From contig CANGYA010000008.1 in NCBI GenBank assembly GCA_947457925.1, forward strand, positions 1 through 51,096: a stretch of DNA of 51,096 nt. The letters are read 5' to 3'. Positions 1 through 51,096 of the stretch are shown in pieces. The notes under the pieces are model-generated. The model had not been told where the DNA came from and searched no databases. It saw nothing but the letters and a program-made list of their open reading frames with translations. Within the stretch, counting starts at the first letter, position 1, and every line of letters begins with the position of its first letter. This DNA comes from Cytophagales bacterium (GTDB lineage Bacteria; Bacteroidota; Bacteroidia; Cytophagales; Thermoflexibacteraceae). Both the position numbers and the translations under genes were made by a program.

Positions 1-311
1 AGGACATCACCGTTGAACAGTTAAAAGAATTGGACAAATATTTTCAATTCACCGCCTCTAACAACTCCGAAATAGCCTGCGTATGGCTGACTTTGGCGGG
101 CAAGAAAAGCTATGAACCTGCGTACTACGCCATAGACAGATTTTTAACGCAAGTAGGTCGCCGAAAATTCGTTGTGCCTGTTTATCATGCACTTTACACC
201 AACAAAGACGAAAAAGCCAAGAATTGGGCTTTACAAACGTACAAAAAAGCAAGAGGGAACTACCATTTCTTGACGGTAACTACATTGGACAGGTTGTTAA
301 GACCAGAATAA
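1..311 (+). CDS. M1-family aminopeptidase (leukotriene A4 hydrolase-like), C-terminal end
   Basis: Only the last ~103 residues are in the window; the frame is open from the first bases and ends in TAA at 311. The sequence has the hallmark of the leukotriene A4 hydrolase C-terminal helical domain found at the end of bacterial M1 aminopeptidases: a PAYYAIDRFLTQVGRRKFVVP stretch split as PAYYAIDRFL / TQVGRRKFVVP, followed by ALYTNKDEKAKNWA and a closing YHFLTVTTLDRLL. The zinc site (HExxH) would lie upstream, outside the window. The TTG at 30 is internal, not a start. The gene is followed 19 nt later by a perfect hairpin (331-363). Family assignment is from remembered motif similarity; activity cannot be judged from this fragment. 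Confidence 0.8.
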   Translation, partial: DITVEQLKELDKYFQFTASNNSEIACVWLTLAGKKSYEPAYYAIDRFLTQVGRRKFVVPVYHALYTNKDEKAKNWALQTYKKARGNYHFLTVTTLDRLLRPE

Positions 312-330
312 ATGGGTAAAGAATTTAACT

Positions 331-363
331 AAACCTATAAGGTTGCAAAAACCTTATAGGTTT
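331..363. terminator. ACCTATAAGG-type hairpin (family A copy 1)
   Basis: Perfect inverted repeat with 14-bp arms (AAACCTATAAGGTT / AACCTTATAGGTTT) and a GCAAA loop, between the convergent aminopeptidase (+) and Fe-S protein (-) genes, so it could end transcription from both sides. The same 33 nt recurs as an exact reverse complement at 23690-23722. Confidence 0.6.
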
Positions 364-376
364 GATATACAGCTAA

Positions 377-1159
377 TTACGCCAAAGATGCAGCTAACAT
401 TTCTGCCAAATCATAGACCTTAATTTCGTTTTCTTTGTTGTGGCGTTTCATACCGTCTGCCAACATAGTCATACAAAACGGACAGCCTACAGCCACCACT
501 TTTGCCCCAGTTTCCAAAGCATCTTCGGTTCTTTCGTGGTTTACTTCCTTATGTCCATGTTCGGCTTCTTTGAACATTTGCGCGCCACCAGCCCCACAAC
601 ACAAGCCTTTTGCCTTAGCTCTTTTCATTTCTACCAACTCCACATCTAACAATTCAATTACTTCGCGTGGTGCTTCGTAAATGTCATTAGCTCTGCCCAA
701 ATAACAAGAATCGTGGAAAGTGATGCGTTTTCCTTTAAATTCTCCGCCATCTTTAAGCCTAATTTTCCCTGCATTAATGAGTTGTTGCAAAAACTGCGAA
801 TGGTGCAACACTTCATAGTTACCACCCAAAACAGGGTATTCGTTTTTCAATGTATTGAAACAGTGCGGACAAGCCGTTACAATTTTTTTAACTGCGTAGC
901 CGTTCAAAACTTGTATGTTATTGACTGCCTGCATTTGAAACAAAAACTCGTTGCCTGCACGTTTTGCAGGGTCGCCTGTGCAGCTTTCTTCTGTCCCCAA
1001 TACAGCGAAGCTCACGCCGATATGGTTGAGGATTTTGATAAAAGCCCCCGTTACTTTTTTGTATCTGTCATCAAATGAACCTGCACAACCCACCCAAAAC
1101 AAAATTTCTGGCGTTTCGCCTTTGGCAGCCATTTCTGCCATTGTAGGTATTTTTAACAT
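377..1159 (-). CDS. (Fe-S)-binding protein with two cysteine-rich CCG domains
   Basis: 260 aa, no signal peptide, cytoplasmic. Two CCG (cysteine-rich) domains of the kind found in heterodisulfide reductase B, glycolate oxidase GlcF and LutA are visible: first half GCAGS around Cys25, Cys60, and ACPHC at 96-100; second half HDSCYLGR near 149-156, GLCCGAGG at 186-192 and GCPFC at 225-229. These cysteines bind an Fe-S cluster in the family, which passes electrons between a dehydrogenase and quinone or disulfide. In Bacteroidota, stand-alone proteins of this size are common and are thought to work with a separate ferredoxin-like Fe-S subunit; none is seen next to it here. The ATG at 1159 gives the usual family length. 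The substrate is unknown. Confidence 0.85.
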   Translation of the reverse strand: MLKIPTMAEMAAKGETPEILFWVGCAGSFDDRYKKVTGAFIKILNHIGVSFAVLGTEESCTGDPAKRAGNEFLFQMQAVNNIQVLNGYAVKKIVTACPHCFNTLKNEYPVLGGNYEVLHHSQFLQQLINAGKIRLKDGGEFKGKRITFHDSCYLGRANDIYEAPREVIELLDVELVEMKRAKAKGLCCGAGGAQMFKEAEHGHKEVNHERTEDALETGAKVVAVGCPFCMTMLADGMKRHNKENEIKVYDLAEMLAASLA

Positions 1160-1338
1160 AGTTGTAAGCCGTTTTACAGTGATTTAGTGTTGCGAAAGTA
1201 CAAAAAACTTTGAGGAATAAATAGTAATGATAAGAAAAATTATTATGCGTGCATACTATTTTTTTAAACTCAATAGAGAACAAAAGAATTTCTACCAAAA
1301 CCATTGAATAGCCATTGTACAATTCAACAATAAACTGT

Positions 1339-3483
1339 CTAATAATTCCACTGCCACACCGCCCCCATATAAAAAGTCTGTAATTGATAAGTGTCCACAG
1401 TCCAGTTTTTATATTCTTTGTCAAAGAAAAATTGCCTTTCGTTTTGTGTGTTTAATAGGTTATTGACAGAAGCAAAAAAAATCAACGCAGATTTGTTCAC
1501 TTTAAAAAGTCTATTAACCGTAAGGCTTACATTATGGTACGCATTGTATTGGGCTGTATTGATTTCTTGCGACAAAATAGGTTGGTACGTATCAATTGCA
1601 GGCTGGTACATAGCACTCACTACAGGCGTATAATAACGTCCTTCTCTGGTCATATAAGACACTGATAATGAGGCTATTTTAGGGTGTCTAAACGTGGCTA
1701 CAGCTTTTACAAAATACGCCATATCGTCTGCGGTGCGGTACTCTTTTTCTCCAATTTGTTGGCGTTGCGACAAAAAAGTATTGGCTACATTTAGCACTAC
1801 ATACTTCCCAAATTCTTTTTGCAAAGCCACTTCAAAACCCCAAGTATTTACATTTTTACTTACCAAACCATTTAATAAAGTTTGTTCTCCGCCCTCTTGT
1901 TTATGGAAAATAGCCGAAGAAAAATCTAAATTTTTTCCTTTAAAATCATAGTCTAATGCAAATTGCCAACTATCTAACTGCACAAATTTTGGGTTCAAAT
2001 AATTAGGCGTACTGTAATTGTAATAATTGCCACCACTCAAAAGCCAACGGTGTTTGTTAGAAGGTTGATAACGGAAAGCAATTTGTTTGCTGTTATGAAA
2101 ATTTTGCGTGCCTGTAGGAATATTCAACCTACTTGCCACAGACAAATTCAGTTCGGGGCGAATGTCCCAACTTGTATAAAAATACCATTCTAATAAATGA
2201 TTTTCCTCCAAATTTTTTGCCTTAAACGTAGGTGCAGTTGGAGAAAGAGCATAAAAATAAATTGGCACTTTGCTATTTGCCTCATAATTACTGTAATCAT
2301 ACTGCAAACCTGTCTGCCAAGTAATATTTTTGAAACCTACATATTTGTAGTTCAAAGCTGCAAAAAATTGTTGTTGATGCACCGCAGATTGTAAGTTGCC
2401 AAAACTGTAATCTTGACGACTTTTATCGGCTAATGTGTTGAAAGTCAATAAACTATGTGCATATTTTTTACTGAAATTGTTTATCCAAAAACCACGTTGT
2501 TTGTTTGCCAAGTTGTTGCCTTCGTAGGTATAACTATGATTTTTATAAGAAAAACCCTCGTCTATCAAATACACAAAACTGTTCCAAGTTGTATTTTCAT
2601 TGAATTGTATAAAAGTATTACAACCAAAATCAGTAGTAGTAAAATTATTAAGACGTGGCACATTTTTTTTGTTAAGACCAATAAAAGCCTCAGAAAATTG
2701 GCGGTTGCCGTAAACCTGCACAAAATTTTTCTTACCTAATTTTTTTGACCAAAAAGCCCCTGCATTTGCCAAACCTAAGGCAATTTGTAATTGGTTAGTT
2801 GGCAATTTTTTTATCGTTTCTATTTCTATCAAACCTGCACTCGAATTGCCATAAGTCAAGGGCGGATTAGACGCATAGACATACATTTTGTGGATAATTT
2901 CGGTATTAAACAAACTAAAATTGCCCAAACCATTCAGTTGGCTGTTTCGCACAGGGTTGTAAATCGGCACACCGTTTAACACAACCCTTGACCTATCTGC
3001 CGAACTCCCCCGCAAAACAGGGTTGGCGGTTTCTTCGGTGTTAGTAGAGGCGGGCAACAACGTAATAGCTTTGAGGGCATCGCCTGCTGCCAAAGGATTT
3101 GTATAAATCTGGATTTTGTCTAATTTGGTTACTGAAAAATCTTGCGAAATAGGGTCTTGTGCCACTACAGAAACCTCTTGTAACAAGCCCGCAGTGCTTA
3201 CAAGTGTAATTTTTAAGGTATCACTCACTTTGCTAATCACTATTTGTTGGCTTTCATACCCTATAAAAGATACCAACAAAGTATCGGGCAACTGCCGAAC
3301 TGCCAACTGAAAAACACCGTCAAAATCTGTGGTTGTGCCTGTCTGCACTGCATTTTTCCAATATACATTGGCTGCAAAAATAGGTTGCTTTGCGTCATCT
3401 ATCACTTTGCCCACCAAGTTTTTTTGTGCAAAGGCAAGATGTGATAACAAAAAAAATATAAGAATGAATGATTTGTTTTTCAT
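1339..3483 (-). CDS. TonB-dependent outer membrane receptor
   Basis: 714 aa. Residues 1-19 form a signal peptide ending AFAQ. Residues ~22-100 are a carboxypeptidase-regulatory-like beta domain (GKVIDDAKQPIFAANVYW, then TTTDFDGVFQL), which is usual on Bacteroidota TonB receptors. A plug domain follows at ~110-220 (LLPASTNTEETANPVLRG, VVLNGVPIYNP, GNSSAGLIEIET), then an outer membrane barrel rich in aromatic, alternating strands up to the C-terminal WQWNY. There is no SusD-like partner, so this is not a polysaccharide-utilisation pair; iron chelate, vitamin or another small substrate is possible but not determinable. The gene stands alone between the Fe-S protein (180 nt away) and a REP-like inverted repeat on its 5' side. 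Confidence 0.88.
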   Translation of the reverse strand: MKNKSFILIFFLLSHLAFAQKNLVGKVIDDAKQPIFAANVYWKNAVQTGTTTDFDGVFQLAVRQLPDTLLVSFIGYESQQIVISKVSDTLKITLVSTAGLLQEVSVVAQDPISQDFSVTKLDKIQIYTNPLAAGDALKAITLLPASTNTEETANPVLRGSSADRSRVVLNGVPIYNPVRNSQLNGLGNFSLFNTEIIHKMYVYASNPPLTYGNSSAGLIEIETIKKLPTNQLQIALGLANAGAFWSKKLGKKNFVQVYGNRQFSEAFIGLNKKNVPRLNNFTTTDFGCNTFIQFNENTTWNSFVYLIDEGFSYKNHSYTYEGNNLANKQRGFWINNFSKKYAHSLLTFNTLADKSRQDYSFGNLQSAVHQQQFFAALNYKYVGFKNITWQTGLQYDYSNYEANSKVPIYFYALSPTAPTFKAKNLEENHLLEWYFYTSWDIRPELNLSVASRLNIPTGTQNFHNSKQIAFRYQPSNKHRWLLSGGNYYNYSTPNYLNPKFVQLDSWQFALDYDFKGKNLDFSSAIFHKQEGGEQTLLNGLVSKNVNTWGFEVALQKEFGKYVVLNVANTFLSQRQQIGEKEYRTADDMAYFVKAVATFRHPKIASLSVSYMTREGRYYTPVVSAMYQPAIDTYQPILSQEINTAQYNAYHNVSLTVNRLFKVNKSALIFFASVNNLLNTQNERQFFFDKEYKNWTVDTYQLQTFYMGAVWQWNY

Positions 3484-3508
3484 AGAATTAAATAAAAAAT
3501 GTGAAAAC

Positions 3509-3582
3509 CTGTAGCATAGACTTTAGTCGGGGACACCTAGTCTGTGCTTTTCTGTGGCTACAGACTAAAGTCTATGCTACAG
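3509..3582. repeat. REP-like inverted pair, CTGTAG/CTTTAG family (copy B1)
   Basis: Perfect 20-bp inverted arms, CTGTAGCATAGACTTTAGTC at 3509-3528 and its reverse complement at 3563-3582, enclosing 34 nt. Related pairs occur at 22471, 25632, 47096 and 49482. It sits between two minus-strand genes, 5' of the TonB receptor and just 5 nt past the stop side of the TPR lipoprotein. Confidence 0.8.
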
Positions 3583-3587
3583 AAAAA

Positions 3588-4382
3588 TTATTTCCCAACT
3601 AATTTACTGGCTAACTGATTGATTCCGTAGCTATTAGGATAAGCTGCAATGCCTTCTTGAAAATACTTTTTAGCCTCCGTCCACTTCTCTTTTTTGATAT
3701 ACAACTTCACCAACATTTCATACGCCTCCTCTTTGCCCCAAGAAGGTAGCAAAGCATTTTGTACTTTTTGGGCAGGTAGGGCTACGGCTTTTAGTAAATA
3801 TTGTTCTGCTTCTTTGCCACCACCGTATTGCTCTGGCGTATAAAAATCACTGCTGGCATAGACAAAATAGCCTCTTGGATTTTCTTTGTCTAATTGCATT
3901 GCTTTTTCGGCATTACTTTTTACAGTGGACGAAATAAACGGTGCTTTGATGCCCATTTTGAATTGAATAGAAAAACTTTGTAACAAAGCCAACATTGCAT
4001 AATCCTCAGAATTTTTACCTTTCATCTCGTCCAACAAGTCAATTCCCTCATCTGTGTACTGTTCTGCAAGGTCTTTTTTGCCCAATTTCAAGGCATAAAT
4101 TGCGTGGTAATACGCCAAATAAGCCCGCCAATACTGAATAAGATTTTGGTTTTTCTGTTTGTATAAAGTGGTTAAATCTGTTTTGAGTTGTGCCAACTGT
4201 TCATCTTTTTGTGTCATCATACCTTGCACAAAGGCGTTGTAGATTTTTTGTTGGATACCATTCATCAAGTTATCTGCTTGAAATACAGTTACTTGTTGTG
4301 TATAAGACTGTGCAGCTAAAACATCTGTTCCTGTGTTTTGGCAAGCTCCTAATAATAGGGCGAATACAATTAAATTTTTCAT
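3588..4382 (-). CDS. TPR-containing lipoprotein
   Basis: 264 aa. The N-terminus MKNLIVFALLLGACQN is a lipoprotein signal with lipobox LLGAC, so the product is probably membrane anchored by Cys14. The rest is alpha-helical: a helix pair near residues 85-120 (YYHAIYALKLGKKDLAEQYT) and TPR-like units near 150-265 (NAEKAMQLDKENPRGYFVYAS; AYEMLVKLYIKKEKWTEAKK; YFQEGIAAYPNSYGINQL). No enzyme motif. It lies downstream of the winged-helix regulator and membrane protein genes on the same strand, 181 nt after the regulator stop, and has its own copy of the GTTTATTTTGTAAAC operator 12 nt before its ATG, which suggests common control. Function unknown; a scaffold for envelope protein interactions is a reasonable guess. 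Confidence 0.75.
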   Translation of the reverse strand: MKNLIVFALLLGACQNTGTDVLAAQSYTQQVTVFQADNLMNGIQQKIYNAFVQGMMTQKDEQLAQLKTDLTTLYKQKNQNLIQYWRAYLAYYHAIYALKLGKKDLAEQYTDEGIDLLDEMKGKNSEDYAMLALLQSFSIQFKMGIKAPFISSTVKSNAEKAMQLDKENPRGYFVYASSDFYTPEQYGGGKEAEQYLLKAVALPAQKVQNALLPSWGKEEAYEMLVKLYIKKEKWTEAKKYFQEGIAAYPNSYGINQLASKLVGK

Positions 4383-4393
4383 AATATAAACTT

Positions 4394-4408
4394 GTTTATT
4401 TTGTAAAC
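4394..4408. promoter_or_regulatory. Palindromic operator-like site, copy 1
   Basis: GTTTA-TTTTG-TAAAC, perfect 5-bp arms around a 5-nt spacer, 12 nt upstream of the TPR lipoprotein start. The identical 15-mer occurs at 5454-5468 ahead of the membrane protein/regulator pair. Probably bound by the winged-helix regulator encoded at 4564-4845. Confidence 0.6.
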
Positions 4409-4497
4409 TAAAATTTGAAAATAAAAACGACTGTTTAGTCGTAGTAAAATTGTGTTATGAATGAACCCTTAAACATTAAAGGGCTAATACACTCTAA

Positions 4498-4566
4498 AAT
4501 CCTGTTAATCTTATAATCCTGTTGAAAAATAACTAAAAAAATCTTGTTAATCTTGTAATCTTGTTA
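4498..4566. repeat. Two imperfect direct copies of an AATCYTGTTAATCTTRTAATCYTGTT unit
   Basis: Two 27-nt copies at 4498-4524 and 4540-4566, differing at a few positions, each built of AATCCTGTT/AATCTTGTT words. The second copy runs into the TAA stop of the regulator gene (4564-4566). Similar strings are widespread between genes in Bacteroidota; no function can be assigned. Confidence 0.55.
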
Positions 4567-4845
4567 TAGGATATACTTTTTCAATGCTTCCACATATTCC
4601 TCAAAAGCCTTGATACCCACCTCCGTAATTTTTACAGCAGTATGCGGATAGTTGTCTTTGTAGCCTTTTTCGATAACAATGTACGCCACCTCCTCCAATT
4701 TTTTGAGTTGCACACTCAAATTACCCGAAGTAGCCTGCGTAATTTCTTTGAGTTGGTTAAACTCCGACTCTTTATTTGCAATCAAAAAAGACATAATAGC
4801 CAACCGTAACTGCGAATGTAAAACGGGATTAAGGTCTTTATACAT
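4564..4845 (-). CDS. Winged-helix transcriptional regulator
   Basis: 93 aa, single domain. It matches the small winged-helix DNA-binding family (HTH_34 / MarR-like): an N-terminal helix (NPVLHSQLRLAIMSFLIANK), the helix-turn-helix FNQLKEITQATSGNLSVQLKKLEE at ~30-53 as FNQLKEITQATSGNLS + VQLKKLEE, and a wing with YKDNYPHTAVKITEVG, ending in a helix that probably dimerises. The ATG overlaps the last 8 nt of the upstream membrane protein gene, so the two are translated together. The promoter ahead of that gene holds a palindrome in its spacer, which fits autorepression by this protein. Ligand or signal unknown. Confidence 0.85.
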   Translation of the reverse strand: MYKDLNPVLHSQLRLAIMSFLIANKESEFNQLKEITQATSGNLSVQLKKLEEVAYIVIEKGYKDNYPHTAVKITEVGIKAFEEYVEALKKYIL

Positions 4846-5416
4846 AGCTTTTCTGTGTTTTTTGATACCGCAAATAACAACCCACTACAAAACCTCCAAT
4901 AAAACCCGCCACCGCCATACACAAAGGTTGCAAGTATAAAGGCACAAAAAAAGCTGCCAAACCTACCAAATTGATAAACAAACCGCCAAATTGAAGAGGT
5001 GCAGACTGAATTGTCCACGCTGTTATCAAAAATCCCATACCTAAAAGTAACAACATCACAGGCATTAAATTAGCCCCTAAAACTCCGAAAAGTGCAAAAC
5101 CTAAAATATATATGTTAATACTAAGCACAGTCCAAACTTTTTTCAGGGTTGTTTGCAATAAATTATTGCTATTTGCCTTCTTGCTATAATACCTCCACGT
5201 AAATACACTCCCCACAGGCATCAAAAGATAAGGTAGAAAACTAACAGCTTTTAAATCAGGTATTTGCAACATAAAATATTGCCCTAATGCTGCAACAGTA
5301 ATGAGCAAACCCCAAAACATATAAACAGTATCGTCTTGTTCTACTTTTTGTTTAGCTTGTTGAATGACTTGTGTTATCAAAGCTAAACTTTGTTGCGGAC
5401 TAAAATGCTCTTCCAT
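4838..5416 (-). CDS. Multi-pass inner membrane protein, co-transcribed with regulator
   Basis: 192 aa. After a soluble ~28-residue N-terminal helix rich in Q/A/K, about five or six hydrophobic segments follow: near 31-52 (VYMFWGLLITVAALGQYFML), 58-75, 95-113, 116-135 (MPVMLLLLGMGFLITAW), and 145-180 (FGGLFINLVGLAAFFVPLYL, PLCMAVAGFIGGFVVG). No catalytic motif is seen. Pairs of such membrane proteins with an 8-nt-overlapping winged-helix regulator are frequent in Bacteroidota, where the membrane protein may modulate the regulator or be its main target. First gene of the unit; the promoter at 5441-5472 lies 25 nt upstream of its ATG. Confidence 0.75.
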   Translation of the reverse strand: MEEHFSPQQSLALITQVIQQAKQKVEQDDTVYMFWGLLITVAALGQYFMLQIPDLKAVSFLPYLLMPVGSVFTWRYYSKKANSNNLLQTTLKKVWTVLSINIYILGFALFGVLGANLMPVMLLLLGMGFLITAWTIQSAPLQFGGLFINLVGLAAFFVPLYLQPLCMAVAGFIGGFVVGCYLRYQKTQKSYV

Positions 5417-5440
5417 CGTGTTTTAGTTTCTTATACGTTG

Positions 5441-5472
5441 CAAACATAAATTAGTTTATTTTGTAAACCAAA
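5441..5472 (-). promoter_or_regulatory. Bacteroidota-type promoter of the membrane protein/regulator operon
   Basis: On the minus strand: TTTG (5469-5472), 20-nt spacer, TATGTTTG (5441-5448). This fits the Bacteroidota consensus TTTG-N19/20-TAnnTTTG with a perfect -7 element, with initiation expected near 5434, about 18 nt before the ATG at 5416. Confidence 0.65.
5454..5468. promoter_or_regulatory. Palindromic operator-like site, copy 2
   Basis: The same 15-mer GTTTATTTTGTAAAC as at 4394-4408. Here it occupies the promoter spacer, directly abutting the -33 element, the expected place for a repressor that blocks polymerase. Confidence 0.65.
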
Positions 5473-5615
5473 TTTTTTGAAAAATAAATACCTAACTTTT
5501 CAACATCAGTAAGGTATCAACTAACAAAATATTTGTCTGCTACCTAAAAAAACACGCAAATTTTTGTAAACTGTGCATAGCTTTTTTATTTTGCTAAAAA
5601 ATAAAACGCAAACAG

Positions 5616-7754
5616 ATGAAGTATTTTCGTGTTTTTGGGCTAATCGGGTGGCTTTGGTGCTGTCATTTTGTTGTTAGTGGGCAAGATGTAGAGGCGTTGA
5701 TGCGAGAGGCAAACGGGTTTTTTAACCAAAAAAAATATACCAATGCCCTCAATTATTACGAGAAAGTTTTGGCTGTGGAGGCTAATAACCGTAAAGCTGT
5801 TTTTAGGGCTGGGGTGTGTTATTTAGAAATAGGTCAATATGACAATTCCTTAGATTATTTTGAAATAGTAAAACAATACCAAGATACAACCATAAAAGAT
5901 TTTGGATTTTGGTATGCTAAAGCCAACTATTACAACCAACAGTTTGATACAGCCTATCAATACCTTAAAACTACTTCGCTGACCTATGGTAAAGAAGCTA
6001 TGGAATTGCGGAGAAATATAGACAATGCTATGTCCTTAAAAAAGACTAAGAAGGACTATATTGTTCAAAATGCAGGCTCGGAAATTAACACTCCTTTTGA
6101 TGAAGTAGCTCCATTGTTGAATAAAGATTTGAAAAAAATGATTTTTACTCGGCAAATCATTCCTCAAAAATTAGATAATACAAATGTTATTGAAAAAAAA
6201 GAATTGTATTATACACAATTACAATTAGATAATACTTGGCAAAAAACTATCCTCCTCCCCTATCATACTGAACAAAGTACGGTGGTAGCATGGACAGAAG
6301 ATGATACAAAACTGCACCTTTCGCAGCAAGGTACATTGGTTATTGCAGAACTTTTAGGAACGGAAATAGCTACTGCCAGTCCCCTCAAAGGCTATGTAAA
6401 CCTCAAAGATGCCCAACAAACAGCTTGTACGTTTTATGACTATGGTCAAAAAATCATTTTTGCGTCTAACTACAACACCAAAAATGGCGACTATGATTTG
6501 TTTGAAAGTACGTTGCGGAGAGATGCTACGTGGTCGTCCCCTACCCCACTAAGCACGTTGAACAGCCCTGAAGATGACAATACGCCGTTCATAGCAGCAG
6601 ATGGTAAAACCTTGTATTTTAGCTCAAAGGGTCATCAAAATATTGGGGGTTATGATGTTTTCAAGAGTGTGTATGACGAGAGTACAAAAACATGGGGAAA
6701 ACCCGAAAATATGGGCTTACCTATTAACTCTGTGGCAGATGATTGGTGGTTTAGTTGTTATGATGACATTGCCTATATGAGTTCTAATCGGGCTGGTGGA
6801 ACTGGAAAAGATGATATTTACAAAATATATTTCTTTCCAAAAGTTAAAATTTCTGGGAAGGTTTTTCACCGTCATAGCAAAGAAATAGTACCGAATAGCA
6901 CTATACGTTTTAGCCATGAAAATCAGGTTTTTGAGGTAAAAACAGATGAAAATGCACGTTATGAAACTTTATTGCCTTTTGATAAAACTTGGGTTGTAAA
7001 AGTATTTTTAGAGGATAAAGCCTTGTATGAAGAACACTTACAACTACAAATTGGCAACAAAAAGCCTAATTTGTTGAACCGCAACTTCTATATAGACAAT
7101 CAAAACGATATTGCTGAAATAGCTAAGCAAAGTGATAATGCTATGCAAATTATAGGCAAGGTAACAGATGCTAAAACCTCGCAAGGGCTTACGTTGCCTA
7201 TCCAACTATTTGATGAGGTAGGCAATATTGTACAAACAACCTCATCTGATGCTCTTGGAAATTACCAATTTACAATAGAGCAACCCAAAGGCAAATTTTG
7301 GATAGAAGCACGCAAAAAAGGCTATTTATTAATAAGTAACTCTGCCGATTTTAGCACCGTACAAGAGCAAAAAATTACGGTACATTTGCAGTTAAGCCCG
7401 ATAGAACCCAACGCCAAATTGATACTGCGAAATGTCTATTTTGCAATAGGCAGTGCCACTTTAGACAAAACCTCCTACCCTGCCCTGAACCAATTAGTGC
7501 TATTTTTGAAAGAGAATGCAGAGGTAAAAATAGAGATAGGCGGACACACAGACAATACAGGCACGCCTCCCGAAAATCAACTTTTGTCCGAAGACAGAGC
7601 AAAAACAATTAATTTGTACCTCCAAAACAAAGGAATTGCAGCCAAAAGATTGAGCTATAAAGGCTATGGCGACACACAACCTTTAGCAAGCAATGATGAC
7701 GAGGCTGATGGACGGGAAATTAATCGGCGAATAGAAATTAAAGTTGTAAAATAA
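5616..7754 (+). CDS. OmpA-family protein with TPR, beta-propeller and CRD domains (PorE-like)
   Basis: 712 aa. Signal peptide 1-22 (ends VVSG-QDVE). Then TPR helices at ~23-150 (ANGFFNQKKYTNALNYYEKV, AGVCYLEIGQYDNSLDYFE), a PD40/WD40-like propeller at ~155-410 (FIAADGKTLYFSSKGHQNIG, GGYDVFKS, AYMSSNRAGGTGKDDIYKI), a carboxypeptidase-regulatory-like fold at ~505-590 (GKVTDAKTSQGLTLPIQLFD), and an OmpA C-terminal peptidoglycan-binding domain at ~606-712 (GGHTDNTG; INRRIEI). This order is the one described for PorE of the Porphyromonas gingivalis type IX secretion system, which links the machine to peptidoglycan; length is also close. Other OmpA/PD40 proteins share the architecture, and unlike PorE no clear lipobox is visible, so T9SS membership is inference. 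Confidence 0.8.
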   Translation: MKYFRVFGLIGWLWCCHFVVSGQDVEALMREANGFFNQKKYTNALNYYEKVLAVEANNRKAVFRAGVCYLEIGQYDNSLDYFEIVKQYQDTTIKDFGFWYAKANYYNQQFDTAYQYLKTTSLTYGKEAMELRRNIDNAMSLKKTKKDYIVQNAGSEINTPFDEVAPLLNKDLKKMIFTRQIIPQKLDNTNVIEKKELYYTQLQLDNTWQKTILLPYHTEQSTVVAWTEDDTKLHLSQQGTLVIAELLGTEIATASPLKGYVNLKDAQQTACTFYDYGQKIIFASNYNTKNGDYDLFESTLRRDATWSSPTPLSTLNSPEDDNTPFIAADGKTLYFSSKGHQNIGGYDVFKSVYDESTKTWGKPENMGLPINSVADDWWFSCYDDIAYMSSNRAGGTGKDDIYKIYFFPKVKISGKVFHRHSKEIVPNSTIRFSHENQVFEVKTDENARYETLLPFDKTWVVKVFLEDKALYEEHLQLQIGNKKPNLLNRNFYIDNQNDIAEIAKQSDNAMQIIGKVTDAKTSQGLTLPIQLFDEVGNIVQTTSSDALGNYQFTIEQPKGKFWIEARKKGYLLISNSADFSTVQEQKITVHLQLSPIEPNAKLILRNVYFAIGSATLDKTSYPALNQLVLFLKENAEVKIEIGGHTDNTGTPPENQLLSEDRAKTINLYLQNKGIAAKRLSYKGYGDTQPLASNDDEADGREINRRIEIKVVK

Positions 7755-7809
7755 TGTCTTGTAACTATTTTTTTTCTAATTTTACTTGTTGTAATTAAAC
7801 TTTAAAGAC

Positions 7810-8199
7810 ATGAAATTTTTACTTGATAAATCTGAACAATACACCATCTTCGCCTTAGAAGAAGACAAATTAGATACGTTGGTAGCCCCAAAACTCAAAT
7901 CTGAATTTGTTACCTTGTTTCAGTCTGGGACAAAAAACCTGATTTTAGACCTTAGCAAAGTTCGTTATGTGGACTCGTCTGGTTTAAGTTCTATTTTAGT
8001 GGCAAACAGATTAGCTGGCGAAATAGAAGGTTTTTTGGTGTTGGTAGGACTCAACGACCATGTTGTAAAATTATTGACCATCTCAAAATTAGACACGATG
8101 CTCAATATTTTGCCTACTAAAGAAGAAGCCATAGATGCTATTTTTCTAAGTGTGATAGAAAGAGATTTAGAAAATGAGGCAGACGGGGCAGATGAATAG
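7810..8199 (+). CDS. STAS-domain anti-sigma factor antagonist
   Basis: 129 aa. A SpoIIAA/RsbV-type STAS domain over residues ~1-110, with the phosphoacceptor region VRYVDSSGLSSILVANRL (the conserved Ser is in DSSG near residue 57) and a final acidic tail (ERDLENEADGADE). In this family the Ser is phosphorylated by an RsbW/SpoIIAB-type kinase and dephosphorylated by a PP2C/SpoIIE phosphatase, switching a partner on or off. The phosphatase gene 8426-10747 follows on the same strand, separated by a terminator-like hairpin, so it is a likely partner. No anti-sigma kinase is encoded in the window. Bacteroidota STAS proteins of this type often control functions other than sigma factors. Confidence 0.87.
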   Translation: MKFLLDKSEQYTIFALEEDKLDTLVAPKLKSEFVTLFQSGTKNLILDLSKVRYVDSSGLSSILVANRLAGEIEGFLVLVGLNDHVVKLLTISKLDTMLNILPTKEEAIDAIFLSVIERDLENEADGADE

Positions 8200-8243
8200 T
8201 AACTAATCTTAAATAAAAAATATAATAAAACTAATTTTTTTTA

Positions 8244-8280
8244 AAATAGCAACTTGTATAACTACCAGTTGCTATTTTTT
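8244..8280 (+). terminator. Intrinsic terminator after the STAS gene
   Basis: Perfect 11-bp stem AAATAGCAACT / AGTTGCTATTT with a 12-nt loop, followed by a T run, 45 nt after the STAS stop codon. Classical rho-independent form on the + strand. Confidence 0.7.
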
Positions 8281-8282
8281 GT

Positions 8283-8315
8283 TTGTTGGTTGTTAAAAAA
8301 CTTCGTTTAAATTTG
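8283..8315 (+). promoter_or_regulatory. Candidate promoter of the TPR-SpoIIE phosphatase
   Basis: TTG (8286-8288), 19-nt spacer, TAAATTTG (8308-8315), a perfect TAnnTTTG -7 element, just after the STAS terminator. The leader to the ATG at 8426 would be about 100 nt; a weaker TATGTTTA at 8332-8339 is an alternative. Confidence 0.45.
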
Positions 8316-8425
8316 CATTTTTTAATTACTCTATGTTTATTGTTGTTTACAATGCCTTTTTTCTAAGACCACTTTATTACTTCCCTCTCCTACTCTATTT
8401 TATCCATCTTAGATTGACGTAGTGT

Positions 8426-10747
8426 ATGTTTTTTCGTGTGTTGTTTTTTGTGGGCTGTTGTTGGGGACTGTTATTCAAACAGCAAGGGTATGCACAAACC
8501 AATAAAATAGATAGTGTATTGCAGACACTCAGTAAACTACCACAAGATACCAATAGAGTAAATAGCTATCTGTATTTAGGGGCAAGTTATCAAAACTCAG
8601 AGGTAAAGAAAGCCGAAGACTATTTACAACAAGGTTTATTGTTAGCCCTACAACTTCGCTATAAAAAAGGAGAAGGGTTAGCTTTGTACCGAAAAGGCTT
8701 AATTGCTTGGCGAAAAAACCAGTTTAAAATCGCAGACAGCCTGAATCAAACAGCTTTGCAACTATTTGAAAAACAAAAACTTATCTTAGAAATTATAGAT
8801 TGCCATACCACCGCAGGTAGTATTCAGCTATCGCAGGGGAATTATGTAGAGGCTCTAAAATGGTATCTCAAAGTTTTAAAAAATACCGAGCAACTCAAAG
8901 ATGAAGTACGTTTAGCTATTCTTTACAATAACATAGGCTTGGTTTATAAAAATCAAAATAATTTTGATGAGGCTCTTGTGTATTTCCAAAAGGCTTTTGT
9001 GATTAATGAAAAACGCCAAGACGTTGCTATGACTATCAGTTTGAATAATATGGGCTTGATAGAATATGAAAGAAAGAACTTTCATAAAGCCATTAGTTTT
9101 TATCAAAAAGCCTTGCAGTTTAATGAAAAGAAAAACAACCAACGTAGTATAGCCCTGAATACCAACAATATAGCTAATGCGTATTTAGGTTTAGAGTTGC
9201 CCAATGACGCATTGCCGTATATCCGCAGAAGCATTGCTATTAATCAAAATCTGAAACAACAAAACCCCCTTAACTATTCTTCTTTGGCAAAAACCTATAA
9301 TTTATTAGGCAAAACCGACTCCGCCTTATTTTATTTTCATTATGCTTTGCAACTATCCAAAAGTGCAAATACACGCAAATTGAGCCAACAGATTTATAGA
9401 GATTTGTCTGTGGCACATAAAAGCTACTTGCGTTTTGACTCTGCTTTACACTATAAAGATTTGGAAACACGCCTAAAAGATATTTTACTGAGTGAAGAAA
9501 GTGTTGCACAAATAACCAATTTACAAAGCAACTATGAAATAGTACAACAACAAAATAAAATAGCTCTCTTAGAAAAAGACAATGCTATTAACCAACTGAA
9601 AATTTATGAGCAGACTTGGAAAACCAAACAAAATACCAATCAAATCATGCTTTTACAAAAAGAAAACGAGTTGAAGGAAGCAGCTATTATTCAAAATAGG
9701 ACAGAGGCAGAAAAGCAAAAAATTAATACTGAAAAGCAAACAGCTCAAATCCAATTACTTACACAACAGAAAGAATTAAATAAAATAGAGAGTGAAAAAA
9801 GACAGCTTATTCAAAACATCACGTTTTTAGTTATTGTATTTGTGTTTTTAGGCTTAATTGGTTTGAGTATTGGCTATTACCAAAAACGTAAGGCTAACTT
9901 ACTCTTAGCAACCCAAAAAGATGAGATTAGCCAACAAGCAGAGGAGTTGAAGGCTGCAAATCATGTGATTGAAGTAAAAAATCATAATATTTTGGCAAGT
10001 ATTAATTATGCCCAACGCATACAACAAGCTATGTTGCCTTTGCCTAATAGATTTGATGAGGTTTTTGGCGAAGACAATACTTTTATTTTATTTATGCCTA
10101 AAGATATTGTAAGTGGTGATTTTTATTGGCTGCATGAATTGGAGAATGGCGAGGTGTTAGTAGGTGTAATAGACTGTACAGGGCATGGTGTACCGGGGGC
10201 TTTTATGAGTATGATAGCCAACCAACTACTTTTTGATATTGTAGAAAAGCAAGAAATTACAGAAGTAGCCGAAATTTTGAATGTACTGCAAAAAGATATT
10301 CAAAAGACATTGAAGCAAGATACAACCAATAACCATGACGGCATGGACGTGGTACTATGTAAAATAGACCAAAGAAATCAAAAAGTTTATTATGCAGGAG
10401 CTATGAATCCTTTGTATTATATTCAAAATCAAGAACTTATAGAAATAAAAGGTAGTAGATTGGCGATTGGTGGGATACAACGAGTAGGAGAAGAGTTTAT
10501 TCAAAGAATTATAGATATACAAGTACCTACGACTTTGTACCTATTTACAGACGGTTACAAAGACCAAATTGGTGGAGTTAAAAAGGAAAAAATTATGGCA
10601 CGTAGATTTAAACAACTATTACTTAACAATCATCAAAAGAGTATGGCTGAACAGAAAGATTTATTGCTACAACATTTTTACCAATGGAAAAAAGACGGAC
10701 AACGTACACAAATAGACGATGTTTTAGTGGTAGGCATTCAGTTGTAA
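8426..10747 (+). CDS. TPR sensor with SpoIIE-type PP2C phosphatase domain
   Basis: 773 aa. Signal peptide 1-24 (ending GYAQ), periplasmic TPR array ~30-360 (e.g. AILYNNIGLVYKNQNNFDEA, SLNNMGLIEYERKNFHKAIS), a long coiled coil ~360-460, one membrane helix ~464-487 (FLVIVFVFLGLIGLSIGYY), a short coiled linker, and a cytoplasmic SpoIIE/PP2C phosphatase at ~550-773. Phosphatase motifs: DIVSGDFYW, VIDCTGHGVPGAFMS (metal-binding Asp), DGMDVVLC, YAGAMNPLYY, LFTDGYKDQIGG and DDVLVVG; all key acidic residues are present. Likely senses something in the periplasm and dephosphorylates a STAS protein such as 7810-8199. A paralogue with the same layout, but interrupted, lies at 18703-20838. Confidence 0.9.
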   Translation: MFFRVLFFVGCCWGLLFKQQGYAQTNKIDSVLQTLSKLPQDTNRVNSYLYLGASYQNSEVKKAEDYLQQGLLLALQLRYKKGEGLALYRKGLIAWRKNQFKIADSLNQTALQLFEKQKLILEIIDCHTTAGSIQLSQGNYVEALKWYLKVLKNTEQLKDEVRLAILYNNIGLVYKNQNNFDEALVYFQKAFVINEKRQDVAMTISLNNMGLIEYERKNFHKAISFYQKALQFNEKKNNQRSIALNTNNIANAYLGLELPNDALPYIRRSIAINQNLKQQNPLNYSSLAKTYNLLGKTDSALFYFHYALQLSKSANTRKLSQQIYRDLSVAHKSYLRFDSALHYKDLETRLKDILLSEESVAQITNLQSNYEIVQQQNKIALLEKDNAINQLKIYEQTWKTKQNTNQIMLLQKENELKEAAIIQNRTEAEKQKINTEKQTAQIQLLTQQKELNKIESEKRQLIQNITFLVIVFVFLGLIGLSIGYYQKRKANLLLATQKDEISQQAEELKAANHVIEVKNHNILASINYAQRIQQAMLPLPNRFDEVFGEDNTFILFMPKDIVSGDFYWLHELENGEVLVGVIDCTGHGVPGAFMSMIANQLLFDIVEKQEITEVAEILNVLQKDIQKTLKQDTTNNHDGMDVVLCKIDQRNQKVYYAGAMNPLYYIQNQELIEIKGSRLAIGGIQRVGEEFIQRIIDIQVPTTLYLFTDGYKDQIGGVKKEKIMARRFKQLLLNNHQKSMAEQKDLLLQHFYQWKKDGQRTQIDDVLVVGIQL

Positions 10748-10750
10748 TTT

Positions 10751-10783
10751 ACCTATAAGGTTATCTAACACAACCTTATAGGT
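10751..10783. terminator. ACCTATAAGG-type hairpin (family A copy 2)
   Basis: ACCTATAAGGTT / AACCTTATAGGT, 12-bp perfect arms with a 9-nt loop, starting 3 nt after the stop of the SpoIIE gene and lying between convergent genes. Probable bidirectional terminator. Confidence 0.6.
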
Positions 10784-10794
10784 TTGATAATCTA

Positions 10795-10923
10795 ATACCA
10801 ATTATAAGTAGTATTTAGTTCAATGCATAAAGATGTCATCTTTTGTAAAAACAGTAAAATTGCAAGTTTTTACACTCGTAAAAAGATGACATCTTTGGAC
10901 TGTATCTAATCTATAATTGGTAT
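10795..10923. mobile_element. MITE-like palindromic element, 129 nt
   Basis: Perfect 12-bp terminal inverted repeats ATACCAATTATA / TATAATTGGTAT. Inside are nested inverted blocks: AAAGATGTCATCTTTT (10829-10844) facing AAAAGATGACATCTTT (10881-10896), and TGTAAAAAC (10844-10852) facing GTTTTTACA (10866-10874), so most of the element can fold as one long hairpin. No ORF. The right end stops 2 nt before the stop codon (10926-10928) of the ArnT-like gene. No clear target-site duplication was found, and the transposase family is unknown. Confidence 0.55.
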
Positions 10924-10925
10924 AA

Positions 10926-12605
10926 TTATGGCAACGCCTCACGTTTAAAAACCACAAAACCGTTTATCTCAAACAGTTCTTTCATGTCTTGCCTCTGCCG
11001 AAGTAGTGCAATTTCATTAGTAGCAATTACCTTTAAAATAATATAAACAGGCTTCCCTACTTTAGCATTCAATAACCAATCTTCATCTCTTTCTTTGCCT
11101 TTGTGTTGAGGAGATTGTGCGGCTTGTATTTTTGGGTAAAAGTAATGGGCATAGCTCTTATACGCCATCGTATGAATATATACGTCTTGATTGGCTAAGG
11201 TTTTGTAAAAATCAATGATACCTCCTTGTGTATATCTTTCTATTTTAGGTACAATTTGGTACATAGCTACAAATAAAAATAATGCAGTACCGTATAACAA
11301 TGTATTCACTGCTAATCTATTTTTTTGTTGGCTTAATAGGCGGTAAGCTATGACCACCAAAGCTGCATACACAATGCCCAATGCGTAGTCATAATACTGC
11401 CAAGCTACTTGTGCTTTTAGGTTAGCTACCGCAAATTTATCGTTGATATACGGACTAATTAAGGCGGTATTCATACCTACAAACGGAATCAAGACGAAAA
11501 TAAGAGCTACTATTAAGCCTACAATTAATAATAAAATTAATTGCCATTTTTTCATAAATCCTTTATTGTCAATAAGTTCTGATAGTTGATAGGCAGCTAA
11601 AAAAGTTAGAGGATAGTACGACAAAGAAGAATAATGCACAATTTTGGTAGTGGACAAGGAAAATAAAATCATTACGACCCAAAACATAATTTGCATCCAA
11701 GTAAGCAAGGGAAAATCTGTGGGGCTTGTGTTTTCAAATTTTCTTTTGACCAAATTGGGCAATGCAATAATAGAAATAGGAAAACAGCCAAAAAATACGA
11801 CTACAAAATGGTAATGAAAAGGCTGGTCATGTCCTGCGACAGGTTGCGTAAAAAGTTCTATTTGATATTTTATAAATTCTCCTAAAAACCATATTCCATT
11901 TTCCCATATATCTAAACCAAACCAAGCTAAAGAAACTAAACCTGCACAAGTTGAAAAAATAGACAAGGTAACGAAAGAAATAACTTGTTTCCCTTTTTTG
12001 AGTATTGCGAAGACTAAAAAACACAACAAAGGCACTAATAAACCCACAGGACCCTTCGTCAAAATAGCCAAGCCAACAGCCAAACCCGCAAGGGCAGCGT
12101 ATTTCCATGAAGAAGAATTGTTTTGGGGCAAGGCGTAAATGGTGAGAGCCAAAAAGTAAATACCACCGAAAATAAAAAAGTTGAAAACAGGGTCTATAAT
12201 GCCCGACTTGAAGTAAAAATGTGGCAAAATACTTCCCATGTAGCACATAGCCCACAGAACACCCAAGTTAATAGAGTAGTGTTTTTTTCCTATAAAAAAA
12301 AGTAGTAGAATAGTTAAAATACCAAAAATAGCATTGGGAAAACGGGCAGCATATTCATTGATACCGAAGACTTGCATACTAAGAGTTTGTAGCCAAAAAA
12401 ACAAGGGAGGTTTTTCCCAAAACGGCTGAAAATCAATCTGCACACGGCGGTAATTGCCTGTTAAAAGCATTTCTCTGGCAGACTCTGCAAAATTTATCTC
12501 GTCCCAATCAAACAGATGCACATTGCCCAAAAACGGCAGAAATAACAAGGCTGCAATTCCACCCAAGAGGTAAGGGTAGTAGTCAAATTTTTTTTGCAAT
12601 AACAT
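10926..12605 (-). CDS. ArnT-like integral membrane glycosyltransferase (PMT_2 family)
   Basis: 559 aa from the ATG at 12605. N-terminal half shows the GT-C/ArnT-PMT signature: DWDE at residues 33-36 in the first periplasmic loop, AESAREMLLTGNY, then FQPFWEKPPLFFW at ~59-71, RFPNAIFGI, and LTKGPVGLLVPL. About 11-12 transmembrane helices follow, and a C-terminal soluble domain with a YKSYAHYFYP stretch closes the protein. Family members move a sugar from a polyprenyl phosphate carrier to lipid A or protein. An upstream TTG (12624-12626) gives a 566-aa version, but it overlaps a perfect -7 element TAGCTTTG (12624-12631), so transcription should begin after it. Stands alone; the acceptor is unknown. 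Confidence 0.85.
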   Translation of the reverse strand: MLLQKKFDYYPYLLGGIAALLFLPFLGNVHLFDWDEINFAESAREMLLTGNYRRVQIDFQPFWEKPPLFFWLQTLSMQVFGINEYAARFPNAIFGILTILLLFFIGKKHYSINLGVLWAMCYMGSILPHFYFKSGIIDPVFNFFIFGGIYFLALTIYALPQNNSSSWKYAALAGLAVGLAILTKGPVGLLVPLLCFLVFAILKKGKQVISFVTLSIFSTCAGLVSLAWFGLDIWENGIWFLGEFIKYQIELFTQPVAGHDQPFHYHFVVVFFGCFPISIIALPNLVKRKFENTSPTDFPLLTWMQIMFWVVMILFSLSTTKIVHYSSLSYYPLTFLAAYQLSELIDNKGFMKKWQLILLLIVGLIVALIFVLIPFVGMNTALISPYINDKFAVANLKAQVAWQYYDYALGIVYAALVVIAYRLLSQQKNRLAVNTLLYGTALFLFVAMYQIVPKIERYTQGGIIDFYKTLANQDVYIHTMAYKSYAHYFYPKIQAAQSPQHKGKERDEDWLLNAKVGKPVYIILKVIATNEIALLRQRQDMKELFEINGFVVFKREALP

Positions 12606-12623
12606 GACAATATGTTTTTGGGG

Positions 12624-12631
12624 CAAAGCTA
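12624..12631 (-). promoter_or_regulatory. -7 element (TAGCTTTG) of the ArnT-like gene
   Basis: Perfect TAnnTTTG match on the minus strand, 18 nt before the ATG at 12605. No good TTTG is seen at -33, so confidence is moderate; it argues for the shorter start. Confidence 0.4.
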
Positions 12632-12690
12632 TGAAAACTTGCCTAAAAATGCCCGAAAATTTGTTGGCTTTACAAATTTGTTGTTATCTT

Positions 12691-12750
12691 TTAACATACT
12701 GCCATGCCTGCCAACAACAAGTATAGCAACATATTTTGTTTAGTAGCCAT
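12691..12750 (-). pseudogene. Truncated lipoprotein remnant (signal peptide only)
   Basis: A 19-residue reading frame, MATKQNMLLYLLLAGMAVC, then TAA. It is a lipoprotein signal peptide with lipobox-like LAGMAVC, and resembles the starts of the intact lipoproteins B (MVTKQNFLLCLLLASIVSAC) and C (MAIRQNILVCLLL). Its ATG lies within the last codons (TATGGCTACTAA) of the preceding metalloprotease-tail ORF, exactly as for the three intact lipoproteins. The frame stops at the cysteine, so nothing would be anchored. Best read as the decayed or recombined last unit of the array. Confidence 0.65.
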
Positions 12751-12973
12751 AACTTCCAAAAAGTTGGTTTATTTGCCTACTTTGATTACTTCCCCATGTA
12801 CTACTTAAACTTATTCGATAAGCCTGCGGACTTCCTTGCTCTTCGTCATTACGACCATTGGGCAATGCCCCATAATACCGTACTGAATACCGCCTACCCA
12901 AAAACTCCGCCCAGCTTTCTGCTAAGGCGAGCAAAGTGCTGCCTACCGACTCATTTTCGTGTTTCTTTTTCAT
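12740..12973 (-). pseudogene. Shortened metalloprotease-tail ORF (cassette 4)
   Basis: 77 aa from the ATG at 12973, beginning MKKKHENESVG. It copies two pieces of the C-terminal part of the metalloprotease at 15241-16998: ALAESWAEFLGRRY...NGRNDEEQG, then directly SPQAYRISLSSTWG...INQLFGSYGY. The 57 residues between EEQG and SPQA in the parent are deleted in frame. The HExxH motif is absent, so it cannot be an active protease, yet the frame is open, has its own ATG, and ends with the overlapping start for the next lipoprotein (remnant 12691-12750). A hairpin (12990-13022) lies just upstream of its ATG. Confidence 0.75.
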
Positions 12974-12989
12974 TTGTTTGTAAGTTTTA

Positions 12990-13022
12990 TTTCCCCTAAA
13001 AAACACTCTTTTTAGGGGAAAA
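12990..13022. terminator. CCCCTAAAAA hairpin between cassettes (copy 1)
   Basis: TTTCCCCTAAAAA / TTTTTAGGGGAAA with a 6-nt A-CACTC loop. The 33 nt are identical to those at 13778-13810. It follows lipoprotein A by 12 nt and precedes the next short ORF by 17 nt. Terminator-like by shape, but placed where it could also act as an attenuator or RNA-processing stem. Confidence 0.6.
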
Positions 13023-13034
13023 AGTGAAAATTAA

Positions 13035-13628
13035 TTAACGAGTAACAACAAAACGAAAACTACCACTTGCATCAATAGCCAAAGTATCAATACTGGGTTG
13101 TAATTTTTTTTCTATACGCCGAGTTGTAGATAATCTATCCTTAAACATAGTTAAAAGCATTACATTAGTATCTATTTTACATCTATCTTTGTTCATAGTA
13201 ACACCACGAGTTTCAAATTGAGTGCTGATACTATAAAGCCCCTCTACACGTGGTACATATCCTATATATAAGAGATAAGTATGATTACTTTCTTTATATA
13301 CAGGATAGCTAACGTAAGGTTTTAGACTGCGACCAACCCTAACAATTTCTACAAATTTTTCATTCACAGCATTATTGTTATTAGGTTCATAGAAATTTAC
13401 CCAAAATGGATTGGTTAGAGTTTTAATTAAGGTAGAATCTCCCTTAACATTTACAAACCTATCTGTAAAACCAAGATACAACCAAAGTGTGTCACCTATT
13501 TTTAAGCTATCCTTGCTTGATTTGGTAGAAGCAAGGATGTTTTTTCTCAAAAGATAGGGTGGATTATCACAACAACTTTGTAGTAAAAAGCTACAAAGTA
13601 GCATTAATAAATACCTTTTAATAGCCAT
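13035..13628 (-). CDS. Lipoprotein A of the cassette array
   Basis: 197 aa from the ATG at 13628, which lies inside TATGGCTATTAA, the last codons of the preceding tail ORF (13618-13761). MAIKRYLLMLLCSFLLQSCC is a lipoprotein signal with lipobox LLQSC. The mature part is beta-strand rich: DSLKIGDTLWLYLGFTDR near residue 45 aligns in position with HDTIWVGIKI in lipoprotein B and NDTIKIRLKI in C, but overall it is the most divergent of the three. An upstream extension to 13673 is open but only reads the tail ORF in another frame. Family not recognised. Followed by the hairpin at 12990-13022. Confidence 0.7.
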   Translation of the reverse strand: MAIKRYLLMLLCSFLLQSCCDNPPYLLRKNILASTKSSKDSLKIGDTLWLYLGFTDRFVNVKGDSTLIKTLTNPFWVNFYEPNNNNAVNEKFVEIVRVGRSLKPYVSYPVYKESNHTYLLYIGYVPRVEGLYSISTQFETRGVTMNKDRCKIDTNVMLLTMFKDRLSTTRRIEKKLQPSIDTLAIDASGSFRFVVTR

Positions 13629-13761
13629 AACTGCCAAACAAATTATTAATAGGTACACGTTGATTAACACCAAAAGTATTGCTGAATGAAATTCTAAATG
13701 CCTGCGGACTATGCGTAAATGGAGTTAAATGTGTACAGAGCTGCGTTTGTTTATTTTTCAT
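13618..13761 (-). pseudogene. Shortened metalloprotease-tail ORF (cassette 3)
   Basis: 47 aa: starts MKNKQTQLC, then THLTPFTHSPQAFRISFSNT and GVNQRVPINNLFGSYGY, nearly identical to the last ~37 residues of the metalloprotease at 15241-16998. No catalytic motif. It has its own ATG 17 nt after a hairpin (13778-13810) and its stop region contains the ATG of lipoprotein A (13628). Either a duplication scar or a short translated leader that couples ribosomes to the lipoprotein. Confidence 0.75.
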
Positions 13762-13777
13762 ACGTTTAAAAGGTTAA

Positions 13778-13810
13778 TTTCCCCTAAAAAACACTCTTTT
13801 TAGGGGAAAA
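13778..13810. terminator. CCCCTAAAAA hairpin between cassettes (copy 2)
   Basis: Same 33 nt as 12990-13022: TTTCCCCTAAAAA / TTTTTAGGGGAAA. Lies 10 nt after the stop of lipoprotein B and ahead of tail ORF 13618-13761. Confidence 0.6.
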
Positions 13811-13820
13811 GTGAAAACAT

Positions 13821-14459
13821 TTAAGGAACTACTTCAAAGAAAAAGTAGGTTTCTTTTTCGTTTTCATAATTGTAAGGAATTTTAAATGTTTGGTTTTTGT
13901 CTAAAAAAGAAGCATTAAAATTCTTATTGAGATTTGTTTTTAACAAGATAACATCATAAGACTTGCCCCCACAATCATCAACAAATACTGGTTTAGGTAC
14001 AAATAAGCTAAAATGTAAACCTAATTTTTGATATTTGCGCGTAATGTAACCTACACGCAAATCATAACTATCAGGTTTGTTTGCTAACAAAATACCTTGG
14101 TAAATAACACCTGCTATGGAAAAATCTTTTTGTGTGCCTATTTCAATAAGTTTTCCAAATCCACTGCTAACAGCTATATTTTGTGTATGATTGCCTAAAC
14201 TATCTATGATAGTAACACGCAAAAAAATATCTCTCCCTTGATAATTTACTGTTTCTTTACGTAAACTGTCATAAAGTTGAGTTGGAATTTTGATACCTAC
14301 CCATATCGTATCATGTAATTGATATGAGTTTTTGGGGTTACTAATTTCAACGGTGCTTCCAAATTGATAATTGATACCAAAACCTTTTACACCCCAACAA
14401 CAAGCACTTACTATGCTTGCCAACAGCAAGCACAGTAAAAAATTTTGCTTAGTAACCAT
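13821..14459 (-). CDS. Lipoprotein B of the cassette array
   Basis: 212 aa from the ATG at 14459, which overlaps the end of tail ORF 14449-14565 (TATGGTTACTAA). MVTKQNFLLCLLLASIVSAC is a lipoprotein signal peptide with lipobox VSAC. The mature part is a clear paralogue of lipoprotein C: shared HDTIWVGIKIPTQLYDSL versus NDTIKIRLKIPTQLYDSL, QGILL versus QGVLL, and VDDCGGKSYDVI versus KDDCNGVSYDAI, with a conserved cysteine that may pair with another. Probably a beta-sandwich exposed to the periplasm or surface. No known family recognised. An upstream start at 14468 is possible but breaks the shared junction. Confidence 0.72.
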   Translation of the reverse strand: MVTKQNFLLCLLLASIVSACCWGVKGFGINYQFGSTVEISNPKNSYQLHDTIWVGIKIPTQLYDSLRKETVNYQGRDIFLRVTIIDSLGNHTQNIAVSSGFGKLIEIGTQKDFSIAGVIYQGILLANKPDSYDLRVGYITRKYQKLGLHFSLFVPKPVFVDDCGGKSYDVILLKTNLNKNFNASFLDKNQTFKIPYNYENEKETYFFFEVVP

Positions 14460-14565
14460 AGCTTTCAAAAAGTTGGTTGATTTGTGGTCTTTGGTTGCCT
14501 CCCCAGCTGTTGCTCAGTCCTATACGATAAGCCTGTGGACTATGCACAAAAATTTGTTTCTTCAT
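14449..14565 (-). pseudogene. Shortened metalloprotease-tail ORF (cassette 2)
   Basis: 38 aa: MKKQIFV, then HSPQAYRIGLSNSWGGNQ, then RPQINQLFESYGY. It is homologous to the extreme C-terminus of the metalloprotease but of a distinct subtype (AYRI, WGGNQ, INQLF) that it shares with cassette 4 and not with the parent or cassette 3. Own ATG 15 nt past a hairpin (14581-14613); its last codons contain the ATG of lipoprotein B. Confidence 0.72.
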
Positions 14566-14580
14566 AAATTTTAAATTTAA

Positions 14581-14613
14581 TTTCCCCTAAAAAAATTAGT
14601 TTTTTAGGGGAAA
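14581..14613. terminator. CCCCTAAAAAA hairpin between cassettes (copy 3)
   Basis: TTTCCCCTAAAAAA / TTTTTTAGGGGAAA with an ATTAG loop, a variant of the 12990 and 13778 hairpins. It follows lipoprotein C by 11 nt and precedes tail ORF 14449-14565. Confidence 0.6.
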
Positions 14614-14624
14614 AGGTGATGAAA

Positions 14625-15251
14625 CTATTGCACTTCTACCATCAAAAGAATACCATGTCCCCCTAACCCACTATAAGTATTATACAAATAAGGAGAACTA
14701 AAGGTAGGGTTTCTTTTAAGAAAATCTACATTCAAGACTTTAATACTATCATTATCTAAAGTAATAGCATCATAACTCACACCATTACAGTCATCTTTAT
14801 AGAATTTGGGTATTTCTATATTGAAGTACAAACCAAATTTCCCTTTTTCTTTTGCAATACAATCCATACTTAGCTCGTAGTAATCATTAGTGGTAGTCAA
14901 TAAAACACCTTGTCTGCTAACAACATTGACATACTCTTGCTTAGTGCCTTTATTGACTACTAAGTCAAAGTTTTTACTAAGAAAAATATTAGTTGTATTG
15001 GCTTCAACTGTATGCAAAAAAATATCTTGATTGCGGTATTCTACAATATTTTTGCTCAATGAATCATACAGTTGAGTAGGAATTTTAAGCCTAATTTTGA
15101 TTGTATCGTTGACTTGAAAGATATTTTTAGCAGGTAAAACGGTAAGGGGAACGCCAAAAGACACTCTTGGCAACATATTTCCTCCCCAGCAACAAGCACT
15201 TAGTATGCTTACTAAAAGTAAGCATACTAAAATATTTTGCCTAATAGCCAT
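14625..15251 (-). CDS. Lipoprotein C, directly downstream of the metalloprotease
   Basis: 208 aa from the ATG at 15251, lying within TATGGCTATTAG, the last codons of the metalloprotease gene, so translation is probably coupled. MAIRQNILVCLLLVSILSAC is a lipoprotein signal with lipobox LSAC. Mature part paralogous to lipoprotein B (IPTQLYDSL, QGVLL, DDCNGVSYDAI) and followed by a VDFLKRNPTFSSPYLYN stretch equivalent to ASFLDKNQTFKIPYNYE in B. The longer frame to 15296 only rereads the metalloprotease end. No family recognised. Its position next to the full-length metalloprotease makes a functional pair likely (substrate, inhibitor or immunity-like partner). Confidence 0.75.
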   Translation of the reverse strand: MAIRQNILVCLLLVSILSACCWGGNMLPRVSFGVPLTVLPAKNIFQVNDTIKIRLKIPTQLYDSLSKNIVEYRNQDIFLHTVEANTTNIFLSKNFDLVVNKGTKQEYVNVVSRQGVLLTTTNDYYELSMDCIAKEKGKFGLYFNIEIPKFYKDDCNGVSYDAITLDNDSIKVLNVDFLKRNPTFSSPYLYNTYSGLGGHGILLMVEVQ

Positions 15252-16998
15252 AGCTGTCAAACAGATTATTAATAGGTACACGTTGATTGACTCCAAAAGT
15301 GTTGCTAAAAGAAAACTTAAAAGCCTGTGGACTATGCGTAAATGGAGTTAAATGTGTATAAAGTTGCCAAGGAGCAAAGCCATTAACATTGTCTATAATT
15401 CTTCTTGGATAAGGAGGAGGAGGCTCATTGATATTTGTATTATCTACCATATCATGAAACACACCATAAGGTATCCACCAATCTTGCATAGGTCTTCCTA
15501 TATGTCCTTGCTCTTCGTCATTACGACCATTGGGCAATGCCCCATAATACCTTACCGAATACCGCCTACCCAAAAACTCTGCCCAGCTTTCTGCTAAGGC
15601 GGGTAGGCTACTACCTACAGACTCGTCGTCTCCATACCCCATATTCGCCACTGTATAGGGGATATATAACCACCAAAAAGTTCTACCTGCAAGGGCATAG
15701 TGCGAGGCATGCCCCATTTCGTGAAAAGTGGTTTGCATCACATCTGCATAGTTGGCTGCTTGGTTCAGGGTGCTTGCTTGGGTTTTAATGGTGATGTCGG
15801 GTAGTAAATTAAACTGAGCAATGACATTGATAGGCAACACCTGCCCTACATCACTCAATAACTGCCCCCAAGAGCCTGTCCAACCTGCATAACCCAACAT
15901 AGGGGCAGAGCCACTGCTGCCATTCATTCGGTCACCCGACCAATGTGCATACACCGTAACAGTCCCCGGTCTTCCTATGCCATCTGCAAGGGCGAGGCGG
16001 TGGTATTCAAAAACGGCTTTGTTCAGTGTAGCCCAGTAGTGTGCTTGGTTGTTGCCTGCAAACGTGATATTAATATTGCCTAAGTTGCCAAACCACTCAA
16101 AACCATGTACGTGAATAGCCGAAGGTAAAGGTAGTTGGGCTATGGAGGCAGCCAAGTTCCAGCCCGTAGTGGTGTCCCATTGTTTAATTCGGCATCGCCA
16201 GTTGTCAAAACCCACGGTAATGAGAGAACCCACCAAAAACCGTTGGTTAATGGTAAATCTTCCGTTGGCATCGCTGTGTGCAGATACGATACGCCCAAAA
16301 TGCACCGCCATTGCCCTTGCTCCCTCCAAAGGTACTGCCCTGCCCAGTTGGGTGTCAAAGACCCGAATAGTGCCTGATGGTCTTGTTCCTATGGGTACGG
16401 GTATCCACCACCACCAATTAGGGGTTATCTGTTGAGGTTCTTGTGCCAGCACTTCGGCAGGAAGATTGTTAGTTTGCTTAAAAGCCTGAAATTCTATATC
16501 TCCCTCGTTCTCTTTTGGAAAATAAAGGCTATCCAAAGTTTCATATACCAAATTACTTGGCTTGTTATAAGTCGTAGGGACTACAGCATACAACCAACTT
16601 TTATTGTCGGGGCTATGATAGTAGCCGTTTTCGTCTAACTGCAAGTCGGGTTTGTCTAAAGGAAACGGAAAAAACTTTATAGAGTCGGCTACCAACTGTT
16701 GAGCTTGTAGGCTGTCCAAAGACTGAAACCGAATGTACTCTTGTATTTCCTGTGCAGGTAGGGTAAAATCTCTGTTCAATACCACAGCAGCCTGTTGCAC
16801 GTTGCGAATGTTATAAGGGTTCTGCCCACTATACCTGAAGGCATTAGTGCTTCCCTCTGCCCTGCCACTTGTGAGTACCGTTTTGCTATCGGGTTGTACG
16901 TTTTGCATATCTGTCATTTCTTTACAGGCAAAAAATTGAGCAAATAACAACAAAATTCCTACTTGAATTTTGAATTTTGAATTTTGAATTTTGAACAT
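15241..16998 (-). CDS. Lipoprotein with HExxH zinc metalloprotease motif
   Basis: 585 aa. The N-terminus MFKIQNSKFKIQ is encoded by a heptanucleotide tandem repeat and gives a basic n-region, followed by VGILLLFAQFFAC, a lipoprotein signal with Cys at ~25. A central beta region has WWWWIPVPIGTRPSG near 200 and a CRD-like SDANGRFTINQRFLVGS near 250. The zinc motif TTFHEMGHASHY (HEMGH ~426-430) is followed ~40 residues on by ALAESWAEFLG, whose Glu may be the third ligand as in gluzincins. The tail SPQAFKFSFSNTFGVNQ... SYGY is repeated in shortened form three times downstream. The precise peptidase family is not recognised. Last codons contain the start of lipoprotein C. An upstream HTH gene on the same strand may control it. 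Confidence 0.75.
   Translation of the reverse strand: MFKIQNSKFKIQVGILLLFAQFFACKEMTDMQNVQPDSKTVLTSGRAEGSTNAFRYSGQNPYNIRNVQQAAVVLNRDFTLPAQEIQEYIRFQSLDSLQAQQLVADSIKFFPFPLDKPDLQLDENGYYHSPDNKSWLYAVVPTTYNKPSNLVYETLDSLYFPKENEGDIEFQAFKQTNNLPAEVLAQEPQQITPNWWWWIPVPIGTRPSGTIRVFDTQLGRAVPLEGARAMAVHFGRIVSAHSDANGRFTINQRFLVGSLITVGFDNWRCRIKQWDTTTGWNLAASIAQLPLPSAIHVHGFEWFGNLGNINITFAGNNQAHYWATLNKAVFEYHRLALADGIGRPGTVTVYAHWSGDRMNGSSGSAPMLGYAGWTGSWGQLLSDVGQVLPINVIAQFNLLPDITIKTQASTLNQAANYADVMQTTFHEMGHASHYALAGRTFWWLYIPYTVANMGYGDDESVGSSLPALAESWAEFLGRRYSVRYYGALPNGRNDEEQGHIGRPMQDWWIPYGVFHDMVDNTNINEPPPPYPRRIIDNVNGFAPWQLYTHLTPFTHSPQAFKFSFSNTFGVNQRVPINNLFDSYGY
16963..16995. repeat. Heptanucleotide tandem repeat (TTGAATT)4.7 at a start codon
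   Basis: Four perfect TTGAATT units plus TTGAA (minus strand TTCAAAA...), directly inside the coding sequence next to the ATG at 16996-16998. Unit length 7 is not a multiple of 3, so gain or loss of one unit would shift the reading frame of the metalloprotease lipoprotein. Confidence 0.85.
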
Positions 16999-17121
16999 TT
17001 TTTAAAATAGTTGAGGTTAGAGAAAATAAAAGTAATAGATTATTTTAAAATCTGTTACAAAACTAAAAACAAGTAGTGCCAACAAATGGCAGTGAAAGAT
17101 TTTTTATAAATTTTTTTCTAT

Positions 17122-17361
17122 TTATTTTTGTTTAAATAAAATCATAGCCTCCATCTCACCTTCTTTTGTATAATAATAGCTTTGTGCAAATCTGTCATAG
17201 GCTATAGGTACGCCTATATCTTTCAAAAAATCTATTCTTCTATGTAATGTACGAGTAGAAAGCCCTAATTTTTTAGCAAATTCTACGGGTGTGCCTGTTT
17301 TTTTCAGCTTAATAAGGGCATTCATGCGTTGTACTTCTACCAAAAAATTCTCGATAATCAT
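17122..17361 (-). CDS. Small helix-turn-helix protein (HTH_11-like)
   Basis: 79 aa, a single DNA-binding domain. The HTH is at ~22-48 (TGTPVEFAKKLGLSTRTLHR + RIDFLKDIG), followed by a wing with IAYDRFAQSYYYTKEG. It resembles the HTH_11 / DeoR-type N-terminal domain without a ligand-binding part. Solitary HTH proteins of this kind are common in Bacteroidota, often next to small secreted or surface protein genes. It ends 123 nt before the metalloprotease lipoprotein on the same strand, so it may regulate the cassette array; a hairpin or palindrome (17377-17419) lies upstream of its ATG and could be its own control site. Confidence 0.75.
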   Translation of the reverse strand: MIIENFLVEVQRMNALIKLKKTGTPVEFAKKLGLSTRTLHRRIDFLKDIGVPIAYDRFAQSYYYTKEGEMEAMILFKQK

Positions 17362-17376
17362 GCTAATAAAGTAATT

Positions 17377-17419
17377 ATAGTAAGGCTTTTTAGTGCAACT
17401 TCAATAAAAACCTTACTAT
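17377..17419. promoter_or_regulatory. Inverted repeat upstream of the HTH gene
   Basis: ATAGTAAGG / CCTTACTAT, 9-bp perfect arms extended imperfectly by CTTTTTA / AAAAAC, between the methyltransferase stop (17438) and the HTH start (17361). It could be the terminator of the former or an operator of the latter; the sequence alone does not decide. Confidence 0.45.
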
Positions 17420-17437
17420 CTATAAATTGTTTTTGTG

Positions 17438-18673
17438 CTAATACTTTTCTGTAATCACAATGCTTTTACTATCATCTATCAACGTAGTTGCAAATAAATA
17501 TGCCTCTCCTCCGTCTTTTAGCCCTGTTTTTTTGCGGATTTCCTCCACAGATAGCGGAAAATTGCGGACAGTAATGTTGGCTTTTTCGCTGCGTAATTGG
17601 TGTGCCAAAACTTTTTTGTCTAATTTACAATAACCTTTAATCTCAAAAATTCTACCTGTAAAATCTGTATGTAATTCGTTAGAAGTGTAAAGGTGCGAAT
17701 GTAAATGTAATTTTTTCAAGTTGTAATGAGCAGCAATACTTTTAAATGCACCAGCTTTTAGCACAGCTACATTGGGTTCATACAAATACAACAAAGGAAA
17801 ATCATAATGTACCTCTGCATTTTTTTCGGCATTATGCAAAAAACTAAAATCTTGTGTAATAGTATTTTTTTGAATATTAACCGTAGTAATTTTTATATTT
17901 TCTGGTGTTTGTCTGTTAAAGTCTAAAATAAACAACAATTCTTTACATTCATTGTCCACAGCTACTACAGCTACTTCTTGCAGGTTGGGTAGTTGCTCCA
18001 TAGCCAAATGAATGTCCAAAATTGGAGATAATTTTAAGAGTACAATTTGTGTTTTTGATTTTATTAAAGGTAAGATTTCCAATAAATTAGGCTCACAATC
18101 TCTCAAATGAAAAACTTTTTGATGTTGTTGATTACGGCGGGCAGGGTCTAAATAAATAAAGTCTAATTTTTCATCATGTTGCTGTAAAAAATCAATAGCA
18201 TTTTGATTAATAACTCTAATATTTTTAGTTTGAAACAAATTAAAATTATATTCTACTACAGAAGTTACTTCACTTTGTTGTTCTACATACAAAAACTGTT
18301 CGCAATTTTGAGCTAAATAATGCGCATCTACCCCAAAACCTCCCGTAAGGTCGGCAGCTTTGTAATGGAGTGTAGAAATTGTATTTTTCAAATAAGTATT
18401 CAACCAATTTGCTTTCCATTGGGCAGTATTTTCAGATGAACACTGTTCCATAGACAACAAAGGTGGATAAATTACTGTTGAATTAGCAAACCACATTGGC
18501 AGTTTTGTTTTTGCTTTTTGCCTTGCTTTTAATTGGTTTATAGCCAAAGGAACATCTATTGCAGGAAATTTATTGGCTTGTAAAGCTAAGGAATGAAAAT
18601 CGGTAAGAGCTTGGTTTGCTAACAAAAAGGCTTGAAAATCAGGGGTTAATACAGTTTCTATAACGGTTTTCAT
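17438..18673 (-). CDS. SAM-dependent methyltransferase with THUMP-like domain
   Basis: 411 aa, cytoplasmic. An N-terminal helical part (residues 1-90: FHSLALQANKFPAIDVPLAI, QLKARQKAKTKLPMWF) precedes a Rossmann methyltransferase core: motif I ADLTGGFGVDAHYLA at ~107-121, acidic loop YVEQQ, and motif IV FIYLDPARR at ~172-180, typical of RNA-modifying enzymes. The C-terminal ~100 residues (LKAGAFKSIAAHYNLKKLHL, AHQLRSEKANITVRNFP) match the THUMP-like domain of this Bacteroidota family. Target RNA unknown. Starts 30 nt after the interrupted SpoIIE gene on the same strand, possibly one transcript. Confidence 0.82.
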   Translation of the reverse strand: MKTVIETVLTPDFQAFLLANQALTDFHSLALQANKFPAIDVPLAINQLKARQKAKTKLPMWFANSTVIYPPLLSMEQCSSENTAQWKANWLNTYLKNTISTLHYKAADLTGGFGVDAHYLAQNCEQFLYVEQQSEVTSVVEYNFNLFQTKNIRVINQNAIDFLQQHDEKLDFIYLDPARRNQQHQKVFHLRDCEPNLLEILPLIKSKTQIVLLKLSPILDIHLAMEQLPNLQEVAVVAVDNECKELLFILDFNRQTPENIKITTVNIQKNTITQDFSFLHNAEKNAEVHYDFPLLYLYEPNVAVLKAGAFKSIAAHYNLKKLHLHSHLYTSNELHTDFTGRIFEIKGYCKLDKKVLAHQLRSEKANITVRNFPLSVEEIRKKTGLKDGGEAYLFATTLIDDSKSIVITEKY

Positions 18674-18702
18674 AGCAAAAAATGAATAAAATAGTGTTGT
18701 AA

Positions 18703-20838
18703 TTATTTCAGTTTCGTCCCCACCAACAACATATCATCAACTTGTTCTTCGTATCCCTGCCATTCGTTCAAGTAGCCCTCTAACAAAAATTGCTGTGCGT
18801 GAATAGGTTGCAAGGCTATCTGTTCCAAATAGCTTTTTAGGCGTTTCACCATTAACTTTCGCCCTTTTTCACCACCAAACTGGTCTTGAATACCGTCTGA
18901 ACACAAATATAAATACAGATGACTCACCGCTCAAGCATCTATTGGTAAGGTATGTTTTGTAAATTGAAAATCCTCTTTTATATCAGACAACAAGCCCCCA
19001 ATAGGCACTTTGTCTGCCTTAATTTCTACTAATTCTGTGGCAAAATTATTATCACTTTCAAAAATTTTTACCAAAAAGATAGGATTCATAGCCCCTGCAA
19101 ATTCCAACTGCGTGAACACTCCGTCTTTACGCGTAAGTGTAACGACAGATATGTCCATACCATCTGTACTTTTGCTGGTATCTTGGTGTAAAATATTCTG
19201 AATATTTTTATTTAATCTTCGTAAAATCACATTTGGGGCAGAAAAACCTTCATGAATAATCAAATCATTCAGTTGGTTCAAACCAATCATCGTAAGCAAA
19301 GCACCTGGTACGCCATGCCCTGTGCAATCTGCCACAGCCAAGATAATTTTTTCACTTTTATCTCTGCGGTCTTGTAGCTGTGTGATGTAATAAAAATCAC
19401 CTGAAACTATATCTCTTGGTCGATAAAAAATAAAACTTTCTGGCAATAACTGTTGAAAATCTGCCTGACGTGGCAATAGTGCCAACTGGATATTTCGGGC
19501 ATACTCTATACTGTCTGTAATATCTTTATTTTTATGATACAATTCTTGTTGGTTTTTTTCCAATTCACTGTGCTGTCTATTCAATAAATCTAATGTGGTC
19601 TGTAACTCCTCATAACTTTTGTTCAACTCTACATTAAGTTCTTCCGTTTGTTGTGTCTTAATTTGCAACTCCATTTGTTGGCGTTTAATGGCTTCATTTT
19701 GCAAATGTAGAGTCTGGTTTACTTTTCGTTTTTGCCTATTACTTAACCACAACAGCACCGCAACCACTACCAAAGAAAGTACACCTAATAAAATAATGAT
19801 AATCAACCAATTTCTTTGTTGCAGTTGGTGTTCTCTCACCTCACTTTCTTTATTGAGCAACTCTATTTCTTTTTCTTTTTTATGGTTGTCGTATTTTGCC
19901 TGCATTTCTGCTATAACTTGCGACTGGGTTTCAGTAAAAATTTTTTGTAAAGAGTCATGGTAAAAATCTAAATATTTATAGGCATTTTTGTAGTCATTCA
20001 TGGCTGCATAGTCTTTAGCCAAACGACCATAAGTGTTTCTAAAAGTTTCTTTATCTTGTATTTTAGTGGCTAAATCCACAGCTTTTAGGCGAAGTGCTAT
20101 GGCTTTTTTATAGTCGCCTTTAGCCGTATAAATATTAGCTATGTTGTTGAGATAGAAGCCTGTATGTTCTTCTGAATCTGTTTCTAAGGTAATAGCTATT
20201 GCTTTTTCATAGTAGGCTACAGCCTTTTCATAGTCTTTCAGGTAATTCGTATAGACATTACCCAAATTATTTGATAAAACCTTGATACCTACTCTAATTT
20301 TCTTTTTTTCACAAATAGCCAAAGCATCTAAATAATACTTTAATGCAATTTCCCACTGCTTAGTTTTTTCATAAATATTTCCTAAATTATTGTAGGTTTG
20401 TGCTATTCCTGTGCTATCTTTTTCTTGTTTGGCTAATAATAATCCTTCTTTAAGATACTTTGCTGCCAATTTGTAAGAGGCAGTAGAAGTATAGGCATTG
20501 CCTAAGTCATTACAAAATCTCCTTCTTAGTTTAGTAACTTTGGTGTGTTCCAAACCTAATAGAGCAAACGCAATAGTTTTATCAAACTCCGACCTACGTT
20601 GATAGATATTTACTAAAACAGCATAAATGGTGGCTTTTTCTTCTGAGTTATTGGCAACAGCTAAGGTTTGTTCGGCTAATTTAATAGCAAAATCTGGCAG
20701 AGAGTCTTGGATTTGGTCTATTTTTTCTATATAGTGGCTCACAGAATCTGGCATTACCACTGTAGTTTGTGCAAATGCCATGAACTTGCAACAACAGAGT
20801 AAACACCAGATAGAGAGATATTGGGCAGCTTTCAACAT
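18703..20838 (-). pseudogene. TPR-SpoIIE phosphatase interrupted by an in-frame TGA
   Basis: Same layout as 8426-10747. From the ATG at 20838: signal peptide (MLKAAQYLSIWCLLCC...AFAQ), TPR units ~40-300 (AKYLKEGLLLAKQEKDSTGI, NNLGNVYTNYLKDYEKAVAY), a membrane helix ~341-362, coiled coil, then a SpoIIE domain (DIVSGDFYYI, AVADCTGHGVPGALLT, DGMDISVVTL, FAGAMNPIFL). The frame stops at TGA 18931-18933 just before the last conserved block. After one more codon (GCG) a GTG at 18925-18927 in the same frame opens 74 codons that supply the rest: YLYLCSDGIQDQFGG and VDDMLLVGTKL. One nonsense change therefore splits an otherwise complete gene. The larger piece lacks the SDG aspartate needed for metal binding and should be inactive, unless read-through occurs or the TGA is a sequencing error. 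Confidence 0.8.
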
Positions 20839-20865
20839 AAAAAATAGTAAAGAATGTAAGATGCA

Positions 20866-20873
20866 CAAAGCTA
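20866..20873 (-). promoter_or_regulatory. -7 element (TAGCTTTG) upstream of the interrupted phosphatase
   Basis: Perfect TAnnTTTG on the minus strand, 28 nt ahead of the ATG at 20838, supporting that start over the one at 20868. No convincing TTTG at -33. Confidence 0.4.
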
Positions 20874-21253
20874 CTAAAACTACTAAATCTTAGTATTTTT
20901 TTCATTACTTTTTAGAATTATATCCCCAAAACTCACCTTGTTCCCCAGCCCACACAGTAGCTCTGTTATTTGTTGTAAGATAGCAGCAAAAAAAGCAAGA
21001 AAAATTTATAGGTGCTTGCAACCATTTTTAAGGTCAGAGGGTCATACTATTGAAGATACTTACAAACCCATTAGTATCTAACCTAACTTACTCTTTACAT
21101 ACAAACTATAAAGGCTTGACCTTTATAGTTTTTTAAAAAATTACATAGCTTGTTAGGTTTTCAGAACTGATACAACTATAAAAATAAATCCTAATTTTAT
21201 ATGCTGTAACGAAGAGAAGGTTGCCTTTGGTAGCTTTTTCTTTTTTTTTGTAG
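20874..21253. other. Non-coding gap, mostly unexplained
   Basis: 380 nt without a credible gene. It contains a hairpin AAACTATAAAGG / CCTTTATAGTTT (21103-21131) with a following T run on the + strand, flanked by a wider inverted pair ACCTAAC (~21080) / GTTAGGT (~21149). The hairpin resembles the ACCTATAAGG family and may end the TPR lipoprotein transcript. Nothing else is recognisable. Confidence 0.5.
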
Positions 21254-22429
21254 TTATTTCTGTTCGTTAATGGCAGGCGTATTCATCAAATTGATAGAAT
21301 CTAACCTGTTTTCCTCTTGTTTTCTTTTCGTCAATTCACGTTGGTATTCAGGTGTTTTTTTGTATTCTTCGTAGGCAATTCGCCTTTCCATTCTGGCAAT
21401 ATCAGACTGTATATTCGTGTTCATTGGTTGTAGCTGTTGAGCTATTTGGTACGCATTTTTTGCTTGTTCAAAATTCTTGATATGGTACTCATACACAGCA
21501 GCTAATAAATAGTAGCCTCCATCTATATTTTTACGAGTTTTCAATGCCTTTTCTAAGTAATTGGCTGCCGTTGGGTAGTTTTTTTTGGATAAATAATATT
21601 GAGCCACCGCATACGCAGCTTCCCATTGTGCGGTATCTAAGGCAACAGCTTTTTCATACCAAGCAATAATTTCGGTTTTTTCCTCTTTACGGTCTAATTG
21701 CTGCAAGACATCGCCGTATAATTTATTCAAACCTGCATTTTTTGCCATTGTTGCATCTTGCATAGCTTTTTGTAAATAACGTAGAGCTATGGTAGGTTTT
21801 TCATTTTTTAAGTACAATTTAACCAAATAAGTATAGGCTTCTAAATAGTCTGTTTTAAAGCTAAGGGCTTTTTCCATGTACCGCACCGTATTCAAGGTAT
21901 CTGCCACATCATAGCTGATAAGTCCTTGATAATAATATACTTCGGCATTATTGGGTAAAATTTCTTTTACCTTCCGCAAGTACAAAACCGCCTGAATAGG
22001 CTGTGAAGTGTCATAGTACAACCTACTCAACAGCAAAAACAAATCTACTTTCCGCAAGCCCTTTGTTTCTGCCATCAACGCAGCTGATAAAGCCTGTAAC
22101 GGTTGTTTGGATTGAGCCAAAATGAGGGCTTTAACAAAGAAGAAATTACCATTGTTTTTGTCCAAACTCAATGCTTTTTCTATGTCTTGTTGGGCAGCTA
22201 CTAATTGGTTGTTTTCATAAAACAACAAACTTCGGCGGTAATAATATTCGGCTACTTGCGGATTTTCCTCTATAATAGACGACATAAACGCAATTTGTTG
22301 GGTAGTATTAGTAGCTGTGGGGCTGGCTAAAGGTGGTAGTTTTTCAGAAGAAACATCGACCTTTTGGCAAGCCAAGAAGCTGAAAAATAATAATAAACCT
22401 CCCAAAAATTTGATAGCAGTTAGTCGCAT
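21254..22429 (-). CDS. TPR-repeat lipoprotein
   Basis: 391 aa. MRLTAIKFLGGLLLFFSFLAC is a lipoprotein signal with Cys at ~21 (lipobox FLAC). Residues ~45-350 form about eight TPR repeats (YYYRRSLLFYENNQLVAAQQ; FFVKALILAQSKQPLQALSA; VYYYQGLISYDVADTLNTVR; AAYAVAQYYLSKKNYPTAAN; YYLLAAVYEYHIKNFEQAKN). The C-terminus is a charged helix (YKKTPEYQRELTKRKQEENR). No catalytic part. Such lipoproteins often act as scaffolds for envelope complexes in Bacteroidota; no partner is identifiable. It is a single-gene unit with a REP-like pair (22471-22533) on its 5' side. Confidence 0.78.
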   Translation of the reverse strand: MRLTAIKFLGGLLLFFSFLACQKVDVSSEKLPPLASPTATNTTQQIAFMSSIIEENPQVAEYYYRRSLLFYENNQLVAAQQDIEKALSLDKNNGNFFFVKALILAQSKQPLQALSAALMAETKGLRKVDLFLLLSRLYYDTSQPIQAVLYLRKVKEILPNNAEVYYYQGLISYDVADTLNTVRYMEKALSFKTDYLEAYTYLVKLYLKNEKPTIALRYLQKAMQDATMAKNAGLNKLYGDVLQQLDRKEEKTEIIAWYEKAVALDTAQWEAAYAVAQYYLSKKNYPTAANYLEKALKTRKNIDGGYYLLAAVYEYHIKNFEQAKNAYQIAQQLQPMNTNIQSDIARMERRIAYEEYKKTPEYQRELTKRKQEENRLDSINLMNTPAINEQK

Positions 22430-22470
22430 TCGTTTAGTGTAGATAAATTTTAGTAATGTAAAACATCTTT

Positions 22471-22533
22471 CTGTAGAACAGACTTTAGTCCGTTTATTCT
22501 AAGTGATTAAACGGACTAAAGTCCGTTCTACAG
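22471..22533. repeat. REP-like inverted pair, CTGTAG/CTTTAG family (copy B2)
   Basis: CTGTAGAACAGACTTTAGTC at 22471 faces GACTAAAGTCCGTTCTACAG ending at 22533; the arms, extended by CGTTTA/TAAACG, enclose about 11 nt. It lies between the divergent TPR lipoprotein and Ppx/GppA genes. The rest of that 354-nt gap shows only a possible -7 element TAATTTTG (22704-22711) for the + strand. Confidence 0.8.
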
Positions 22534-22783
22534 GTGATAAACTATTTTACTTGAATAAGGTACAAACGCAAATAGTCATCAAAATTACATGAAATTAGCC
22601 GTTATGCGAATAAAAAGCTACTGCCTTTTTTATGATTAACACAAAACAAGGCTACACTATGCAAAATGTCATTATGGTAAGTAGTATTTCTGAAAATGCA
22701 AAGTAATTTTGCTTACTACATAAATTTATGTATTTTTAAGGCATATATTCTTTTATCTTATTGATAGTCAAAACTTTACGAAA

Positions 22784-23677
22784 TTGAAATCTATAAAACT
22801 TGCTGTCATAGACATTGGCTCTAATGCTATCCGTTTTCAAATGTCTAATGTTTTGGATAATAACGGACAACCTTTTTTCAAACGCATAGAGTACATCAGG
22901 TTTCCGTTGCGGTTGGGGCATGATGTATTTACAGAGCAACGCATAGGCGTAGAAGGTGAGGTACGGTTCATTAAGTTAATGAAAATTTACAAAGACTTGA
23001 TAGACTTGTACGAAACAGATGCGTACATGGCTTGTGCCACGTCTGCCATGCGAGAGTCTGTCAATGGTGCAGACGTAGTAGCCAAAGTAAAGGCTTTGAC
23101 GGGTTTAGAAATAGAAGTGATAGATGGAGCAAGAGAAGCAGAGTTAATTTCAAATGCCATTAGTGCCTACATAGACTACCGCAACTACTTACACATAGAC
23201 GTAGGCGGTGGTAGTACGGAACTGAACTTGTACGTGAACCAAGAAAAAGTAGCAGCCAAATCTTTTGCCATTGGTTCTGTGAGAAAGTTAGAAAACGGCA
23301 ACACAAGTGCAGGCTGGAAAGACATGAAAAAGTGGATTAAAAAAAATACCGAAAACGTAAACGACATTATTGCGATTGGTACAGGCGGAAACATCAACAA
23401 GATTTTTGAGATAGCTACCGAAAAACAAGCCATGACCATTAGCATAGAAGAAGTGGAAAGAGTGAAGGGCATCATAGAAAGTTATTCTATGGAAGAAAGG
23501 GAAATAGCCTTGCGAATGAACAGCGACAGGGCAGATGTGATTATTCCCGCAGCCGAAATTTATTTGGGTGTCATGCAAATAGCCCACGCCAAAACCATCA
23601 CTGCCCCCGATGTAGGCTTGCGTGATGGTATGCTACAAGCCCTTTTCCAAAGATGTATAGAAAAAGGTATTTGGTAA
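22784..23677 (+). CDS. Ppx/GppA family phosphatase
   Basis: 297 aa. ASKHA-fold nucleotide site: AVIDIGSNAIRFQ at ~7-19 (phosphate 1), ACATSAMRESVNGADVV at ~83-99, HIDVGGGSTELNLY at ~133-146 (phosphate 2), and AIGTGGNINKI near 201-211. These are the motifs of exopolyphosphatase/guanosine pentaphosphate phosphohydrolase; at ~300 aa it is the short form without the C-terminal HD domain. It would cleave polyphosphate or pppGpp in the cytoplasm. The start is TTG at 22784: the DIGSN motif begins seven residues later, no ATG lies upstream in frame, and the next ATG would remove the motif. A hairpin terminator follows. Confidence 0.88.
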   Translation: MKSIKLAVIDIGSNAIRFQMSNVLDNNGQPFFKRIEYIRFPLRLGHDVFTEQRIGVEGEVRFIKLMKIYKDLIDLYETDAYMACATSAMRESVNGADVVAKVKALTGLEIEVIDGAREAELISNAISAYIDYRNYLHIDVGGGSTELNLYVNQEKVAAKSFAIGSVRKLENGNTSAGWKDMKKWIKKNTENVNDIIAIGTGGNINKIFEIATEKQAMTISIEEVERVKGIIESYSMEEREIALRMNSDRADVIIPAAEIYLGVMQIAHAKTITAPDVGLRDGMLQALFQRCIEKGIW

Positions 23678-23689
23678 AAATTTATAGCC

Positions 23690-23722
23690 AAACCTATAAG
23701 GTTTTTGCAACCTTATAGGTTT
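23690..23722. terminator. ACCTATAAGG-type hairpin (family A copy 3)
   Basis: AAACCTATAAGGTT / AACCTTATAGGTTT with loop TTTGC, 12 nt after the Ppx/GppA stop. Exact reverse complement of the hairpin at 331-363. Confidence 0.6.
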
Positions 23723-23776
23723 AAATAATTGATTATCAATTTATTAATTTAAAATTCAATTCTCTTTACCTTGCCT

Positions 23777-24322
23777 ATGAAATTTCATACTACCCCTTTA
23801 CAAGACGCATATATAGTAGAACTCACCCCATTTAAAGACGAAAGAGGGGCTTTTGCACGTACATTTTGTCTCAAAGAATTTGCTGAAATAGGACATACGA
23901 AGCCCTTTATGCAAATGAACCACTCTATGAATACACAGAAAGGCACGTTGCGAGGTATGCACTTCCAACGCCAACCACACCGAGAAATCAAGTTGATTCG
24001 GTGTATTGCAGGGGCGGTGTATGACGTAATTATAGACTTGCGGAAAGATTCGCCCACATTTTTGCAGCATTTTGGCGTGGAACTGAGCAAAGAAAACGGC
24101 TTGATGATATATGTCCCCGAAGGTTTTGCACATGGTTTCCAGACATTAGCAGATAATTCTGAACTCTTGTACCACCACACAGAATTTTATACGCCAACAG
24201 CAGAAGGTGGTGTAAGATTTGATGACCCTTTGCTCAATATCGAATGGAAATTGCCACCAGTCAATCTTTCGCAAAAAGACCAACTGTATCCACTATTGAC
24301 TAAGGAGTTTGAGGGTATTTAA
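23777..24322 (+). CDS. rfbC: dTDP-4-dehydrorhamnose 3,5-epimerase
   Basis: 181 aa from the ATG at 23777 (a TTG two codons upstream is less likely). RmlC cupin: GAFARTFC, catalytic His62 in LRGMHFQ, Lys72 in EIKLIRC, IDLRKDSPTF, YVPEGFAHGFQTL (residues ~112-124), and Tyr138 as the catalytic acid in HTEFYTP. It epimerises C3 and C5 of dTDP-4-dehydro-6-deoxyglucose on the route to dTDP-L-rhamnose or a related deoxysugar. rmlA, rmlB and rmlD are not in the window; the downstream C-methyltransferase suggests the product may instead be a branched deoxysugar. First gene of the polysaccharide locus. Confidence 0.9.
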   Translation: MKFHTTPLQDAYIVELTPFKDERGAFARTFCLKEFAEIGHTKPFMQMNHSMNTQKGTLRGMHFQRQPHREIKLIRCIAGAVYDVIIDLRKDSPTFLQHFGVELSKENGLMIYVPEGFAHGFQTLADNSELLYHHTEFYTPTAEGGVRFDDPLLNIEWKLPPVNLSQKDQLYPLLTKEFEGI

Positions 24323-24346
24323 GCCCCTACCCTACCCCAAAATAAA

Positions 24347-24376
24347 TTGTTTGTATTAAAAATTTATGTAGTTTTG
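24347..24376 (+). promoter_or_regulatory. Promoter of the sugar C-methyltransferase gene
   Basis: TTG (24347-24349), 19-nt spacer, TAGTTTTG (24369-24376), a perfect TAnnTTTG. The predicted start near 24383 leaves a leader of about 15 nt before the ATG at 24398. Confidence 0.55.
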
Positions 24377-24397
24377 CAGCTTTAACAATCCTTTCTA

Positions 24398-25624
24398 ATG
24401 AACTGTCGTTTTGATAATCAGCCACTTACACACGAATTTATAGATTTGGGTTTTAGCCCAGCCTCCAATTCTTTCTTGAAAAAAGAACAACTCAATGCAC
24501 CAGAACCACACTTTCCACTCAAATTATATGTAAGTGAAAGAACTTTTTTGGTACAAATAGACGAATACAAGAAAGCAGACGAGATTTTTAGCGAAGATTA
24601 CGTTTATTTTTCTTCTTTTTCTACGTCTTGGTTGGCGCATTCCAAAAATTATGTAGAAAAAATGATTGCCCGTTTTGGCTTCAACGAACAGTCGCAAGTG
24701 ATAGAAATTGCGTCTAATGACGGTTATTTGTTGCAGTATTTCAAAGAAAAAAATGTGCCTGTCTTGGGTATAGAACCTACCCTAAGCACCGCCAAAGTAG
24801 CTCGTGAAAAAGGTATTGAGAGTTGGACAGAATTTTTTGGCGTAACCTTAGCCCAAAAATTAGTGGCTCAAAACCGACAAGCAGATTTGTTATTGGGCAA
24901 TAACGTATTGGCTCACGTACCTAATATCAACGACTTTGTAGGTGGTATGAAAGTAGCTCTGAAACCGCAAGGAGTAATTACAATGGAGTTTCCACATTTG
25001 ATGCAACTCATTGAAAACAACCAATTTGACACGATTTACCACGAGCATTTCTCTTATTTATCTTTCTTAACCGTGCAACAAATTTTTGAAAAGCAGGGCT
25101 TAATTTTATTTGATGTAGAGGAAATTCCTACGCATGGCGGTTCTTTGCGTATTTATGCCAAGCACGCCGAAGACACAAGTAAGGCTATTTCGCCAAATGT
25201 GCAGGCTTTGTTAGACAAAGAAATCGGCAAGGGCATGAACACCTTAGCCTATTATCAAGGTTTTCAACAAAAAGCAGATAAGGTAAAATATGATTTTTTA
25301 AGTTTCTTATTGGAGCAGAAAAAAGCAGGCAAAACCGTAGCAGGTTATGGGGCAGCAGCCAAAGGCAATACCTTGTTGAACTACTGCGGAGTTCGCAAAG
25401 ATTTAATTAGTTTTGTAGTAGATTTATCACCACACAAACAAGGTCGTTTCTTACCCGCCAGCCATATTCCTGTGGTCAATGAACAGTTTTTGAAGGATAC
25501 AAAACCAGATTTTGTCGTGATTTTGCCTTGGAATATCAAGGAAGAAATTATGAAACAGTTGGCGTATATTCGGGAGTGGGGCGGAAAATTTGTGGTAGCA
25601 ATACCAGAGTTAGCCGTATTGTAA
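24398..25624 (+). CDS. Sugar C-methyltransferase-like SAM enzyme
   Basis: 408 aa. Three-part architecture of NDP-hexose C-methyltransferases (TylC3/NovU type): an N-terminal zinc-binding-like domain (MNCRFDNQPL...FSPASNSFL; only one Cys of the usual cluster is seen at the start, so the zinc site may be degenerate), a SAM-binding Rossmann core with VIEIASNDGYLLQYF at ~102-116, GNNVLAHV and MEFPHLMQLI, YHEHFSYLS with the conserved HEH, and a C-terminal domain with VAGYGAAAKGNTLLNYCG near 312-330. Family members add a methyl group to C3 of a dTDP-4-keto-6-deoxysugar, consistent with the RmlC gene 75 nt upstream. Confidence 0.85.
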   Translation: MNCRFDNQPLTHEFIDLGFSPASNSFLKKEQLNAPEPHFPLKLYVSERTFLVQIDEYKKADEIFSEDYVYFSSFSTSWLAHSKNYVEKMIARFGFNEQSQVIEIASNDGYLLQYFKEKNVPVLGIEPTLSTAKVAREKGIESWTEFFGVTLAQKLVAQNRQADLLLGNNVLAHVPNINDFVGGMKVALKPQGVITMEFPHLMQLIENNQFDTIYHEHFSYLSFLTVQQIFEKQGLILFDVEEIPTHGGSLRIYAKHAEDTSKAISPNVQALLDKEIGKGMNTLAYYQGFQQKADKVKYDFLSFLLEQKKAGKTVAGYGAAAKGNTLLNYCGVRKDLISFVVDLSPHKQGRFLPASHIPVVNEQFLKDTKPDFVVILPWNIKEEIMKQLAYIREWGGKFVVAIPELAVL

Positions 25625-25631
25625 AGTTATA

Positions 25632-25704
25632 CAATTTGTAGCATAGGCTTTAGCTTGTGTCTTTACATAAATACGCATAAGCTAAAGCTCACTACTACAA
25701 ATTG
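25632..25704. repeat. REP-like inverted pair, degenerate copy (B3)
   Basis: CAATTTGTAGCATAGGCTTT at 25632 faces GCTAAAGCTCACTACTACAA...ATTG ending at 25704; arms match with several mismatches. Lies between the C-methyltransferase and the nuclease-like ORF. Confidence 0.65.
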
Positions 25705-25740
25705 AAATGATTGATTGCTGGGACTAAAAACTTTTAATTT

Positions 25741-26388
25741 ATGGCAACTAAGAAAAGTTATAATTTTTCGACTGTAAAATTTGAAGAATTGGAGGAATTA
25801 GTGCAGTTACGTATAGTGGACAACGACAGCATATTTGATGATTGGTTGTTATTTGACTACACTATCAGTGCTTCAGACTTGGAGTTATTAGCAACTCTTA
25901 TTAGAAAACATAAAGTTCGTTTGTCTTCTTATATGGAAGAAGATTTGAAAGCAAAATTTATTATTCCAATACTTAATCAAGTAGATTTCATGATAAATGA
26001 TAAACGGGATTGGTATGAAGCTACTCTGAAAGGCAGTATTGGCAAAGCAGAATTTAGAGGTTTTGTAGATTATATGGTAGCCAAAGGAGAACAAACTCCC
26101 AAGAAGCCTTATTTTTTTATTCAAGAGTTCAAACCGTCTATTCCTGATAGAAATCCAGAACACCAACTTTTAGCCGAGTTATTGGTTGCTATAGAAAAAA
26201 ACAAAACTACAGTCATGCGCGGCGGCTACATTATTGGACAAAACTGGCGGTTTGTGATTGTCGAAAAGATAGCAGAAAATCAATTTGAGTATTTTGTTTC
26301 CCAACAGTTAGACTGTTTAGATATTGAAGATTTAAAACAAATTTATATTGCTTTGCAAGCCGTAAAACATAAATATTGCATAGATTAA
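25741..26388 (+). CDS. Hypothetical protein, PD-(D/E)XK nuclease-like
   Basis: 215 aa, soluble, charged. The middle has AEFRGFVDYMVA (~102-113) followed by KPYFFIQEFKPS (~121-132). An Asp followed about 15 residues later by E-x-K on a beta strand is the pattern of PD-(D/E)XK nucleases, here D109 and E128-x-K130. The helices after it (EHQLLAELLVAIEKNKT) also fit. Proteins of this size with this motif are frequent in Bacteroidota and cyanobacteria and usually annotated as hypothetical or restriction-related. No methylase or specificity subunit is nearby, so this is not a complete restriction system; it ends 2 nt before the epimerase ATG. Function in a sugar locus is unexplained. Confidence 0.6.
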   Translation: MATKKSYNFSTVKFEELEELVQLRIVDNDSIFDDWLLFDYTISASDLELLATLIRKHKVRLSSYMEEDLKAKFIIPILNQVDFMINDKRDWYEATLKGSIGKAEFRGFVDYMVAKGEQTPKKPYFFIQEFKPSIPDRNPEHQLLAELLVAIEKNKTTVMRGGYIIGQNWRFVIVEKIAENQFEYFVSQQLDCLDIEDLKQIYIALQAVKHKYCID

Positions 26389-26390
26389 AC

Positions 26391-27245
26391 ATGAAAATTT
26401 TAGTAACAGGAGCAACAGGTTTTGTAGGGAATCACGTTATCAAGGCACTATTGCAGCAGGGGATTGACGTTGTGGCAACTTCTCGCAACCCACAAAAAGC
26501 CCAACAGTATGACTGGTTTCCACAAGTAACTTACTTACCGTCTGATTTGGCAGTAAGCCCTGCCACTAATTTTTATGAATTTTTTGGCAAGCCCACCCAC
26601 GTCATTCACTTGGCTTGGGAAGGCTTGCCTAATTATAAGGACTTATTTCATTTTGAAAGAAATTTGCCTCATAGCTACCATTTTGTAAAAAATTTAGTAG
26701 AAAATGGCGTGCAAAATATTACGCTAACAGGCACTTGTTTTGAGTATGGTATGCAAAACGGCTGTTTATCGGAAAGTTTGCCTACCAACCCCCAAAACCC
26801 CTATGGTTTAGCCAAAGATACCTTGCGAAAATATTTGGAAATATTGCAACAAAAAATGCCTTTTCAGCTCAAATGGATACGGTTATTTTATATGTACGGG
26901 CAAGGGCAAAGTGAAAAATCTATATTATCGCAGTTGGACAAGGCTTTACAAAACCAAGAACCCACCTTTAATATGTCTGGTGGCGAACAACTAAGAGATT
27001 ATTTACCTATAGAAATTGTTGCAAATAAAATTATTACCTTAACTTTACAGCCCGTTGGTGGTATTTTCAACTGTTGCAGTGGAACACCTATTTCCATTCG
27101 CAAATTAGTAGAGAACCTTTTGGCAACTAAGCAACAATCTATTGCACTGAATTTAGGTTATTATCCGTACCCAGATTACGAGCCAATGGCTTTTTGGGGA
27201 GATAACACAAAATATAATGAACTCATCGACAATCATACAAGATAA
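26391..27245 (+). CDS. NAD-dependent epimerase/dehydratase
   Basis: 284 aa from the ATG at 26391. Extended SDR with the nucleotide motif MKILVTGATGFVGNHV, VIHLAWEGL, TGTCFEYG (active-site Thr/Ser region) and NPYGLAKD, the YxxxK catalytic pair at ~144-148. Probably reduces or epimerises a nucleotide-linked 4-keto sugar; the lack of close recognition prevents naming the product. It overlaps the following methyltransferase by 29 nt, and follows the nuclease-like ORF by 2 nt, so the three are likely co-transcribed. The TTG at 26376 gives a longer but less likely form overlapping the upstream gene. Confidence 0.85.
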   Translation: MKILVTGATGFVGNHVIKALLQQGIDVVATSRNPQKAQQYDWFPQVTYLPSDLAVSPATNFYEFFGKPTHVIHLAWEGLPNYKDLFHFERNLPHSYHFVKNLVENGVQNITLTGTCFEYGMQNGCLSESLPTNPQNPYGLAKDTLRKYLEILQQKMPFQLKWIRLFYMYGQGQSEKSILSQLDKALQNQEPTFNMSGGEQLRDYLPIEIVANKIITLTLQPVGGIFNCCSGTPISIRKLVENLLATKQQSIALNLGYYPYPDYEPMAFWGDNTKYNELIDNHTR

Positions 27246-28308
27246 TTTTTCCAACCCTGCGACAGGCTATACATCATTGTTTACACAGCAACAAGTTCCC
27301 TTGTTCCAAAACAAAGTGTACCCTACACAAACAGCAGCTTTAGCAGCCGAAATAGCTGAGGTGGAATTAGTACAATCTACTGTTTCGGGTTTTGTGTATA
27401 ACCTAAAGTTCAACCCCGATTTGATGCACTATGATGCCAACTACCAAAACGAACAAGCCAATTCGGGAGTTTTCCAACAACACTTGCACAATGTATTGGC
27501 ACAATTAGAAAGTTATGGTTTGGAAGGCAAAAAGGTAGTAGAAATTGGTTGTGGCAAAGGGCATTTCTTTGAAATGATGTTGGCAAAAGGGATAGATTGT
27601 ATTGGTTTTGACCCAACGTATGAGGGCAATCACCCCAAAATTCGCAAAGAATATTTTACAGAAAAGTCTGCTATTCAGGCAGATGTAATTGTTTTAAGAC
27701 ATACTTTAGAGCATATCACCTCGCCTTTTGGCTTTTTGCACCAAATAGCCAAAGCCAATGGTTACAAGGGAAAAATATTTGTAGAAGTACCTACATTTGA
27801 TTGGATATTGCAAAAAGAGGCTTTTTGGGATATTTTCTATGAACATTGTAACTACTTTACCCAAAATACTTTGGCAAGTATGTTTACGCAAGCCGAAACA
27901 GGTAGTTTTTTTGGTGGACAATACATTTATTTATGGGCAGACTTGGCACATTTACAGCCTACCATACCTTATTATACAATACAACCTTATCAGCCTTTGT
28001 TTAGCCAAACCATAGAAAAGTGGAAAAACTATTTGGCTACACACCAAAATATAGCTATTTGGGGGGCAGGTGCAAAAGGCTCAACTTTTTTGAATCTATT
28101 AGATACTCAACGCCATGCTGTACGTTGTGTGATAGACATTAATCCTGCCAAACAAGGCAAGTTTATAGCTCGTACAGGACACCCTATTATTAATCCAACT
28201 AATTTACAAGAGTTTGGTATTCAGCATATTATAGTGATGAATGAGAATTATTTGGAGGAAATACGCAATATGGTGAGCCATACGGCGGTAACACTTGCTA
28301 CCTTATAA
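27217..28308 (+). CDS. SAM-dependent methyltransferase, sugar C-methyltransferase-like
   Basis: 363 aa. Rossmann motif I VVEIGCGKGHFFEMML at ~107-122, acidic loop GFDPTYEG, HTLEHITSPFGFL, FYEHCNYFT (HEH-like region), and a C-terminal GAGAKGSTFLNLL similar to the last domain of NDP-sugar C-methyltransferases. Compared with 24398-25624 it lacks the N-terminal zinc-binding part, which is replaced by ~85 residues without cysteine pairs. Probably methylates a sugar or a glycosyl intermediate in the same pathway. Starts inside the end of the epimerase gene (29-nt overlap), implying translational coupling. Confidence 0.8.
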   Translation: MNSSTIIQDNFSNPATGYTSLFTQQQVPLFQNKVYPTQTAALAAEIAEVELVQSTVSGFVYNLKFNPDLMHYDANYQNEQANSGVFQQHLHNVLAQLESYGLEGKKVVEIGCGKGHFFEMMLAKGIDCIGFDPTYEGNHPKIRKEYFTEKSAIQADVIVLRHTLEHITSPFGFLHQIAKANGYKGKIFVEVPTFDWILQKEAFWDIFYEHCNYFTQNTLASMFTQAETGSFFGGQYIYLWADLAHLQPTIPYYTIQPYQPLFSQTIEKWKNYLATHQNIAIWGAGAKGSTFLNLLDTQRHAVRCVIDINPAKQGKFIARTGHPIINPTNLQEFGIQHIIVMNENYLEEIRNMVSHTAVTLATL

Positions 28309-28403
28309 ATAATTGTAAGCTAAACACTATGAATACCAACAAAAAACAGCTTATTTTTACTCAACAAAATTAAAAAAATAATTTCAAAAGTAATATATAG
28401 TAG

Positions 28404-28536
28404 AATATGAGTGACATTTTTAAACTTTCCAAGTCTTAAAGACTTGTAAAATCTTGATTATCAATGACTTAGAACTAAAATAGTCAATATTTTAACTTAT
28501 TGATTATCAGCTACTTACAAAAATGATACTCATATT
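28404..28536. mobile_element. MITE-like palindromic element, 133 nt
   Basis: Terminal inverted repeats AATATGAGTGACATTTTT (28404-28421) and AAAAATGATACTCATATT (28519-28536), 16 of 18 matching. Inside is a complete small palindrome CAAGTCTTAAAGACTTG (28430-28446) and two GATTATCA words. No ORF. Lies in the 335-nt gap between the C-methyltransferase-like and GT2 genes. Confidence 0.5.
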
Positions 28537-28585
28537 AATAGTATTTAAGTTTAATTTATTGTAAAACTACTTTTAAAAACTATAA

Positions 28586-28624
28586 ATAAGTTATAGAAAA
28601 TTTCTAAAATTTTCTATAACTTAT
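28586..28624. repeat. Perfect 18-bp hairpin just upstream of a GT2 gene
   Basis: ATAAGTTATAGAAAATTT / AAATTTTCTATAACTTAT with a 3-nt CTA loop, ending 19 nt before the ATG at 28644. No T run follows, so not a typical terminator. It may be a dyad operator or an mRNA 5' stem. Confidence 0.65.
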
Positions 28625-28643
28625 AACTAAATTATATTTATCC

Positions 28644-29939
28644 ATGCAGCAACATCACTTTACTATCATAGTTCCTACAAGAGAAAGAGCAGACACTTTA
28701 TATTGGACTCTCAGAACATTAGTAGCTCAAGACTATGAAAACTTAACTATTTTGGTTTCAGATAATTATAGTCAAGATAATACAAAGGAAGTGGTTGATT
28801 CTTTTCAAGATAAACGTATAAAATATGTGAATACTGGAAAACGTGTGGAAATGGCTTTAAATTGGGAGTTTGCTCTTAGCCATGTCAAAGAAGGATATGT
28901 GGGGTTTTTAGGAGATGACGATGGCTATTTACTTGGGTCAATTAAATTAATCAACTACTTAATTAACAAATATCCAACTCAAGCAATTACATGGAAAATG
29001 GCTAGTTATGGCTGGCCTAACTTAGACTATGAAAATTATAACAATGCGTTTGGATATTCTTTTGGCAATACAGTGTTCTATAAGAATAGTATTAAAGAAT
29101 TAAATTATTTAGAAAAAAATTATCATGATTTTTATCATACTCTTTTCAATATGTACCCTAATGGTGTTGTTTCTATAGATGTTATTAATAGACTAAAAGG
29201 AAAAAACAATAGGTTTTTTAATGCTTGTGCACCAGATATTTATTCAGCCATAGCTATTACAAAGGAATTATCTACATTCTTATATACAGATATTTGCTTA
29301 AGTATGTCTGGTACTTCTAAGAAAAGTAATAGTGGTAGTAGTTTAGGAGCTAATGCACACTCGAACTCACAAAATTTAGAACTCAATAAATTTTTTACAG
29401 AGCTGAAAGAAATGCCTTTGTATCCTAAGCTACCTCGAGAATTAGACGTTTTACTAGTGGCAATAGCTGATGCCTATATTAATATGGAAATTCATACTCT
29501 TGGTTATTCTCCAAGTGAACAAAAGTGGTTAAAAATTGTCATTGATAAATCATTAAAAAAATTTGAAACAGGTACAAATAATAATGATTTATTTGAGAGC
29601 AAACTTATAGAGTTGGCAGAGCATGTTAATATGGGAAGTCAGATTAGGAACAAAATAGCAAAAATCAAACGTAAACGAATAGACAAACCTACTCAACAAA
29701 ATGATGATGTTGTTGTATCGGGCTTAATAGATAAAGATAGCCTACGTTTTGAATATAAGGCTGATTTTTTAGGTGTCAAAAATATATATGATGCAGCCTC
29801 CTTTGTAAGCTACTATTTAAGTATGACTAATTACGACCATCACCGAATAAATTTTATTAAAGCACCCTATTATAATAAATTTTACTCACGAGTAATCTCT
29901 TTTATAGATAGGCACTGGAAACGTCTTATTAGTGAATAA
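28644..29939 (+). CDS. GT2-family glycosyltransferase
   Basis: 431 aa. GT-A fold start FTIIVPTRERADTLYWTLRT with the nucleotide-sugar Asp region ILVSDNYSQDNTKEV (~35-50), then GYVGFLGDDDGYL, where DDD provides the DxD metal/UDP-sugar site (~90-97). The C-terminal ~250 residues are unlike common GT2 enzymes and give no recognisable domain. No membrane helices, so it acts at the cytoplasmic side of the membrane. Clearly more AT-rich than the genes before 28.3 kb. Starts a new transcription unit after a gap with a MITE-like element and hairpin. Donor and acceptor unknown. Confidence 0.83.
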   Translation: MQQHHFTIIVPTRERADTLYWTLRTLVAQDYENLTILVSDNYSQDNTKEVVDSFQDKRIKYVNTGKRVEMALNWEFALSHVKEGYVGFLGDDDGYLLGSIKLINYLINKYPTQAITWKMASYGWPNLDYENYNNAFGYSFGNTVFYKNSIKELNYLEKNYHDFYHTLFNMYPNGVVSIDVINRLKGKNNRFFNACAPDIYSAIAITKELSTFLYTDICLSMSGTSKKSNSGSSLGANAHSNSQNLELNKFFTELKEMPLYPKLPRELDVLLVAIADAYINMEIHTLGYSPSEQKWLKIVIDKSLKKFETGTNNNDLFESKLIELAEHVNMGSQIRNKIAKIKRKRIDKPTQQNDDVVVSGLIDKDSLRFEYKADFLGVKNIYDAASFVSYYLSMTNYDHHRINFIKAPYYNKFYSRVISFIDRHWKRLISE

Positions 29940-30344
29940 GTGGTTGGCTAATGGTCAAAATGTATGATTGTCTAATTGACTGATAAGCAATTATTTGAAG
30001 AAAAATGATTATATAGAAGCTCACCGTTTTTTGGTTTATCGGTGACTATTCACCAAATATGTGTGCTATAAGTTATTCATAATCAAGCATTTAATTACCA
30101 TATATTTTTACCTCTACCAGTAATATTTATTGTTAAGTACAAGTAACTAATTAATTGACAATATTGTACCATCAATATTAGTCCATTTATTTTTCAATTA
30201 CTTACAAATATTTACTTTACAATAGAGTTTATAAATAGTTTTTTCTTATGACCTCATACTGCCTCTCCATTTGGAGAGGGTTCTATGGAATTATTCATAA
30301 ACTCTAATTATTTTTACTATTAAAAAATATTCTTTTTGCTCAAA
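29940..30344. other. AT-rich intergenic gap between two glycosyltransferases
   Basis: 405 nt without a credible gene. The only structured part is the MITE-like element 30223-30306. The rest is AT-rich with scattered short reverse-complementary words and no convincing promoter. Confidence 0.5.
30223..30306. mobile_element. MITE-like palindromic element, 84 nt
   Basis: Terminal inverted repeats TAGAGTTTATAAATA (30223-30237) and TATTCATAAACTCTA (30292-30306), one mismatch, enclosing a GC-richer hairpin CCTCTCC-ATTT-GGAGAGG (30262-30279) that stands out from the AT-rich surroundings. No coding capacity. Confidence 0.5.
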
Positions 30345-31634
30345 ATGAATAAAAACATACTCCATATTACTCATAGTTTTTTCCCAAATAGAGGCTGGTC
30401 TGAAACCCTAATTGTGCCTATATTAAAAAACCATACAAATAGTTATAATACTTACCTAATTACATTATCAACTGAGGACTCTTTTATTCAGTATGAAGGT
30501 ATAAATGTTTATACAATTAAGTATCAAGATAATATTTCACTCATTTATGAAAAATTCTTAAATATATTAAACGAGATAAAACCAAATCTTATATTATTCC
30601 ATTGCTATAATATCTTAGCTGAGATAAACTTAGTACACACCATCAGGAATAGTTACAAGAATATTAGAATTTTATTCATGTACCACCACCCAAGTGTTAC
30701 GTGTTTGCGGGGCGACTTAATACAATATGGGGAGAAAGTTTGCGATGGCAAGGTAGCTCCTAATAAATGTACCTCTTGTTTTGCTCACTATTTGGGTTTA
30801 CCAAAAATCTTATCTCAGTCATTGGCATATATGCCATCTACAAAAAAAAAAATCAAAGGCATACCTAATGTAATAAACACAATTATTACATTAAAAAGTA
30901 GTGTAGAAAATACTATAAAAAATAAAATTATTTTTTATAAATCATTAGATTATATTATTACTCTCAATGAATGGTCAAAAAAACAGCTTGTATTAAATGA
31001 TATTGCCCTTGAAAACATCATAACTATACCTATAGCACTTCCTATATCAAATATAGAGGAGGATAATCTTCCTATACCAACACCAACAATTCAAGAGGCT
31101 AATTATCTGAAACTTATCTATGTAGGTAGATTGTCAAAAGAAAAAGGAGTACATAATGTCATACAAGCCATTAGCCAACTCAATGACCAATGTAAAATAC
31201 TATTTGATGTATATGGAGTCTATGGAAATGATACAAAATATAATGATTATTTAACAAAAACTATAGAGAAAGTAGATGGTGTTTTCTACAAAGGAATACT
31301 AAATGATAAGTTAGTAGTAAAAACAATGATGCAATATGACATTGTAATAGTATCATCTATTACAAGTGAAACGGGGCCTCTTACAGTTTTAGAAGGATTT
31401 GCTGCCCATAAATTTGTACTTGGTACGAATGTAAATGGTATTAATGAAATGATTGAAGACGGCAAAAATGGTTACTTAGTAAACTTTAATGATGTTAATG
31501 ATTGGAAAAATAAAATATTAAAAATTTATCGTGATAAAACCTTTTACACCAACAAGGAAATTTCATTACCCCAAAAACGCATCTTTTTAAATTTTATTAA
31601 TGAATTAAATAATTTTATTAATAAAATAATATAA
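30345..31634 (+). CDS. GT4-family glycosyltransferase
   Basis: 429 aa from the ATG at 30345 (a TTG three codons upstream is less likely). Two Rossmann domains of GT-B type. N-terminal part: ILHITHSFFPNRGWSE, a cysteine cluster near 120-150 (VTCLRGDL, KVCDGKVAPNKCTSC) common in surface polysaccharide GT4 enzymes. C-terminal part: LIYVGRLSKEKGVHNVIQAI near 258-277 and the donor site EGFAAHKFVLGTNVNGINEM with the E-x7-E motif region near 347-370. Retaining glycosyltransferase of a cell-surface glycan, cytoplasmic face. Very AT-rich (many ATA and AAT codons), like its neighbours. Confidence 0.87.
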   Translation: MNKNILHITHSFFPNRGWSETLIVPILKNHTNSYNTYLITLSTEDSFIQYEGINVYTIKYQDNISLIYEKFLNILNEIKPNLILFHCYNILAEINLVHTIRNSYKNIRILFMYHHPSVTCLRGDLIQYGEKVCDGKVAPNKCTSCFAHYLGLPKILSQSLAYMPSTKKKIKGIPNVINTIITLKSSVENTIKNKIIFYKSLDYIITLNEWSKKQLVLNDIALENIITIPIALPISNIEEDNLPIPTPTIQEANYLKLIYVGRLSKEKGVHNVIQAISQLNDQCKILFDVYGVYGNDTKYNDYLTKTIEKVDGVFYKGILNDKLVVKTMMQYDIVIVSSITSETGPLTVLEGFAAHKFVLGTNVNGINEMIEDGKNGYLVNFNDVNDWKNKILKIYRDKTFYTNKEISLPQKRIFLNFINELNNFINKII

Positions 31635-31674
31635 TCTTTGCAAATAAACATCTACGAGTTACAATAAATAACCT

Positions 31675-32757
31675 ATGATTAACGTAACAAAATCTTACCT
31701 CCCACCTCAAGAAGAATATAACGAATACCTCAAAGGTATTTGGCAAAGGGTGCATTTGACGAATCATGGTCCCCTTGTAACTGAATTAGAGGAAAGGCTC
31801 AAAGACTATTTGGGTGTCAAACATTTATTCTTTTTGAACAACGGGACAATAGCTATTCAGATAGCTATCAAGGCTTTAGACCTCAAAAACGAAATCATTA
31901 CTACGCCATTTTCGTATGTAGCCACTACGTCGAGTATTGTGTGGGAAAACTGTACGCCTGTTTTTGCAGACATTCACCCAAAGACTTACTGTATAGACCC
32001 TGCCGAAGTAGAAAAGAAAATAACAGAGAAAACAACGGCTATTTTGGCTACTCACGTTTACGGTAATCCGTGTGATGTAGAAGCCTTAGAAAAAATAGCT
32101 AAAAAATACAATTTGAAAGTAATTTATGATGCTGCCCATGCCTTTGGGGTAAAATATAAAAATACGTCTGTACTCAACTTTGGTGATATTTCTACGCTTA
32201 GTTTTCATGCTACCAAAATATTTCATACCATAGAAGGCGGTGCTATAGTAACCAACAATGACGAGTTGGCTCACCGTATTGCCTATATGCGGAACTTCGG
32301 TCATAACGGTTCAGAAGATTTTTGGGGAGTTGGTATCAATGGTAAAACCTCTGAATTTAATGCGGCTATGGGGCTTTGTATTTTACCTAATATGGACAAA
32401 ATCATTGCGAAACGCCGTTTGCTATCAGAAAGATATGATAAGATTTTAGAAAATTTAGGGCTTACTACGCCGTTAATAGACAGCAAAGTAACTTACAATT
32501 ATTCTTATTATCCGATAATCTTCAAATCCGAAAAAGATTTATTGGAAGTAAAAAAAATATTGAATGCGTCTAATATCTATCCACGTAGGTATTTTTATCC
32601 TTCTTTGAATACCTTGAACTATGTAAATAATACGCCAATGCCTATTTCAGAAGATATTTCTCGGCGTGTATTGTGCCTACCTCTATACTATGACTTACAA
32701 GAAGTAGAAGCAAAAATGATTGGTAACATCATTTTAAAAACATTAAAAAATATTTAA
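31675..32757 (+). CDS. DegT/DnrJ/EryC1/StrS family sugar aminotransferase
   Basis: 360 aa, PLP-dependent fold type I. NNGTIAIQIAIKAL at ~55-68 binds the PLP phosphate, ITTPFSYVATTSSI at ~75-88, VIYDAAHAFG at ~149-158 has the PLP-pyridine Asp152, and the Schiff-base Lys181 lies in STLSFHATKIFHTIEGGA. C-terminal Tyr/Arg-rich region RRYFYPSLNTL fits substrate binding. Converts a nucleotide-linked keto-sugar to an amino sugar using glutamate. It is followed 23 nt later by an ATP-grasp ligase, epimerase and phosphoesterase in a tight run, suggesting that the amino sugar is further modified. Confidence 0.9.
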   Translation: MINVTKSYLPPQEEYNEYLKGIWQRVHLTNHGPLVTELEERLKDYLGVKHLFFLNNGTIAIQIAIKALDLKNEIITTPFSYVATTSSIVWENCTPVFADIHPKTYCIDPAEVEKKITEKTTAILATHVYGNPCDVEALEKIAKKYNLKVIYDAAHAFGVKYKNTSVLNFGDISTLSFHATKIFHTIEGGAIVTNNDELAHRIAYMRNFGHNGSEDFWGVGINGKTSEFNAAMGLCILPNMDKIIAKRRLLSERYDKILENLGLTTPLIDSKVTYNYSYYPIIFKSEKDLLEVKKILNASNIYPRRYFYPSLNTLNYVNNTPMPISEDISRRVLCLPLYYDLQEVEAKMIGNIILKTLKNI

Positions 32758-32780
32758 ATCATATAAACTAATAAAAACAA

Positions 32781-33800
32781 ATGAATACAAAAATTTCTAT
32801 TGCAGTTACTGGGGTTGGTGGTGGCGTTGGACAAAGTATAATCAAATCCTTAATAGGGACAAACTATAATGTAGTTGCCTTAGACGGCGAAGTGTTAGCT
32901 ACAGGGCTTTTTGCTTCACCCAAAGCATATATTATTCCTTATGCTAACCACCAAGATTATATTCCTACACTCTTTAAAATATGCAAGGAGGAAAATTGTA
33001 AATTTTTATTTCCAGGTTTAGATGCAGAGCTACCAATTTTAGCACAACATAAACAATCTTTTTTGGAAATAGGAACTACAATAATTGTGAGTGACGCTAA
33101 AGTAATAGAAACTGCAGACAATAAATTATCAACTTACCAATTTTTATCTTCTTTAGGTTTCCCTACTCCACAAACTATGGTATTGTCTGATTATATTTCT
33201 ACTGGTCAAGGTGTACCCTTTCCTATGATTATTAAACCAAAGACTGGAGGCGCAAGGTCAAAAGATGTATTCTTGGTTAAGAATCAAGGTGACTTACAGC
33301 AGCTTATCATGTTGAAAAATTTAGAGCTTAATCAATATGTAGCACAAGAATACATACAAGGTGAAGAATATACTTGTGGTTCTATAAATTTTGATGGTGT
33401 ATGCTATGGTGTTATTGTAATGAAAAGGACATTACGTGATGGTGATACCTACAAATGCTTTACAGAGATAAATCCAACAATTGAGCAACTTTTATTCAAA
33501 GTGTATCAACATTTGGTACCTTTTGGGGCTTGTAACATACAACTTAGGATGCGAGATGGAATACCTTATATCTTTGAAATTAATGCACGTTGCTCTGGGA
33601 CAACAGCTGCAAGGGCATTAGCAGGTTTTAATGAACCAAAGATGATAATAGATTACTTACTCAAAGGCGAATTACCTTCGTTCTCTATTAAGCCAACAGC
33701 TATTGTAAGGTATTGGAAAGAGCTAGTCATACAACAAGAAAACATACAAATTTTAGAAACAGAGCAGAAGTTAATCAACCACTCTCCAAAAACATTATGA
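32781..33800 (+). CDS. ATP-grasp ligase (carbamoyl-phosphate-synthase-like fold)
   Basis: 339 aa. N-terminal pre-ATP-grasp Rossmann part (ISIAVTGVGGGVGQSIIKSL, FLFPGLDAELPIL), then the ATP-grasp: TADNKLSTYQFL, FPMIIKPKTGGARSKDVFLV with the ATP-binding Lys, AQEYIQGEEYTCG, and metal-binding IPYIFEINARCSGTT near 265-280. ATP-grasp enzymes couple a carboxylate, via acyl phosphate, to an amine; in polysaccharide loci they are thought to attach amino acids or similar groups. Next to an aminotransferase, ligation to an amino sugar is plausible but unproven. Stop and the next ATG overlap (ATGA, 33797-33800). Confidence 0.85.
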   Translation: MNTKISIAVTGVGGGVGQSIIKSLIGTNYNVVALDGEVLATGLFASPKAYIIPYANHQDYIPTLFKICKEENCKFLFPGLDAELPILAQHKQSFLEIGTTIIVSDAKVIETADNKLSTYQFLSSLGFPTPQTMVLSDYISTGQGVPFPMIIKPKTGGARSKDVFLVKNQGDLQQLIMLKNLELNQYVAQEYIQGEEYTCGSINFDGVCYGVIVMKRTLRDGDTYKCFTEINPTIEQLLFKVYQHLVPFGACNIQLRMRDGIPYIFEINARCSGTTAARALAGFNEPKMIIDYLLKGELPSFSIKPTAIVRYWKELVIQQENIQILETEQKLINHSPKTL

Positions 33801-34591
33801 AAGTATTATTTACTGGTGGCGGAAGTATTGCTACAGCGTACTTGCAACGATATGCCGCAGATGTTGTATCCTTACGGAAACAACCTGATGCCCAGTGGTA
33901 TCAATTACTAGAAAATTATGATGTTATTATACATAATGCGGCTAATTTGGACTTTAATCAACCTCTAACTACTTTAATTCAGGATAATTTTGATATAACA
34001 CGAAGATTATTAGATACTATTTTTCAATATTATCCTACAAAACATTTTATTTATATAGGAAGTATGAGTTATTTAGAAACAGCAACGACATATATAACAC
34101 CACAAAAGATGTCAAACTATGCTTTTTCTAAGTATTTAGGGGAAGTTTATTGTTTACAACACCCACACCTATATACCAGCATCGTTAGATTTTCAACATT
34201 ATTTTACCAAAATCCGTTTAAAGATGGCATTTCTAAATTAATTTATGAAGCTGCAACTAAGGGTAGTATTACTTTAATAGACGGGGGAATTGCTGTTCGT
34301 GATATACTACCCATAGATGTAGCTGTTCAATACCTATACAAATTAGCTAATACCACTGTCCTAGCTAGTAGCACCTTGAATATAGCTTCTCATAAAGCAA
34401 CATCTTTTGCAGAAATAGCTAATTATTTATTAAGAAAGGATAGTACTTTAGAAATAAATAATTATCAGAGTCAATCTATTATGCCTTCTATTCTAGCTGA
34501 TTTTCCTCCTCAAATAGATAATAAACTAGACAAAATAGATTTTATTATAGAAAATTATATTAGTGAGTATTTTAGTTCTCTAAAACCATGA
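33797..34591 (+). CDS. NAD-dependent epimerase/dehydratase (SDR), short form
   Basis: 264 aa from the ATG at 33797, which overlaps the ATP-grasp stop as ATGA. MKVLFTGGGSIATAYLQRY is a variant nucleotide motif, IIHNAANLDFNQPL and FIYIGSMSYLE supply the usual strands and active-site Ser, and NYAFSKYLGEVY has the YxxxK pair near 115-119. About 50 residues shorter than typical extended SDRs. Its ATG and stop both overlap neighbours by 4 nt, so it is translated as part of a fixed set. A longer upstream version to 33713 is only open frame inside the ATP-grasp gene. Confidence 0.82.
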   Translation: MKVLFTGGGSIATAYLQRYAADVVSLRKQPDAQWYQLLENYDVIIHNAANLDFNQPLTTLIQDNFDITRRLLDTIFQYYPTKHFIYIGSMSYLETATTYITPQKMSNYAFSKYLGEVYCLQHPHLYTSIVRFSTLFYQNPFKDGISKLIYEAATKGSITLIDGGIAVRDILPIDVAVQYLYKLANTTVLASSTLNIASHKATSFAEIANYLLRKDSTLEINNYQSQSIMPSILADFPPQIDNKLDKIDFIIENYISEYFSSLKP

Positions 34592-35232
34592 AAACCATTC
34601 TATTTAGTGATGTACACGGCAATCTGCCTGCATTAGAAAAAATGTTAGAGGCAACGCAAGATGCCGACAACTATATTTGTCTAGGAGATATAGTAAACTA
34701 TGGACCTTGGAGTAATGAATGTGTAGAGTTGACGCATTCTATAAAAAATTGTATAGTTTTACAAGGTAACCATGAGTTATACTTTTTAGAGAATAAATAT
34801 GAAGGCAGCAATGAAGTAGCATTAGCCTTTTTCTCTCATTGTATAAAAACTTTTCACTCACATCATCTTATCAAAAATTTACCAATATCATACCTATTTC
34901 ATGACTTTATTTGTATTCATACACTATTCAACAAAAATATTTATCCAGACACTCCCCTTGTATTAGACAATAACTATATTATTGGACACTCACATCACCA
35001 ATTCTACCGAGAAATTTCTCCGTTCAAAGTATATAACACGGGTAGTGTTGGGCAAAATAGAAAATATATTAACATAATCAATTATATAGAAGTAATAGAA
35101 AGTAACCAAAACCTATGTTTTAATCTGTGTATGATGCCTTATGATATTAATAAAGTAATAAATGAAATGATTAGTAGGAACTATCCTACTATTTGTTTGA
35201 ATTATTATAGAGATAAACAGATTTTAAAGTAG
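34588..35232 (+). CDS. Calcineurin-like metallophosphoesterase
   Basis: 214 aa. All phosphoesterase motifs in order: FSDVHGN (residues ~6-12), CLGDIVNYGP (~31-40), LQGNHELY (~59-66), and IGHSHHQF with NTGSVGQNR (~131-152). Binuclear metal enzyme, small YfcE/MJ0936-like form, cytoplasmic. It overlaps the upstream epimerase by 4 nt, so probably serves the same pathway, for example removing a phosphate from a sugar or nucleotide intermediate. Last gene of the four-gene run; a weak stem (AACTGCA / TGCAGTT, 35242-35263) follows. Confidence 0.87.
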   Translation: MKTILFSDVHGNLPALEKMLEATQDADNYICLGDIVNYGPWSNECVELTHSIKNCIVLQGNHELYFLENKYEGSNEVALAFFSHCIKTFHSHHLIKNLPISYLFHDFICIHTLFNKNIYPDTPLVLDNNYIIGHSHHQFYREISPFKVYNTGSVGQNRKYINIINYIEVIESNQNLCFNLCMMPYDINKVINEMISRNYPTICLNYYRDKQILK

Positions 35233-35241
35233 TATATTGTT

Positions 35242-35263
35242 AACTGCATCTTTTTTTGCAGTT
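35242..35263 (+). terminator. Weak terminator-like stem after the phosphoesterase
   Basis: AACTGCA / TGCAGTT with a T-rich loop, 10 nt after the stop codon. Only 7 bp, so low confidence. The rest of the 407-nt gap to 35640 is taken up mainly by the MITE-like element 35407-35582. Confidence 0.35.
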
Positions 35264-35406
35264 CTGCCATGATTATACAAGTTTATTTTTGTAATAATCT
35301 TACAGTATCTCTACCCATACACTACTCAAAATATTTTAGCAATTATTCATCAAAGAGAGTTGCTATTAAGATAGCATAATTTTGATCATGGGTATGACTT
35401 TACGTT

Positions 35407-35582
35407 GGACTTGTTTAGTTGCTTTTGTATAGCGTCATTTGGGAACACAGATGACACCCGCAATGGAATTGGGATTTTACGGATAAAACACTGATTTTTT
35501 AATTTTTTATCCGTAAAAATCACTCTAATCAGTGTTATCAGTGTGCTAAACTTATGCTATTACATTTCAACTAAACAAGTCC
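35407..35582. mobile_element. MITE-like element, 176 nt, with 15-bp terminal repeats
   Basis: Perfect terminal inverted repeats GGACTTGTTTAGTTG (35407-35421) and CAACTAAACAAGTCC (35568-35582). Inside, ATTTTACGGATAAAA (35474-35488) faces TTTTATCCGTAAAAAT (35505-35520), and ACACTGAT faces ATCAGTGT. The GTGTTATCAGTGTG and GGGATTTTACGGAT words resemble intergenic sequences seen in many Bacteroidota. No ORF. Confidence 0.55.
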
Positions 35583-35639
35583 GTTATTAAATCATTACAA
35601 GTATGTGATGCTCAGTATAAATTCTAAACCAATTAACCT

Positions 35640-36590
35640 ATGAATAGTATAGATGTTTCATTTATTGTTACTTGCTATAATTTTGAGAACTATATAAAAG
35701 CAGCTATAGAGAGTATTCTTGCGCAAGAATGTAATTATACTATAGAAATCATTATAGTCGATGATGCTTCAATAGATTCTTCAGTAAAAATTATTCAACA
35801 ATTTACTCATAACGACCATATTACATTCATTCAACATTCTACTAATACAGGAGCAAGTGTTTCTATCAATGAAGCTTTTGCTATCTCAAAAGGGAAATAC
35901 ATTTGCCGTTTTGACGGAGATGATAAATGGCAACCTGACTTTTTAGCCACGCTTATTCCTATTTTGGAACAAAACCCTGATGTGGGAATGGTTTTTGGCA
36001 ATTACATTCCCATAGACGCAGATGGAGTTACAGCTACGCCCCAAAAAGTAGCTCGACCAGCCTACTTACAACAAAAAGACAATGATTTCAATGAAATTTT
36101 AAAGAAATACTACATCAATGCTCCTACAATTATCTTCCGAAAAGAAGCCTTAGAAACGGTTTTTCCTATTCCGCTAAAATTTGGAAATTTTTTAGATTGG
36201 TACGTCAGCCTTTCAGTGCTTAGGAATTGGAAAAGTTATTATTATGACCAAGCCTTAGCTTATTATCGTGTGCATCACACCAATAACCACCGCAGGGCTG
36301 TTATGAATGGAACAGATGAAAAAGTTACAGCACTAATTTTGCAAGAATTTTTGCTGAAAAATTCAATTTTTAAAGAAACAGATAAACGGAAAATAATAGC
36401 CAGCCACTATCATGATTTAGCCATGAAATACTACTCGGCAGATATGCCCAAAGACGCAAACAGATGTTTCTATGAAGCCTTTAAACACAAAAAAAGCTAT
36501 TTAGGTAATCCTCGTTTCATACAGTTTTATGTCATCAATACTTTAGGAAAGAAAAGATATGAAAAATTAAAACAGTATGTCAAAAGATAA
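35640..36590 (+). CDS. GT2-family glycosyltransferase
   Basis: 316 aa. Canonical GT-A start VSFIVTCYNFENYIKAAIES, EIIIVDDASIDSSVKII with the VDDAS nucleotide Asp (~40-44), NTGASVSINEAFAISKGKYI, and the metal site FDGDDKW (~95-101). C-terminal part with FRKEALETVFPIP and YYRVHHTNNH is typical of capsule and O-antigen GT2 enzymes. No transmembrane segments; acts on lipid-linked sugars at the inner face of the membrane. Single gene flanked by the MITE-like element and by a short gap before the dioxygenase gene. Confidence 0.88.
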   Translation: MNSIDVSFIVTCYNFENYIKAAIESILAQECNYTIEIIIVDDASIDSSVKIIQQFTHNDHITFIQHSTNTGASVSINEAFAISKGKYICRFDGDDKWQPDFLATLIPILEQNPDVGMVFGNYIPIDADGVTATPQKVARPAYLQQKDNDFNEILKKYYINAPTIIFRKEALETVFPIPLKFGNFLDWYVSLSVLRNWKSYYYDQALAYYRVHHTNNHRRAVMNGTDEKVTALILQEFLLKNSIFKETDKRKIIASHYHDLAMKYYSADMPKDANRCFYEAFKHKKSYLGNPRFIQFYVINTLGKKRYEKLKQYVKR

Positions 36591-36729
36591 TTTACCCCAA
36601 GCACTGTGCCTTTATCATTGAGGCAAATCTGCTCTTTTGCTTATCCGTACTAAATTGCGTACTTTTACAAAGTTTTTGGTAGTAACATTACATCTTTTAC
36701 TTGTTTTAATTTATTCCTCTACAATAAAA

Positions 36730-37569
36730 ATGACTAAAATTGCATTTAAAATTAATGAAAAAGTACATGAAGTTTCAGTAGAAGGTTCACCAGCTTTTGC
36801 ATTTGGTAAAGCCGAAACACTTTCGTCTGCTATCACAGATATTACTTACCATCAGGCGTGGTATCCCAAAGGCTTTGAAGTATTTGATTTGCTGTCTGTG
36901 AAAGAATTTGAGCATTTAAAACAAGGTATCACACACAGTATCAAAAACCTTATTGAGAAAGAATTACAAATCAGCTTACCTAATTTTGATTTAACCAAGT
37001 ACCACCATATCATTAAAACAGATACAGACCACTTTAAAATTGTCAGTAAAACAAGAGATTTATTTTCTGGCGACTTTACTTTCTCTGTACAATCTCTTAT
37101 TCCAAGTCTTGAAAAGTTTTTGGGGTTTCAACTTATAGATATAAACCCTAAAGATGAAACAAAAATGCACATTATTGTTCGCATCAACCGTCCTCATTCG
37201 AATGACTACAACCCTCCGCACAAAGATATTTATGAAGGCGTAGATGGAGAAAACTACATTCCTTTGTTCATTAATTTTTGGATACCTATATGTGGCGTAA
37301 CAGAAAACTCTGCCTTGCCTATTTCGCCTGCTAGTCATTTAATTCCTGAAAATCAAATATTGAGGACTTTTGATGGTGCAGTAGTAGCTGGCAACAAATA
37401 CAGAGTGCGTATGATTAAAGAGTGGGCTGGTAACAATGTTTTGGAAAGGGCGAAGGTGGCAGACGGGCAGGTATTGGTATTTAGCTCACACCTTATTCAT
37501 GGATTGGCTATCAATGACGAAGAAGACTTGACAAGGGTAGCTTTGGAGTTTAGACTTTTCAAAAAGTAG
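36730..37569 (+). CDS. Phytanoyl-CoA dioxygenase-like 2-oxoglutarate/Fe(II) oxygenase
   Basis: 279 aa from the ATG at 36730. Double-stranded beta-helix iron site: H164-x-D166 in NPPHKDIYEG, distal His near 254-257 in VLVFSSHLIHGLA, and Arg269/275 in TRVALEFRLF for 2-oxoglutarate. HIIVRINRPHSNDYNPPHKD and FINFWIPICG, SALPISPASH are typical PhyH strands. The family hydroxylates carbon centres with oxygen and 2-oxoglutarate. A longer frame from TTG 36637 adds a hydrophobic run but starts in a stretch that looks non-coding. As the last gene of the polysaccharide locus before a strong terminator, it may hydroxylate a sugar or acyl substituent; unproven. Confidence 0.8.
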   Translation: MTKIAFKINEKVHEVSVEGSPAFAFGKAETLSSAITDITYHQAWYPKGFEVFDLLSVKEFEHLKQGITHSIKNLIEKELQISLPNFDLTKYHHIIKTDTDHFKIVSKTRDLFSGDFTFSVQSLIPSLEKFLGFQLIDINPKDETKMHIIVRINRPHSNDYNPPHKDIYEGVDGENYIPLFINFWIPICGVTENSALPISPASHLIPENQILRTFDGAVVAGNKYRVRMIKEWAGNNVLERAKVADGQVLVFSSHLIHGLAINDEEDLTRVALEFRLFKK

Positions 37570-37589
37570 TACAAGATTAATTTTATAGT

Positions 37590-37630
37590 AAAAATAAGAG
37601 ATAACATTACGTATGCTATCTCTTATTTTT
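37590..37630 (+). terminator. Strong intrinsic terminator after the dioxygenase gene
   Basis: AAAAATAAGAGATA / TATCTCTTATTTTT, 14-bp perfect stem with a T run, 20 nt after the stop. It ends the polysaccharide locus. The ATG at 37613 lies in its loop, arguing that the next gene starts at 37655. Confidence 0.75.
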
Positions 37631-37654
37631 AGCCCTCAAACTCTTTTCAAATTT

Positions 37655-38107
37655 ATGCAACATCTCAAAGAAAAACTCCTTCAAAAATGTTTCCAAACTA
37701 TTGAAAACCAACTACTTATGATAGAAAAAGGTATAGCAGAAGCTCAAGCAGCAGCCAATGAAGATACAAAAAGTAGTGCAGGAGATAAATACGAAACTAC
37801 CCGTGCTATGATGCAGATAGAAATAGAAAACCTGTCTAAAAGATTAGCTGATGCACAAAAATTGTTACAGATTTTGCAGCAAATTGTTATGCAACAGCAC
37901 TATACTACGGCTGTGATAGGAGCAGTAGTAGCCACCACACAAGGCAATTATTTTATAGCTGTGGGAATAGGCAAAGTTACGATAGAAGGTATAGATTTTT
38001 TTGTGGTTTCTCCGCAGTCGCCTATTGGTGCAAAGTTACATCATACTAAAGTACAAGATACAATTAGTTTCAACGGAAAAAAATTTACTATTACAGCCAT
38101 TTATTAA
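37655..38107 (+). CDS. GreA/GreB-like protein of Bacteroidota type
   Basis: 150 aa from the ATG at 37655. N-terminal ~85 residues form a helical hairpin or coiled coil (LIEKGIAEAQ-like: QLLMIEKGIAEAQAAANEDT, GDKYETTRAMMQIEIENLSK), and the C-terminal ~65 residues match the GreA/GreB FKBP-like domain (FIAVGIGKVTIEG, VVSPQSPIGAKL, DTISFNGKKFTITAI). Transcription-cleavage factors have acidic residues at the coiled-coil tip; here the tip region carries EDTKSSAGDKYE. Small proteins like this are often mis-named 3-oxoacyl-ACP synthase in Bacteroidota; no such catalytic motif is present. Role at RNA polymerase is inferred. Confidence 0.75.
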   Translation: MQHLKEKLLQKCFQTIENQLLMIEKGIAEAQAAANEDTKSSAGDKYETTRAMMQIEIENLSKRLADAQKLLQILQQIVMQQHYTTAVIGAVVATTQGNYFIAVGIGKVTIEGIDFFVVSPQSPIGAKLHHTKVQDTISFNGKKFTITAIY

Positions 38108-38158
38108 AAATTTATTTGGCATTAAAACTTCCAAACAAGGCGAAAGCTGAGAGGTTAG

Positions 38159-38190
38159 TTTGTGTAAACTACTTTGTTTGCCTACTTTTG
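38159..38190 (+). promoter_or_regulatory. Promoter of dxs
   Basis: TTTG (38159-38162), 20-nt spacer, TACTTTTG (38183-38190): full match to the Bacteroidota consensus. Predicted start near 38197, 15 nt before the ATG at 38212, which confirms that start over the upstream in-frame one at 38116. Confidence 0.7.
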
Positions 38191-38211
38191 CACAATAATC
38201 TTACCTCTATC

Positions 38212-39987
38212 ATGTTAGCTACCATTCACAGCCCCAAAGACTTACGATTGTTGCCCTTTACTGCCCTGCCTACCGTTTGCCAAGCACTGCGAGAGTTTAT
38301 TATTGAGCAAGTGGCTATACATGGCGGACATTTGGGGGCAAGTTTGGGGGTCGTGGAACTCACCGTAGCACTGCATTATGTTTTTGATACACCCAACGAT
38401 TTATTGGTTTGGGACGTAGGGCATCAGGCGTATGGACATAAGATTTTGACAGAAAGACGTGAGGTTTTTCACACCAACCGCAAACTCAATGGTATTTCGG
38501 GCTTCCCGAAACGTGCCGAAAGTCAATATGATACTTTTGATGTAGGACATTCTTCTACGGCTATCAGTGCTGCGTTGGGCATGGCTGCTGCTGCACAATT
38601 AAGCCAACAGTTTGATAAACAACACATTGCGGTAGTAGGTGATGGAGCTTTAACGGCAGGTTTGGCATTTGAAGGGCTGAATAATGCGGGAAGTATGACT
38701 CCTCCGCCTAACTTGTTGATTATCATTAACGATAATCAAATGTCTATAGACGAAAACGTAGGGGCTTTGAACCAACAAGCCCAACAGCAAGGTTACAAAG
38801 CCTACGAAAACCTTTTTGAAAGTTTGAATATTCCGATAGTAGCTGCCATTGACGGACATGACATCAACGCATTGCTTGATACATTGACACAACAAAAAAA
38901 GGCTACAGGCGTAAGGGCTATTTACTGCAAAACAGTAAAGGGGAAAGGCTATGAACAAGCTGAAAATGACCAAGTTACGTGGCATGCACCGGGTCTTTTT
39001 GATAAAGTTACAGGCAAAATTTATCAAAAAACTATTAGCACACCACAGCCACCCAAGTATCAAGATGTTTTTGGGCTAACTCTTATCAAATTGGCTGCAC
39101 AAAACCCTCAAATTGTGGGAGTTACGCCAGCTATGTTGTCGGGTTCGTCTATGCGTTTATTCAAAGAAAAATTCCCAGCACGTACTTTTGATGTGGGCAT
39201 AGCCGAACAGCACGCCGTTACATTTTCGGCAGGTTTGGCTACACAAGGTTTTTTACCCTACTGCAATATCTATTCTACATTTCTGCAAAGAGCCTATGAC
39301 CAAGTAATTCATGATGTCTGTATCCAACGCCTCAAAGTCGTGTTTTGTTTGGACAGGGCAGGGTTGGTTGGGCAAGACGGTGCTACGCATCATGGCAATT
39401 ATGACATAGCGTATTTGCGTTGTGTGCCTAATTTGGTGGTGGCTGCCCCTATGAACGAAGTGGATTTAGCTAATCTACTTTATACCGCACAACTACCTGA
39501 CAACCAACTAAGTATGAGTATCAGATACCCAAGAGGGCAGGGCGTATTGGCAGATTGGGAAAGACCTTTTGAGGCTATTCGTATCGGCAAAGGTGTATGT
39601 GTAAGTGCAGGCGAAAAAATAGCTATGTTGAGTATTGGGCATATTGGCAATTTTGTGCAAAAAGCCTTGCAACAATTAGCTACGCAAAATATTTTCCCTT
39701 CGCATTACGATATGCGTTTCGTAAAACCCTTAGATACTGCACTTTTACAAACTATCTTTGACAAATACCCTACTTTGATTACGATAGAAGACGGCTGTTT
39801 AATGGGAGGTTTTGGCAGTGCGGTGTTGGAATATGCCCAAGAAGTAGGCTATAAAGGCAACATTCAACGCATGGGGCTACCCGATACAGTGATAGAACAT
39901 GGTGAACCTGCGGAACTGTACGACCTCTGTGGAATAGGTGTGGCAGGTATCGTAGAAAAAACCTATAAGGTCTTTCAGACTTTATAG
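38212..39987 (+). CDS. dxs: 1-deoxy-D-xylulose-5-phosphate synthase
   Basis: 591 aa from the ATG at 38212. Thiamine diphosphate enzyme that joins pyruvate and glyceraldehyde 3-phosphate in the first step of the MEP isoprenoid pathway. Motifs: HGGHLGASLGVVEL, VWDVGHQAYGHKIL, GHSSTAISAALGMA, the ThDP site VVGDGALTAGLAFEGLNNAG...IINDNQMSID (residues ~142-180), FDVGIAEQHAVTFSAGLA with the catalytic Glu, DRAGLVGQDGATHHG, and a C-terminal transketolase domain (MRFVKPLD, IEDGCLMGGFGSAV). Somewhat shorter than the ~620-aa norm. The last codons (KTYKVFQTL) and the TAG stop lie inside the hairpin 39961-39989, so the C-terminus is encoded by a repeat-like palindrome. Confidence 0.95.
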   Translation: MLATIHSPKDLRLLPFTALPTVCQALREFIIEQVAIHGGHLGASLGVVELTVALHYVFDTPNDLLVWDVGHQAYGHKILTERREVFHTNRKLNGISGFPKRAESQYDTFDVGHSSTAISAALGMAAAAQLSQQFDKQHIAVVGDGALTAGLAFEGLNNAGSMTPPPNLLIIINDNQMSIDENVGALNQQAQQQGYKAYENLFESLNIPIVAAIDGHDINALLDTLTQQKKATGVRAIYCKTVKGKGYEQAENDQVTWHAPGLFDKVTGKIYQKTISTPQPPKYQDVFGLTLIKLAAQNPQIVGVTPAMLSGSSMRLFKEKFPARTFDVGIAEQHAVTFSAGLATQGFLPYCNIYSTFLQRAYDQVIHDVCIQRLKVVFCLDRAGLVGQDGATHHGNYDIAYLRCVPNLVVAAPMNEVDLANLLYTAQLPDNQLSMSIRYPRGQGVLADWERPFEAIRIGKGVCVSAGEKIAMLSIGHIGNFVQKALQQLATQNIFPSHYDMRFVKPLDTALLQTIFDKYPTLITIEDGCLMGGFGSAVLEYAQEVGYKGNIQRMGLPDTVIEHGEPAELYDLCGIGVAGIVEKTYKVFQTL

Positions 39988-39989
39988 GT
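39961..39989. terminator. ACCTATAAGG-type hairpin overlapping the dxs stop (family A copy 4)
   Basis: ACCTATAAGGTC / GACTTTATAGGT, 11 of 12 bp paired plus a G-U, loop TTTCA. The stop codon TAG of dxs is within the right arm. Between convergent dxs and porV, so probably a shared terminator. Confidence 0.55.
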
Positions 39990-40019
39990 TTGGTATAATA
40001 GTTTTTACTAAAAATATTT

Positions 40020-41210
40020 TTACCCTTGTGGTTGTGTGGGTTCTGTTTGCACATCACTATCTTCTTTACCACCTTTTTTCGGTTTGTTAAAGTCAAAGTG
40101 TAGTGTAAAACGCATAGTATCTGCCAATGGGTTGGTTTGTCCTTGTGGAAGCATATACGCAAAGTCTATTCCGAACATTTGGTAACGCAAACCTGCCCCC
40201 AATGTAAAGTATTTACGGCTGCCTTTGGTGTCATCTTCAAAGAAATAACCAGCTCTTACGGCTATCAAACGGTTGTACCAATACTCTGCACCCAAAGACC
40301 ACTGAATTTCTCTAAACTCTTCAGCAGCTCCGTCTGGGGCATCTGTAAACGAACCGAAAACACCTGCAAATAAACTTACATCTCTGTTATTTTGCACAAT
40401 CGGTGGCGTAGGCACTAACAATTTGTTGGCATCTATGGCAATAGTCAATTTGTTGTATTCATCAAATTCACCTGTCCATGCCGTACCCAAACGCAAATTG
40501 GCAGGAATAAAGTTTTGGGTAGAATTATCTATATAGGCTACTTTGGGTCCAATATTAGAAATATTTGCCCCAACAGACCAACGAGAATTTACACCCAACA
40601 AAGACAATTTATCTTTGGTATAAAACACCGAAATATCTACGGCTGCACTGCTGGCAGGGCTGGCATTAAGTATACCATTAGATACATTGCCCGCCAAGTT
40701 AGAGCTAAAATAACGAGCCGTAACCGCCATACTCAAATTGCGAGAAAGTAAACGAGAGTACGTAAGGTCTAAAGCAAACTCACGAGGGTTAAACTCTTGT
40801 AATGGATTGTTATTTAAATCTCTAAAGTTGATTTTTCCTAAATCAAAGTAACGAATAGAGGCAGCTATCACGTCTTGTTTGCGTAGTCTATAATAGCCTG
40901 ACACATAGGATAAAGACATATCTGGCACGATATTGCGAAGCCAAGGGCTGTAAGAGGTTGCAAAACCAAAGTCTTTTTCGATAAAAGCTAATTTAGAAGG
41001 ATTCCAATGCACTGAATTGGCATCTGGCGAAGTGGCAGCACCTACATCTCCCATGCCCGCAGCTCTTGCCTCTGGTGGTACTATTAAGAAAGGAACAGAC
41101 GTAGAAACGACATTTTTTTGTCCCGTTAAAGTGGTCGTTTGAGCAAAAGTAGCTTGTACGGCAAAACACGCCAATACAGCAGCACTGCTAAAGCTGATTT
41201 TTGAAAGCAT
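40020..41210 (-). CDS. porV: Type IX secretion outer membrane protein PorV
   Basis: 396 aa. Signal peptide ending ATFA-Q (~23). The mature start is typical of PorV/LptO: STSVPFLIVPPEARAAGMGD, then GAATSPDANSVHWNPSKLAF, YSPWLRNIVPDMSLSYVSGY, and a FadL-like 14-strand barrel with NFRDLNNNPLQEFNPREFAL, NISNIGPKVAY, LGAEYWYNRLIAVRAGYFFE and a last strand RFTLHFDFNK, then a charged tail. In the family this protein receives T9SS substrates after transport and hands them to the sortase PorU, which removes the C-terminal signal. PorU is not in the window. The 1605-aa type B substrate nearby is a probable client of the same system. Confidence 0.92.
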   Translation of the reverse strand: MLSKISFSSAAVLACFAVQATFAQTTTLTGQKNVVSTSVPFLIVPPEARAAGMGDVGAATSPDANSVHWNPSKLAFIEKDFGFATSYSPWLRNIVPDMSLSYVSGYYRLRKQDVIAASIRYFDLGKINFRDLNNNPLQEFNPREFALDLTYSRLLSRNLSMAVTARYFSSNLAGNVSNGILNASPASSAAVDISVFYTKDKLSLLGVNSRWSVGANISNIGPKVAYIDNSTQNFIPANLRLGTAWTGEFDEYNKLTIAIDANKLLVPTPPIVQNNRDVSLFAGVFGSFTDAPDGAAEEFREIQWSLGAEYWYNRLIAVRAGYFFEDDTKGSRKYFTLGAGLRYQMFGIDFAYMLPQGQTNPLADTMRFTLHFDFNKPKKGGKEDSDVQTEPTQPQG

Positions 41211-41242
41211 ATAATAGAATGAAACTTAAAAGGTAACGTACA

Positions 41243-41250
41243 CAAATGTA
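41243..41250 (-). promoter_or_regulatory. -7 element (TACATTTG) upstream of porV
   Basis: Perfect TAnnTTTG on the minus strand, 32 nt before the ATG at 41210. No clear TTTG at -33. The rest of the 312-nt gap to nadD shows no other signal. Confidence 0.4.
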
Positions 41251-41522
41251 ATGAAAATATCGGATAATGTTTGTTAAGCATTTAAATAGACCGTAATCAT
41301 AGTGTTAAAATATCCGAATGTAGAGGTGCTTCATGCAGCAATCAAAGGTGTTTGGGTGTACGTAGATGATAAAATGCTTTGCAAATTTTTACAAAAAAAA
41401 TGAAACCTCAAAATTTTTTCGTTTATCAATACATAATTTGTTAGTCTTTACGCAACTTTGTTGGCTACTGCAACACTTAGTTTAGTTTTTTATATCATTT
41501 TCAAGCAACATCTTCAAAACCT

Positions 41523-42095
41523 ATGCTTATTGGATTATTCTTCGGCTCTTTCAACCCTATTCATATTGGACACCTTATTTTGGCAAATACGATTGCAGAA
41601 AAGGCAGACTTGAATCAAGTTTGGTTTATTGTTTCACCGCAAAATCCGTTTAAAAAAGCCTCTTCCCTCTTACACGAATTTGACAGATTGGACATGGTAC
41701 GGTTGGCGATTGCAGATAATCCTAAATTTATAGCTTCTGACATAGAGTTTCATTTGCCCAAACCCAGCTATACCATAGACACCTTGCACCACATTCAACA
41801 AAAGTTTCCCCAACATACTTTTAAGCTAATTATAGGCGAAGACAATTTAAAAGAATTTCCAAAGTGGAAAAACTATGAACAAATTTTGGAGCAATACGGC
41901 TTATTGGTCTATAGACGTTTGCACGCACAAGCCTCAGAAATAGCCAAACACCCCAACGTAAAATTAATAGATGCCCCTATGATAGACATTTCGGCTACGT
42001 TTATTCGTGAATGTGTCCGCCAACACCAATCTATCAAATATTTAGTGCATGAAGACGTGGCTACGTTGATTAGGCATAAGAAATTTTATTTGTAA
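41523..42095 (+). CDS. nadD: Nicotinate-nucleotide adenylyltransferase
   Basis: 190 aa, Rossmann-like nucleotidyltransferase. GLFFGSFNPIHIGHLILAN at ~4-22 contains the HxGH-type ATP site (HIGH), followed by VWFIVSPQNPFKK, FDRLDMVRLAI, KLIIGEDNLKEFPKWKNYEQ and the closing ISATFIREC (ISxTxxR) motif at ~161-169. It makes deamido-NAD from nicotinate mononucleotide and ATP. Usual length. Single gene, divergent from porV; a hairpin lies downstream. Confidence 0.93.
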   Translation: MLIGLFFGSFNPIHIGHLILANTIAEKADLNQVWFIVSPQNPFKKASSLLHEFDRLDMVRLAIADNPKFIASDIEFHLPKPSYTIDTLHHIQQKFPQHTFKLIIGEDNLKEFPKWKNYEQILEQYGLLVYRRLHAQASEIAKHPNVKLIDAPMIDISATFIRECVRQHQSIKYLVHEDVATLIRHKKFYL

Positions 42096-42137
42096 CTATT
42101 TACCAATAAGAATCAACAAAAATTACTACTTAAAAAC

Positions 42138-42180
42138 CCTCGGCAGGGTCTTAATGGGGCTGCCTAAGCCACTGCCGAGG
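42138..42180. terminator. CCTCGGCAG hairpin between nadD and the T9SS substrate gene
   Basis: CCTCGGCAG / CTGCCGAGG, 9-bp GC-rich perfect stem with a 25-nt loop that itself contains partial pairing, flanked by AA/TT. Between two convergent genes; probable bidirectional terminator or REP-type repeat. Confidence 0.5.
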
Positions 42181-42216
42181 TTATTGTGTTTTTAACTTGT
42201 TACTTATTCAATCCGC

Positions 42217-45200
42217 CTAATTCTCCCCTCTCAAAACCTGTATCCAACCCTTACAAGATTTTCCTTCGGGAGAAGTGAGGTAGTAATAGTACAAGGCAGA
42301 AGACGTATCTTCGCCCCATTCGCCATTGTAGTTGTCGTTTTTATAGATTAGTTTTCCCCAACGGTCATAAATCTCCAATTTCCAGCCTTCTCGTACATTG
42401 TCTATCACAAATCTTTCATTTTTGCCATCTCCGTTAGGGGTAATGACGTTGGCAGGTTTTATGTTTTCCACCTTTATTTTTTGGCTCACCGTTTTGCTAC
42501 ACAAATCACTCATAGCCTCTAAAATCACTTCATATTCTCCCGATTTTTCGTAAGAAAATTCGGCAGGAGGCGTATCAAAAACATCTTTGCCATTGCCTAC
42601 AGTCCATTTGAATTTGTCTGCCCCTGTAGATTTGTTAATAAACCGAACTACGCCATTTTTGCCACATTCAGAAGCTACTTGCACCTCAAAAGCTGGTTTT
42701 ATTTCTGGCACGACTTCAACCCTTACGGCACTGTCCACAAAACAGCCTCTTTCATTAAAAATCCGCACATTGTACGTAGTAGCCACCGTAGGCGAGGCTA
42801 CAGGATTGCCAATGTTCGGGTTGCTAAGTCCTGTGGCGGGTGTCCACAAATACCTTGCTCCACCTGTAGCCGAAAGTTGTATGGAGGCAGCATTACAGAT
42901 AGTCGAGTTTCTTGGCGAAATGCGAATGCCTCTGTAAAAATCTGCTGCTACGATACGGCGTTGTGGCGAAATTTGGCTGTTGCTGCGGGTACAGTTGGTA
43001 TTTGTACCTGTAACTTTGATTTCAAAATCTCCATCTCTGTCATATTTGAAAGGCGGTGGTTGTATGCCCGCAAAAGTACGCCCATCTCCAAAACTCCACA
43101 CATAGCTGTCTGCCCCACTCACTCGGCTGACAATGCGTGTAATAGGGTAAGGCTCACACAAAGAGTCGTATTCTATCGTGAAATCTAAGTTAATACGTGG
43201 CGTAACTTCTACCGTAACTACAGTGTCTTTGAAACAGTTAGCATTGGCGAAAATCCGCACTCTGTACGTAGTAGTTACTTCTGGGCTTGCCGAAACAGTG
43301 GCGGTATTCGTAGCACTTAGCCCTGTGGCTGGCGACCATTGGTAGGTACTGCCACCTGTGGCGGTTAATCGGGCTGTTTCGCCATTACATATTTTTTGTG
43401 TAGGTGAAACAGAGATTCTTTGTTCAAATCCTGCCTCTGTATTTTCCCTAATATCCACAAAAGTAGAATCCCTACGAGTACAACTTTGGTTCGTGGCTAC
43501 CAATACGATTTTGTAACGACCTGCTACTGTATATTTAAACGGCGGAGGTGTAGCCAAAGTAGAAGTTTGTCCATTGCCAAAATCCCACAGGTACGTGAGT
43601 CCGCCTGTACTATTGTTGGTCAATGTTACCAAAGGAAATCTTGCACACAAATCTGATAATTCTGCCGTAAAACTTGGGTTTACTCTTGGCGATACATTAA
43701 TCGTAACGGCTGTATCTGTAAAACAAACATTATTAGCTATTCTCACCCGATACGTAGTCGTTTGTGTAGGCGTAGCTATGGGGTTGGCTATATTCGCAGC
43801 ACTTAGCCCTGTGGCAGGTGTCCAAGTGTACCTCGTCCCTCCCGAAGCCGTTAGTTGCACAACATCTCCCAAACAAATAGCAGCATTAGGCGATATTTGT
43901 GGGACAATTCCGTTGGCATTGCGTTTAATTTCTACGATTTGTGTGGTGCTTGCCTCGCATTGTTGCCCTCTGAATAAGGTAAGGCGAATAGTATAAGTGC
44001 CTTCTGCCGTATATTTAAAGGCTGGCGGATTAGCAACCGTAGCCGTTTGTCCATTGCCAAAATCCCAAAAATAGGTAGCTTCATTCGCAGGTACTACAGA
44101 ACTTGTATTCCGAATATTGATAAGTGGGAAAGTAGCACACGAATCTGTCAAACTCACTGTAAACTCTGGTCTGGCGGTGCGTACATTTACCGTAGTCGTC
44201 AAACTACTATTACACACACCATCAGAAATACGAACTGTGTAGGTGGTTGTAGTGGTAGGTGAAGCTATGGGATTAGCTATATTCGTGGCACTTAGCCCTG
44301 TGGAAGGAGTCCATTGGTACGTAGTGCCTCCCGAAGCCGTTAATTGTGTGCTTGCCCCCTGACAAATTGTAACATTATTAGATAGTGCAAATGTAGTGTT
44401 ACGAATATTGATGGTACGACTTATCGTTTGAGGGGTCAAACAAAAAGCATCATTAAAGCCCGTTAGAGAGAAAGTATAATTACCGCCTTGTGTAATGGTG
44501 AATGTAGGCTCTGCGTCTGTAGAAGTACCTAAAGTGCCTAAATTCCACTGAAAACGAGTGGCGTTGGTGGAGTTATTGCGTAGGCGTACCGTTACTGGTG
44601 CACAGAGAGAAGCCGTAATAGGTGTGCCTGTTGCCACGTCTATAGGTGTAAAGTCTGCTCTTAATAGTTCTTCTAAACTAATCTTAAATGCCAAATTATT
44701 ACAAGCATTGGACGGAGCTGGGGCAGCTAAATTGGAGGTTTGCCATGCCCCTGCGGTAGCTGGAAAGTTATTACTACGGCACACACACGCAGAATGGTAA
44801 ATTACCCCTTTTTTACTAAAACGACAAGTACCGCCATCTACGTGGTCGCCGTCTGCTGCACTACCTCCCCCCAAAAAAGTAGCATATAAGAGTTGTGTAG
44901 CATTTTTGCCTAAGACCATCATATAAAAATCATCTCCATCAGTAGTTCTTCTTAGGGCATCTCCTGTTGTTGGTAGTCCTGTTGTGGAGAGAGTAATACC
45001 TGTAGTAGCTGCGTTTGTACTGCCTCCCCAACCTGCCAAATAAATATTCTCACAATCACTGACCATAAAAGCCGTTGGCGTAATACTTGGGGCTAAAGAA
45101 TTAGCACTGCCTATTTGGGTAGAAAAAATACGAGTGGTCAAATTATTATCTAATTTGTAAATAAAATGCCCACCATTTACATTGTTGTAAGTACCTGCTG

Positions 45201-47034
45201 TAATAGGGTGTATGCCTCTGGTATTACCCAATACATAGACATTGCCCGCATTGTCTAAATCTATGAAATAAGTTTGGTCATATTGTGCTGTGCCTATGTA
45301 TGTACCTGTTAAAAATGTACCCGTGGGGCTGAATTTTTGTATAAAACCATCTACACCTCCTCTAAATGCAGGTTGTAAAGCCGTGCCTCCCGTAGCTAAA
45401 TTATTACTTGTTGTAGCTCCTACTACATAAATATTACCTGTGGCATCAGTCCGAATACCATGTGCAGCATCTTCGCCTGTTCCGCCAATATACGCCCCCC
45501 AAGTCATGGCACTAAGGTCTGCATTCATACGAAAAGCTACGGCATCTTGTGAACCACCAAAGGGAGCTCCGCCATTACCTCCATTGAAAGTTGGGAAATT
45601 ATTTGAACGGGTATAACTTGCCACATACACATTGCCCGCCGCATCTGTATAAACCTCGCCTCTTGCCTCATCTCCATAATTTTGAGCTAATGGGTAAATA
45701 GTTGGAAAATTAGGTACACCCACATAACCATCATTACCACCTCCACCAACATAAGTAGAAGCTACTAAAGACGTACCTGTTGAATTGAGAATAGTTACGA
45801 AAATATCTGAACCAAAAGGAAATTCGATAGAATAATTCGAAAAATTTGTACCTGCATTGAAAGTTCTGTCAAAGGCATTTGAAGACGTTGGAAAATTAAA
45901 AGAACCTGTAACCCCTTCTATCACCAAATTGCCAGCATTGTTTACAATCATAGAACTTGGTAGTTCCGATTCTAAACCACCCAAAAAAGTGGCATATAAC
46001 AAGTTGCTGCCTGTTGGGTTAAATTTCATCACAGAAACGTCCCAAGCTGTATTATGTGTAACATCAAAAGCTCCAACTGTAGCAGGAAATTGCTGACCAA
46101 ACACGATACCCGCAGCATATAAATTTTCGGCATTGTCAAACGTAGCCGAAAAGCCCCAATTATCCGAAACACTACCCGAATAAGACGAAAAAACCAGTGT
46201 AGGGTCTATGATTAGTTCATATTGAGGATTGTAACCTTGCGGAAATTCATAGCTTAATTGGTTATTTTCCAACTTAAACCTCGACGGTACTTCTACTTTT
46301 TGTCCATTGATAAATTGGTAAGAATAAGGGTGTTGTTCTATAAACTCATTGATAGAAGTCTGTATTTTCAAATTGCCATTTTCTAAGGTTACAGTTTCTG
46401 CACCGTTGTAGTTCATGCGAATTTGTTGCGGATTGGCATAAGGAGCAACAATGAAGTCATATTTAAGTGCTTCTTCTTGGGTATAAAATTTCAGTTGAAT
46501 CCCTTTATATAATTCATTGTAAACCACTTCGTTATAGCCTCTTACATTGCTTGCCCATTTGTCGGGTGAAGAATTAAAAAAGTAGTTGTAATACTCTGTA
46601 GTAGGTTGATGAGGCAATAATTGAGGCGAAGTATTTGCCCCTACAAATTGTACTTCTACGCCATGCCCTCGTATTTCTCCGTTATGCGAAGGGTGATGAC
46701 TATGCCCAAAATTTTCTACTTTGGCAGCTTCGGGCAATAAATGTTTGTGATTGGTTTGTTTACTCATCAAGGCATTTGCGTCATAAAAACCATACACCAA
46801 TGCGTTTTCTTTTAAAAACAAAAAACCATTCGGAATGTCGGCTCTGTATCGCACAGACTTGTCCCATTGGTTTTTATTCTCGATAAACTTGTATTGTTTA
46901 TTAACTTCGGGCAATTCACGAGGTAGTTGGCGAGGCGGTTTGCCCTGCGGAACTTTTGGCGTAAAAGCCATTGTACTGTTTGTCAATGCTATTAAAAAAC
47001 AGACAGCATACCATTTTACAAGGAGTCGTATCAT
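42217..47034 (-). CDS. Giant surface protein with SBBP, PKD repeats and T9SS type B sorting domain
   Basis: 1605 aa. Signal peptide (~1-23). An N-terminal DUF7948-like domain follows (YKFIENKNQWDKSVRYRADI; VEVQFVGANTSPQLLPH; LKYDFIVAPYANPQQIRMNY) to ~270. Then a beta-propeller of SBBP-type repeats ~275-800 (YAAGIVFGQQFPAT, GNVYVASYTRSNNFP, NIYVVGATTSNNL, NIYLAGWGGSTN). From ~815 come five PKD-like domains (YFWDFGNGQT, YLWDFGNGQT, YVWSFGDGRT) alternating with four Ig-like units of the form ICxG..QLTASGG, YxWTPATGLS, SPTxTTTY. The end, ITPNGDGKNERFVIDNV through IYDRWGKLIYKND and YYYLTSPEGKSCKGWIQVLR, is the gliding-motility-associated C-terminal (type B) domain that directs export and surface attachment through T9SS. 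Adhesin or mechanical role inferred. Confidence 0.92.
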   Translation of the reverse strand: MIRLLVKWYAVCFLIALTNSTMAFTPKVPQGKPPRQLPRELPEVNKQYKFIENKNQWDKSVRYRADIPNGFLFLKENALVYGFYDANALMSKQTNHKHLLPEAAKVENFGHSHHPSHNGEIRGHGVEVQFVGANTSPQLLPHQPTTEYYNYFFNSSPDKWASNVRGYNEVVYNELYKGIQLKFYTQEEALKYDFIVAPYANPQQIRMNYNGAETVTLENGNLKIQTSINEFIEQHPYSYQFINGQKVEVPSRFKLENNQLSYEFPQGYNPQYELIIDPTLVFSSYSGSVSDNWGFSATFDNAENLYAAGIVFGQQFPATVGAFDVTHNTAWDVSVMKFNPTGSNLLYATFLGGLESELPSSMIVNNAGNLVIEGVTGSFNFPTSSNAFDRTFNAGTNFSNYSIEFPFGSDIFVTILNSTGTSLVASTYVGGGGNDGYVGVPNFPTIYPLAQNYGDEARGEVYTDAAGNVYVASYTRSNNFPTFNGGNGGAPFGGSQDAVAFRMNADLSAMTWGAYIGGTGEDAAHGIRTDATGNIYVVGATTSNNLATGGTALQPAFRGGVDGFIQKFSPTGTFLTGTYIGTAQYDQTYFIDLDNAGNVYVLGNTRGIHPITAGTYNNVNGGHFIYKLDNNLTTRIFSTQIGSANSLAPSITPTAFMVSDCENIYLAGWGGSTNAATTGITLSTTGLPTTGDALRRTTDGDDFYMMVLGKNATQLLYATFLGGGSAADGDHVDGGTCRFSKKGVIYHSACVCRSNNFPATAGAWQTSNLAAPAPSNACNNLAFKISLEELLRADFTPIDVATGTPITASLCAPVTVRLRNNSTNATRFQWNLGTLGTSTDAEPTFTITQGGNYTFSLTGFNDAFCLTPQTISRTINIRNTTFALSNNVTICQGASTQLTASGGTTYQWTPSTGLSATNIANPIASPTTTTTYTVRISDGVCNSSLTTTVNVRTARPEFTVSLTDSCATFPLINIRNTSSVVPANEATYFWDFGNGQTATVANPPAFKYTAEGTYTIRLTLFRGQQCEASTTQIVEIKRNANGIVPQISPNAAICLGDVVQLTASGGTRYTWTPATGLSAANIANPIATPTQTTTYRVRIANNVCFTDTAVTINVSPRVNPSFTAELSDLCARFPLVTLTNNSTGGLTYLWDFGNGQTSTLATPPPFKYTVAGRYKIVLVATNQSCTRRDSTFVDIRENTEAGFEQRISVSPTQKICNGETARLTATGGSTYQWSPATGLSATNTATVSASPEVTTTYRVRIFANANCFKDTVVTVEVTPRINLDFTIEYDSLCEPYPITRIVSRVSGADSYVWSFGDGRTFAGIQPPPFKYDRDGDFEIKVTGTNTNCTRSNSQISPQRRIVAADFYRGIRISPRNSTICNAASIQLSATGGARYLWTPATGLSNPNIGNPVASPTVATTYNVRIFNERGCFVDSAVRVEVVPEIKPAFEVQVASECGKNGVVRFINKSTGADKFKWTVGNGKDVFDTPPAEFSYEKSGEYEVILEAMSDLCSKTVSQKIKVENIKPANVITPNGDGKNERFVIDNVREGWKLEIYDRWGKLIYKNDNYNGEWGEDTSSALYYYYLTSPEGKSCKGWIQVLRGEN

Positions 47035-47057
47035 TTGTTTATTTGGGTTTGAATAAA

Positions 47058-47085
47058 CAAATATACTAAATTATACTCAATCAAA
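47058..47085 (-). promoter_or_regulatory. Promoter of the giant T9SS substrate
   Basis: On the minus strand TTTG (47082-47085), 16-nt spacer, TATATTTG (47058-47065), perfect -7 element, ~24 nt before the ATG at 47034. The spacer is shorter than the 19-20 nt norm. Confidence 0.45.
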
Positions 47086-47095
47086 AATGAATTTC

Positions 47096-47147
47096 CTGTA
47101 GCATAGGCTTTAGCCTGTGTAGGCACAGGCTAAAGCCTATGCTACAG
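47096..47147. repeat. REP-like perfect hairpin, CTGTAG/CTTTAG family (copy B4)
   Basis: 24-bp perfect arms from CTGTAGCATAGGCTTTAGCC (47096) to its reverse complement ending 47147, with only a TAGG loop. The most compact member of the family. It lies in the divergent gap between the giant surface protein and the PARG-like gene. Confidence 0.85.
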
Positions 47148-47289
47148 ATTAAAACCAATTTAGTTTCTGTATAGCAATAAGAACTAATGCAGAAAGGTAA
47201 ATTAGAAATTACGAATAACAAACTTTCATCGCCCCAAACCAACTCTATTAAAAATCAACATTTCTCAAGCAAATACGTTAATAAGGGCT

Positions 47290-48141
47290 ATGGAAAAAAA
47301 CAGAGAAAAAAAGAAACAGATTGCAGCTAATACGCTGGCTATTGTAGAGGCAGGGAATTATACTAACGGACAAGGGCAAACTGTACCGTTACAGTTTAGC
47401 ATTATTAATGCAAAGAGTAAAAGCAAATTATTTAAAGAAAGAGAGGAGTCTGCTTTGTGGATAAAAAGAGATTTATTATTGGGTACTACGCCACGTTACC
47501 AAACGTCTTTTACAGTAGAAAACCGCACAACTTTGGAGGCTTGTAGTGAATTGGTAGCCAACGGAGAAGTAGTTTTTTGCCTCAATTTTGCTTCTGCTAA
47601 AAACGCAGGTGGCGGTTTTTTGGGCGGTGCAGAAGCCCAAGAAGAAAGTTTGGCGAGGTCTTCGGCATTGTACCCTTGTTTGGTGCAATTTCAACAAGAT
47701 TTTTATGATTATCACAGACATGGCGACACTTACTATTCACACCGCATGATTTATTCGCCCAATGTGCCTGTGTTTAAAGATGATAACGGCAGACTATTAG
47801 ACCAACCTTATGAAGTATCTTTTCTGACTTCTCCTGCGGTGAATGTGGGTGCTTTGAAACAAAAATACCAATACAATACAGCCAAAACCGATGAATTAAT
47901 GCTAAAAAGAACCGAAAAACTACTAAGCATTGCTTACGTGCAAGGTTACAAAACATTGGTGTTGGGGGCATGGGGTTGCGGTGTTTTTCGGCAAGACCCC
48001 GAAAAAGTAGCTCAATATTTTGCTCATTTCTTGTGTGCAGGAGGCTTGTTTGAAAACTGTTTTGAAAAAGTAGTTTTTGCGGTATTGTCCAGAGATGAAA
48101 AAAATATTCTGCCTTTTCAAGAGTTATTTATGGCAGATTGA
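47290..48141 (+). CDS. Microbial-type poly(ADP-ribose) glycohydrolase-like protein (TIGR02452 family)
   Basis: 283 aa, macrodomain-related. The PARG signature is clear: VVFCLNFASAKNAGGGFLGG with GGG at 107-109, then AEAQEESLARSSALYPCL with QEE at 117-119, whose second Glu is catalytic in the family. Further conserved stretches: YSPNVPVFKDDNG, VSFLTSPAVNVG and VLGAWGCGVFRQDPEKVA near 223-240. Family enzymes hydrolyse ADP-ribose chains or remove ADP-ribose; the bacterial role is often DNA damage or toxin reversal. No ADP-ribosyltransferase is encoded nearby. Single gene with its own strong terminator. Confidence 0.9.
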   Translation: MEKNREKKKQIAANTLAIVEAGNYTNGQGQTVPLQFSIINAKSKSKLFKEREESALWIKRDLLLGTTPRYQTSFTVENRTTLEACSELVANGEVVFCLNFASAKNAGGGFLGGAEAQEESLARSSALYPCLVQFQQDFYDYHRHGDTYYSHRMIYSPNVPVFKDDNGRLLDQPYEVSFLTSPAVNVGALKQKYQYNTAKTDELMLKRTEKLLSIAYVQGYKTLVLGAWGCGVFRQDPEKVAQYFAHFLCAGGLFENCFEKVVFAVLSRDEKNILPFQELFMAD

Positions 48142-48164
48142 ACTATGTTTTCAAGCTATATACA

Positions 48165-48197
48165 AGAGGTGTAATCTTTTAAAAAGATTACACCTCT
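48165..48197 (+). terminator. Strong hairpin terminator after the PARG-like gene
   Basis: AGAGGTGTAATCTTTT / AAAAGATTACACCTCT, 16-bp perfect stem around a single A, followed by ACTTTTAT, 23 nt after the stop codon. Confidence 0.75.
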
Positions 48198-48358
48198 ACT
48201 TTTATCTGTAAACAATAATACAACTGTTCGTTTACATTTTACAAATTATTCGTTTTCGTACACTTTCAAGACTTTTTTTGTATAAAAAACTGTAAATCAA
48301 ATAGTTATTAATGTGGCATAGTGCTTGAGATTGGCATATCTTGAAAATCATTTCCACT

Positions 48359-49465
48359 ATGAATCTACTTATCAGCCAGAAATTTCGTTTTTACAGTTTT
48401 CTGTCCATGTTCCTTTTGGTTTATGTGCATGGCTATAACCTACAAGACACCTACTTACAACCTTGGTCGGTGGTGCAAGAGCCTATGACATTGACCACTT
48501 TTTTTGAGTTTTTCACAGCTAATGGCTTGTTTCGTTTTCGTATTCCGATGCTGTTCATCATTTCGGGCTATTTGTATGCCCTCCATGACGACAACCCTTA
48601 CAAAGAAAGGACATTGAAACGGCTACGAACTTTGGGGATACCCTATTTATTTTGGAGTGCTGTAGGTATTTTGCTCACTTATGCTTTAGAATACAATGAT
48701 TTATTTCTTAACGCCATTAAAGCAAGTGGTTTGGCATACGCTGATAATAACATTGCTACAGTCCATCAATATACTGCCGAAGATTGGTTGGTGCGTTGGG
48801 CTATTTTCCCTATTTCCTTCCAATTATGGTTTATTAGAGTCTTGTTATTTTACAATATTGCCTACCCCGTTTTACGTTGGTTAGTTACTCGTTACCCTAT
48901 TGTTTGGTTGTCTGTTACGGGCATACTTTGGTTTATTAACTTTAACTTGGTGCTAGTAGAAGGGGCAGGCTTGTTCTTTTTTAGTTGGGGGATTTGGATT
49001 CAGAAGAACAATTTTGACCTTGAAAAAACACCAAAAAACTTAAATCCTACTTTCGTATTAGTGGCTTTTGTTGTCATTTGTTTCCTAAAAACTTATTTAG
49101 CTTTTCTCCACACCGAAAATTCACCAATTCCTTTGCCCCTTGTCGTTGGTATATTGCACCGTATTGCCGAAGTTGCGGGCATGATAGGCTTATGGTACAG
49201 TGGCAACAAAATAATAGCGTGGCTTTCTGCACAAAGTTTCTTCCGTTTCTTGATGTCCTACTCTTTTATGATTTACGTTACGCATGTGCCTATTTTGTAT
49301 TATATCATGCAAATTGCCAATCAGTATTTAATTGATTATCAATATCATAGATTACTAACTTATATTTTTGTACCGTTATTGTTGTCTTTGTATGCTGTGT
49401 TGGTGGGTAGTTTCCTCAAAAAAGTAGCTCCAACACCTTACCAATGGTTCACAGGAGGAAGGTAA
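48359..49465 (+). CDS. Acyltransferase family 3 membrane protein
   Basis: 368 aa from the ATG at 48359 (an upstream TTG at 48341 is less likely). About ten hydrophobic segments. N-terminal signature: FRFYSFLSMFLLVYVHGYNL, with the conserved His in the first helix, then FRIPMLFIISGYLYAL, the R/S-G-Y/F motif of the second helix. Later LWFIRVLLFYNIAYPVLRWL and FLMSYSFMIYVTHVPILYYI with the late His. Family members O-acetylate surface sugars or similar acceptors, taking acyl groups across the inner membrane. Acceptor unknown; could act on the polysaccharide encoded at 23.8-37.6 kb. Confidence 0.85.
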   Translation: MNLLISQKFRFYSFLSMFLLVYVHGYNLQDTYLQPWSVVQEPMTLTTFFEFFTANGLFRFRIPMLFIISGYLYALHDDNPYKERTLKRLRTLGIPYLFWSAVGILLTYALEYNDLFLNAIKASGLAYADNNIATVHQYTAEDWLVRWAIFPISFQLWFIRVLLFYNIAYPVLRWLVTRYPIVWLSVTGILWFINFNLVLVEGAGLFFFSWGIWIQKNNFDLEKTPKNLNPTFVLVAFVVICFLKTYLAFLHTENSPIPLPLVVGILHRIAEVAGMIGLWYSGNKIIAWLSAQSFFRFLMSYSFMIYVTHVPILYYIMQIANQYLIDYQYHRLLTYIFVPLLLSLYAVLVGSFLKKVAPTPYQWFTGGR

Positions 49466-49481
49466 ATTAGTTAATTTGAAG

Positions 49482-49760
49482 CTGTAGAACGGACTTTAGT
49501 CCAATGCTGTTCAGCTAAGAAATTAAATTATATTTTTTAATCATTTGATTATCAAGTAATTAATTTTTTAGTTCCGTTAGGAACGAAATATTTATAGAAA
49601 AATTGAACCACAACTTCTTCCAAGTGCCGTAGGCACGAAACATATCGTGCCTACGGCACTTGGAGGAAGAAGAAATAACATTACTATAAATATTACGTGC
49701 CTATGGCACTTAAAATACTTTTATTAGCTTAATAGCATTGGACTAAAGTCCGTTCTACAG
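49482..49760. repeat. Nested REP-like composite: 27-bp inverted pair around other palindromes (copy B5)
   Basis: Outer arms CTGTAGAACGGACTTTAGTC... (49482-49508) and its exact 27-bp reverse complement at 49734-49760. Inside the 225-nt interior lies a second family: GTTCCGTTAGGAACGAAATA (49571 on), the hairpin CCAAGTGCCGTAGGCACGA / TCGTGCCTACGGCACTTGG (about 49620-49662), and a reversed copy with ATTACGTGCCTATGGCACTT near 49692-49711; all end in ATATTTATAG-like tails. It fills most of the 385-nt gap between the acyltransferase and CoA-binding genes. No ORF. Confidence 0.75.
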
Positions 49761-49850
49761 AAAACTAATTTTGTGGAATAATAGAAGCAAAAGCTGTAAA
49801 AGGTAGTTTTTGAAAATAAATTTCACTTTCAAGCACATCATTTTAGCAAT

Positions 49851-50216
49851 ATGGCAACGAAAAAAACATTAATCATTGGAGCATCTGAAAACCCCGAAAG
49901 ATACGCCTACAAAGCTGCCCACAGTTTGGTACAACACAACCACCCGATTGTGAATGTAGGTATCAAAAGTGGCGTAGTGGCAGGTGAGCAAATACACACT
50001 GATAAACCTATTTTAGCAGATATAGACACCATTACCTTGTACGTAGGGGCAAAAAATCAGCCTGAATGGTACGATTATATCTTGAAAACAAAGCCTAAGA
50101 GGTTGATTTTTAACCCTAATACAGAAAACCCAGAATTGTCTAACTTGGCGACTGCCGCAGGTATAGAACCCGTAGAGGCTTGTACCTTAGTACTCTTAGC
50201 CACAGGGCAATATTAG
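49851..50216 (+). CDS. CoA-binding domain protein
   Basis: 121 aa, one Rossmann-like CoA_binding_2 domain. TLIIGASENPERYAYKAAHS at ~5-24 forms the nucleotide-binding turn, then VNVGIKSGVVAGEQIH, DTITLYVGAKNQPEWYDYI, and RLIFNPNTENPEL with VEACTLVLLATGQY at the end (Cys in the conserved EACT). Homologous to the N-terminal part of succinyl-CoA ligase alpha-like proteins and to YccU. Binds CoA in the family; no enzyme activity is established. Lies 80 nt upstream of upp on the same strand. Confidence 0.87.
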   Translation: MATKKTLIIGASENPERYAYKAAHSLVQHNHPIVNVGIKSGVVAGEQIHTDKPILADIDTITLYVGAKNQPEWYDYILKTKPKRLIFNPNTENPELSNLATAAGIEPVEACTLVLLATGQY

Positions 50217-50296
50217 GCTTGTGATTGTTTGGTTTTCTGAAAAAAAATGCAATTTTTGTTACCACAAAAAACAAAAGCCACTAAACTACTCTTGCC

Positions 50297-50941
50297 ATGT
50301 TTGTTCTTCATCATGTTCCCTCTATTGCCAATCAATTTTTAGCTGATATGCGAGATGTGCATATTCAGAAAGACAGTATGCGTTTTCGTAAAAATTTAGA
50401 AAGAGTTGGCGAAATTTTGGCGTATGAAATCTCCAAAAAATTAGAGTACGTCCACCGCACTATTCACACCCCATTAGGCTATGCCGAAACGAAGATGTTG
50501 AAAGAACAGCCTGTTTTGGTCTGTGTGTTGCGTGCTGGCTTACCGTTTTATCAAGGTTTTTTGAATTTTTTTGATGAAGCCGAAAACAGTTTTATTGGGG
50601 CGTATCGCAGCAAACCTACAACTACCCATGATTTTGACATAGAACTGCACTACCTTACTTCGCCAAATATAGAAGGCAAAACGGTGATTATCATAGACCC
50701 AATGCTGGCTACAGGTAGGTCTTTTGTCAAAACGTATCAGGCTCTTTTACAGCATGGTAAGCCCGAAAAACTGCACATTGCTGCCGTCATAGCCAGTGAA
50801 CAAGGATTAAAGTACATTCAAGAAAATCTGCCTACTCACGAGCTTTGGGTGGGAGATGTGGACAAAGACCTTAACGAAAAATATTACATTATCCCAGGGC
50901 TGGGAGATGCAGGAGATTTGGCGTTTGGGAGTAAATTGTAG
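50297..50941 (+). CDS. upp: Uracil phosphoribosyltransferase
   Basis: 214 aa, type I phosphoribosyltransferase. MRFRKNLERVGEILAYEISK, VLVCVLRAGLPFYQGFLNFF near 74-93, GAYRSKPTT, and the PRPP loop VIIIDPMLATGRSFVKTY near 128-145; the closing VGDVDKDLNEKYYIIPGLGDAGDLAFG is the uracil-binding end of UPRTases. It makes UMP from uracil and PRPP in pyrimidine salvage. Length is typical. Confidence 0.93.
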   Translation: MFVLHHVPSIANQFLADMRDVHIQKDSMRFRKNLERVGEILAYEISKKLEYVHRTIHTPLGYAETKMLKEQPVLVCVLRAGLPFYQGFLNFFDEAENSFIGAYRSKPTTTHDFDIELHYLTSPNIEGKTVIIIDPMLATGRSFVKTYQALLQHGKPEKLHIAAVIASEQGLKYIQENLPTHELWVGDVDKDLNEKYYIIPGLGDAGDLAFGSKL

Positions 50942-51034
50942 AAGTTTTAATATTACTAGACAAAACTCCATAAAACTTTGAAAATGAGAGGCTTAGTTTT
51001 ACTTTTAAGTTTACCAAGACAAAAAAAGTAGCTA

Positions 51035-51096
51035 ATGCACTCTCATATTCGCCAATTTATCTCAAAAAACGTAGAAATACGCAAAAGTGTGGCAGA
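51035..51096 (+). CDS. Start of an ORF running off the window, unidentified
   Basis: ATG at 51035 opens 20 codons (MHSHIRQFISKNVEIRKSVA) to the window edge without a stop. The amphipathic helix would suit the N-terminus of several families, such as SIS-domain sugar isomerases, but this is too short to assign. Confidence 0.35.
   Translation, partial: MHSHIRQFISKNVEIRKSVA

Follow-up and report, generated by a model that had tools for sequence, protein, structure and literature searches.

A gene on the minus strand, predicted to encode a tetratricopeptide repeat (TPR) protein with one probable membrane segment and a C-terminal SpoIIE-type phosphatase domain, is interrupted by a single in-frame TGA. 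The best reading of this stop is a recent nonsense mutation or a strain polymorphism, which would probably leave a dead phosphatase; an error in the draft assembly ranks second. The window, i.e. the whole stretch of DNA analysed here, comprises 51,096 nucleotides of contig CANGYA010000008.1 (positions 1 to 51,096; Cytophagales bacterium, assembly GCA_947457925.1).

A single stop in an otherwise open frame

According to the sequence and the reading of its open frames, the minus-strand frame that begins with the ATG at 20838 stays open for 635 codons until the TGA at 18933-18931 (Table 1). The same frame resumes past the TGA for 75 codons and ends with the TAA at 18705-18703. The TGA is the sole stop between these two points and represents codon 636 of a 711-codon frame. 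The sequence-only reading had described the frame as intact up to this TGA, and its coordinates and description proved correct. The SDG and VDDMLLVG motifs that it placed past the stop in the same frame are located there as well (Asp codons at 18897-18895 and 18738-18733), and the GTG two codons past the TGA, from which a 74-aa piece was thought possible, lies at 18927-18925 with 74 codons following. The signal peptide, the coil and the transmembrane segment of the upstream product were read by eye. Given the base composition of the downstream stretch itself, the probability of 75 stop-free codons is about 0.0035. Because of this value and the alignment with the paralogues, the continued frame is not a matter of chance.

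A small insertion or mobile element bringing the TGA was considered and set aside: allowing up to 3 mismatches, the 22-base context has no second copy in the genome. A small in-frame insertion may have occurred but is not needed to explain the stop. The loop length at the stop is within the paralogue range, at its upper end, by a pattern that missed 20 of 81 rows. As for a compensating frameshift pair around the stop, YLCSDG was seen by eye in the original frame, while the turn was unalignable.

Table 1. Positions in the window of the interrupted gene, its parts and the related genes
Feature	Position	Strand	Remarks
Intact TPR-SpoIIE paralogue, 773 aa, 26% identical	8426..10747	+	Pfam TPR and SpoIIE
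Next gene, THUMP-like / PG_1098 family protein	17438..18673	-	29 bases past the TAA, same strand
In-frame continuation, 75 codons, with YLCSDGIQDQFGG and VDDMLLVG	18706..18930	-	TAA at 18703-18705
SpoIIE (PF07228) match across the TGA	18718..19353	-	1.6e-11, 45.7 bits, profile 3-188 of 192, 1 TGA inside
Two Asp codons of VDD, absent from truncated product	18733..18738	-	Invariant columns D261 and D262, alignment A1
Asp codon of SDG, absent from truncated product	18895..18897	-	Invariant column D208, alignment A1
GTG, second codon past the TGA; possible putative restart, 74 codons to end	18925..18927	-	
In-frame TGA	18931..18933	-	22-base context unique in genome allowing up to 3 mismatches
Upstream open frame, 635 codons	18934..20838	-	Signal-peptide-like start and TPRs, then one probable transmembrane segment, a coiled stretch and the initial two thirds of a SpoIIE/PP2C domain
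Probable transmembrane segment, about residues 344-366	19740..19810	-	Read by eye
TPR repeats, residues 146-263	20050..20403	-	Pfam TPR_12, 8.9e-25

The stop removes the last core of the phosphatase domain

By its PF07228 domain the gene is assigned to the SpoIIE/PP2C (PPM) family. Read through the TGA, the domain scored 45.7 bits, above the curated cut-off of 25; the upstream part alone gave 28.3 bits (2e-6, residues 496-588). The domain was modelled with AlphaFold2 from an alignment of 27 sequences, with Trp at the TGA (271 residues, mean pLDDT 94.4). In this model the stop codon is residue 196, between the strand 189-192 and the strand 200-206. In 78 aligned domains of the same genome, which include the stop-bearing gene (3 of 81 were dropped), the stop site is a variable-length turn before the SDG strand.

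Among solved structures, the PP2C domain of SiaA from Pseudomonas aeruginosa (PDB 6k4e) is the closest relative and has the SpoIIE/PP2C fold and its motifs in common with this gene (profile match 2.2e-55, positions 2-245 of 247; Foldseek TM 0.79 to the read-through model). The matched domain of SiaA is complete, whereas here a TPR sensor is combined with a stop inside the domain; the sensor part of SiaA presumably differs from that of this gene. The Bacillus subtilis SpoIIE (PDB 5ucg) also carries a PP2C domain, with a structural match of TM 0.59-0.60 to the same model (Foldseek). Unlike this gene, it is described with ten transmembrane segments and another regulatory domain (PMC5468089). A literature search on SpoIIE with tetratricopeptide, Bacteroidetes and phosphatase gave no match.

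The residues lost were then read from alignment A1, which holds the stop-bearing gene and 26 copies hand-chosen from the 80 fetched. Ten of its 28 invariant columns fall past the stop, including D208, D261 and D262, while D41 (SGDF) and D64 (DCTGHG) precede it. In B. subtilis SpoIIE, D628, D746 and D795 are described as putative metal-coordinating side chains (PMC5468089). By comparison with that protein, the aspartates of this gene would have a metal-site role, and by motif order the lost D208 and D261/D262 may be equated with D746 and D795, respectively. The truncated product is without the full set of putative metal-site aspartates, which is complete only if the codon is read through, and it should be phosphatase-inactive. 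The restart product would retain the last aspartates with the rest of the domain gone, and presumably could not be a phosphatase by itself.

An independent function of the truncated protein, for instance as a non-catalytic TPR scaffold, is very unlikely, whether alone or together with the 74-residue restart product. The TPR part is complete by Pfam, the membrane segment is retained as judged by eye, and a GTG lies two codons past the stop. However, the truncation interrupts the domain itself, separating two core strands, and does not coincide with a domain border, and the 75-codon downstream piece alone matched no Pfam family at E <= 0.001.

The stop is unique among the SpoIIE copies

The genome holds 83 SpoIIE matches, just 1 of which has an interior stop; none of the 95 matches in the sister species has one. 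The 13 genomes of the family, own included, contain 17 to 95 SpoIIE matches each, and no further stop appeared among the matches listed for them, which for the other 11 genomes are mostly the stronger ones. The SpoIIE family is extremely expanded in this group, with 83 matches in 4.9 Mb here and 83-95 in the relatives G001 (the sister species), G002, G003 and G005, and 17-66 in the other eight family genomes searched.

Besides the paralogue at 8426, a closer copy was found at C31:4601-6145, with 37% identity over 511 residues (aligned to residues 122-632). No interior stop was flagged in either, unlike in the stop-bearing gene. The paralogue at 8426 is thus intact, as the sequence-only reading had stated, but the suggestion that it might compensate has little basis, because it is only 26% identical and one of 83 matches; a special compensation is not indicated by these comparisons. 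Widespread interruption was also considered and rejected. Stops were flagged in 2 of 43 HATPase_c matches (TAG and TAA), and each is the last residue of its match and looks like a normal end of the protein.

No close orthologue found at the locus or elsewhere in the genomes searched

A comparison with the closest relatives had been proposed by the sequence-only reading. It was run at both protein and DNA level, and a close orthologue was not found. At protein level the genus was searched in 2 genomes, own included, and the relatives from the sister species had only 32-38% identity (E <= 1e-60, best 150 of 222 candidates). The DNA search of 29 genomes, own included, gave matches in 20 of them, which outside the own locus were only short pieces. 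In the 28 relatives the best piece was 149 bases at 74% (10 candidates scored per genome, among the matches listed). A scan of a genome contig collection gave 7 loci with a best identity of 31% and no close orthologue; the best named match in it was Thermoflexibacter ruber (31% identity).

The THUMP-like neighbour is present in 10 of 12 genomes, own included. The 3.5-4.2 kb loci around it in the nine other genomes contained no orthologue of the phosphatase gene, and the 14 kb surrounding it in the sister species were likewise free of TPR-SpoIIE matches at 1e-5. The other side of the THUMP-like gene is occupied in G005 by a TPR relative (25% identity). In the sister species this neighbour (G001:C45:81947-83230) matched as two overlapping pieces (L144 and L145) within one 467-aa open frame, and a single alignment across this frame takes 441 columns for the 409 residues of the query. 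Compared with the copy in the window, the neighbour thus appears to contain an internal insertion.

Elsewhere in the window, two glycosyltransferase genes at 28644-31634 (+; Glycos_transf_2 and Glycos_transf_1) are possibly part of a surface polysaccharide cluster. A 1605-aa protein with a DUF7948 domain, PKD repeats and a CHU_C type IX secretion signal domain is encoded at 42217-47034 (-).

No sign of decay in the downstream part

The two parts of the domain were compared by leave-one-out profile scores among the SpoIIE copies of the same genome, with ranks counted from the bottom. The part past the TGA ranked 33 of 77 (87.7 bits vs a median of 92.8), and the catalytic part before it ranked 10 of 78 (173.9 bits vs a median of 193.35). 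Among the copies with DQ[F/I][G/S], the ranks were 5 of 41 past the stop and 4 of 42 before it. The best identities to other copies were 50% past the stop and 48% before, reached with different copies. By these scores the copy appears divergent in both parts; against the close set its 3' part looks atypical, yet no worse than the 5' part. No sign of 3'-specific decay was seen in the 75 downstream codons. As the codons past the stop are as family-like as those before, any damage would be young. An undecayed 3' part is, however, expected equally from a very recent event, a draft error or efficient read-through.

A base-calling or assembly error would leave the gene intact in the cell. Such an error fits the undecayed 3' part, an assembly of 329 contigs at 96.93% completeness, and a lone stop in a family that is otherwise stop-free (1 of 83). 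Yet there is no visible excess of errors in the draft, as interior stops number 1 among the 83 SpoIIE matches and, by our reading, none among the 43 HATPase matches; single substitutions are also uncommon as consensus errors. A draft error is considered unlikely and ranks second.

Recoding and read-through of the TGA

The genome encodes RF2 (486.9 bits vs a cut-off of 370). The best selB match reached 194 bits, below the cut-off of 242.25, and the best tRNA-Sec match 39.9, below the cut-off of 47; similarly weak matches of both were obtained in 14 of 14 control genomes. ARAGORN called no tRNA with a UCA anticodon among the 42 tRNA matches listed (best 150 of 324 candidates). No gene was called in the weakest of these (L194), two tRNAs were called only with the intron option and their anticodons are unsure, and the set is incomplete, since tRNAs for Ala and Ile are missing from the calls. 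Folding of the 68 bases that start at the TGA was not better than that of shuffled sequences (z +0.74), and neither a stimulating nor a SECIS-like fold was seen.

Reading of the TGA as selenocysteine, or by a reassigned code, is nearly refuted by these results. TGA is indeed a rare terminator (3 of 36 hand-picked ORFs in the window). However, the SelB, tRNA-Sec and SECIS-like fold of a selenoprotein were each looked for and, judged from sequence matches and folding, do not appear to be present. As for a UGA-reassigned code, RF2 is retained, a UGA-reading tRNA was not called within the scope and with the unsure anticodons given above, and in place of many in-frame UGAs no other SpoIIE copy of the genome has an interior TGA.

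Two tRNA genes of the same genome, L189 (C115:11919-12037) and L191 (C47:6088-6206), matched RF00005 with 49.0 and 45.6 bits. By the ARAGORN intron option their anticodon loops contain inserts of 46 and 50 bases, and the stretch GGTCAAAYAAGATTTACTTCTATGCC is common to both inserts. Group I introns are far longer than these inserts. The common stretch had no exact match in the viral contig collection, and a 19-base part of it is absent from the window at up to 3 mismatches.

Tolerated or regulatory read-through, in which UGA is leaky and a few ribosomes complete an active phosphatase with a tuned dose, was judged rather improbable. In its favour, the turn that holds the TGA is variable and should accommodate many residues, and the 3' part is undecayed. 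One tRNA-Trp was called by ARAGORN; its anticodon is CCA, and the five pairs of its anticodon stem include a G-U pair at the top. In E. coli, an over-expressed tRNA-Trp variant with the top anticodon-stem pair opened is reported to raise UGA read-through about 2.5-fold (PMC13092985); an in vitro selection cited in the same source, on the other hand, found that opening the top pair alone had no effect, and the tRNA-Trp here keeps 5 pairs. Belinky et al. 2021 (PMC7918605) describe in-frame stops as widespread in bacteria and under purifying selection, and cite a read-through level of 6% for a catA86 TGA mutant in B. subtilis, both of which speak for read-through. Against it, the same source describes most bacterial in-frame stops as short-lived and cites a very low level of TGA decoding in E. 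coli. Moreover, RF2 is present, no stimulating RNA fold follows the TGA, and the other SpoIIE copies of this genome and the sister species are without interior stops.

A more specific version holds that a nonsense codon in a tolerant turn acts as a low-dose setting. Leaky decoding of UGA by a tRNA-Trp whose anticodon stem is weakly paired at the top would then yield a trickle of full-length phosphatase, and copies could be dialled down and restored by one change in a lineage with about 80 SpoIIE sensors. This version is improbable to a still higher degree. Dose-tuning by read-through is possible, but the data do not favour it over plain loss.

Interpretation

The sequence-only reading had named a recent event, a sequencing error and a tolerated read-through as its options, and the data fit this set. 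Recent loss or error is favoured by the undecayed 3' part, the interior stops in 1 of 83 and 0 of 95 copies and the recoding machinery not being found. Hence an ordinary gene-breaking change or a draft error, and not a new genetic mechanism, is most likely.

Under the preferred reading of a recent nonsense mutation, a redundant and lineage-specific TPR-membrane-SpoIIE phosphatase gene would have gained one nonsense codon recently, or the codon would be a strain polymorphism. Translation would stop after 635 of 711 codons and leave a TPR protein. Its PP2C-type domain, deprived of the final core strands and of the aspartates in SDG and DD, would have lost phosphatase activity. With 83 SpoIIE matches in the genome and no orthologue detected even in the sister species, the loss of this copy would be tolerated. 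We infer that the cell truly carries the TGA, that ribosomes terminate there efficiently, and that the product is inactive and dispensable. The case resembles those of Belinky et al. 2021 (PMC7918605) in that a single in-frame stop sits in an otherwise intact gene and is likely short-lived; the focus of that paper is on stops common to at least two species, whereas here the orthologue was not found.

The case matters chiefly for annotation, in which one interrupted gene should be recorded here and not two genes. The finding would matter more only if read-through were true. If the stop is real, the gene would be one example of copy loss from a heavily expanded sensor-phosphatase family.
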